36,443 nucleotides of DNA from an uncultured Acetobacteraceae bacterium (lineage in GTDB: Bacteria; Pseudomonadota; Alphaproteobacteria; Acetobacterales; Acetobacteraceae): the NCBI GenBank assembly GCA_903877125.1, contig CAIRCM010000228.1, positions 1 to 36,443 of the forward strand, given 5' to 3'. The position numbers were made by a program, and so were the translations under genes. The notes under the pieces were generated by a model, which saw only the letters and a list, made by a program, of their open reading frames with translations, was not told the origin of the DNA and ran no database searches. This document shows, one piece after another, positions 1-36,443 of this stretch. Each line of letters starts with the position of its first letter. Positions within the stretch are counted from its first letter, which is position 1.

Positions 1-209
1 CTCGTCCGGGCCACCTATAGCGGCACACTGCCACAACAGGTGGCCCGGACGAGCCGGGCCATGACGATTTGGGAGTGGTCGGCCGACTCGTTTAATTTCG
101 GGAGTTGCCTTAGCGCGATCGCCGAAGGCGGAACCGCACGACGGCGTGAATCACGCGATCAAACAAAGACTTCTACAGCACGACAGGGTTAACGTGACCC
201 TGTCGTGCT
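1..209. repeat. Composite palindromic intergenic repeat, copy 1
   Basis: Three parts lie in series. Part A (1-68) is a large inverted repeat whose left arm is cut by the window edge: arm 1-16, 21-nt loop 17-37, right arm 38-68. Part B (about 110-168) contains the internal palindrome GCGTGAATCACGC and ends in GCGATCAAACAAAG. Part C (177-209) is a near-perfect hairpin with 13-nt arms 177-189 and 197-209. A+B is repeated almost base for base at 31152-31321. B+C recurs at 12093-12196 with a different but still self-complementary stem. No ORF is supported here. The element type is not named with certainty; it behaves like a dispersed structured intergenic repeat. Confidence 0.85.
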
Positions 210-430
210 CCATGTGATGCGGAGACGGCCGCGCGCGAAACCGCCATTCAAACCGGCGGGCGCCACTATGACACGGAACGGCTTTTTGAAACCCTCTGTA
301 CCTCTGCGCCTCTCGCGGTGAAATCGCTTGCCGGCGAACGCCCCAGTCGGGCGACCGAGCGCATAAATCGAATCTGGTCCGTTCGGGTTCCAACGCCTCG
401 CCGCTGTCGTGCGACGGCATAACCAAACCC
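210..430. other. Intergenic region with no supported gene
   Basis: This is the stretch downstream of the minus-strand flavoprotein gene. No ORF with family features is visible on either strand. The segment around 290-330 is a run of CTCTG-type repeats ending in GCGGTGAAATCG, resembling a low-complexity intergenic motif common in bacteria. No U-tailed terminator for the flavoprotein gene was found. Confidence 0.5.
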
Positions 431-1846
431 CTAACCGCCCCGGCCAATTGCCCCCGCATAAAGCTCAGGCCCAAAATCCGGCGCCACGTCCCCCATCATC
501 CGGGTGGTGTGCGCGGGCAGATCGGCATGGAACAAATCCCGGCTGATCCGCGCGGTCACCCCTGGAATATCCCGTTTCATGCTCGGCACATCTCCGATCG
601 GCACGCCGAAACTCACGAAGCCCGCCGGCGTGTGCACGTGGATATTGCCCAAAAACGGCGCCGTGCCAGGCACTTTCTCCAGATATTCGTGCCCTTCGCC
701 CAGATAGGGATGGGCGCCGAGGTCGTCGTTCTCCTCGCCCGCCGGCGGGGTGAAACGGTCGCGCCACAGCAGGATATGCTGCGCGAACTCCGCCAGTTCC
801 GGCCGGGCGGAGGGATCCTGGAAATACCCGGTGCCCGCGATGGCGAAGTCGCATGTCACCGCCGCATCCCCTGCGCGGGCGACGATACGCTCCCCTTCGA
901 TCCGAGCGTCCGTCCAGGCCGCACCCAGATGCAGGTGGAAATTGGGAAACGCCACCGTTCGGGCGATCGCATCGACCGTCGGCGTGGAACCGGATCGCTG
1001 GAACCGCAATGCCTGCTGCCAGCGGATCGCGTCCGGCAACGACCGGTAATTGTCGTAGGCGCCCGGGAAGCCGCGCGACCGGCTGATCGGCACGGCCGCG
1101 ATGGTGGTACGGCGGGCATACAGGTGAACCTCCCGCGCCCCGGCCTCCAGTGCCACCCCGGCCGCATCGAAGGCCGAGGCTGCTGCGCCGACCACCGCCA
1201 CGGACTTGCCCCGCAGCGCCGCGAAATCGATCCGGTCCGCGGTGTGGGCACGAAACGTCTCGGGCAACCCGGCCAGCACCGGCGGCAGATAGGGCCCGCC
1301 GGTGCCGCCGACGCCGTTCGCCAGCACGACTTTCCGGGTCGCCTCGACACGCTCGGCGCCATCGACCGCCAGATGCAGCCGGAAACGATCGCCCGCCGGT
1401 TCGATGCGGGTCAGCCGTGTCCCATAACGGACCTCGATCCCCAGGAACCGCTTGTACCACGACAGGTAATCGGCCCAATCGAGGCGGGGAATCCGATCGA
1501 TCGCGGCATAGGCCGCCTGACCATGCCGAGCCTCGTACCACGCCTGAAAGCTGAGGCTTGGAAGACCGATCTCGGGCCCGACAAGCGATTTCGGCGTGCG
1601 CAGCAGGTTCATCCGCGCGGCATTCCGCCAGACCCCGGCACGGTCTTCGTCCGGCGCGGCATCGATGACCGAGACCTTGCCGATCCCCGCCCGCCGCATC
1701 GCCCAGGCGAACGCGCACCCAGTCTGCCCGCCGCCGACCAGGACGACGTTGTGGTCGATACCGGGGCGGTCCGGCACCCAGTTCGCCGGTGCCGGGCCGA
1801 TCAGGCGTAAGGTTTCCCTGGCGGCGGCATCGGGGTCCGGGGTCAT
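431..1846 (-). CDS. FAD/NAD(P)-dependent oxidoreductase, class-B monooxygenase-like
   Basis: This encodes a 471-residue two-dinucleotide-binding flavoprotein. The FAD-binding GGGQTG motif is at about residues 38-43, with an acidic beta-2 end (VSVIDA) after it. The NAD(P)-binding GAAASA motif is at about 220-225, and a GTGY motif resembling the ATGY signature of N-hydroxylating and Baeyer-Villiger-type monooxygenases is at about 338-341. It probably oxygenates or oxidises a small organic substrate in the cytoplasm using NAD(P)H; the substrate cannot be told. ATG codons occur at 1852 and 1846. GGAGGA abuts the first and is 6 nt from the second, so 1846 is preferred. It is the last gene of a minus-strand operon, 13 nt after the thioesterase gene. 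Confidence 0.85.
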   Translation of the reverse strand: MTPDPDAAARETLRLIGPAPANWVPDRPGIDHNVVLVGGGQTGCAFAWAMRRAGIGKVSVIDAAPDEDRAGVWRNAARMNLLRTPKSLVGPEIGLPSLSFQAWYEARHGQAAYAAIDRIPRLDWADYLSWYKRFLGIEVRYGTRLTRIEPAGDRFRLHLAVDGAERVEATRKVVLANGVGGTGGPYLPPVLAGLPETFRAHTADRIDFAALRGKSVAVVGAAASAFDAAGVALEAGAREVHLYARRTTIAAVPISRSRGFPGAYDNYRSLPDAIRWQQALRFQRSGSTPTVDAIARTVAFPNFHLHLGAAWTDARIEGERIVARAGDAAVTCDFAIAGTGYFQDPSARPELAEFAQHILLWRDRFTPPAGEENDDLGAHPYLGEGHEYLEKVPGTAPFLGNIHVHTPAGFVSFGVPIGDVPSMKRDIPGVTARISRDLFHADLPAHTTRMMGDVAPDFGPELYAGAIGRGG

Positions 1847-1859
1847 TGTCATTCCTCCG

Positions 1860-2279
1860 TTATGTCGGGCGAGGACGAAACACCCGCCAGATCCCGTCCA
1901 CGGCCAGCACATCCTTCTCGCCCACCCGCACCAGCCCGCGAACGAACACCATTGAACCGGTTGCTCGGGTAACCTCGCCGCGCAATTCCAGGAAATCCCC
2001 AGGACTGACCGCCCCCAGAAAGTGGGTGTTCAACTGGATCGTGACATTCGGTGCCCGGTTTGCCGCCGCCCACACATAAAGGCCCAGCACATGATCCGCG
2101 AAGGTCATCAGAATGCCCCCATGGATCGCCCCGGCTGGATTCACATGATCCGGCCGCGTGACGAACCCGTAACGCCAACCATCGGGAAAACGTTGTGCGT
2201 AGGCCGGCCCCAGGCCGCCCGGCATCGGCCCGTCGGCCATTTCCTTCCAGCCATGCGCCGTGGGATCGAAGCCGCTCAT
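1860..2279 (-). CDS. PaaI-type hotdog-fold thioesterase
   Basis: This 139-residue protein has the PaaI/4HBT hotdog pattern. The N-P-A-G-A-I-H-G-G motif at about 47-55 is the HGG signature of acyl-CoA thioesterases, followed by the long helix (ILMTFADHVLG) and the sheet segments IQLNTHFLGA and GDFLELRGEV. The expected role is hydrolysis of a small or aromatic acyl-CoA; the substrate is unknown. The start ATG overlaps the HAD stop codon (ATGA), indicating translational coupling. Many out-of-frame ORFs cover this DNA, but only this frame carries a family pattern. Confidence 0.88.
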   Translation of the reverse strand: MSGFDPTAHGWKEMADGPMPGGLGPAYAQRFPDGWRYGFVTRPDHVNPAGAIHGGILMTFADHVLGLYVWAAANRAPNVTIQLNTHFLGAVSPGDFLELRGEVTRATGSMVFVRGLVRVGEKDVLAVDGIWRVFRPRPT

Positions 2280-2923
2280 GCCACGCCATCCAGCATGTCG
2301 GCGAGGCCGATGAGCGACGTCAGCCGGAAATGCGCCTGATCGATCTCCGGCCGCTCCTCGTGCATCCAGCCCCAGGGCCCGCGGCGGAGGAACACCGCCG
2401 TCATCCCCGCCGCACGCGATGGTACCACATCGTTGTCGACACGATCCCCGACATAGGCGATCTCCTCGGCCGGGACGCCGGCAGCTTCGATCACCTTCTC
2501 GAAAAACAGGGGATTGGGCTTCGACACGCCCCAGCCGGCGGAACTCGCGATGTGATCGGCCGGCACGCCGAGGCGGACAAGCGCATCCTCCGACGCTTCC
2601 GGCTGATTGCCGGCGATGATTACGCGATAACCGCGCGCGCGCAGTTCGGTCAGGCAGGGAATGGCGTCGGGATAAAGGTCGGCGTGGATGAAATCGTAGC
2701 GGTAGCCGGTTTCCGCCCGTTTCTGCCGGACAGTGGAGAAGTCGATGTCGGGCCGGAAAATCTCGAACACCCGGCGCAGCGATTGGCCACGCGACATCAC
2801 CACCCCGATGGCGGTGAACAGAGTCAGGCGCGGCACGCCAAGAAACTGGGCCCAATCGTCCCAGTGGCGGGTTTCGTCGATCAGGGTCTCTCCAACGTCG
2901 AAGCAGACGGCTTTGATGGGCAT
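2276..2923 (-). CDS. HAD-superfamily hydrolase
   Basis: This 215-residue HAD phosphatase-like protein has motif I at residues 7-14 (CFDVGETL), motif II IIAGNQ, and motif III/IV KPNPLFFEKVIEAAG followed by YVGDRVDNDV. The cap region between motifs I and II is helical. Position +2 after the nucleophile Asp is Gly, not the usual acid/base Asp, as in the FDVGxTL subgroup. Phosphatase or dehalogenase-type chemistry is expected, but the substrate is unknown. An ATG 30 nt upstream (2953) is possible; 2923 is chosen because the protein then begins directly with the first beta strand. It lies between the methyltransferase and thioesterase genes. Confidence 0.85.
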   Translation of the reverse strand: MPIKAVCFDVGETLIDETRHWDDWAQFLGVPRLTLFTAIGVVMSRGQSLRRVFEIFRPDIDFSTVRQKRAETGYRYDFIHADLYPDAIPCLTELRARGYRVIIAGNQPEASEDALVRLGVPADHIASSAGWGVSKPNPLFFEKVIEAAGVPAEEIAYVGDRVDNDVVPSRAAGMTAVFLRRGPWGWMHEERPEIDQAHFRLTSLIGLADMLDGVA

Positions 2924-2986
2924 CGTGGGTTCCAGATGGTGCGGCGGGATCATGGTGGCGGCGGGCGGGGTTTGACAACCTGCCTG

Positions 2987-3634
2987 CTAAAGCACCAACT
3001 CGGTGCGGCGCATCCGGCCCAGAATCTGTTGCGGCCGCTTGTATTCGTCTACCGTCGCGGCGATAAACTCATAAGCGACTGGGAATGACGCCGCGAAATC
3101 GCGCAACGCAACCACTTCGTCCGGTTGAAACTCATCGAAGATAAAGAAATAGTCCGGTATGGACGACCAAAGGCTGGCGAGCAGAAACAAAGTCGAGGAG
3201 TAAAGGTCTGCATCGAAATGGACCAAAATCGGCGATCCGATACGGGTCGATGCCAAAAAACCCGGCAGCGTGTTCTGAAACCATCCGGTTACAAAACTGA
3301 CGCGGTCGTCCTGAATGTTCGGTAGATTTTCAACCGCGAAATGACCGCGCGGGCTTTCAGGCGCCCAGTTTTCCGGCAGACCCTGGAAGCTATCGAAGCC
3401 GCAGAAACGCGCGGATGGATGGGTGAAGCGGGCTGCGATCCGTTGCAAGCTCCAACCCTCATAGACCCCGAATTCGAGATATGTCAGCGGAACGTCGCCG
3501 ATAACCTGACAGGCGATATCGTAAAGCTTGGTCTTGTCTTCCAGTGGCGCGAAACGCGCGACCGGATTCGGCCAATACACCTCGTCCATGGCACGATCGA
3601 ACAGGCCGTGACGCAAGTGAGAATGATCAGCCAT
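2987..3634 (-). CDS. TylF/MycF-like class I SAM methyltransferase
   Basis: This 215-residue protein resembles the TylF/MacF O-methyltransferase family. The SAM-binding motif YLEFGVYEGWSL is at about 52-63, followed by FCGFDSFQGLPE. HFDADLYSST and IFDEFQPDE match the acidic metal-binding segments of the family. Members methylate hydroxyls of sugars or secondary metabolites, usually Mg2+-dependently. The gene opens the minus-strand operon, with GGGAAAGAG upstream of its ATG. Its 3' half is clearly more AT-rich than neighbouring genes (for example 3120-3330), suggesting separate ancestry. The substrate is unknown. Confidence 0.82.
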   Translation of the reverse strand: MADHSHLRHGLFDRAMDEVYWPNPVARFAPLEDKTKLYDIACQVIGDVPLTYLEFGVYEGWSLQRIAARFTHPSARFCGFDSFQGLPENWAPESPRGHFAVENLPNIQDDRVSFVTGWFQNTLPGFLASTRIGSPILVHFDADLYSSTLFLLASLWSSIPDYFFIFDEFQPDEVVALRDFAASFPVAYEFIAATVDEYKRPQQILGRMRRTELVL

Positions 3635-3793
3635 GGTCTCTTTCCCGCTAATGACGCGTCTTGGTATTGTATGCGGTTACAGCACGCAAGATCGGCCAAG
3701 CAGGACGAACTGTTTCGGTTTTGCACTCCGCGCCCCCGGATCGCCGTGCCCCGCGACGGTGCGGGGTTTGACAATCCGTCCCGGCGCCCGACT

Positions 3794-5341
3794 ATGCCGG
3801 AGATGTCCAAGCTGACCGATTACACATCCTATGCCGACGCCCAACGCCATTTCAGCGGTGCTGAGCTGTGGGCGCTGTTCGATGGCGATCGGAACAGGCT
3901 GAACATCGCCCATGAATGTGTGGACCGCTGGGCCGCGGGCCCGGATCGGACCGCGATACGCTTGGCCTTCGGCGATGGCGGGACCGAGGAAATCGGGTTT
4001 CATGCCCTGTCCGTCTGGTCCGCCCGGTTCGCGCACTGGCTGGTAGGGCAGGGGGTGGCGCCTGGGGACCGGGTCGCGATCATGCTCGAACCGTCCTTGC
4101 CGTTTTACGCGGCCCTGTTCGGCGCGATGAAGGCCGGGGCGGTGGCGGTGCCGCTGTTCACCCTGTTCGGACCCGACGGCGTGTGCCTGCGGGTCGACGA
4201 TTGTTCACCCGTCCTGCTGTTGACCAACGTCGAGAAAGCCGAAACCACCGGACCGCTGACCCACACCCGCACAGTCGTCGCCGATGACGCCTTCATGGCC
4301 GCCCTGCTCGGATTCCCCGACCGTTTCACCGCGGATACGGCGGCCGATGCGATGGCGATGTACCAATACACCTCCGGTACCACGCGCGATCTGCCGGACG
4401 CGATCAAACATACCCACCGTGCGGTCGTCGTGGTCGCGAATGCCGCGCTTTACGGGACCGGGGTGCGGCCGGGCGATCGGTTCTTCTGCCCCTCCTCGCC
4501 GGCCTGGGGCCACGGGCTGTGGCATGGCACGCTGGCGCCGCTGGGCCTGGGGGTGGAGACGGGAACGTTCTCCGGACGCTTCGACGCCGAACGGCTGCTG
4601 CGGGCGATTTCCCGCTTCGGTATCACCAACCTCTCCGCCGCCGCCACGCACTATCGGATGATGAAGAACACCGGCGCGGCGGACCGTTACCAATACGCGG
4701 TGCAGAAAATGTCCTTCACCGGCGAACCGGTCGACAGCGAATCGTTGGCCTGGGCGGAGGCGACATTCCGCACCCGCCTGTGCAGCATGTACGGCACGAC
4801 CGAGGTGGGCGTGATCCTCGCCGACTATCCCGGTGCCGCCGATTTCCCCGGCCGTCCGGGTTCCTTGGGCAAGCCGGTGCCGGGCGTGAAGGTCGACGTT
4901 ATCGGCCCCGACGGTCACCCTGCCGAGACCGGCGAGATCAAGGTCTGGCGCCACAACGCCTGGTTCCCGACCAAGGACCGCGGGCGCATCGATGCGGACG
5001 GGTATTTCTGGCATGGCGGCCGAGCGGACGACGTTATCATCTCCGCCGGCTGGACCATCGGTGCGACCGAGGTGGAGGATGCACTTTTGAAACATGAGGC
5101 GGTGCGCGAAGCGGCCGTGATCGGCGTGCCCGATCCGCTGCGCGGTCAGGTCATCAAGGCGTTCATCGTGGCGAACCGGACCGGCGACGATGGGCTGGCG
5201 GCGGATATCCAGTCCTTCGTCCGCACCCGGCTCAGCCAACATGAATATCCCCGGATCGTGCAGTTCGTTTCCGAACTGCCAAAGACCCCGGCCGGCAAGA
5301 TCAACCGCAAAACACTGCGCGACCAAGAGGCAGCGGCATGA
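3794..5341 (+). CDS. Acyl-CoA synthetase (AMP-binding, ANL superfamily)
   Basis: This 515-residue adenylate-forming enzyme activates a carboxylic acid to acyl-CoA via acyl-AMP. The phosphate-binding loop at about residues 192-207 reads TSGTTRDLPDAIKH, not the usual TSGTTGxPKG. The substrate region SSPAWGHGLWHG follows, then SMYGTTEVG (A5), KDRGRID (near A7) and C-terminal PKTPAGKINRK with the catalytic Lys. The reading frame stays open far upstream to 3341, but family similarity begins at the ATG at 3794 or 3803; GGAG directly abuts the latter, so 3794 is taken. The stop overlaps the next start (ATGA), so the two genes form an operon. Confidence 0.88.
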   Translation: MPEMSKLTDYTSYADAQRHFSGAELWALFDGDRNRLNIAHECVDRWAAGPDRTAIRLAFGDGGTEEIGFHALSVWSARFAHWLVGQGVAPGDRVAIMLEPSLPFYAALFGAMKAGAVAVPLFTLFGPDGVCLRVDDCSPVLLLTNVEKAETTGPLTHTRTVVADDAFMAALLGFPDRFTADTAADAMAMYQYTSGTTRDLPDAIKHTHRAVVVVANAALYGTGVRPGDRFFCPSSPAWGHGLWHGTLAPLGLGVETGTFSGRFDAERLLRAISRFGITNLSAAATHYRMMKNTGAADRYQYAVQKMSFTGEPVDSESLAWAEATFRTRLCSMYGTTEVGVILADYPGAADFPGRPGSLGKPVPGVKVDVIGPDGHPAETGEIKVWRHNAWFPTKDRGRIDADGYFWHGGRADDVIISAGWTIGATEVEDALLKHEAVREAAVIGVPDPLRGQVIKAFIVANRTGDDGLAADIQSFVRTRLSQHEYPRIVQFVSELPKTPAGKINRKTLRDQEAAA

Positions 5342-6468
5342 CCGATATGAAATTCCCAAAAATTACCGACCAGGGCATGGACGCGCTGCGCGCCCGCATC
5401 GGCGTGCCTATCGAAAACACCCTCGAACCCTGGTGCCATGAGGCCACGCGCGACAATATCCGCCATTACGCGCATGGCATCGGCGATGACAATCCGCTCT
5501 GGTGCGATCCGGCTTACGCCGCCAAAACCGCCTTCGGCACTGTCGTCGCGCTGCCGAGCTTCCTCTTCGCGACCAGCCGGATCGTGTCCGGCTATGTCGG
5601 CGGCCTGCCCGGCGTGCATGCGATGTGGGCCGGCGCCGACTGGACCTGGCACAAACCGGTTCTGCGCAACGATGAAATCACCACCGAGGCCAGGCTGAAA
5701 GACCTCATCGAACACGAAACCAGATTCGCCGGCCGAGCCGTCCAGCAGATCTACAATGTCGCCTTCTTCAACCAGCACGGCGACAAGGTAGCCGAGGCCG
5801 ACAGTTGGTGCTTCCGCACCGACCGCGATCTGGCCCGAGAATCCGGGACCAAATACACCGAGGTCAAATCCCGTGCCCCGCATCGTTATACCGAGGCGGA
5901 ACTGGCCGACATCTACCGGCACTATCACGACGAAACGATCCGCGGTGCCACCCCGCGTTATTGGGAAGATGTAACCGAAGGCGAGGCCCTGCCGACCATG
6001 GTGAAAGGCCCGATGACCGTTACCGGCTTCATCGCCTACGCGCAGGGCTGGGGCGGTTTGTATATCCGCGCCAACAAACTGGCCTGGAAACAGATCCACG
6101 CCCATCCCGGCCTGGGCATTCCAAACCGTTTCGGGATACCGGATTGCCCCGAGCGGGTGCATTGGGAACCGGAATTCGCGTTGATGGTCGGGGCACCCGG
6201 CGCCTACGATTACGGTCCCGAACGGTGCTCATGGTTGACACACCAGTTGACGAACTGGATGGGCGACGCCGGCTTCCTGCGCAAAGCCAGTTGCAAGATC
6301 CGCCGACACAATCCCGAAGGCGACGCACTGTTCTTCTCCGCGAAGGTGGTGCGCAAATTCATCGAGAATGGGCAACATCTCGTGGAAATCAGTCAGGAGG
6401 CGCGCACCCAAACCGACGAGCTTTCGGTGCTGGGTTCCGGCATCGTCGCGTTGCCGTCCAGGGGATAG
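5338..6468 (+). CDS. MaoC-type hydratase with N-terminal FAS1-like dehydratase domain
   Basis: This 376-residue protein has a double hotdog architecture. The N-terminal FAS1-like dehydratase domain (about 15-160) contains HYAHGIGDDNPLWCDPAYA and the strand YNVAFFNQHGDKVAEA. The C-terminal hotdog (about 205-370) begins with the MaoC-like segment YWEDVTEGEALP. Such proteins hydrate or dehydrate enoyl-CoA or 3-hydroxyacyl-CoA. Translational coupling to the acyl-CoA synthetase suggests both act in one acyl-CoA degradation route, perhaps of a cyclic or branched acid. The exact substrate cannot be inferred. It ends 9 nt from the convergent dgoK stop. Confidence 0.85.
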   Translation: MTDMKFPKITDQGMDALRARIGVPIENTLEPWCHEATRDNIRHYAHGIGDDNPLWCDPAYAAKTAFGTVVALPSFLFATSRIVSGYVGGLPGVHAMWAGADWTWHKPVLRNDEITTEARLKDLIEHETRFAGRAVQQIYNVAFFNQHGDKVAEADSWCFRTDRDLARESGTKYTEVKSRAPHRYTEAELADIYRHYHDETIRGATPRYWEDVTEGEALPTMVKGPMTVTGFIAYAQGWGGLYIRANKLAWKQIHAHPGLGIPNRFGIPDCPERVHWEPEFALMVGAPGAYDYGPERCSWLTHQLTNWMGDAGFLRKASCKIRRHNPEGDALFFSAKVVRKFIENGQHLVEISQEARTQTDELSVLGSGIVALPSRG

Positions 6469-6477
6469 ATTGGGACT

Positions 6478-7356
6478 TCAATCCCACATCGCCAGATCCC
6501 CGATCAGCGCCAAACCCGCCGCCGCCGCGTCGCCGTCCTGCCGCTCGGCGTAGCCGCCGCAGGTCGCGATGGCACCGGCATAAAGCTTCGTCAGCTCCGG
6601 CGCTCCAATCACATGCACCACCGCGCCCGCGGGCATGGCCGCGCGAATTTCGTGGCCGATGAGAATGCCGCTGAGATAGGCGCCGGCATCGGTTTCCGCC
6701 AAGGCACCGACCAGCGTCTGGGCGCGCACGCCGAAGATGTGATGCAGCAACCCGCCGGGATCGGCGGAGCGCCGAACCCCAGCCTCGAACGATGCCCCGT
6801 TGGCCGGGCCGTCGCGCATGGTGCGTCCGAGGATGGTATGGCCGCGCACCGCACCATAGACTTCCCCGGTCATATGCGTGGTGAAGCCCGCGATGCGCCC
6901 GTCTTCCACCCGCACCCATTTCGAGTGCGTACCCGGCAGGCAGGCGATTCCGCCCGCCGCCAGAAGCGACGGGATCCCGAATATCTGCGTTTCCTCGCCA
7001 CGCATGACCTCCGCCACCCCAGCGGCATCGGTGCCGTTCAGGCCCGGCACCAGCTTGACCCTGGCCCAATCGAACGGAACGTCGGTGAGCGCGGCGGCAA
7101 CGTCGGCGGGCGCGGCGGGAATTGGCAGATACGGCGCCTCCAGCCAGCCCTGCCGGCTGCCGATCATGCCGGACAGCAGGACCCGATCCTCCCCAGCGGC
7201 TAGCCAGGGACCGATTTCCTCCCGCAAGGTATCGCTGAACCGGCCATCCGGCACGTTGACAATGCCACGCTGGCTGGCGCGGCGGTCCCGGATGGTGCCA
7301 TCGGGGGCGAGGCGGAAGGCGCGGAAACTGGTGGTTCCCCAGTCTATGCCGATCAT
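6478..7356 (-). CDS. dgoK: 2-dehydro-3-deoxygalactonokinase
   Basis: This 292-residue protein phosphorylates 2-keto-3-deoxygalactonate at O6 using ATP, in the De Ley-Doudoroff galactonate pathway. The ASKHA kinase phosphate-1 motif IGIDWGTTSFRAF is at residues 2-14. Family segments LSGMIGSRQGW (61-71), MRGEETQIFG (118-127) and LPGTHSKWV (140-148) are present. Start 7356 follows AGGAGA at good spacing; an upstream in-frame Met at 7395 lacks the conserved N-terminus. No dgoA aldolase, galactonate dehydratase or transporter is adjacent, so its pathway partners lie elsewhere, unless the nearby Gfo/Idh/MocA enzyme takes part. Confidence 0.9.
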   Translation of the reverse strand: MIGIDWGTTSFRAFRLAPDGTIRDRRASQRGIVNVPDGRFSDTLREEIGPWLAAGEDRVLLSGMIGSRQGWLEAPYLPIPAAPADVAAALTDVPFDWARVKLVPGLNGTDAAGVAEVMRGEETQIFGIPSLLAAGGIACLPGTHSKWVRVEDGRIAGFTTHMTGEVYGAVRGHTILGRTMRDGPANGASFEAGVRRSADPGGLLHHIFGVRAQTLVGALAETDAGAYLSGILIGHEIRAAMPAGAVVHVIGAPELTKLYAGAIATCGGYAERQDGDAAAAGLALIGDLAMWD

Positions 7357-7411
7357 GGGACGTCGTCTCCTGGCCGAGGGTTGATGGCCCACCATACCCC
7401 CGCGCCGCCCT

Positions 7412-8104
7412 TCAAAAAACCCGGACGTCCTTCACGGAAATGTCGGACAGGATGACCTTGGCGGTCCATGCGTCGGTCTTCTTTTGCTGGTAGACAGTCT
7501 GTGCGTACATCGTCCAATGGCGTTTGTGGCGGACGCCAAAGACGAAACCCATTCCGTCGCCCTTAAAAACGACCTTATCTGTCGATTCAAAATCCTCGCG
7601 AAAATATTCGCTCGGGTGGAACGTATTTTTCGCGAACTGCAACGTCGTTTTCTGCGCTTTATCCATTTCGGACGTTCTTGGCGAAAACACATTGTGATGG
7701 CTGACCCGAACGGCGCCATCGCCGGAGCGGACATATCCGACCGAGCAGCCGGTCATCGACGCCGTCATCATGATATCGGGACCGTCGTCCGGGTCCAGGA
7801 TGACATAGTACCCGGTGTCGCGGCCCCAAGGCAGATAGTAGGTGGGAAGGTAGCCGTTGATGATGCGGGCCATGTCGTCGGTCGTCAGGCTGTAATAACT
7901 GCCGCCGTTGCCCGTCGATCCCATATTTTCAAAATCCAACAAGCGGGCGGCGCTGGTGGGAAAGTCGGTTTGCGAGCCGGTACCGGTTATGATGATGTTT
8001 TCAGAAAGGAATGCCAGCGGATCGCCACCGACCAGTCCCTGATGGATCGCCTTGCATTCCGTGATCGACATTGCCTGGGCCCTTGCACGAACGGCGGCAT
8101 GCAT
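7412..8104 (-). CDS. Orphan protein with CNF1/BLF1-like Cys-His signature
   Basis: This 230-residue protein has no confident family assignment. The central segment at about 111-139 reads ...SMTGCSVGYV, then a turn (RSGDGA), then VRVSHHN. The spacing between Cys120 and His136/137 (16-17 residues) resembles the Cys-His dyad of the CNF1/BLF1/CheD glutamine-deamidase fold, where a (S/T)GC motif precedes a His about 12-15 residues on. No signal peptide or membrane segment is seen. The gene is visibly more AT-rich than dgoK and the Gfo gene beside it, consistent with transfer. The start is uncertain: TTG 8134, ATG 8104 and ATG 8071 are all in frame with weak ribosome-binding sites. It could instead be an unrelated immunity or hypothetical protein. 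Confidence 0.7.
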   Translation of the reverse strand: MHAAVRARAQAMSITECKAIHQGLVGGDPLAFLSENIIITGTGSQTDFPTSAARLLDFENMGSTGNGGSYYSLTTDDMARIINGYLPTYYLPWGRDTGYYVILDPDDGPDIMMTASMTGCSVGYVRSGDGAVRVSHHNVFSPRTSEMDKAQKTTLQFAKNTFHPSEYFREDFESTDKVVFKGDGMGFVFGVRHKRHWTMYAQTVYQQKKTDAWTAKVILSDISVKDVRVF

Positions 8105-8162
8105 AGCGGGAGGTGTCGGCAACCGCAACGACAAAGCAGACGCCGGCGCGGGTATGCCACCA

Positions 8163-9137
8163 TTACTTCAAAGGAGACATCGAGTACGCCTGCTCAATCA
8201 GCGTCACCGCCGCCGCGTTGTCCGACAGATCGGCAATCGGCTTACGCCCGTCACGCACCCGTGCCAGCGTGTCGCGCACGAATTCAGGGTAGAAGAAGAC
8301 GTTGGTCAGCTTCATCTCCCGCGTCGTGCGCACCCGATCATTCGTAACGATCTCCAGCATCCCATTCTCGCGGGCGGAGAAATAATGCCCCTCGGTCCGG
8401 ATGCTGTAGTGCATGTCGAAGACCGAGTTCGGCGCGGGATACAGATATCCGGTTTCGACCATGCAGGACGCCCCGCCGCCCTGCATCATCATCACAGCAT
8501 GATCTTCGATGTTCAGGTGCTCGGCGCGGTTGGACATCATCGCGCCTGTCACCTGGAAGTCCGCGCCCGGTAACAGCACCCGGCAGAGGTCGACGAAATG
8601 GATGCCCAAATTCAGCAGCGGCCCCCCGCCGGACTGCGCCCGGTCGATCACCCAGGTCACGTTCTGCTGGTGATACCGGTTCACCATCCCGCCGACGAAT
8701 TTGAACATGAGGTAGTGCAACGCCTCGTTCGCCGCGATCTCCCGGATGGTGTCGATGATCGGACAATAGCGAAACACCATCGGCACGGCGGCGAAGACGT
8801 TCGCGGCGGCGGCGCGGGCGGCGATGTCCTGGGCCTCCGCCGCGTTCAGGGCGCAGGGCTTTTCCATCGCGAAGGGGATGCGGTGTTCGATCAGGAAACG
8901 GGCTTCCTCGGCCATGTCGCAGTGCCGCCCCAAGGCGAAAGCGAAGTCGGGCCGCAACTTGGCGCACATCTCCCTATAGTCGGCGAAAGCGGGGCAGCCG
9001 GCTTTGGCGGCGGCGGGGCCGGCACGGGCCACATCAGGGTCCGACACGCCGACGATCTGGACATCCGGCATGTCGACCGCGGGATCCAGATAGAAGGGAG
9101 TGTGCCAGTGAGACACGCCGATCAGCACGATGCGCAT
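8163..9137 (-). CDS. Gfo/Idh/MocA family oxidoreductase
   Basis: This 324-residue NAD(P)-dependent dehydrogenase has a Rossmann strand at residues 1-15 (MRIVLIGVSHWHTPF) and the typical MEKPCALN segment, equivalent to the conserved EKP motif. The C-terminal part has GGGPLLNLGIHFVDL, the usual catalytic GGxxxDxGxHxxD region in a variant form. AAGGA precedes the ATG at 9137, which is favoured over the in-frame Met at 9224. It may act on a sugar, inositol or sugar acid; neighbouring dgoK hints at sugar-acid metabolism. Three GATACA motifs at 9177-9223 upstream could be operator half-sites. Confidence 0.88.
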   Translation of the reverse strand: MRIVLIGVSHWHTPFYLDPAVDMPDVQIVGVSDPDVARAGPAAAKAGCPAFADYREMCAKLRPDFAFALGRHCDMAEEARFLIEHRIPFAMEKPCALNAAEAQDIAARAAAANVFAAVPMVFRYCPIIDTIREIAANEALHYLMFKFVGGMVNRYHQQNVTWVIDRAQSGGGPLLNLGIHFVDLCRVLLPGADFQVTGAMMSNRAEHLNIEDHAVMMMQGGGASCMVETGYLYPAPNSVFDMHYSIRTEGHYFSARENGMLEIVTNDRVRTTREMKLTNVFFYPEFVRDTLARVRDGRKPIADLSDNAAAVTLIEQAYSMSPLK

Positions 9138-9176
9138 GGTTCGATCCTTGGTTGGTTGGCACATGCTAGTCCCGGC

Positions 9177-9223
9177 GATACAGACGATACAAATCTCCCG
9201 GAAAATGACATCGCAATGATACA
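9177..9223. promoter_or_regulatory. Three GATACA/TGTATC half-sites in a divergent promoter region
   Basis: GATACA occurs at 9177-9182, 9186-9191 and 9218-9223, all in the same orientation, in the 294-bp region between the divergently transcribed Gfo/Idh/MocA gene and the binding-protein gene. This could be a regulator binding array. No cognate regulator gene is adjacent, so it remains a pattern only. Confidence 0.3.
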
Positions 9224-9431
9224 ATTTCCCCTGTAAGGAAGTCCTACCAGCCAGTTAGGCTTGGATGTTCGGCATAGGCGGGGTTACCCCATACCCTCCC
9301 TTCTAAGCCGGCACCGGCCAGGGTGCGTTTGTTCTCAGCGGTACCCCTCCGCCGAGGACGGCCTGTTTGGCACCCTGGTCGGTTCTTTTTTCTCCCTCTA
9401 CTGTGGCGCCTTCGATGAAGGGAAAGCCGCG

Positions 9432-10331
9432 ATGATCGTTCTGTCGGAGAATTTCCGAGCGCTGTTTTACGCGCCGTTCTATGCCGCCCATGAAATCGGC
9501 GCGTTCGCCGCCGAGGGTGTGCAAGTCGCCCATCGCGACACCGCATCCCCGGGGGAGGCAATGGCCGATCTTCTCGCCGGTCGCACCGATGTCATGTGGG
9601 GCGGACCGCTGCGCGTCCTGCTTACCCATCAGGCGGACCCCGCATCCGCCGTGGTCTGCTTCTGCGACGTGGTGGCGCGCGACCCGTTCTTCGTCATCGG
9701 CCGCACGCCCCAGCCCGATTTTTTGCCCCGCGACCTGCTGGGACAGCGGTTCGCCTCGGTGTCCGAGGTGCCGACACCCTGGCTGTGTCTCCAGGACGAC
9801 CTGCGGCGAGCGGGCGTCGACCCCGCTGCGCTAAACCGCGTCGCAGGCGCGACAATGGCCGACAATGTTGCCGCGCTGCGAGCCGGCCGACTCGACGCGG
9901 TGCAGTTGTTCCAGCCATACGCCGAGAGCCTTCTCGCGACCGGCGAGGGCCACGTCTGGTACGCCGCCGCCAACCGCGGCCTGACCGCCTACACCACCCT
10001 GGTCACCCGCCGAGCGACGCTGGCCGCTCGGCGCGATGAACTGGCGGCGATGGTCCGGGCGATATACCGCGCACTCCGCTGGATCGGCGCGACCGAGGGG
10101 ATCGAGGTCGCTCGGGTTCTCGCGCGCTATTTCCCGGATGTGCCGGCCGCCCTGTTCGCCGCCGCGATCGACCGCTACCGGGCTTTGCATCTGTACGGCC
10201 CCGATCCGGTGACCCGGCAGGAGGGGTTCGACCGGCTGGCCGCGGCCATGCTCTCCGGCGGAGCGCTCAAGGCCCTGATTCCCTTCGCGGAATGCGTCGA
10301 TAATAGCCTCGCCGAAGCGGCGGTGGCATAG
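9432..10331 (+). CDS. NMT1/THI5-like substrate-binding protein lacking a signal peptide
   Basis: This 299-residue protein is of the periplasmic-binding type II fold (NMT1/THI5/SsuA group). Fold-typical parts are FYAPFYAAHEIGAFAAEGVQV near the N-terminus, AMADLLAGRTDVMWGGPLRVL in the first lobe, and DNVAALRAGRLDAVQLFQPYAE in the second. The ATG at 9432 follows AAGGGAAAG. The in-frame upstream extension to 9261 shows no signal-peptide profile, and no permease or ATPase gene is nearby. It may be a cytosolic sensor, a pyrimidine-synthesis-like enzyme or a decayed transporter component. The 3' end lies inside a 25-bp tandem repeat. Confidence 0.8.
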   Translation: MIVLSENFRALFYAPFYAAHEIGAFAAEGVQVAHRDTASPGEAMADLLAGRTDVMWGGPLRVLLTHQADPASAVVCFCDVVARDPFFVIGRTPQPDFLPRDLLGQRFASVSEVPTPWLCLQDDLRRAGVDPAALNRVAGATMADNVAALRAGRLDAVQLFQPYAESLLATGEGHVWYAAANRGLTAYTTLVTRRATLAARRDELAAMVRAIYRALRWIGATEGIEVARVLARYFPDVPAALFAAAIDRYRALHLYGPDPVTRQEGFDRLAAAMLSGGALKALIPFAECVDNSLAEAAVA

Positions 10332-10365
10332 TCCCACCGAAGCGGCGGTGGCATAGTCTCGCCGG
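10304..10365. repeat. 25-bp tandem repeat spanning a stop codon
   Basis: Unit copies run 10304-10328 and 10329-10353, with a partial third at 10354-10365. Each starts TAG(C/T)C and contains CGAAGCGGCGGTGGCA. The TAG stop of the binding-protein gene lies at the junction of copies 1 and 2, so slippage here would change the C-terminus or the spacing to the next gene. Confidence 0.85.
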
Positions 10366-10388
10366 TTTGGATTTCAGGAGCCTCCCCC

Positions 10389-11525
10389 ATGCCCGACGGG
10401 TTTTCCTTCCACGGCGACACGCTGATCGTCGACATGGTCCGCAAGTTCTCGCAGGACCGGCTGGCCCCACACGCCGCCGCCCGCGAAAAAGCCGGCCGGA
10501 TCGAGGCGGACATCGTCCGGGAACTTGGCGAACTCGGCATCCTCGGCGCCACCACCTCGGCCGATTGGGATGGGTCGGAGATCGATCCCGTCACCTACGC
10601 GATGCTGCTGGAGGAAATCGCCGCCGGGGACGGATCGGTGTCCACGCTGGTCTCCGTACATAATTCCCCCACCTGCATCGTGGTGGGCAATTATGGCACG
10701 GACGCGCAAAAGGACCGGTGGCTGCGGCCTTTGGCACGCGGGGAGCATGTGGGGTCGTTTGGCCTGACCGAACCCCAGGCGGGGTCGGACGCCTCGGCGC
10801 TCCGTACCCGGGCGGTGCGCAAGGGCGATGTCTACGTGGTGAACGGGGCAAAGCAGTTTATTTCGAACGCCGCCCATCCTGGAAGCCTCGTGTTCTTCGC
10901 CGTCACCGATCCCACCGCGGGGAAGCGCGGTTTGTCGGCTTTCATTGTCGACAAGAACACACCGGGCTTCTCCATCGCACGGGTCGAGGAGAAGCTGGGC
11001 CAGAAAGCGTCGGATACCTGTGCGCTGAGCTTCGAGGATATGGAAGTCCCGGTGGCCCAGCGCATTGGCGCCGAAGGGGAGGGGTACAAGATCGCCCTCT
11101 CCACGCTCGAATCCGGGCGCATCGGCATCGCCTCCCAGGCGGTGGGCATGGCTCGTGCGGCACTGGACTATGCGATCGGCTATGCGCGGGAGCGGAAGGC
11201 GTTCGGCGGAGCGATCATCGACTTCCAGGCGGTGGGCTTCCGGCTCGCGGATGCGAAAACCCGGCTGGAGGCGGCGCGGCAACTGACCTTGCACGCGGCG
11301 CGACTGAAGGCGGAAGGAAAGCCAGCGTTGGAGGCCGCCTGCATGGCCAAACTGTTCGCGTCCGAAGCGGCGGAGGCGATCTGTACGGCGGCCATCCAGA
11401 CGCTCGGGGGGTACGGGTTCCTGGCGGATTATCCGGTGGAGCGGATTTATCGGGATGTTCGGGTTTGCCAGATTTATGAGGGGACTTCGGACGTGCAGAA
11501 GCTGATTTTGCAACGGATGTTGTAG
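10389..11525 (+). CDS. Acyl-CoA dehydrogenase
   Basis: This 378-residue flavoenzyme oxidises an acyl-CoA to the 2-enoyl-CoA and passes electrons to ETF. The FAD/substrate motif SFGLTEPQAGSDAS is in the middle domain, followed by NGAKQFISNA. The C-terminal helical domain carries RKAFGGAIIDFQ, TLGGYGFLADYPVERIYRD and IYEGTSDVQ with the catalytic Glu at about 364. The length matches the short/medium-chain family. CAGGAG lies upstream of the ATG. It follows the binding-protein gene by 57 nt and may be co-transcribed; the substrate is unknown. Confidence 0.93.
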   Translation: MPDGFSFHGDTLIVDMVRKFSQDRLAPHAAAREKAGRIEADIVRELGELGILGATTSADWDGSEIDPVTYAMLLEEIAAGDGSVSTLVSVHNSPTCIVVGNYGTDAQKDRWLRPLARGEHVGSFGLTEPQAGSDASALRTRAVRKGDVYVVNGAKQFISNAAHPGSLVFFAVTDPTAGKRGLSAFIVDKNTPGFSIARVEEKLGQKASDTCALSFEDMEVPVAQRIGAEGEGYKIALSTLESGRIGIASQAVGMARAALDYAIGYARERKAFGGAIIDFQAVGFRLADAKTRLEAARQLTLHAARLKAEGKPALEAACMAKLFASEAAEAICTAAIQTLGGYGFLADYPVERIYRDVRVCQIYEGTSDVQKLILQRML

Positions 11526-11620
11526 AGGGTGACGGTTTGGCGGGGTGAAGCGGCCTTCGCGATTTTAAGTGGACGCTTTTAGTCCGTTCCGGTCGCAGCG
11601 TTTTGTGGTATGCTCAATCT

Positions 11621-11803
11621 ATGAACTATAGCTCACCAGACAAGCCCGTTCCTGAAGCAATCGTCGCCAGCCTCGCCCGCAGTGAGGCCCAGATTGCGGC
11701 CGGCCAGATTGTGCCGTTGGAGCCGGTGCTGGACCGGTTGCGCGCCAGCATTGCGCGGATGCAAGCCCAGGAGACGCCAGCGCCGCCTGCCCCCAATGCA
11801 TGA
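11621..11803 (+). CDS. Type II antitoxin partner of a ParE-like toxin
   Basis: This 60-residue acidic/amphipathic protein contains ARSEAQIAAGQIVPLEPVLD and a C-terminal helix, matching small antitoxins annotated beside RelE/ParE toxins. Its stop overlaps the toxin start (ATGA at 11800-11803), the usual antitoxin-first arrangement. An in-frame ATG at 11603 is also possible. A TATGCT hexamer at 11609-11614 is close to the ATG and could be a -10 element of a nearly leaderless transcript, but no good -35 is visible. The base composition is more AT-rich than the flanking genes. Confidence 0.72.
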   Translation: MNYSSPDKPVPEAIVASLARSEAQIAAGQIVPLEPVLDRLRASIARMQAQETPAPPAPNA

Positions 11804-12096
11804 TAGCGCTTAGTCCCGAAGCCGAAGCCCAGCTTGACGCTCTGATTGCTCATTACGAAGCGCTGGGCCGCGTTGAAGCGTCGGTCAATCTCCTCAGTGC
11901 TCTTGAACGCGCGAGGGCGCGCATCGCGGCAAAGCCGGAGGCGGGCTTACCCGCGCCGCGTCCCTATCCTTCGCTTGCGAAGGCTGGCCGTCGCTGGATT
12001 ATCGAAGGTCGCTATTGGGTTTCCTATAGCCTGACGACCCCGCCGGTTATATCCGGCGTTTTCTACGCGATGGCCGACATTCCCAATCGCCTTTAG
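11800..12096 (+). CDS. RelE/ParE family toxin
   Basis: This 98-residue protein has the ParE/RelE fold pattern: N-terminal helix LSPEAEAQLDALIAHYEALG, a second helix ALERARARIAAKPEAG, then the strand series RRWIIEGRYWVSYS and ISGVFYAMAD. ParE-type toxins inhibit gyrase and RelE types cleave mRNA; the sequence does not settle which. It is translationally coupled to the antitoxin. The TAG stop is contributed by the first bases of the structured repeat that follows. Confidence 0.8.
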   Translation: MIALSPEAEAQLDALIAHYEALGRVEASVNLLSALERARARIAAKPEAGLPAPRPYPSLAKAGRRWIIEGRYWVSYSLTTPPVISGVFYAMADIPNRL

Positions 12097-12196
12097 AGTG
12101 TGATCGCCAAAGGTGGAACCACACGGCGGCGTGAATCACGCGATCAAACAAAGGCCTATAGAGCAGGATAGGGTCAACTTGACCCTATCCTGCTCT
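12093..12196. repeat. Structured intergenic repeat (B+C units), copy 2
   Basis: Unit B (12093-12153) matches 110-168 and 31261-31321, including GCGTGAATCACGC and GCGATCAAACAAAG. Unit C is a nearly perfect hairpin with 18-nt arms at 12160-12177 and 12179-12196 and a single central base. Aligned with the hairpin at 177-209, the stem shows two compensated base-pair changes. The element starts at the stop codon of the toxin gene. Confidence 0.88.
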
Positions 12197-12475
12197 AACG
12201 GGTGTCGCGTTTTCTTACGACCGCACCCATCAGCGCGGAGAATTTGGCCATGTCCATGATTGCCTCACCAACATTGAGGCCGGATACCTATGTCCTGTTG
12301 AATATCTTGCCGCCATCAAGGCTCGAATGGCTCAGGCAGCAGAGTTCGAACGTAGCCAGGGTTTGTCGCCTATCGGCCTCCCCGCAAGCCCCGCGTTAGC
12401 CCGACGTATCGCCCTTCAAAGAAGGGCGATACGTCGGCAGCACAAGACGAGCCGCGGTCGCCTAGCCCCCAATCC
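12197..12475. other. Intergenic region with no supported gene
   Basis: Short ORFs exist on the plus strand but none has a family pattern, a convincing ribosome-binding site or codon use like the neighbours. One frame (about 12230-12440) stays open without a clear start and might be a gene remnant. The region ends in the hairpin at 12401-12437. Confidence 0.5.
12401..12437. other. Perfect 17-bp hairpin with 3-nt loop
   Basis: Arms 12401-12417 and 12421-12437 are exact complements around an AAA loop. No T-run follows on either strand, so it is not a standard intrinsic terminator. It lies 39 nt beyond the 3' end of the cinA-like gene and could be a rho-assisted 3' end or an unrelated dispersed palindrome. 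Confidence 0.75.
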
Positions 12476-12961
12476 CTACCCCAACCGCGACAGCAACGCC
12501 TCCATCGCCTTCGCCGCAAACGCCCGCATATTCCCAATCCGGTCCCCGTTCCCGGTCTCCAGCGTCAACGCCGTCGTCCCCCCAGGCCCGGCGATCGCGA
12601 TGCACGTATGCCCCGCTTTATCCCCATACCGGTTTCCCGTCGGCCCCGTGGCCCCCGTCTCCCCGAGCCCCCAAGTCGCCTCCAGCTTCTCCGCCACCCG
12701 CTCCGCCAGCAACGACGCGTAAGGCTCTGTCGAAGCCCGCTCGATCGGCGCCGGCAACGGGTTCGGAATATCCATGAACGCCGACCGCGCATAAGCGGTG
12801 TAAATCACCGACCCACCCCGGAAATACGCGGAAGCCCCGCCCACCGACAGCAAAGCGGCCGAGATCAGCCCCCCGGTCGAGGATTCCGCGATCCCCACCG
12901 TCTCCCCTCGTTCCTTCAACCGGGCGCCGATCTTCTCGGCCAGCGGCAACAAATCCTGCAT
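12476..12961 (-). CDS. CinA C-terminal-domain protein (nicotinamide-nucleotide amidase family)
   Basis: This 161-residue stand-alone CinA C-terminal domain corresponds to PncC/YgaD. Family proteins deamidate nicotinamide mononucleotide for NAD recycling. The signature VGIAESSTGGLISAALLSVGGASAYFxGG spans about 22-50, and GETGATGPTG is in the loop at about 99-108. The N-terminal competence/damage domain of full-length CinA is absent. The gene starts 3 nt after the stop of the upstream dehydrogenase, with GGGAGTG as ribosome-binding site, so it is the last gene of a three-gene operon. Its link to two sugar-type dehydrogenases is unexplained. Confidence 0.9.
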   Translation of the reverse strand: MQDLLPLAEKIGARLKERGETVGIAESSTGGLISAALLSVGGASAYFRGGSVIYTAYARSAFMDIPNPLPAPIERASTEPYASLLAERVAEKLEATWGLGETGATGPTGNRYGDKAGHTCIAIAGPGGTTALTLETGNGDRIGNMRAFAAKAMEALLSRLG

Positions 12962-12964
12962 GGT

Positions 12965-13957
12965 TCACACTCCCTTTTCGATAATGGCCTGAATCACGCG
13001 CTGTGTATCCAGTGCCTCTTCTCCCGGAATCGCACTGTCCCGGTCGTTCTCGACGGCATCGAGGAAATCGCGCCACAGATCCCGATGCGCATCATGCGCG
13101 AACGACATATGCAGCACCCCGCTGCCTGACCCGCCCGCGTCCTCGAAATTTTCGCGCCGGCCGTCATGCCAGGCCACCGCCAAACTTCCGCCCTCCAGCG
13201 TAGCCGACCCCAACGTGCCGATGATTTTGATCTCCCCCGCGCTGCCCGGATAAGCGGCGGTGGTCGCCACGATCGTCCCCGGCGCACCGTTACCCAGCCG
13301 CACCAACGCCGAGGCATAGTCCTCGGTCTCCATCCGGTGCACCTCGGTGGTGCGCAACTGCGACGCCTCGACCTTCGAAATCCCCACCAGCCAGCGGAAC
13401 AGATCGATCTGATGAATGGCCTGGGTGATCAGCACCCCGCCGCCGTCGCGCGCCAGCACCCCGCGCCCCGGCTCGTCATAATACGATTGCGGCCGCCACC
13501 AAGGCACCGTCAGCCAGGCCGCCTGAACGGTGCCGAGCGCACCCTCGCCCAGCAGCGCCTTCAGTCGCATATTGCCGACCCGAAACCGCTGCTGCAGCAC
13601 CACCCCCAGACGCTTCCCCGATGCGCGGGCCGCGGCAACCAGCGCCTCTGACCGCGCCGGCGTCACCTCCAGCGGTTTCTCGCAAAGAACATGTTTCCCG
13701 GCCGCCAAAGCGGCCTCGACCACCTCCAGATGCGTATTCGCCGGCGTCAGCACCAGCACCGCCCCCACCGCCGGGTCGGCCAAAGCCGCGCCGAGGTCGG
13801 TCGTTACCGGAAATCCATAGGTGTCCGCGACCGGCTGTAACCGGCTCGTCGTCCGAGCCACCGCCCAGACCACCCGAACGCGGTCGTTCAAATCCACCAG
13901 GCTCCGCGCATGCGGCGGGAACCCGTTGGCGACCCCGATAACAGCAACCCCGATCAT
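12965..13957 (-). CDS. Gfo/Idh/MocA family oxidoreductase
   Basis: This 330-residue dehydrogenase starts with the Rossmann segment MIGVAVIGVANGFPPHARSL, has the nucleotide-specific VLTPANTHLEVVEAALAAGK and the catalytic-site motif CEKPLEV. The C-terminal domain has GGGVLITQAIHQIDLFRWL, the usual conserved GG...HxxD block. The start ATG overlaps the stop of the next dehydrogenase upstream (ATGA at 13957-13954). Two adjacent members of equal length suggest sequential or heteromeric action on one polyol or sugar. Confidence 0.9.
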   Translation of the reverse strand: MIGVAVIGVANGFPPHARSLVDLNDRVRVVWAVARTTSRLQPVADTYGFPVTTDLGAALADPAVGAVLVLTPANTHLEVVEAALAAGKHVLCEKPLEVTPARSEALVAAARASGKRLGVVLQQRFRVGNMRLKALLGEGALGTVQAAWLTVPWWRPQSYYDEPGRGVLARDGGGVLITQAIHQIDLFRWLVGISKVEASQLRTTEVHRMETEDYASALVRLGNGAPGTIVATTAAYPGSAGEIKIIGTLGSATLEGGSLAVAWHDGRRENFEDAGGSGSGVLHMSFAHDAHRDLWRDFLDAVENDRDSAIPGEEALDTQRVIQAIIEKGV

Positions 13958-14946
13958 GGCCGCACCTCCGCCGAATAGCGTGTCGCTCGGGCCTGCGCGT
14001 CCAACGCCAGGGCGCACATCGCGAACACCGGCTCCTGCGGCAGTGTTTTGGCAAGGAAATCCCGATAGTAGGTGACCGCCAACGTCGAACAATCCACGTG
14101 CCGCGTCCCCGACTTGTTGGCGATGAACATGTGGTCGGTGCCCGGTCGCCCCTCGATATCCAGGTTCTTTCGCAATTCCAGCGTTCCTTCGGTTCCGACC
14201 AGAAACAGGCGCCCGTCGCCCCAGGTCGGCAAGCCATCGGGCGTGAACCAGTCCATCCGGCAGTACCCTCGCACAGACGGCGTTTGCAGCACGAGTTCGG
14301 CGAAATCCTCGAACCCCGGCGGTTCGGTGCCGAACGCACCCACGGTCGCCGAAACGATCTCCGCCGTCTCGGTTCCGGCGAAGGCCAGGAACGTGTCGAT
14401 CGCATGCACCCCGATATCGTTGATGATGCCCCCATAGGCCGGCTTGTCGAAGAACCAGCCCGGCCGCAGCGCCCGGTTCAGCCGATGCGGTGCCAGATTG
14501 ACCATCTGCACCAGCCGCCCCAACTCTCCCGACCGCACAACGCTCAGCGCTGCCTGGATCGACGGTGAGGCCACCCGCCCCACGCAGATCGACCAGACCC
14601 GCCCGGTCTCCCGCACCGCTGCCCTTACGGCGGCAAGCTGTTCAGCCGTCGTCACCCCCGGTTTGTCGCACAATACGTCCTTACCCGCCCGCATCGCCCG
14701 GATCGACAGTGCGGCCCGATCGGACGGCTTGGCCGCGATCACCACGAAATCGATCGAGGGATCGTCCAGCAGGCGTTGCCGAAACACCGCGGGAACCCGC
14801 GGAAAACGCTTGCGGAATCCGGCCAGCACGCGGCCGTCCGTCGTCACCGGATCATACCCGACACATTCCGCGCCGGCGGCCAGCAGGCCCTCGGTCAGGT
14901 CGTAGATATGCCGATGATCCAACCCGATCGCCGCGAACCGCGCCAT
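13954..14946 (-). CDS. Gfo/Idh/MocA family oxidoreductase
   Basis: This 330-residue protein is the first gene of the minus operon. It has a Rossmann start (MARFAAIGLDHRHIYDLTEGLL), the segment VVIAAKPSDRAALSIRAMRAGKD, the motif CDKPGVTTAEQ (variant of EKP, with Asp replacing Glu) and YGGIINDIGVHAIDTFLAF, equivalent to GGG.l.DiGvHxiD. GGGAGGAAGGA lies directly before the ATG at 14946, which settles this start over the in-frame 15027. It is a probable NAD(P)-dependent sugar or polyol dehydrogenase of unknown substrate, transcribed divergently from the SDR gene. Confidence 0.9.
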   Translation of the reverse strand: MARFAAIGLDHRHIYDLTEGLLAAGAECVGYDPVTTDGRVLAGFRKRFPRVPAVFRQRLLDDPSIDFVVIAAKPSDRAALSIRAMRAGKDVLCDKPGVTTAEQLAAVRAAVRETGRVWSICVGRVASPSIQAALSVVRSGELGRLVQMVNLAPHRLNRALRPGWFFDKPAYGGIINDIGVHAIDTFLAFAGTETAEIVSATVGAFGTEPPGFEDFAELVLQTPSVRGYCRMDWFTPDGLPTWGDGRLFLVGTEGTLELRKNLDIEGRPGTDHMFIANKSGTRHVDCSTLAVTYYRDFLAKTLPQEPVFAMCALALDAQARATRYSAEVRP

Positions 14947-15044
14947 TCCTTCCTCCCTTGCCCAACAACACGCTCGCACCATCTTGGCCTGCTCGCAACC
15001 AAGGTCCAGAATAGGGGGGAGCAACACCGAACGGGAGGAACCCC

Positions 15045-15791
15045 ATGGCAGACAAGATCGCCGCGATTACAGGCGCGGGCAGCGGAATTGGGCGGGCCTC
15101 CGCCTTGGCCCTCATGGCGAGCGGCTGGTCGGTCGCCCTGCTCGGACGCCGCAAGGACGCGCTGGAGGAAACCGCGGGCATGGCCACCGGCGGCCATTCG
15201 CTGATTCTGCCGACGGATGTGTCCTCCCCCGATGAGGTCGCCGCGACCTTCAAAGCTATCCAGGACAAGTTCGGCCGGTTGGACATGCTGTTCAACAATG
15301 CCGGCGGCAACGTGCCCACCACGAACTTCGGCGACATGACGTGGGAAGGCTGGAAAGGCGTCGTCGATGTCAACCTCAACGGCATGTTCCTGTGCGCCCT
15401 GGCCGCGTTCAAGATGATGAAGGCGCAGGACCCGATGGGTGGGCGGATCATCAACAACGGCTCGATCTCCGCGCACAACCCGCGGCCAGGCTCATCGGCC
15501 TATACCACCACCAAACATGCGGTCACCGGCCTGACCAAGTCGATCGCGCTGGATGGCCGGCAGTTCGACATCTGCGCCTCGCAGATCGACATCGGCAACG
15601 CCGCCACGCCGATGACCGCCAAATCCACCAACGGTCAGTTGCAGCCCTACGGCCAGATGGCGGTGGAGCCGCGCATGGACGTCGCCCATGTCGGCGCCCA
15701 GGTGGCATTCATGGCGAACCTGCCGCTGGATGCGAACGTCCAGTTCGTGACCATCATGGCCACGAAAATGCCCTGGATCGGTCGGGGCTAG
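15045..15791 (+). CDS. Short-chain dehydrogenase/reductase (SDR)
   Basis: This 248-residue classical SDR has the TGAGSGIG cofactor motif at 9-16, NNAGG at about 84-88, catalytic Ser near 140, and YTTTK (Tyr153/Lys157). An Arg-rich GRRKD after the second strand suggests NADP(H). GGGAGGAACCCC precedes the ATG. It probably oxidises or reduces a hydroxyl/keto group, perhaps with the divergent sugar-type dehydrogenases. The carboxylesterase gene begins 5 nt after its stop. Confidence 0.92.
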
Positions 15792-15796
15792 CACCG

Positions 15797-17404
15797 GTGC
15801 TCGGGCGGCGGGGATTGATCGCGGCGGGGGCCTTGGTCTCCGCCGCTGGGCCGGCGGCGAGCCGCTCCGGCCCCCCGAAACCGGGGGGCGCGCCGGTCGC
15901 CGTCCTGGCGGAAACCCATCGCGGCAAAGTAAGGGGCGCGCTGAACGACAATATCCGCGTCTTCAAGGGTATCCCCTACGGCGCGCCCACCGACGGCAAC
16001 AACCGCTTCCTGGCCCCGAAACCGCCGAAGACCTGGCACGACGTCCGCGATGCCCTGGAATTCGGGCCCATGGCGCCCCAGGCCGGCCGGGAAAAAGCGT
16101 CGATCACCGCCTCATGGACCTACGACAAAGCCATGAGCGAGGATTGCCTCGTCCTCAACGTCTGGACCCCCGGCCTGCGAGATCAGCGCAAGCGCCCGGT
16201 GATGGTGTGGTTCCACGGCGGCGGATTTTCCTCGCTGTCGGGGTCCCGCAACGTGTTCGACGGCACGCGGCTCTGCAAAAAGGGCGACGTCGTTGTCGTG
16301 ACCCTGAACCACCGGCTGAACGTCTTCGGACACCTCTATCTCGCGAAAATCGCCGGGGCGGATTTTTCCGAATCCGGCAATGTCGGCATGCTCGACTGCG
16401 TCGCCGCGCTGCGCTGGGTACACGACAATATCGCCGAGTTCGGCGGCGATCCCGCCAACGTGACCATCTTCGGCCAATCCGGTGGAGGCGCCAAGGTCAG
16501 CACCCTGATGGCCATGCCGCAGGCCCGCGGCCTGTTTCATCGCGCGATCGTCGAAAGCGGCAGCCATCTCGAAGGTCTGACCCCCGAGGAAGCGACCCGC
16601 AACGCTCAGGCCTTCCTGGCCGCCTTGTCGATCAAGGAGAAGGAGATCCTCAAGTTGCGGCAGGTGCCGATGGATCAGATCATCGCCGCCATGATCCGGG
16701 CGAAGGTGAATTTCAGCCCGGTGGTGGATCAGCATATCCTGCCCGCCAATCCCTGGTTACAGGGAGGACCGGCCGTGTCTGCCAGCGTGCCAATGATGAT
16801 CGGGACAACGCGCACCGAGACGACAGCACTGATCGGCGCCAACGATCCCTCCACGTTCGAGCTGGATGAAGCCGGCCTGCGCCAGAAACTGGGCCACTGG
16901 ATCCCCGCGAAGGACCTGGACCGTGTGCTGGCCACGTTCCGAAAACTGATGCCGGACGCCTCGCCCTCGGATCTGTTTTTCGCCATCACCACCGACCGGA
17001 GGGTGCGCCAGCAGGTATGGACCCAAGCCGAGCGGAAAGCCGCCCAGAATGGTGCGCCGGTTTGGCTGTACGAGGTCGATTGGGCCACGCCGGTCGAGGG
17101 CGGCAAATGGCGCTCCCCCCATTCGCTGGAACTGGCCTTCGTCTTCGACAACGTCGCGATGTCCGGGGCAATGGTGGGAACCGGCCCGGCGCCGCAGGCG
17201 ATGGCGGATCAAATGAGCGCGGCCTGGCTGGCCTTCGCCCGCACCGGCCGGCCGGACAACCCCGCGATCCCCGCCTGGCCGCCGTTCAAACCGACCGATC
17301 GGGCAACGATGGTGTTCGACGTGAAGTCGAAAGTGGTGGAAGATTTTCGTAAGGAGGAGCGGACACTGTTGGCGACATTGCCGTTGTATCGGGTGAACCG
17401 GTAG
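15797..17404 (+). CDS. Type-B carboxylesterase with probable export signal
   Basis: This 535-residue alpha/beta hydrolase of the carboxylesterase/cholinesterase family has [11 protein letters not shown] at about 115-125, the oxyanion-hole HGGGF at 140-144, and the nucleophile elbow GQSGGG with Ser228. The catalytic acid is probably the Glu in TTRTETT, and the His lies in [11 protein letters not shown]. The GTG start at 15797 gives an N-terminus with a twin Arg ([20 protein letters not shown]), consistent with a short Tat or Sec export signal. The frame is open far upstream, but that part overlaps the SDR gene out of frame. Convergent with the S49 peptidase gene, 7 nt apart. Confidence 0.87.
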
Positions 17405-17411
17405 GCCGCGT

Positions 17412-18200
17412 TCAGCGGAACGCAATCCCCCCAGCCCGCTCCTCCATCGCATCGAACGCGGCATCGACCCCCAGCCGCGACAAGGATCGCACCAGCCCTG
17501 GCTTCTGCGGCCCGAACCGCACCGCACGCGCCTTCTCCCCACCCAACTGCCGCACCACGCTCGCCACGTCGCCGAACCCGTCGATCAGCCCCAATGCCTT
17601 GGCGCGTGTGCCGAGCATGAAGCTGCCGTCGAACACCGCTGACTCGTCCGTCGTCAGCCGTGGTCCCCGCCGCGTGCGCACCCAATCCTTGAACCGCGTG
17701 TGCAACTCATCCATCAGCGCGTGCGCGAACGCCACATCCTCCGCCCGTTCGGCCGAGAACGGATCGAACCGCGCCTTGTTGCTGCCGGCGGTATACAGAC
17801 GATATTCGACGCCCAGCCGCTCCAGCAGCGCCGGCATCCCGAACCCGCCCCCGCGCACGCCGATCGAGCCGACCAGACTCATGGGGTTCGCATGGATCTC
17901 ATCGGCTGCGCACGCGAGCCAATAGCCCCCGGATGCCCCGACCTCGCGTATCGCCGCGTGCACCCGCACCTTGTGCTTTTCGGCCAGCCGTCTGACCTCC
18001 GAAGCGATCAGGTCCGATTGCACCGGGGATCCGCCTGGGCTCTCGATATCCAACACCACGGGAAACGTCCCCGCCGCGGCGAAAGCCTTGCGCAACGGCT
18101 CGGTCAGGGTGCCGATGTTCAGTGCGCCCTTTCGCGGGGCGATGACACCATGCATCTCAACGACGGCAACGCGGGGCTTGCGCCAAAAGGCGATTTTCAT
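17412..18200 (-). CDS. S49 family serine peptidase (SohB/SppA-like)
   Basis: This 262-residue protein resembles the short SppA/SohB serine peptidases that degrade signal peptides or membrane proteins. LDIESPGGSPVQSDLI is at about 50-65, the nucleophile Ser90 is in VGASGGYWLACAAD, SLVGSIGV follows, and the general-base Lys142 is in TAGSNKARFDPF. No clear N-terminal transmembrane helix is predicted, unlike E. coli SppA, so it may be cytoplasmic or peripherally bound. It is divergent from the DUF1217 gene across a 122-bp region. Confidence 0.9.
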   Translation of the reverse strand: MKIAFWRKPRVAVVEMHGVIAPRKGALNIGTLTEPLRKAFAAAGTFPVVLDIESPGGSPVQSDLIASEVRRLAEKHKVRVHAAIREVGASGGYWLACAADEIHANPMSLVGSIGVRGGGFGMPALLERLGVEYRLYTAGSNKARFDPFSAERAEDVAFAHALMDELHTRFKDWVRTRRGPRLTTDESAVFDGSFMLGTRAKALGLIDGFGDVASVVRQLGGEKARAVRFGPQKPGLVRSLSRLGVDAAFDAMEERAGGIAFR

Positions 18201-18260
18201 GCGGTGAGTCTCCAGGGACCATCATTTACATACCTCGGTCTGCCGGATTTCGCCCCTGCG

Positions 18261-18275
18261 TTAACGGCTTATTAA
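18261..18275 (+). promoter_or_regulatory. CtrA-type box TTAA-N7-TTAA
   Basis: TTAA at 18261-18264 and TTAA at 18272-18275 are separated by exactly 7 nt and followed by CC, matching the full CtrA consensus TTAA-N7-TTAACC known from Caulobacter and relatives. It lies 48 nt upstream of the DUF1217 start and 61 nt upstream of the S49 gene on the other strand. CtrA controls flagellar genes in many alphaproteobacteria, which fits the DUF1217 protein. Confidence 0.55.
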
Positions 18276-18322
18276 CCATCCCGAGCCTATCCTGCCCGAC
18301 CCGACTGTTCAGGAGTGTTACC

Positions 18323-19162
18323 GTGAGCGACCTCGTTTCCGGTATGAACTATGCGCTGCTGTTCTCCCCTTCATCCGCGAGCAACGCGGCTGCCGGGATT
18401 CTCTCGGCGCTCTACAGTACAGCGCCGCCCTCTACCGCCGTGTCCACCGGTAATCCGATTCTGGACCTGAAGCTGGCGCAAGCGAACCAAACCACCGACG
18501 TCGCGAAGGAGGCCCAGCAGCCCCTGGTTGCTCGGGATATTGCCTCGTTTACCTCGGCGCTGAACAACGCCACGACCTTGCAGCAAGCGTTGACCAACCC
18601 GGCGGTGCTGAAGGTATTTCTGACCGCGAACAATCTGTCCCAATACATCAACGAGCCCGCGCTGGTGCAGAAGGCGCTGATGTCCGATCCGTCCAATCCG
18701 CACGCGCTGGTGAACCAGCTCAGCGATACGAACCTGCTCAACGTCACGCAAAGCTATGATTTCGCCAAAAACGGACTGGCGGCGCTGAAGAGCCCCACGG
18801 TGCAGGCGACGCTGACCAACGCTTATGCCGAGGTGTCGTGGCGCCAGTCTCTCGATGCCGCGACGCCCGGCCTCTCGAACGCATTGACGTTTCTGGGCCA
18901 GGCCAAATCCATCACGTCCGTCGACCAGATCCTGGGCGACCCCACCAACCGTGCCGTCGTCCTCACCGCCCTTGGAATCCCCGAGCAGGTGGCGTTCCAA
19001 AGCCTGACGGCGCAGGAGCAGGCGGTATCGTCGCGGGTGAACATAAAGGACTTTCAGAGCCCGACCTTCGTCACCAGCATGACCGACCGGTACCTGCTGA
19101 CGATGCAGCAATCCTCGCAAAGCGGGGCGACTTCGTCCTCGCTGTCAGGCCTGCTGGTGTGA
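18323..19162 (+). CDS. DUF1217 domain protein, flagellum-associated
   Basis: This 279-residue protein matches the DUF1217 pattern: ARDIASFTSALNNATTLQQ, LKVFLTANNLSQYI, ALVNQLSDTNLLNVTQSYDF, and the C-terminal block with DPTNRAVVLTALGIPEQVAF. The first 60 residues and the C-terminus are rich in Ala/Ser/Thr. DUF1217 genes often occur beside flagellar genes in alphaproteobacteria; the function is unknown. The start is GTG, with AGGAG 8 nt upstream. The last 18 nt overlap the 3' end of the convergent MFS gene. No other flagellar genes are in view. Confidence 0.72.
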   Translation: MSDLVSGMNYALLFSPSSASNAAAGILSALYSTAPPSTAVSTGNPILDLKLAQANQTTDVAKEAQQPLVARDIASFTSALNNATTLQQALTNPAVLKVFLTANNLSQYINEPALVQKALMSDPSNPHALVNQLSDTNLLNVTQSYDFAKNGLAALKSPTVQATLTNAYAEVSWRQSLDAATPGLSNALTFLGQAKSITSVDQILGDPTNRAVVLTALGIPEQVAFQSLTAQEQAVSSRVNIKDFQSPTFVTSMTDRYLLTMQQSSQSGATSSSLSGLLV

Positions 19163-20467
19163 CGGCGCGATCCCCGGCTTCCGTAACCGTTCATGTGGCA
19201 GCGCGAAGGTCGAAAGCATCGTCCCCGCCAGCAGCACCGCGGCCGCGATACCGTAGCCGGTGTAGATGTTGCCGGTTTCCTGGAATATCCATCCCACCAC
19301 GGAAGGACCGGTCAGCCCGCCGAACTGCCCCAGGGAGCTGATCAATGCGATGCCCACCGCGGCACCGCGTGCTTCGAGGAAGACCGGCGGGACGGTCCAG
19401 AAGACCATGAAATTCCCGTAGGCCGCCCCCGCCCCAATGGCAATAAGCCCGGCTGTCGCCCAAACGCTGCCGCTGGCGAGGGGCAGCAGGAAATAGGCGG
19501 TCGCGGCGACCAGCCCGGTGGCCAGAAGATGCCATTTCCGCTCCCCCACCCGGTCTGAATTGCGGCAGACCAGCACCACCGTCAGCGCGGCGAAAGCCCA
19601 GACCACCGCCAGGATATAACCAATGTCGGTGTTCGACTTGACCCCAACGCCCTTGAGGATGGTGGGAAACCAGATGTTGTTCACGTTCAGGAAAACGCTG
19701 CAGAAATAGGACGAGACCATGACCCACACGCGCGGGTTCTTCAGTGTCTCCAGGATGGTCGCGGATGCCGCGGTGCGGCGGTCGCGCCGGTCGGCTTCCA
19801 TGTCATCGACGACGAGCTGCTTTTTCGCCGGGGTCAGGAATTTCGCGTTGCTCGGGCGGTCGGTCAGCATAAACCAGGCGAACAGGCCCAGCAGGATGGC
19901 GGGGACCCCGTCGACGATGAACAGCCAGCGCCAGCCGCGCATTTCCAGCAGTCCATCCATCCCGTCCATCACGCTGCCGGAGATCGCGCCGCCGACAATG
20001 CCTGACAGCGGCAGTCCCACCAGGAAAAGACTGGTCGCACGCCCGCGCTGATGGTTTGGATACCAGAAGCTCAAATACAGCAGCACGCCGGGGAAGAACC
20101 CAGCCTCGAACGCGCCCAGCAGGAACCGTTGCACGTAGAGCCAATACTCGTTCCGCGCCCAGGCCATCGACACGATCGTCGCGCCCCACAGGATCATGAT
20201 CCGCGCCAGCGTCGCCGGGGCACCGATCCGCAGCAGCAGCAGGTTGGACGGGACCTCGAACAGAATGTAACCGACCGCGAAGACCGAGGTGATCATGCCG
20301 AACACGGCCTGATTCAGGTGGAGATCGCCGAGGAACTGCAGTTTCGCGTAGCCGATGCTGACCCGGTCGAGATAGTTGATGACGTAGCAGGCCAACAGGA
20401 ACGGCATCAGCCGCCAGCCAATCTTGCGATAGACGGCGTCGTGGTTCGGGACCGTATTGCCGGTCAT
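19145..20467 (-). CDS. MFS transporter, anion:cation symporter (ACS) family
   Basis: This 440-residue protein has about 12 hydrophobic segments. The family block CYVINYLDRVSIGYAK is at about 27-42, GAFEAGFFPGVLLYLSFWYP is in TM4-5, and GWRWLFIVDGVPAIL is a typical ACS signature. ACS members import organic anions such as tartrate, glucarate, phthalate or allantoate with protons. Its presence among sugar-acid and dehydrogenase genes suggests a carboxylate substrate. GGGAGG lies upstream of the ATG. Confidence 0.92.
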   Translation of the reverse strand: MTGNTVPNHDAVYRKIGWRLMPFLLACYVINYLDRVSIGYAKLQFLGDLHLNQAVFGMITSVFAVGYILFEVPSNLLLLRIGAPATLARIMILWGATIVSMAWARNEYWLYVQRFLLGAFEAGFFPGVLLYLSFWYPNHQRGRATSLFLVGLPLSGIVGGAISGSVMDGMDGLLEMRGWRWLFIVDGVPAILLGLFAWFMLTDRPSNAKFLTPAKKQLVVDDMEADRRDRRTAASATILETLKNPRVWVMVSSYFCSVFLNVNNIWFPTILKGVGVKSNTDIGYILAVVWAFAALTVVLVCRNSDRVGERKWHLLATGLVAATAYFLLPLASGSVWATAGLIAIGAGAAYGNFMVFWTVPPVFLEARGAAVGIALISSLGQFGGLTGPSVVGWIFQETGNIYTGYGIAAAVLLAGTMLSTFALPHERLRKPGIAPSHQQA

Positions 20468-20657
20468 GATATTTGCCTCCCTTTGCGGTTCAAATCCGAC
20501 TGCAATGTTCTTCGGACTTGCCTTTTTTTGCTTGATCCTCTTGGCTGGACTTGCGGTGATCGCTCCTCACAGGTGTCCACTGTGGAACAGCATTGGGTGG
20601 ATCGGGTCGCGATGCAAGAGGCCTCCTGTCGAAGCCTCGCTCGATATCCTCCGTCCG

Positions 20658-21533
20658 CTAACGCGGCACCATTCCAAGTCTTTCCCAACGAATGCCACCG
20701 TCGCCGAACGACGCCCAAATCTGGCGCACATTGCCGACGACATCGTCCAGCGGCACCGCGCCGAAGTGCCGGGAATCAGTGCTGTTCGATCGGTTGTCGC
20801 CCAGCACGAACACCGCGCCTGACGGCACGGTAGTCCGCATCTCCGCGGCAGGCGGATCGCCCCACTGCACTTGCCAACTGCGGCCATCGATACCCTCGGT
20901 GCCGGCCCCCATGTCCAGCGGCTGGCCGTTCACCGATATGCTCCGCCCGCCGATCGTAATGACATCCCCAGGCAGCCCGATGATCCGTTTCACGTAAATC
21001 TGCGTCCGGTCGTTGGGGTAGGTAAAGATCGCGATATCGCCGCGATGCACTGCCTTGCAGCCGACGCAGTTGTACCGCTTGTCCGCGAAAACCAGATCGT
21101 GGCGCAGCAGAGTGGGTTCCATGCTGCCGCTGGCAATATCGAAGGATTGCACCTCGTGCGTCCGGACGGCATCCACCGTCGCCGGCACCACGACGAAGCC
21201 GCACAGCAAAATCACCAGCGCATAAAGGCCGCTGATCTGCCAGGGCGCCGGAACATAGTCCACCCGAGCCCGGGCGCCGCGCCAGGCATCGGCAATGCCC
21301 CAGACCCAGACGCTCAGCGAAGCGACCACGCTGAATACCAGGACCGGCATGGTAAGACCGGCCGGCAGGTACAGCGCGATCATTGCAATTCCAGGCCCGG
21401 TCAGCAGCAGGAAGATCAAGAACAGCCAGATCGCCTTGTTGACCTCGCCATTGTAGAGCTGGCCGAACCCGGGCAGCACCAGCGACATCGCGAGCGCACG
21501 CCATTTGTTGCGCCTGACGGTAACCACGTTCAT
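20658..21533 (-). CDS. lepB: Signal peptidase I with extra N-terminal membrane domain
   Basis: This 291-residue protein has an S26 peptidase C-terminal half: FDIASGSMEPTLL with Ser137, YVKRIIGLPGD with Lys182, and GDNRSNSTDSR near 245. The N-terminal 120 residues have four hydrophobic segments (about 14-27, 34-56, 63-82, 101-120) and start with LPGFGQLYNGE, a motif of small TM2-like membrane domains. This extension is unlike the one or two anchors of standard LepB. A C-x2-C pair (CVGC) at 156-159 follows the catalytic Ser. Start 21533 is supported by GAGGAGTAGGGAC. It lies 11 nt downstream of a small membrane protein gene and of an ECF sigma gene. Confidence 0.85.
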   Translation of the reverse strand: MNVVTVRRNKWRALAMSLVLPGFGQLYNGEVNKAIWLFLIFLLLTGPGIAMIALYLPAGLTMPVLVFSVVASLSVWVWGIADAWRGARARVDYVPAPWQISGLYALVILLCGFVVVPATVDAVRTHEVQSFDIASGSMEPTLLRHDLVFADKRYNCVGCKAVHRGDIAIFTYPNDRTQIYVKRIIGLPGDVITIGGRSISVNGQPLDMGAGTEGIDGRSWQVQWGDPPAAEMRTTVPSGAVFVLGDNRSNSTDSRHFGAVPLDDVVGNVRQIWASFGDGGIRWERLGMVPR

Positions 21534-21544
21534 GTCCCTACTCC

Positions 21545-21769
21545 TCAACCGGCGGACGAGGTCGTCCACACGCTCAAAACAAACAACGCCAGCTCGGCCG
21601 CCGCGGGCACGCCGATCCCGAACAGTGCGACCCATTGCAACATCGTGGTCATTCGCGAGGCGCGAACAGGTGTTGGCGCGTTCGCGATCCGGTCCATCAC
21701 GGTGGCGGTAAAGCCCGAAGGCGGCAGCACCAACGGTGCCCCCAGCAGCCGGTCGAGGTCGTCATCCAT
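21545..21769 (-). CDS. Small single-span membrane protein, putative anti-sigma factor
   Basis: This 74-residue protein has an N-terminal cytoplasmic part (MDDDLDRLLGAPLVLPPSGF) with a VMDRI helix, and one transmembrane segment at about 46-68. Its ATG lies within the 3' end of the sigma factor gene (8-nt overlap), the common arrangement of anti-sigma genes. No zinc-binding ZAS motif is present, and the sequence is not recognised. The anti-sigma role is inferred from position and topology. Confidence 0.65.
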   Translation of the reverse strand: MDDDLDRLLGAPLVLPPSGFTATVMDRIANAPTPVRASRMTTMLQWVALFGIGVPAAAELALFVLSVWTTSSAG

Positions 21770-22307
21770 GGTCTGTCTCCAGCAATCGGCGCAGTTTCTG
21801 TTTCGCGCGATGGGCACGCTGCTTGACCGCCCCGCTTGAGCAACCCTCGATGCGGGCGATGTCCGCGTGCGACAGATCCTCGACATAGACCAATGCCAGC
21901 AACGTCCGGTCGGCGGGCGGCAGCGCCCGCAACGCATCGCGCAACCGCGCTTCGCGTTGTCGCCGATCGATCGCGTCCAACGCCAAGGGCCGGTCGCAAG
22001 CGATCTCCCGCGCTGCGTCGTCGAGTGTCGTTTCCCGCTGCCTGTGGCTCCGAGCCGCCGCGTTCAGCGCGAGGTTGCGGGCAATGGTGAAAAGCCAGGT
22101 GACGAATGACGCCCGATCCGGCCGAAAATCGGCTCGGTGCGTCCAGGTCCGAAGGAAAGCGTCCTGCGCGATGTCCTCTGCCGCGGACTGTTCCAAGCCC
22201 ATGCGCCCGAGGAACCCGAACAGCGCCCGCTGATACCGGCCGACCAAAACGGCGAATGCGGACCGGTCGCCGGCGGCGATGCGTTGAAAATTCGGTTCGA
22301 TATCCAT
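21762..22307 (-). CDS. ECF-type RNA polymerase sigma factor
   Basis: This 181-residue sigma-70-family protein has region 2 at about 18-90 (AEDIAQDAFLRTW, FVTWLFTIARNLALNAAR) and region 4 at about 125-175 (ALRALPPADRTLLALVYVED, then the helix-turn-helix LSHADIARIEGCSSGAVKQRAHRAKQKLR). The length is typical for ECF sigma factors. AAGGGA precedes the ATG. A candidate ECF-type promoter lies immediately upstream. It heads an operon with a putative anti-sigma gene and a signal peptidase gene, suggesting an envelope-related regulon. Confidence 0.93.
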   Translation of the reverse strand: MDIEPNFQRIAAGDRSAFAVLVGRYQRALFGFLGRMGLEQSAAEDIAQDAFLRTWTHRADFRPDRASFVTWLFTIARNLALNAAARSHRQRETTLDDAAREIACDRPLALDAIDRRQREARLRDALRALPPADRTLLALVYVEDLSHADIARIEGCSSGAVKQRAHRAKQKLRRLLETDHG

Positions 22308-22330
22308 CCGCCGATCCCTTGATGGTCCTT

Positions 22331-22356
22331 ATACCGGCGCGGGCGCGAAAGGTTAC
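22331..22356 (-). promoter_or_regulatory. Candidate ECF-type promoter of the sigma operon
   Basis: On the minus strand, GTAACC (22356-22351) is followed after 16 nt by GTAT (22334-22331), and the sigma ATG is 24 nt further. GTAACC as a -35 element is known for some alphaproteobacterial ECF sigma factors (for example Caulobacter SigF, whose -10 is CGAA). Autoregulation by the encoded sigma is inferred; the -10 match is imperfect. Confidence 0.4.
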
Positions 22357-22374
22357 GCACCAACCGTCATATGG

Positions 22375-22404
22375 TTGACGCGAACTTCACGATCCACTAC
22401 GTCA
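22375..22404 (+). promoter_or_regulatory. Weak candidate promoter for the metZ leader
   Basis: TTGACG at 22375-22380 resembles a -35 box. About 18 nt later TACGTC (22399-22404) is a poor -10 candidate. Transcription would begin near 22411, just before the riboswitch aptamer, which is the position expected. The -10 match is weak. Confidence 0.3.
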
Positions 22405-22425
22405 CGGAATGTCGGTGCAGCCGAC

Positions 22426-22484
22426 CCTCGTGATTTGTCCGGCCGGATTGCGGCGAGGTGAAAGAAGCGCGCTAAAGAGGCCAG
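22426..22484 (+). promoter_or_regulatory. SAM-II riboswitch upstream of metZ
   Basis: The leader contains the SAM-II (metA motif) hallmarks in order. P1 is formed by CCTCG at 22427-22431 and CGAGG at 22455-22459. The conserved GTGATTTG loop is at 22431-22438. CCGGCCGGATTGC follows, and GCTAAAGAGGCC at 22472-22483 supplies the 3' strand of the pseudoknot with the loop GGCC. SAM-II binds S-adenosylmethionine and in alphaproteobacteria normally precedes metA, metX or metZ, repressing translation when bound. About 70 nt separate it from the metZ GTG, longer than is usual. Confidence 0.85.
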
Positions 22485-22552
22485 CGTCCGGTCCAAATTT
22501 TCAGGGCCGAAGCTGCTCGACGGTCGGTCCATCGTGAGAAGGACCACACCCA

Positions 22553-23743
22553 GTGTCACAATCGCCCAAATCCTACCGCCCTGCCACGAAACTCGTGCAA
22601 GGAGGGGTGCAACGCACCCATCACGGCGAAACCGCCGAGGCGCTGTTTCTGACCTCCGGCTATGTCTACGACAGCGCCGATCAGGCGGAGGCGACCTTTA
22701 ACGGCACCGTCGACCACTACCAGTATTCGCGGTTCGCCAACCCAACGCTGTCCATGTTCGAACAGCGTCTGTGCCTGATCGAGGGCGCGGAGGAATGCCG
22801 CACCACCGCGACCGGCATGGCGGCGGTGAACGCGGCCCTGCTGTCGCATCTCAAAGCCGGCGACCGGGTGGTCGCCTCGCGCGCTTTGTTCGGATCGTGC
22901 CACTGGATCGTGTCGACCCTGCTGCCGAAATTCGGGATCACATCGGTCTTCGTCGACGGTCACGATCTCGCGCAATGGAAGGCGGCGCTGTCGGAGCCGA
23001 CCAATCTCGTGCTGCTCGAAACCCCGTCCAACCCGATGCTCGACATCGTCGATCTCCCCGCGGTGGCCGAAATGGCGCATGCCGCGGGCGCGATCGTGGT
23101 GGTCGACAACGTCTTCGCCACGCCATTGTTGCAGCAACCGCTGAAAATGGGCGCCGACGTCGTCGTCTACTCCTGCACCAAGCACATCGACGGGCAGGGC
23201 CGGGTCTTGGGCGGCGCGATCCTGTCCAACCGCAAATGGGTCAACGACGTCCTGCAGCCGTTCATCCGCAACACCGGCCCGGCGATGTCGGCGTTCAACG
23301 CATGGGTGCTGCTGAAGGGGATCGAGACCCTGGCGCTGCGCGTCAACGCCGGGTGCCGGGCCGCGGCCGATATCGCGGACTTCCTGGCCGAACAGAAAGG
23401 TGTCACGCGCGTGTGGTACCCGATGCGCGACGACCATCCGCAGGCCGCGCTCGCCCGTAAGCAAATGAGCGCGGGTGGCACCGTCGTGACGTTCGAGGTC
23501 GCCGGCGGCAAGGACGGCGCTTTCAAGGTCATGAACGCGTTTGGACTGATCGCGGTTTCCAACAATCTGGGTGATTCCAAATCCCTCGCGACCCACCCCG
23601 CGACCACCACCCACATGCGCATCGGCGCCGACGAACGCGCCAAGCTCGGCATCACCGAGGGCGTGATCCGGATATCGATCGGTCTGGAGGATCCGGAAGA
23701 TCTGAAGGACGATCTCGCCCAGGCCCTGGCAACGCTGGGATAG
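22553..23743 (+). CDS. metZ: O-succinylhomoserine sulfhydrylase
   Basis: This 396-residue PLP enzyme of the Cys/Met metabolism family makes homocysteine directly from O-succinylhomoserine and sulfide. Tyr-Ser-Arg-Phe-Ala-Asn-Pro at 58-64 and SCTKHIDGQGR with the PLP Lys210 are family hallmarks. The KHIDGQGR...LGG form is typical of MetZ rather than MetB. The start is GTG at 22553, preceded by GAGAAGGACC. Regulation by methionine status is indicated by the SAM-II riboswitch upstream. apaG follows on the same strand after a hairpin. Confidence 0.93.
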   Translation: MSQSPKSYRPATKLVQGGVQRTHHGETAEALFLTSGYVYDSADQAEATFNGTVDHYQYSRFANPTLSMFEQRLCLIEGAEECRTTATGMAAVNAALLSHLKAGDRVVASRALFGSCHWIVSTLLPKFGITSVFVDGHDLAQWKAALSEPTNLVLLETPSNPMLDIVDLPAVAEMAHAAGAIVVVDNVFATPLLQQPLKMGADVVVYSCTKHIDGQGRVLGGAILSNRKWVNDVLQPFIRNTGPAMSAFNAWVLLKGIETLALRVNAGCRAAADIADFLAEQKGVTRVWYPMRDDHPQAALARKQMSAGGTVVTFEVAGGKDGAFKVMNAFGLIAVSNNLGDSKSLATHPATTTHMRIGADERAKLGITEGVIRISIGLEDPEDLKDDLAQALATLG

Positions 23744-23760
23744 GCCCAAAGAGGGCGCGG

Positions 23761-23785
23761 CCAGCGCGGTTTTCTGCCGCGCTGG
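23761..23785. other. Intergenic hairpin between metZ and apaG
   Basis: Perfect 9-bp GC-rich stem (23761-23769 with 23777-23785) and loop TTTTCTG, located 17 nt after the metZ stop. No T-run follows, so it may stabilise the metZ 3' end or act as a weak, rho-assisted terminator. Confidence 0.5.
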
Positions 23786-23846
23786 ACAACCCCCCTGTCG
23801 AGAGCGCAAGAATCGTCCAGCCGATCCAAAACCGGGCGGAGGGCAC

Positions 23847-24257
23847 ATGATCAACGACGATACCTATTCCCTGACGACGCGTGGCGTGCGCGTCACCGTG
23901 CGGTCATTCTTTCTGACCGATCAGTCGGAACCCGACGACGGCCGGTTCGTATGGGCATACCGCGTCTGGATCGAAAATCTGGGCGATGAGACGGTGCAAC
24001 TCCTGAAGCGCACCTGGGAAATCACCGATGCCACCGGTCACACCGAGCGGGTTCATGGCCCCGGTGTCATCGGGGAACAGCCGGTGCTTCAACCCGGGCA
24101 GCGGCACGAATACACCTCCGGCACCCCGCTGCGAACGCCCTCGGGGTTCATGGTCGGCTCGTACCACATGGTCGTCGCCGAAACGGGTGAACCTTTCGAC
24201 GTGGCCATCCCGGCCTTCAGCCTGGACAGCCCCCATCAGAGCGGTAGGGTGCATTAA
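23847..24257 (+). CDS. apaG: ApaG domain protein
   Basis: This 136-residue single-domain ApaG protein is about the usual length. The family pattern is clear: TRGVRVTVRSFFLTDQSEPD at the N-terminus, FVWAYRVWIENLGDETVQLLKRTWEITDATG, then GPGVIGEQPVLQPGQRHEYTSG and GFMVGSYHMV. ApaG has an immunoglobulin-like fold and was linked to Co2+/Mg2+ resistance and Ap4A level in enterics; its biochemical role is unclear. GGAGGGCAC precedes the ATG. The TAA stop coincides with the first bases of a repeat-like element. Confidence 0.93.
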   Translation: MINDDTYSLTTRGVRVTVRSFFLTDQSEPDDGRFVWAYRVWIENLGDETVQLLKRTWEITDATGHTERVHGPGVIGEQPVLQPGQRHEYTSGTPLRTPSGFMVGSYHMVVAETGEPFDVAIPAFSLDSPHQSGRVH

Positions 24258-24355
24258 AGCGTATTGACCGGGGGTGAAATCGCCGTCGGTCCGAAGCATG
24301 CGATCGAACAAAAAATGCCGTGCGGGGACGGACTGGAAACCGGACCGCACAGCTC
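24254..24355. repeat. Divergent relative of the structured repeat
   Basis: From the apaG stop the sequence runs TTAAAGCGT, a GGTGAAATCGCCGTCGG part, GCATGCGATCGAACAAA (compare CACGCGATCAAACAAA in the other copies), then an imperfect hairpin whose outer stem is GTGCGG/CCGCAC. The order of parts equals copies 1 and 2 but similarity is low, so this may be a diverged member or a related family. Confidence 0.4.
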
Positions 24356-24395
24356 CTAATTACGGCCCTCACGGTCCAACGAAGGAAGAGTCCCT

Positions 24396-25037
24396 GTGAA
24401 CATTATCGCCCCACCTCGGACGCATGCGCCCGGCCAAACGTCGGATCAGCGTCCTTCCCGAGAGGAGGCGGAGGCTGCCGTTCGTACCCTCCTGCGTTGG
24501 GCCGGTGACGACCCGAACCGCGAAGGTCTGATCGACACCCCGTCCCGGGTCGTTCGCGCCTATGAGGAATTTTTTGAAGGCTACAGCATCGACCCGGTCA
24601 ATCTGCTGGAACGCACCTTCGAGGAAACCGACGGCTACGATGAAATCGTGCTGCTGCGCGACATCCGGCTGGAAAGCCATTGCGAGCACCACGTCGTGCC
24701 GATCATCGGCCGTGCCCACGTCGCCTATCTGCCGCACCGGCGCGTGGTCGGGATCAGCAAACTGGCCCGGGTCGTGGAGGCCTATGCCAAGCGGCTGCAG
24801 ATCCAGGAAAAACTGACCGCGCAGATCGCCAATACGATCCAGGAAGTGCTGCAGCCCAAAGGTGTCGCCGTGGTCATCGAGGCGGCGCACCAATGCATGA
24901 CCACCCGCGGCGTCAACAAGCCCGGCGTCACCATGGTGACCAGCCGGATGCTCGGGGCCTTCCGCGAAGACCCGGCGACACGACGGGAATTGCTGGCGAT
25001 GATCGGCAACCGGGGATCGGCGGTAACGGGGGATTAA
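24396..25037 (+). CDS. folE: GTP cyclohydrolase I
   Basis: This 213-residue enzyme converts GTP to 7,8-dihydroneopterin triphosphate for folate/pterin synthesis. Zinc ligands are in SHCEHH (Cys96, His99) and AHQCMTTRG (Cys167). [34 protein letters not shown] and RGVNKPG are conserved segments. The start is GTG at 24396 with AAGGAAGAG upstream. A short membrane-protein gene follows 23 nt downstream. Confidence 0.95.
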
Positions 25038-25060
25038 CCCCCCATTGGCGAGGGCGAGAT

Positions 25061-25375
25061 ATGGCGCCGCGCTGGGACCGAAGCAAAGAACGCCTGCGCA
25101 GCCATCTTTTTCGCGCCTGGACCGCGTTGGCTGTGCTGGCCGGCTTTGTCTATGGGCTGGTCTACGCACCGGAATGGCTGACCTGGTGGAAACACGCGAC
25201 GAACGCGATGGTCGAAGCCGGGTGCGGCCTGCTCCCTTATCCCTGGGGCGATCGGGTCGAGGCGACCCTGGGCAATTTCGGCATGTGGGTGCAGATCACC
25301 CTCGCGATCCTCGCGTTCCGGTCCCTTGTTTGGTTGCTGATGACCGCGACGGGCCTGGTTTGGCGGCGCCGCTGA
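25061..25375 (+). CDS. Small membrane protein of unknown function
   Basis: This 104-residue protein has a basic N-terminus (PRWDRSKERLRSH), a first hydrophobic segment at about 17-36, a middle part with several Trp, and a second hydrophobic segment at about 75-99 ending WRRR. GAGGGCGAG precedes the ATG. The family is not recognised. It follows folE closely, and its TGA abuts the stop codon of the convergent lipoprotein gene (TGATCA), leaving no intergenic space. Confidence 0.65.
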   Translation: MAPRWDRSKERLRSHLFRAWTALAVLAGFVYGLVYAPEWLTWWKHATNAMVEAGCGLLPYPWGDRVEATLGNFGMWVQITLAILAFRSLVWLLMTATGLVWRRR

Positions 25376-25978
25376 TCAACGCGGCGGTGCTGGCACGAAC
25401 CGGGGTGCCGCGAGCGGCGTCGCGTCCACCGCGCCGGGAACGGCCGTGACCTCCTCGGCCAGCCAGTTCTTGAGCTTGGTGCGGGTCTGGTGCTCCAACT
25501 CGATATTCATTTCGTCCATAACGCCCGAGATCATATCGTGCAGCAGGTCCTGCTTGTCGCCGATATGGCCGGTATGGGTCCGCGTGACAGGAACCCGAAC
25601 GTAACCAAGCGGCTGTCCGTCGTCGCCGACGATCTCGATCTTCACATCCATCGAACAGCGGATTTCGTCGCCTGACTGTGTGAGCGATGCGTCGGAAATC
25701 GACACAACCGCGCGCCCCTGGCTGCCCAGGGCCTTCAGCCGGTCCTCCAGCATCTGATGCAGCGTGGCCAGAGGATCGACCGGTGAGTCCAGGCTGATAT
25801 CGGGGGATTTGCCGGATGGGACGAACCGCGTTTGGATTTCGATCGCCTTCACCGAAAGATCGATCGGCTTGAGGTAATCGTAGCGCAGTGGCGGGTAGAC
25901 TTTCGGCTCTCCACCGCATGCCGCGAGCACGAAGGGCAGCAACAGGCTGGCGCGGCGGGTCAGGCGGAGAAAGGACAT
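25376..25978 (-). CDS. Putative lipoprotein
   Basis: This 200-residue protein has a lipoprotein signal peptide: basic MSFLRLTRR, hydrophobic core, lipobox LAAC with Cys21. The mature part is predicted outer- or inner-membrane anchored and contains RVPVTRTHTG and amphipathic helices (DLLHDMISGVMDEMNIELEHQ). The start at 25978 is favoured because it gives the compact signal; an in-frame Met lies at 25996. No family recognised with certainty; DUF-type lipoproteins of this length exist in Rhodospirillales. A 210-nt region separates it from the histidine kinase gene. Confidence 0.7.
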   Translation of the reverse strand: MSFLRLTRRASLLLPFVLAACGGEPKVYPPLRYDYLKPIDLSVKAIEIQTRFVPSGKSPDISLDSPVDPLATLHQMLEDRLKALGSQGRAVVSISDASLTQSGDEIRCSMDVKIEIVGDDGQPLGYVRVPVTRTHTGHIGDKQDLLHDMISGVMDEMNIELEHQTRTKLKNWLAEEVTAVPGAVDATPLAAPRFVPAPPR

Positions 25979-26188
25979 GGTGATCGAGGCTCCCAATCGG
26001 CTCCGGCTGCATAGCGCGACCGCGTGGCGGCGTCACGATCCCGCGCGGCGTTCCGACGGGTTTTGCAATGGCCCGGCGGCAGCCGCGAAGCCTGTTTGGC
26101 CCTCTTCGCCGTATCGCCCCTGGCCACCGATCGTCCGGCAAGGCGTGCAGCCCGGAGGCCTGCCGCATCGACCGCAGCGTGATCGCCA

Positions 26189-27523
26189 TCACACCGGCAG
26201 CCTGACCTGCGCTCGCAGCCCGCCGAGTGGCGAGTTGCCCAGCACGATGTCGCCACCATGCGCCCGGACGATATCGCGCGCGATCGTCAGGCCGAGACCG
26301 GTGCCGCCATCGGTGTCGCTTTCGAATGGGCGAAACACGCTCTCCCGCCGGTCCTCGGGAATGCCCGGTCCATCGTCGTCGACGGTGACCAGCACCGAAC
26401 GGCCCTGCGGTTCGGCGGTCAGCAGCACATGATGTGCGTGGCGGCTGGCATTATCGACCAGGTTGGTGATCGCCCTTCGCACCGCCCCGGCCCGCAGCGA
26501 TAGGTTCAGGTCGCTGGGGGCGCTCAACGTCACCGTTTTGCCGGATCGCCGAGCACCAGCCGCGACATCGTCCAACAACGCCGCCAGATTGACCGGCTCC
26601 GCCTGCTCCGCCGCCTCCCCGCGGGCAAAGGCGAGGTAGGCGCTGATCATGCCTTCCATTTCGGCGAGGTCGGCGGCCATTTCATCGATGTCCTGCGACA
26701 GTGCATCCGTGCGGGGCAGCATCTCAACCGACAACCGGAGCCGGGTCAGCGGTGTACGAAGATCGTGCGACACGCCAGCCAGCATTTCGGTGCGCTGGGC
26801 GAGGAAGCGGCGGATGCGATCCTGCATGCGATTGAAAGCGGCCGCGGCTTGCCGGACCTCGGTCGCGCCTTCCGGCCGTATTGGGCCACCATCGCGGCCG
26901 ATGCCGAAGGCCTCGACCGCCGTGGCAAGCCGGCGGATCGCCTTGACCTGGTTGCGCATGAACAGCGCGGAAACCCCGAACAGCAGTGCCGCCGATCCCA
27001 CGACCCAGATCACGAACAGATAAACCGCTGACGTGTAGAGACGCTTGCGCGGCGCCTCGACCTCCAGCACCCCCGTCGGGGCCTGGACGTGGATGAGCAC
27101 CGAGCGGGGGTCCGACGACCAGTCCATCGTGAAGGGACGCTGGAGTTGGTCGGCCAGGGCGGCATCCAGGTCGTCGTCCATTGGACCGGGAACGTTGACC
27201 CAGGGCCTGGGCACCAGAACCTGATCGGGGATCAACCGGATCGTCAACGCATAGTGCCGGCGGGCATCCGCCAGGATCCATTCGGCGTTCTCCGGTCCGG
27301 GAAAGCGCTGCATCAGGCCCACGATGCTGGCGATCTCCCCGGCCACGCTGCCAGTGAGACGGCGGGAGACGACGTCGAGGTGGCTGCCATAGAAGATCCA
27401 AAGCGCCACGACCTGCAACAGGATCAGCGGCACGAGGATCATCAGCAGGCTGCGCCACAGGAGCGAGCGCGGCATCAGCCGGCGAACACCGCCGCCGCTG
27501 AGGAACGGCACGCGTACCCGCAT
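26189..27523 (-). CDS. Sensor histidine kinase, EnvZ-like
   Basis: This 444-residue inner-membrane kinase has TM1 at about 24-46, a periplasmic domain to about 163, TM2 at about 165-188, then HAMP (190-243). The H box VSHDLRTPLTRLRLS has His253; the N box NLVDNASRH is at 354-362, G1 DDDGPGI at 382-388 and G2 GGTGLGL at 406-412. All catalytic parts are intact. The gene begins 4 nt after the stop of the OmpR-type regulator, so they form a two-component operon together with an upstream MarR gene. The signal is unknown. Confidence 0.93.
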   Translation of the reverse strand: MRVRVPFLSGGGVRRLMPRSLLWRSLLMILVPLILLQVVALWIFYGSHLDVVSRRLTGSVAGEIASIVGLMQRFPGPENAEWILADARRHYALTIRLIPDQVLVPRPWVNVPGPMDDDLDAALADQLQRPFTMDWSSDPRSVLIHVQAPTGVLEVEAPRKRLYTSAVYLFVIWVVGSAALLFGVSALFMRNQVKAIRRLATAVEAFGIGRDGGPIRPEGATEVRQAAAAFNRMQDRIRRFLAQRTEMLAGVSHDLRTPLTRLRLSVEMLPRTDALSQDIDEMAADLAEMEGMISAYLAFARGEAAEQAEPVNLAALLDDVAAGARRSGKTVTLSAPSDLNLSLRAGAVRRAITNLVDNASRHAHHVLLTAEPQGRSVLVTVDDDGPGIPEDRRESVFRPFESDTDGGTGLGLTIARDIVRAHGGDIVLGNSPLGGLRAQVRLPV

Positions 27524-27527
27524 CGGC

Positions 27528-28226
27528 TCAGACCCCCGGTTTCAGCACATAGCCGCGACCCCGCACGGTATGGAGAAAGCGCGGCTCGCGCGGATCGACT
27601 TCGATCTTGCGACGCAGGCGGGTCATCTGGACGTCGATGGCGCGTTCGCCGGAATCGTCCATCTCGACCGCCGCGGCGATGTCCTCGCGTGAGAGCGTCT
27701 CGTTCGGCCGGCGAGCGAGTGCCGTGAGCAGCCCAAGTTCGCCGCCAGTCAGGCGGATGATGCCCTCGGGCCCCCGCAGTTCGCCGCGTTCGAGATCGAA
27801 GGTCGCCTCGCCCAGTATCACCGGCCCACCCGGCGTTTCCGGCGGCGGGGCAGCAATGCGCCGCAGCAGGGCGCGGATACGCAGCAACAATTCGCGCGGT
27901 TCGAATGGCTTGCCCAGATAGTCGTCGGCTCCGGCCTCGAACCCGGCGATCCGGTCTTCCGGCGCACCCCGGGCGGTGAGCAGCAGCACCGGCAGGTCGT
28001 GCCCGCGTTCCTTGCGGAGGGATTCGGTGAGCTGCAATCCCGTCTCGCCAGGCATCATGACGTCCAGCACCATGAGGTCGGGGTCGATGAAGGACAGCTT
28101 TGTGCGCGCATCCGCCGCGTTCTCCGCGGCGGTTACACGGAAGCCCTCGCTCGCCAGATAGCGGGCGAGGCGTTCCCGCAGCCGGGCATCGTCTTCGACC
28201 AGAAGGATCAGCGCTTCATCGGACAT
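27528..28226 (-). CDS. OmpR-family response regulator, PetR-like
   Basis: This 232-residue regulator has a receiver domain with acidic EDD at 11-13, phospho-acceptor Asp55 in MVLDVMMPGE, Thr in LLLTARG and Lys in YLGKPF, followed by a winged-helix DNA-binding domain ending FLHTVRGRGYVLKPGV. It is the cognate partner of the downstream kinase. Its ATG lies within the 3' end of the MarR gene (11-nt overlap). The MarR plus OmpR pair resembles petP/petR of Rhodobacter, where PetR is involved in cytochrome bc1 expression; that homology is an inference from gene order. Confidence 0.92.
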   Translation of the reverse strand: MSDEALILLVEDDARLRERLARYLASEGFRVTAAENAADARTKLSFIDPDLMVLDVMMPGETGLQLTESLRKERGHDLPVLLLTARGAPEDRIAGFEAGADDYLGKPFEPRELLLRIRALLRRIAAPPPETPGGPVILGEATFDLERGELRGPEGIIRLTGGELGLLTALARRPNETLSREDIAAAVEMDDSGERAIDVQMTRLRRKIEVDPREPRFLHTVRGRGYVLKPGV

Positions 28227-28710
28227 CGGTGTCTCCAGCGGCATCCAGCACGGAACGGGCTTCAGGGTCCATGATGGCACGCATCACCGCCTGAAATCCC
28301 GCGAAAGCTTCTGGTCCAGCGGCCTCGAAGGCCGGGGCAAGGCACGCGTGTTGACGGGCGAAGAGCCGCTGTTCCAACGCCGCACCGCTTTCGGTCAGTG
28401 TCAGCAGGCGTTGGCGACGGTCGGCGCCGCCCTTGGCCTGGGCAACGAAGCCACGCGTGACAAGGTCGCCGAGCACCCGCGCGAGGGACTGTTTGGTGAT
28501 CCGCAGGATCGCCAGCAATTCCGACACCGTCATCCCCGGATTGCGGCCAATGAAGTGCAGTGCGCGGTGGTGCGCTCGGCCCAGCCCGATCTCCTCCAGC
28601 AGCACATCGGCGGCGTTGGTGAAGTCGCGATAGGCGAAGAACAGCAAATCCTGCGCGAGCCGGACGGTACGGTCCATGTCAGTGCCCCGCGAATCGGGCA
28701 TGGCGGGCAT
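28216..28710 (-). CDS. MarR-family regulator, PetP-like
   Basis: This 164-residue winged-helix regulator has the dimer helix LAQDLLFFAYRDFTNAADVLLEE, then the DNA-binding block MTVSELLAILRITKQSLARVLGDLVTRGFV and wing GGADRRQRLLTLTESG. It is the first gene of the MarR-response regulator-kinase operon, divergent from ilvE. GTCA-N7-TGAC lies 15 nt upstream of its ATG. ATG 28677 (MDRT...) is an alternative start. MarR-OmpR neighbours of this kind are described as petP/petR in alphaproteobacteria. Confidence 0.88.
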   Translation of the reverse strand: MPAMPDSRGTDMDRTVRLAQDLLFFAYRDFTNAADVLLEEIGLGRAHHRALHFIGRNPGMTVSELLAILRITKQSLARVLGDLVTRGFVAQAKGGADRRQRLLTLTESGAALEQRLFARQHACLAPAFEAAGPEAFAGFQAVMRAIMDPEARSVLDAAGDTDVR

Positions 28711-28724
28711 CTCGGGATAAATAG

Positions 28725-28739
28725 GTCAGTATTATTGAC
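28725..28739. promoter_or_regulatory. GTCA-N7-TGAC inverted repeat between marR-type gene and ilvE
   Basis: GTCA at 28725-28728 and TGAC at 28736-28739 are inverted with a 7-nt AT-rich spacer. TTGACT (28735-28740) is a candidate -35 for ilvE with CATGGT about 18 nt further as a weak -10. The palindrome would overlap both divergent promoters and is a candidate operator for the MarR protein. Confidence 0.45.
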
Positions 28740-28801
28740 TCATCGGCGTTCAACGTCGCATGGTCCTTTTGTGGAGAAACAATATTACAAAGGATGGTGT
28801 C

Positions 28802-29701
28802 ATGACGTTGGTTCCTTTCGATGATCGGGACGGGTGGATCTGGTGGAATGGTGCGCTGGTGCCCTGGCGGGACGCGACACCGCACGTTCTCTCGCATGGC
28901 CTACATTACGCCAGCGCGGTCTTCGAAGGCGAACGCGCCTATGGCGGGACCATCTTCCGGCTACGCGATCACACCGAACGCCTGCGGGCCTCGGCGCGGA
29001 TTTTGGGCTTCGAGATTCCCTGGCCGGCCGATCGGATCGACGCCGCCTGCCGGCAGGTGCTGAACGCCAACGGCCTGACCGACGGCTACGTCCGCCCGAT
29101 CGCCTGGTTGGGGTCGGAGGCGTTGGGGATTTCGCCGATCGGCAACGCGGTGCACTTGGCCATCGCCGCCTGGGCCTGGCCCAACTACTACGGCGATGCT
29201 CGGATGCGGGGGATCCGGATGGGGCAGGCGGCCTGGAAGCGGCCTTCGCCGGAGACGATGCCGACCATGGCGAAATGCACCGGTGTTTACACGATCGGCA
29301 GCATGTCAAAGCGCCGGGCGGAGGAGGAAGGCTACAGCGACGCGCTGATGCTGGACTGGCGCGACCGGGTGGCCGAGACCACCAGCGCCAATATTTTTCT
29401 CGTCATCGATAACGCCGTGCATACGCCGGTGCCAGAAGGATTCCTGGACGGCATCACCCGCCGCACCGTGATGGCACTGGCCCGCCGACGGCAGATGACA
29501 GTGATCGAACGCCCGATCGAGGCGGCCGAGATCACGTCGGCCTCGGAGGTGTTCCTCGCAGGCACCGCCGCCGAGGTCACCGCCGTGCGCGAGATCGGCC
29601 CGCATCGCTACACCCCCGGGCAGATCACCGAAACCTTGATGCGCGACTATGAAACGCTGGTCAGGGGGGCGGAGTCGGACGTAGCGCGGGTGGTCGGCTG
29701 A
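28802..29701 (+). CDS. ilvE: Branched-chain amino acid aminotransferase
   Basis: This 299-residue fold-type IV PLP transaminase interconverts leucine, isoleucine and valine with their 2-oxoacids. LSHGLHYASAVFEGERAY at about 30-47 is the BCAT N-terminal hallmark; the PLP Lys158 is in TMAKCTGVY; GYSDALMLDWRDRVAETTSANIFLV is the C-terminal signature. AAAGGATGG precedes the ATG at 28802; an in-frame 28760 start is less likely. It shares its upstream region with the MarR operon and is followed by an amine oxidase gene. Confidence 0.93.
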   Translation: MTLVPFDDRDGWIWWNGALVPWRDATPHVLSHGLHYASAVFEGERAYGGTIFRLRDHTERLRASARILGFEIPWPADRIDAACRQVLNANGLTDGYVRPIAWLGSEALGISPIGNAVHLAIAAWAWPNYYGDARMRGIRMGQAAWKRPSPETMPTMAKCTGVYTIGSMSKRRAEEEGYSDALMLDWRDRVAETTSANIFLVIDNAVHTPVPEGFLDGITRRTVMALARRRQMTVIERPIEAAEITSASEVFLAGTAAEVTAVREIGPHRYTPGQITETLMRDYETLVRGAESDVARVVG

Positions 29702-29709
29702 GCCTTATC

Positions 29710-29732
29710 CTCCCGCTTGACCTTGGCGGGAG
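29710..29732 (+). promoter_or_regulatory. Hairpin that sequesters the amine oxidase ribosome-binding site
   Basis: CTCCCGC at 29710-29716 pairs with GCGGGAG at 29726-29732. The right arm contains the GGGAGAAG ribosome-binding site of the gene starting at 29739. If folded in mRNA it would reduce initiation unless the preceding ilvE ribosomes open it. This is seen in sequence; the effect is an inference. Confidence 0.45.
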
Positions 29733-29738
29733 AAGTGA

Positions 29739-31025
29739 ATGGACACCGATGTCGTCGTGATCGGGGCAGGCTGCGCCGGGCTGGGTGCGGCCACCGCCCT
29801 GCGGGATGCCGGGGTACGCTGCGTGGTGCTGGAAGCCTCGGACCGTGTCGGCGGCCGAGCCTGGACCACGAACCCGGCAGCGCTTGGCGGTGTCTGGTTC
29901 GATATGGGCGCCGTCTGGCTCCACGACGCCGAAAACAACCCGCTGACCCCCATCGCTCGGGCCGCTGGCGACACGCTGCTGCGATCCGACGAAATCCGCA
30001 CCGAACGGACATTCGTCGGGGACCGGTTGGCAACGGCGGCGGAGTTGGCGGATTACGACGGTGCGGCGGGCCGATACGCGGCGGCGGCAGACATGCTGCT
30101 CGCCCAACATGACGATGTCCCGCTGAGCGCGATCGCTCGTGCTCTGCCGGACGATCCCTGGGCGGCGACGATGGAGGCCTGGGAGGGGCCGGTGATCTGC
30201 GTGGTCGATGCCGACCGGTTCAGCGCGCGGGATTGGCGCGACAACGCACTCGGCGGCAGCAATCTCGTGCCGGACGGGGGCGTCGGTGCATTCGTCGCGC
30301 GGCGATGCGCCACCGGTCTCGATATTCGGCTCGGCACGCCGGCGACCCGCATCGCCTGGAACGGGCCAGGCGGCCGGGTGACGGTCGACACGCCGCGCGG
30401 GGCGATCACGGCGGTTGCCTGTATCGTGACGGTTTCGACGGGCGTCCTGGCCTCGGGGGCGATCCGGTTCGATCCGCCCTTGCCGGCTTCCGTGGCGGAC
30501 AGTGCGGCTGCCCTGCCGATGGGGCTGGCGATGAAGGTCGCGCTGCGAGCCAACGGGGCGGACCGGCTGGACCTGCCGATGCACTGTTCGGTCGATCGGC
30601 AGGTAAGGGCGGGCGAGACGCTGATGCCGTTCCAATGCTGGCCGTTCGGGCGCGACTACGTCCAGGGCTGGGTCGGCGGGTCGGTAGCTTGGGACTTGGC
30701 GGCCGCGGGGGAGGCTGCGGCGGTCGATTTCGCGCTGTCCCAGTTGCGGGGATTGTTCGGCGGACGTGTGGACCGATTGTTTGCCGGCGGCGGACATCTG
30801 GTGACGGGTTGGGATGCCGATCCCTGGGCGCGCGGGGCCTATTCCACTTGCGTGCCCGGTCAATCTGCCGCGCGTCGCCAACTCGCCGAACCCCTGGGCG
30901 ATGGGCATTTGCTGTTCGCCGGGGAGGCTTGTCATGTGCCGTTCGCGAGCACGGTCGCGGGTGCATGGATCAGCGGGCAGGAAGCGGCGCGGGCGGCGAT
31001 GCGGGCGGTGGCTGGTTCGGTTTGA
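29739..31025 (+). CDS. FAD-dependent amine oxidase family protein
   Basis: This 428-residue flavoprotein resembles monoamine/polyamine oxidases. FAD-binding VVIGAGCAGLGAATALRDAG is at 5-24, with EASDRVGGRAWTT at 37-49 and the C-terminal FAGEACHVPFASTVAGAW block close to residue 390-407. It probably oxidises an amine or amino acid and yields H2O2. The order after ilvE (38-nt gap) suggests co-transcription and possibly a link to amino-acid or amine catabolism. The substrate cannot be told. Confidence 0.85.
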   Translation: MDTDVVVIGAGCAGLGAATALRDAGVRCVVLEASDRVGGRAWTTNPAALGGVWFDMGAVWLHDAENNPLTPIARAAGDTLLRSDEIRTERTFVGDRLATAAELADYDGAAGRYAAAADMLLAQHDDVPLSAIARALPDDPWAATMEAWEGPVICVVDADRFSARDWRDNALGGSNLVPDGGVGAFVARRCATGLDIRLGTPATRIAWNGPGGRVTVDTPRGAITAVACIVTVSTGVLASGAIRFDPPLPASVADSAAALPMGLAMKVALRANGADRLDLPMHCSVDRQVRAGETLMPFQCWPFGRDYVQGWVGGSVAWDLAAAGEAAAVDFALSQLRGLFGGRVDRLFAGGGHLVTGWDADPWARGAYSTCVPGQSAARRQLAEPLGDGHLLFAGEACHVPFASTVAGAWISGQEAARAAMRAVAGSV

Positions 31026-31498
31026 TATCTGGTGCCGAAGACGGGTCCCCGTCGATCGCCAAACCCCTGGCCCGGTTCGGTGCGGGCTTAGGCAACGCGC
31101 AAAAATTACCGCTCCAAGTCGCGGCGGTCTCGTTACATCGTCATGGCCCGGCTCGTCCGGGCCACCTATAGCGGCACACTGCCACAACAGGTGGTCCGGA
31201 CGAGCCGGGCCATGACGATTTGGGAGTGGTCGGCCGACTCGTTTAATTTTGGGCGCTGCCTTAGAGTGTGATCGCCAGAGGTGGAACCACACGGCGGCGT
31301 GAATCACGCGATCAAACAAAGATCAATAGAGCTGGCATTGAACCGTCGGGGCGGCCGGGCGCGCAACAAAGCGCCATGCCATCGGCCGTTGTCTCGATCC
31401 AAATGGGTCAACATTCAGGGCCGGCGTATGGCTCCAAGATCTTTCGAAAATCCGCCGTGCGATGTGACATATCGACCAGCTTGTGCGACAATCGACCT
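31026..31498. other. 473-bp intergenic region with repeat copy 3
   Basis: Between the amine oxidase and DUF29 genes lies a 110-nt tail without features, the long composite repeat (31137-31321), and a 177-nt DUF29 leader. The leader has no clear -10/-35 pair; TTGTGCGACAATCG near 31481-31494 is an incomplete inverted repeat. No gene is supported in this stretch. Confidence 0.5.
31137..31321. repeat. Composite palindromic intergenic repeat, copy 3
   Basis: Part A is a 31-nt arm inverted repeat (31137-31167 and 31189-31219), 30 of 31 pairs matched and the odd one a G-T, with a 21-nt loop. A GTCGGCCGAC palindrome follows. Part B (31261-31321) matches 12093-12153 and 110-168. The A+B part is a direct repeat of 1-168, in the same orientation. 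The C hairpin found in copies 1 and 2 is absent here. Confidence 0.9.
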
Positions 31499-31945
31499 AT
31501 GAGTAACACCCTCTACGATCAGGACTTCTTTGCCTGGACAAACGAGCAGGTTCGGCTGCTGCGCGCCGGCAAACTGGCGCAAGCCGACATCGGGCACATC
31601 GCCGAGGAAATCGAAACCATGGGCAAGGCGGAGAAGCGCGAACTGGTCAGCCGCCTGACGGTCCTGCTGGCACATTTGCTGAAATGGCAATATCAGCCTG
31701 AACGCCGGGGCAAGTCCTGGCGCAACACGATCACCACCCAACGCCTCGATGTGGCCGATCATTTGGCCGATAACCCAAGTCTGCGCGCGCGACTGCCTCA
31801 GTCCATCACGGACGCATACAAGCGCGCCCGCTTGGCCGCTGCCAACGAGACCGACCTTGATACCGACGCTTTTCCCACGACCTGCCCCTGGTCGTATGAG
31901 CAAATCATGGACCCCGATTTTTTCCTGGATCGTGCGCTGTCCTAG
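31499..31945 (+). CDS. DUF29 domain protein
   Basis: This 148-residue protein shows the DUF29 pattern: LYDQDFFAWTNEQVRLLRAGKL, DIGHIAEEIETMGKAEKRELVSRLTVLLAHLLKWQYQPERRG at about 40-75, then TITTQRLDVADHLADNPSLRARL and YKRARLAAANETDL near the C-terminus. The function of DUF29 proteins is unknown; they are usual in cyanobacteria and proteobacteria, often near toxin-antitoxin or mobile DNA. The gene follows a repeat element and ends 13 nt from the convergent amidohydrolase gene. Confidence 0.85.
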   Translation: MSNTLYDQDFFAWTNEQVRLLRAGKLAQADIGHIAEEIETMGKAEKRELVSRLTVLLAHLLKWQYQPERRGKSWRNTITTQRLDVADHLADNPSLRARLPQSITDAYKRARLAAANETDLDTDAFPTTCPWSYEQIMDPDFFLDRALS

Positions 31946-31958
31946 ATACCGCCCGACC

Positions 31959-32795
31959 CTACCAACGGTGCCAGTTGTAAACCTTCTCCAGCGTCCCCCC
32001 CATCAGCGCCGCCTTGTCGCTCGCCGACAGTCGCGTCGTCTTCCGGAACGGCGCCACGCCCTGCTCGTAAGTCAGCATCTGGATCGTGCGCGTCCAGTCC
32101 GTGCCCCACATGCACCGGTCCAGCCCAAACGCGTCGATCACCCGCAGCACCGGTTCCCAGATATCGTTGTACGGAAACGCCTCATGCGACATCGTGCAGG
32201 CGCCGCTGACCTTGACCCGAGCATTGGGATACCGCGCGAGCGCCAGCAGCTTCGGCAGTTCGCCCCAGACGTCGGCCGGCACCGGCGGATGCGCCGGTTG
32301 CAGCAGGCCGAGGTGATCGATCACCACCACCGTATCCGGATTCCGCCGAATGAACGCCGTACCGAGATCGAGCCGGCCCCAACACAGGAAATTCACCGGC
32401 AGTCCATGCCGGGCCGCCGCGGCGAAGGCGCGGGTAACGCCGGGATCGGCGGGGTCGGTCACCGACCCGTCAGCAATCCGCACCCGGATGCCCACGGTGC
32501 CAGGGGTCTTGGCCCATTCGGCGACCATCTCGTCCAACCCGGGGTCCGTCGTGTCGACCGGCGTGACCACGCGGAAGCGGTCCGGATATTTGTTATAGAC
32601 CTCCAGCGCATAGCTGAAATCGTAGCGATACGCGGCGAAGGAGGACACCATCACCGCCGCGTCGACACCGACGCTGTCCATCGCGGCAACCATTTCCTCA
32701 CCGCTGGCGGACGCCAGCCCGTGCGACGGGCCGGCCCAGGGGCGGCCGGGGTGGTCGCGGTCGAACGGATGGACCTGCACATCGATGACCGGCAT
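31959..32795 (-). CDS. Amidohydrolase family (Amidohydro_2) protein
   Basis: This 278-residue TIM-barrel metal hydrolase of the decarboxylase/lactonase-like branch has N-terminal MPVIDVQVHPF (the variant D-x-H motif), DAAVMVSSFAAY, VVVIDHLG and the C-terminal metal-binding WGTDWTR. A His in PYNDIWEPV-type context lies between. Related proteins hydrolyse dicarbonyl lactones or decarboxylate aromatic acids; the substrate is unknown. GAGGGAGAAA lies before the ATG. Convergent with DUF29. Confidence 0.85.
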   Translation of the reverse strand: MPVIDVQVHPFDRDHPGRPWAGPSHGLASASGEEMVAAMDSVGVDAAVMVSSFAAYRYDFSYALEVYNKYPDRFRVVTPVDTTDPGLDEMVAEWAKTPGTVGIRVRIADGSVTDPADPGVTRAFAAAARHGLPVNFLCWGRLDLGTAFIRRNPDTVVVIDHLGLLQPAHPPVPADVWGELPKLLALARYPNARVKVSGACTMSHEAFPYNDIWEPVLRVIDAFGLDRCMWGTDWTRTIQMLTYEQGVAPFRKTTRLSASDKAALMGGTLEKVYNWHRW

Positions 32796-32872
32796 GGCAT
32801 TTTCTCCCTCGGTTCGATGCCGCGATTGCACTGCGCGGCATCATCATTTAGAAGCCTACCTCCGCTCGGCGC

Positions 32873-32946
32873 GCGGGTGTAGTTCAATGGTAGAACGGCA
32901 GCTTCCCAAGCTGCACACGAGGGTTCGATTCCCTTCACCCGCTCCA
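32873..32946 (+). tRNA. tRNA-Gly (anticodon CCC)
   Basis: The 74-nt cloverleaf includes encoded CCA (32944-32946). The acceptor GCGGGTG pairs with CACCCGC. The anticodon arm is GCAGC-TTCCCAA-GCTGC with anticodon CCC, and the T arm is GAGGG-TTCGATT-CCCTT (one G-T pair). It reads glycine codon GGG. It stands between the divergent amidohydrolase promoter region and the nitroreductase 3' end. Confidence 0.95.
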
Positions 32947-33033
32947 GCGCTACCGCCCAGCATGATCGCCGAGCCGGGCTTCCGTTTCCTCGGCCGCGGC
33001 TGGGACGGGTGTCCAATCTGCTGACGGTCTGGC

Positions 33034-33053
33034 TCCGGCGATATATCGCCGGA
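33034..33053. other. Perfect 20-nt palindrome downstream of the nitroreductase
   Basis: The sequence TCCGGCGATATATCGCCGGA reads the same on both strands, with no spacer. It lies 10 nt from the nitroreductase stop and 88 nt beyond the tRNA. No T-run follows, so it is not a typical terminator; it may be an end stabiliser or a protein-binding site. Confidence 0.6.
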
Positions 33054-33062
33054 ACCTGATTC

Positions 33063-33890
33063 CTACCGTAGTTCGAAGCCCAGGTTGCGCAGCGCTTCCT
33101 TCATCCGGTCGCGGCCGTGCATCGCCGGCACGTCCTTCAGGCGGTTGGTCGCCTGGAGGGTCCAGTCCTGCTCCTTCATGCCCTGCTCGCGCATGAAATC
33201 CCGAGCGACGCCGTTATAGCGTTCCACAGCGTCCCGCTTCAGGGTGGCATCGTACTGCTCGTGGTGGAGCACAATATCCTGCGGCAGGCGCGGCTTGATG
33301 CCGGTGTCCTTGGCCGGGTCGGGATAGCCCACCGCCATGCCGAATACCGCGAAGACATGCGGCGGCAGGTTCAGCTCCGCGGCGATCTCTTCAGGGTGAT
33401 TGCGCACGGCGCCAACATACACCGCGCCCAGCCCGATCGACTCCGCCGCGATAAACGCCGACTGCGCGGCCAGCGCCGCGTCGACCACGCCCAGAATGAA
33501 CGCTTCGGTATAATGCGTCGCTTCGGCCTGGGTCTGCCGGTCCGCGGCGATCTGGTTGATACGGTTCAAATCCGCCAGCCACATCAGCATCAGCGGCGCA
33601 TCGCGGATGAACTGCTGATTTCCCGCCAGGGTCGCGATACGGGCCTTGCGTTCGGGCTCCCGCACCGCCACCACGCTCCAAACCTGAAGGTTGGAGGACG
33701 TCGAAGCCGATTGCGCGGCCGCGACCAGCAGCTCCAGTGTTCCCTCTGGCAGTGTCTCCGGCAGGAAACCCCGCACTGAGCGGTGGTTGAGGATGGTGGC
33801 GATGGTTTCGTTCCAATGCGCCGGGGCGGCGGCATTGTCGCGGTTACGTTGGCGCAGCAGCGCGGTCGCGGCGTCGAGGTCGGCGGACAT
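33063..33890 (-). CDS. Nitroreductase family protein (NfsA-like)
   Basis: This 275-residue FMN/NADPH oxidoreductase has the HRSVRGF motif at about 36-42 (the family R-S-x-R block), AAAQSASTSSNLQVWSVVAV, AESIGLGAVYVGAVRNHPEEIAAEL, and VFAVFGMAVGYPDPAK. This arrangement is of the NfsA/FRP subgroup that reduces quinones or nitro compounds. The CRP-type palindrome 101 nt upstream could affect it, but no good -10 is positioned for that. It is separated from zwf by a 262-bp region holding a candidate small RNA. Confidence 0.9.
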   Translation of the reverse strand: MSADLDAATALLRQRNRDNAAAPAHWNETIATILNHRSVRGFLPETLPEGTLELLVAAAQSASTSSNLQVWSVVAVREPERKARIATLAGNQQFIRDAPLMLMWLADLNRINQIAADRQTQAEATHYTEAFILGVVDAALAAQSAFIAAESIGLGAVYVGAVRNHPEEIAAELNLPPHVFAVFGMAVGYPDPAKDTGIKPRLPQDIVLHHEQYDATLKRDAVERYNGVARDFMREQGMKEQDWTLQATNRLKDVPAMHGRDRMKEALRNLGFELR

Positions 33891-33990
33891 TCAAATCTCC
33901 GGATCGGAAGGGGATGCCGCATCATCGCCTTACCGCGTGCGAGAGGCAAATCCACCCGACAAATCGCACGGAAGTGGCCCTTTTTTTCGC

Positions 33991-34012
33991 AAATGTGAAC
34001 TGCGTCACATTT
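33991..34012. promoter_or_regulatory. CRP/FNR-type palindrome TGTGA-N6-TCACA
   Basis: TGTGA (33994-33998) and TCACA (34005-34009) are separated by 6 nt and flanked by AAA and TTT, an exact match to the E. coli CRP consensus palindrome. Its centre, 34001.5, lies about 42 nt before a plausible start at 34043-34045 reached from AATGAT (34032-34037), the class II CRP spacing. A CRP-family protein is therefore the likely binder; the regulated transcript is inferred to run on the plus strand. Confidence 0.6.
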
Positions 34013-34043
34013 TTTTCGGTGGCATCCGGGGAATGATGGGGAA

Positions 34044-34152
34044 CCGGACGCGTTTCCCCAACAGAGATGTCGTCGGTGGGATCCTAGCGGATCCCGGTCA
34101 ACCCGGACCACCCTTGGCGGCTCAGCCACACCCCTGGCTGAGCCGCATTTTT
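34044..34152 (+). ncRNA. Candidate small RNA ending at an intrinsic terminator
   Basis: Predicted from signals only: CRP-type site, -10-like AATGAT, hairpin GGGATCC/GGATCCC (34078-34084 with 34089-34095, loop TAGC) and an intrinsic terminator at 34117-34152. No plus-strand protein gene is supported here; an in-frame ATG at 34033 opens a frame that runs into antisense zwf without codon-usage support. The transcript would lie between nitroreductase and zwf, and its 3' end would touch the zwf stop codon. Start and existence need experimental proof. Confidence 0.4.
34117..34152 (+). terminator. Intrinsic terminator facing the zwf 3' end
   Basis: Perfect 12-bp GC-rich stem (34117-34128 with 34135-34146), 6-nt loop CACCCC, then ATTTTT. 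The T-run is on the plus strand only, so it terminates plus-strand transcription; it does not fit zwf itself, which is on the minus strand and ends at 34153. Confidence 0.75.
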
Positions 34153-35628
34153 CTATCCCGCTTCTTCGTTCCAGGTGCGTCCGTCCCGCTCGATCAGGGC
34201 GATCGACGCCGTGGGTCCCCAACTGCCAGCCGCATATAACCGGGGCAGGTCGGTCGAACCGGCCCAGGCATCCAGGATTGGCTCGACCCAGGTCCAGGCG
34301 GCCTCCACTTCGTCACGACGCATGAACAGGGTCGCATCGCCGCGGACAGTATCCATCAGCAGACGTTCGTACGCGTCGGGGAAGCGTATGCCGAACGCGG
34401 TGTCGAAGCGGATATCCAGGCCAGTAGGCGACAGGCGCAGCCCGCCAGGGCCTGGATCCTTGGTCATGACGTCCAGGCGCATACCTTCTTCCGGCTGCAG
34501 ACGGATCACCAGCCGGTTCGGTTGCCGCGGTCCGGCGGAGGGCGGGAAAAGCGAGAACGGCTGATCTTTGAACTGCACCACGATCTCGGACACTTTGCGC
34601 GGCATCCGCTTACCGGTGCGCAGATAGAACGGCACGTTGGCCCATCGCCAGGTGCGGACTTCCGCCTTCAGCGCAACGAAGGTTTCCGTGGCGCTGGGTT
34701 CGTCCGCACCGAGGTCGGTCCGATAGGCGCCGACCGATTGACCGCTGATCGCGCCGGCACTGTACTGCCCGCGTACGGTCTCGGTGCCGATCCGGTACGG
34801 TTCGATCGGGCGCAAAGCCCGCAGCACCTTCAGCTTTTCATCGCGCACCCGGTCCGCGTTCAGGCTGACCGGCGGTTCCATCGCGATCAGGCACAAAAGC
34901 TGCAACAGGTGGTTCTGCACCATGTCGCGCATCGCGCCGGAGGTGTCGTAGTAACCCGCGCGTCCCTCGACGCCCACCGTTTCCGCGACCGTGATCTGGA
35001 CATGGTCGATCACGTCCGAAGTCCATAGCCGCTCGAAAATCGTATTGGCGAAACGCAGCGCCAGCAGGTTCTGGACGGTCTCCTTGCCCAGGAAGTGGTC
35101 GATCCGATAGGTCTGTGCCTCTGCGAACACTTTTCCGACCTGATCGTTGATCTGCCTGGCCGAGGCCAGATCCCGCCCGATCGGCTTTTCCAGCACAACA
35201 CGCGACTGCGGGGTAACAAGACCGGCAGCCGCCAGATTCCGGCAGATCGGCCCGTACAGCGCCGGCGCGGTCGCCAGATAGAAAACCCGGACCCGGTCAG
35301 GATCGAGCAGATCGCTCAGCGCCCCGAAACTGACATTCTCTGCCGCGGCGTCGAGCCCGACATAGCGGATGCACCGCAGAAACCGCTCCAGCGTGGCAGG
35401 ATCCAGGTCGGCGGGAACAACATGCTCTTCCAGCGCCCCTCGCGCTCGGTCCCGATACGCGTCATCCGTCAACGCCGACCGGGCGGCACCGATGATACGC
35501 GAACCCTCGGGCATCTGGCCGTCGCGAAAGCGGTAATAGAGCGCGGGGAGCAGCTTGCGCAAAGTCAAGTCGCCGGTCGCACCGAACACGACGCCGTCGA
35601 ACACGGGTACGGGAATAATTTTCGCCAT
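34153..35628 (-). CDS. zwf: Glucose-6-phosphate 1-dehydrogenase
   Basis: This 491-residue enzyme makes 6-phosphogluconolactone and NADPH, the entry to the pentose-phosphate and Entner-Doudoroff routes. N-terminal GATGDLTLRKLLPAL at 16-30 is the cofactor motif; EKPIGRDL (147-154) and RIDHFLGKE (175-183) are active-site signatures. Length is typical. AGGCGGAC lies before the ATG. The stop touches the plus-strand terminator. Being last in the minus run, it is separated from the cupin gene by a 125-bp region with a hairpin. Confidence 0.96.
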   Translation of the reverse strand: MAKIIPVPVFDGVVFGATGDLTLRKLLPALYYRFRDGQMPEGSRIIGAARSALTDDAYRDRARGALEEHVVPADLDPATLERFLRCIRYVGLDAAAENVSFGALSDLLDPDRVRVFYLATAPALYGPICRNLAAAGLVTPQSRVVLEKPIGRDLASARQINDQVGKVFAEAQTYRIDHFLGKETVQNLLALRFANTIFERLWTSDVIDHVQITVAETVGVEGRAGYYDTSGAMRDMVQNHLLQLLCLIAMEPPVSLNADRVRDEKLKVLRALRPIEPYRIGTETVRGQYSAGAISGQSVGAYRTDLGADEPSATETFVALKAEVRTWRWANVPFYLRTGKRMPRKVSEIVVQFKDQPFSLFPPSAGPRQPNRLVIRLQPEEGMRLDVMTKDPGPGGLRLSPTGLDIRFDTAFGIRFPDAYERLLMDTVRGDATLFMRRDEVEAAWTWVEPILDAWAGSTDLPRLYAAGSWGPTASIALIERDGRTWNEEAG

Positions 35629-35692
35629 GCGGGTCCGCCTGCTGATGTTGGGCCTTGGCGGTGGTATCCGCCGGTGCGGACGCTTCCCCCCT

Positions 35693-35718
35693 GCCTCCCG
35701 ATTAGATCATCGGGAGGC
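35693..35718. other. Hairpin between the cupin and zwf genes
   Basis: Perfect 10-bp stem (35693-35702 with 35709-35718) and 6-nt loop TAGATC. Without a T-run on either strand it is not a classical terminator. It may delimit the cupin transcript or be a target of dispersed-repeat proteins. Confidence 0.5.
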
Positions 35719-35753
35719 GGGACGGTGCAACCCTTGGCGGTGCGGCGCGTGGC

Positions 35754-36257
35754 TTACGCGCGCTTGATGCGGGACCGTTTGACGTGATCGAGGTTCGCCC
35801 CCTCGATCCGGATAAGCTTCGTCACGGTCGTCCGGTTCGGCGAATGAATCGCCCCCACAGCGTAGAAATGCGCGTCGCCGGGGCGCAGCACGTAGGATTT
35901 CTCAGGTTCCACCAAAGTCGGGATCGCACCTTCCCCCTTCTTGACCACACGCCAGTCCACCATCTCGGTGTCGCCCTCGGCCAGTCCGTAGATCGCCCAA
36001 CTGGAACCGTGGTCATGCGGCTCCCCCACCGCGGCCGTCGTGTAGACATGGCCGCATACGCAGAAGCCCATATCCGGATCCTCATACAACACCTTGCGCG
36101 GCCGGCATTCCTCGGCCGTCAGGTGCTTGGCAACGAAGTCCTTGTCCAGCAGCGCCTTGGAAACAATGGCGCAGACCGCCTGCTTGCCGGCGGGGCCGGC
36201 GTCGGCCTTAAGAGCGTCCTTGATGTCGGCGCTGAGTGCCTCGAGCGTGATAGCCAT
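35754..36257 (-). CDS. Cupin-fold metal-dependent protein, cysteine dioxygenase-like
   Basis: This 167-residue protein has a predicted double-stranded beta-helix: MGFCVCGHVYTTAAVGEPHDHGSSWAIYGLAEGDTEMVDWRVV contains the metal-binding H-x-H motif (His-Asp-His) typical of cupin 1, and AHFYAVGAIHSPN supplies the second His block. This resembles predicted metal-dependent enzymes of the cysteine-dioxygenase-like cupin group. The reaction is unknown. GGAGG lies upstream of the ATG at 36257; the in-frame 36332 start would overlap the group II intron. The intron 5' end is 52 nt upstream of its start. Confidence 0.75.
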   Translation of the reverse strand: MAITLEALSADIKDALKADAGPAGKQAVCAIVSKALLDKDFVAKHLTAEECRPRKVLYEDPDMGFCVCGHVYTTAAVGEPHDHGSSWAIYGLAEGDTEMVDWRVVKKGEGAIPTLVEPEKSYVLRPGDAHFYAVGAIHSPNRTTVTKLIRIEGANLDHVKRSRIKRA

Positions 36258-36308
36258 GGGTGTTTTACCTCCGGATGACGGGGAGCGAAGCAGAATTTGC
36301 CGACTCTG

Positions 36309-36443
36309 GTGCGTCCCGAAGGACGCGATCACCTCGTGGGTGAAAGTCCCACCCGGGCAATGGTCGGTTGGCCCGGTAGCTGGCAGGCGGTTTAACTGGG
36401 TAACTGGTTGGATCGAAGCCCTGCGACAAACCTCGCCATGGGC
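36309..36443 (+). mobile_element. Group II intron, 5' end (truncated by window edge)
   Basis: The stretch from GTGCG at 36309 shows the start of a bacterial group II intron. The GTGCG-type 5' end folds with GCGTCC-CGAA-GGACGC, then GTGGGTGAAAGTCCCAC at about 36335-36351, a hallmark of domain I in bacterial introns. The remaining sequence would contain EBS elements, then a reverse transcriptase/maturase outside this window. It is on the plus strand, in front of the divergent cupin gene. Confidence 0.8.

Follow-up and report, generated by a model that had tools for sequence, protein, structure and literature searches.

The question raised by this locus is whether the gap between two genes harbours a small RNA gene of its own, under the control of a CRP-type regulator. 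The window, that is, the whole 36,443-nucleotide stretch of DNA from an uncultured Acetobacteraceae bacterium analysed here, carries a nitroreductase-family gene (33063-33890) and zwf (34153-35628) on the two flanks of the locus. An earlier note on this DNA had described a set of plus-facing elements between these two genes, namely a perfect palindrome, an AATGAT hexamer at the class II distance, a GGGATCC/GGATCCC hairpin and a terminator with T5. All of these were present where it had placed them, and both flanking genes lie on the minus strand. The CRP-type operator, AAATGTGA-N6-TCACATTT, occupies 33991-34012 and was assigned no strand; it was defined by a search of the window and by its conservation in the family described below. 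Its TGTGA-N6-TCACA core lies at 33994-34009 with ACTGCG as the spacer, and its palindrome is perfect. The -10-like hexamer AATGAT (34032-34037, plus strand) is located 30.5-35.5 nt beyond the palindrome centre (34001.5), a class II distance which suggests a transcription start near 34043. With the start placed by this spacing and the end by the terminator, the predicted small RNA is about 109 nt long (about 34043-34151, plus strand), in good agreement with the RNA of about 110 nt proposed earlier. The covariance models R1 and R2, both of which have the window copy in their training sets, match 34040-34151 with E-values of 1.1e-18 and 2.2e-17, respectively.

Four hairpins, all on the plus strand and common to the family, are predicted in this RNA. 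Stem-loop 1 (34043-34077) holds CCCCAAC (34056-34062) in its loop and is supported by the fold and by covariation, with 9/9 modelled pairs changed on both sides. In stem-loop 2 (34078-34095), the arms GGGATCC (34078-34084) and GGATCCC (34089-34095) enclose TAGC, and 4/5 modelled pairs are changed on both sides. The small hairpin 3, GGTCAACCCGGACC (34096-34109), is near-invariant in sequence and lacks covariation. The intrinsic terminator (34117-34152) consists of a 12-pair stem (34117-34146) followed by T5 (34148-34152), and across the family all 12 modelled pairs are changed on both sides.

Within the window alone, a folding energy of -55.9 kcal/mol (z-score -5.4) was obtained for the predicted RNA (34044-34153), and none of 200 shuffles folded as low. 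The extended palindrome occurs once when up to 3 mismatches are allowed, with 0 mismatches, against 0.09 occurrences expected, and the ten-base core has a single exact occurrence and 2 occurrences with at most 1 mismatch, against 0.62 expected. The terminator of the RNA is the sole terminator-like site within 33500-34700; shuffles contain 1.3 such sites on average and therefore the terminator alone is not significant. A sigma-70 promoter scan of the same interval found none. The recurrence of the parts together in relatives is stronger evidence than these window statistics. Elsewhere in the window, a 9/10 CRP-like site at 26178-26193 lies at the start of a minus-strand ORF (25296-26192); about 0.6 such matches (at most 1 mismatch) are expected by chance.

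A DNA search detected the region in other genomes of the genus, and the same anatomy was recognised at other loci. The pattern CCCCAACN{22,50}GGTCAACCCGGACC was found in 14/33 genomes of the genus and its reversed form in 0/33. Among named genomes, the same exact pattern matched 26 contigs, 19 of which had the anatomy by eye: 16 from Acetobacteraceae (the MAG KR_bin-3349 contributing two), two from Asaia bogorensis and one (L058) labelled Nitrosovibrio, which shares its match position with a contig of the window's genus (G032:C30). The named-genome relatives that carry the pattern are MAGs. The remaining 7 matches were coding-like, had no site or terminator, and were dropped as probable chance. 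Covariance model R1 gave matches in 25/397 genomes of the family Acetobacteraceae, from 13/102 genera, at E<=0.001 with strict filters; three genomes were removed as carrying another RNA, which left 22 genomes and 10 genera. Model R2 matched 25/33 genomes of the genus at E<=0.01, and 23 were kept at E<=2.4e-5, 18 of them in the training set and 5 new. Matches in G009 and G015 (E 0.004-0.007) and second matches in G027, G014 and G023 were dropped by eye as weak. In total, we kept 37 copies from 34 Acetobacteraceae genomes of 10 genera. Since the searches over 40 genomes used strict filters and scored 9 candidates per genome, absences are weak evidence, which also applies to the "other" genomes used in the Fisher tests given below. 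Three genomes (G221, G034 and G004), all with fragmented assemblies, contain two copies; the pair in G034 is in tandem (L073:1501-1835), with a CRP site for each copy.

In a class-wide scan of 385 genomes, the sole strong match was the window's own. Matches in 6/385 further genomes (L124-L129, 29.6-33 bits) were rejected, as neither a CRP site nor the conserved elements could be seen in them. Rfam 15 gave no match at the gathering score, to CyaR or to any other family, at the window locus or in 20 loci of relatives. The sole Rfam family at E<=10 over 33900-34300 was tfoR (RF02100, E 0.024), which scored 19.1 bits, below its gathering score of 70, and was taken as chance. The locus belongs to a structured RNA family without a match in Rfam 15; the kind, a CRP-activated sRNA, is already known, and it is the family that would be new. 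The element excluded from the R1 set (L082:1501-1625, L083:1501-1595 and L085:1501-1594, in G242, G170 and G207) is a different conserved RNA-like element from three Acetobacteraceae genera. It combines a hairpin (TCCGATCGGA) with a stretch resembling GCCGGCTCGCCC and a GCGCCCGGTCACCCCCCTGACCGGGCG terminator, and is likewise without an Rfam match.

The structure is supported by covariation throughout the family. Among 20 sequences, 23/30 pairs are changed on both sides in a plain MAFFT alignment from which the structure itself was derived, and among 31 sequences the count is 25/30 in an alignment made to fit the model and therefore biased in its favour. In both sets 0/500 shuffles reach any of the measures, and sliding the pairing partners removes most of the signal. 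Covarying hairpins closed by a U-tract terminator are what is expected of an intergenic structured sRNA. Hairpin 1 holds CCCC(A/G)A in 34/37 copies, and in 30 of these 34 at least 6 of 8 loop bases are unpaired. CCCCCAA loops are seen in L023, L034 and L120, whose promoters have no good CRP site, and in L044, which has a 9/10 site. In hairpin 3, ACCCGGAC is present in 33/37 copies, and four diverged copies (L078, L081, L084 and L114) keep CAACCCGGACC and lose the GGTC side of the stem; it is therefore the linear sequence that is conserved. Such a pattern would suit a pairing or binding element.

The operator recurs together with the RNA. A site with at least 9/10 identity to TGTGA-N6-TCACA is present in 31 of the 36 copies that have enough upstream DNA to be assessed, centred 36-40 nt upstream of model position 1, whereas only 4/1800 dinucleotide shuffles of the upstream stretches reach 9/10 anywhere. 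The earlier note would have been contradicted by relatives that lack the palindrome and the terminator together, and this was not the picture obtained; the model used to collect the 37 copies includes the terminator hairpin, but not the palindrome. When the 31 promoters are aligned on the site, a weak, CATnnT-like -10 element appears at +29 to +34, with A in 81% at the second position. The AATGAT of the window lies one base beyond this element and its first base falls in the 81% A column. The aligned -10 position fits the class II geometry, and the near-fixed spacing of the site with this weak -10-like element downstream is what would be expected of a CRP operator at a class II promoter. In a separate pattern search, on genomes that overlap with the set above, a CRP site followed by AACCCGGACC at 70-100 nt was found in 18/397 genomes of the family (7/102 genera), and the reversed pattern in 1/397. 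A good site is missing from 5/36 copies, those of G007, G027, G005 and G025 and the second copy of G004. One half-site is left at the usual distance in L023, L115 and L117, from three genomes of the genus without a good CRP.

A regulator of the matching type is encoded in the same genome. The C-terminal half of a Crp-type protein, with the helix ATRESVNKQMR, was found at the start of one contig and the N-terminal half on another, the gene being split over two contigs in the assembly. A helix of the type R-E-x-V-N-K presumably reads TGTGA, as in GlxR and mycobacterial CRP. The full-length CRP homologue of a relative matches solved CRP-family structures with E-values down to 2.7e-33, the best match being PDB 7pza, titled putative cAMP-binding protein-catabolite gene activator. 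We take this structure to be Clr of Sinorhizobium meliloti. Clr reads HGTYHCNNNNGRWACA and not TGTGA-N6-TCACA (PMC10127613).

The presence of CRP follows the state of the site within the genus. In Fisher tests that ignore phylogeny, use cut-offs set after the matches had been seen and include several incomplete genomes, a match to the CRP C-terminal half at E<=1e-10 occurs in 18/18 genomes with an intact site at their first copy and in 1/4 with a decayed one (P = 0.0026), and at E<=1e-5, where G025 is counted, in 18/18 against 2/4 (P = 0.026). The decayed-site genomes comprise G007, which has CRP, G027 and G005, which have none, and G025, with only a 28% match at 1.8e-7. CRP is also present in G022, where the contig ends before the promoter. 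Over the whole genus, and with the same limits, CRP was found in 20/23 genomes with the RNA and in 5/10 without a kept copy (P = 0.036). Outside the genus, with the "other" genomes taken in handle order, a close CRP (at least 47% identity) is encoded in 9/11 sRNA-bearing genomes and in 9/32 others (P = 0.0035), and any CRP match at E<=1e-15 in 11/11 and 14/32 (P = 0.00097). Site decay therefore seems to accompany CRP loss in the genus. On the other hand, G007 and G004 encode a CRP homologue despite copies without a good site (in G004 the first copy has an intact site and the second, L120, has none), and in G095 and G147, which keep the site, the best match to CRP reaches only 34% identity. Of the CRP/FNR-family control suggested earlier, the CRP part is upheld by the conserved site, the encoded homologue and the parallel decay, and the FNR part was rejected, the palindrome being of the CRP type.

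The genes around the RNA are not constant. At 13/37 copies the upstream side holds a nitroreductase homologue that points away from the RNA, and in 13/34 genomes the fetched flanks contain zwf on the downstream side, pointing towards the RNA; some of these genomes are outside the genus. Other neighbours include a glutamate-type dehydrogenase, a DEAD helicase, T6SS Hcp, EAL/GGDEF and CoA-transferase genes, among others; these were mechanically picked as the nearest ORFs, and of the 44 ORFs (22 loci) 30 were run against Pfam, 13 of them without a match. As the neighbours vary, the RNA is best seen as a free-standing gene. The tie to carbon metabolism put forward in the earlier note is a weaker one, as it draws on the zwf neighbourhood, one of several, and on the usual role of CRP.

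These neighbours invite other explanations. CRP sites can serve divergent promoters, and given the 13 copies with a nitroreductase gene facing away, the palindrome could serve that gene, or both genes, with the hairpins being only a terminator region. We regard this as improbable, since the distance from site to RNA is kept as given above while the RNA and nitroreductase matches are separated by anything between 148 and 461 nt at the 11 loci of the genus where the gene is present, and the site persists at the many copies without it in the fetched flank, which argues that the site belongs to the RNA. A bare terminator would also leave the covariation of hairpins 1 and 2 unexplained. The palindrome may, even so, act on both genes. 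The recurrence of zwf beside the RNA, also outside the genus, could instead point to a cis element or a 3' UTR of a neighbour such as zwf, acting locally. But zwf lies on the opposite strand, other copies adjoin different genes and three genomes (in fragmented assemblies) have two copies, and a local element of this kind is very improbable.

Two further alternatives concern what the RNA does. It might titrate a protein, as a sponge or a 6S-like decoy, and not pair with mRNAs, the near-invariant GGTCAACCCGGACC hairpin being the protein site. The sequence of hairpin 3 is kept without covariation and its complement is not clearly enriched in six genomes; against it, the four diverged copies retain CAACCCGGACC after losing one side of the stem, and no known protein motif was identified. 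We consider this unlikely. That the locus encodes a small protein was rejected as extremely improbable: the window copy contains a 6-codon frame (MSSVGS), but 20/37 copies have no ATG, GTG or TTG frame ending inside the RNA and the remaining frames are mostly unalike.

With the family, its structure, the operator position, the terminator and the genes for the CRP-type protein and Hfq read from the sequence, we consider it likely that the locus is a free-standing gene for a CRP-activated, probably Hfq-dependent, trans-acting sRNA. A CRP-type protein with its cyclic nucleotide would bind 33991-34012, at about -41.5, and would activate, rather than repress, transcription from about 34043 in the class II manner. 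The transcript of about 109 nt would end at the terminator (34151), fold into the four hairpins and act in trans, most likely with Hfq, the gene for which is present in the genome. Pairing with mRNAs would be through the exposed CCCCAAC loop, the AACCCGGACC element or both, and the sRNA would thereby carry the CRP (nutrient or second-messenger) signal to the post-transcriptional level.

Searches for targets of loop 1 and hairpin 3 in six genomes gave no firm target. The complement of CAACCCGGAC had 175 matches against 152 for the reversed pattern, with the RNA gene itself included, and is not clearly enriched. For loop 1, TGTTGGGG-N1-14-ATG had 228 matches against 65 for a reversed pattern whose different composition makes the control unfair; 26 of the 228 were inspected, 17 in G000 and 9 in relatives, the latter mostly chosen for a shared spacer. 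One loop-1 site close to a start codon is shared by four genomes, where it overlaps a VLGL* end and the start of the next frame. The two frames look to us like neighbouring acyl-CoA dehydrogenase genes. With both frames meeting at the site, coding and ribosome-binding constraints can explain its recurrence, and this candidate target is a lead only.

The closest analogue in mode of action is CyaR (RyeE), an enterobacterial sRNA whose transcription is activated by Crp-cAMP (PMC9002310, citing De Lay and Gottesman 2009). The RNA described here would be a candidate CRP-activated small RNA like CyaR, but it comes from a different clade and its loci, as described above, have no Rfam match. Within the Alphaproteobacteria, CgrA of Rhodospirillum centenum is a cGMP-using CRP homologue that reads TGTGA-N6-TCACA (PMC4681086), and so the ligand here might be cGMP instead of cAMP. 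CgrA is, in contrast, a protein regulator of cyst development, and an sRNA of this kind was not found in the accessible portion of that paper. Gluconobacter appears to lack CRP (PMC8102297). The open-access literature searched, as far as its available text goes, describes no natural sRNA of Acetobacteraceae and holds no record of this RNA family, and no such RNA is described in the available portions of PMC8102297, PMC7347698, PMC10127613, PMC4681086 and PMC9002310.

An sRNA family with a built-in CRP operator would offer direct access to the study of cyclic-nucleotide signalling in Acetobacteraceae, and the natural losses of CRP and operator make the link between CRP and the RNA testable by comparison. 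The covariance model lets annotators locate the sRNA gene. A broader idea, which we hold tentatively and with rather more doubt than conviction, is that these genes form an uncatalogued sRNA regulon of the Acetobacteraceae under CRP (or a CgrA-like, cGMP-using protein), with two near-invariant pairing elements, in which the RNA was kept and its promoter rewired after CRP loss; the job of the RNA would then be separable from the cyclic nucleotide signal.

Two other RNA elements were seen in the window. A SAM-alpha riboswitch aptamer (RF00521) is located at 22417-22496, nothing unusual in Alphaproteobacteria, and a group II intron match (RF02003) begins at 36334-36443, where it is interrupted by the window end.
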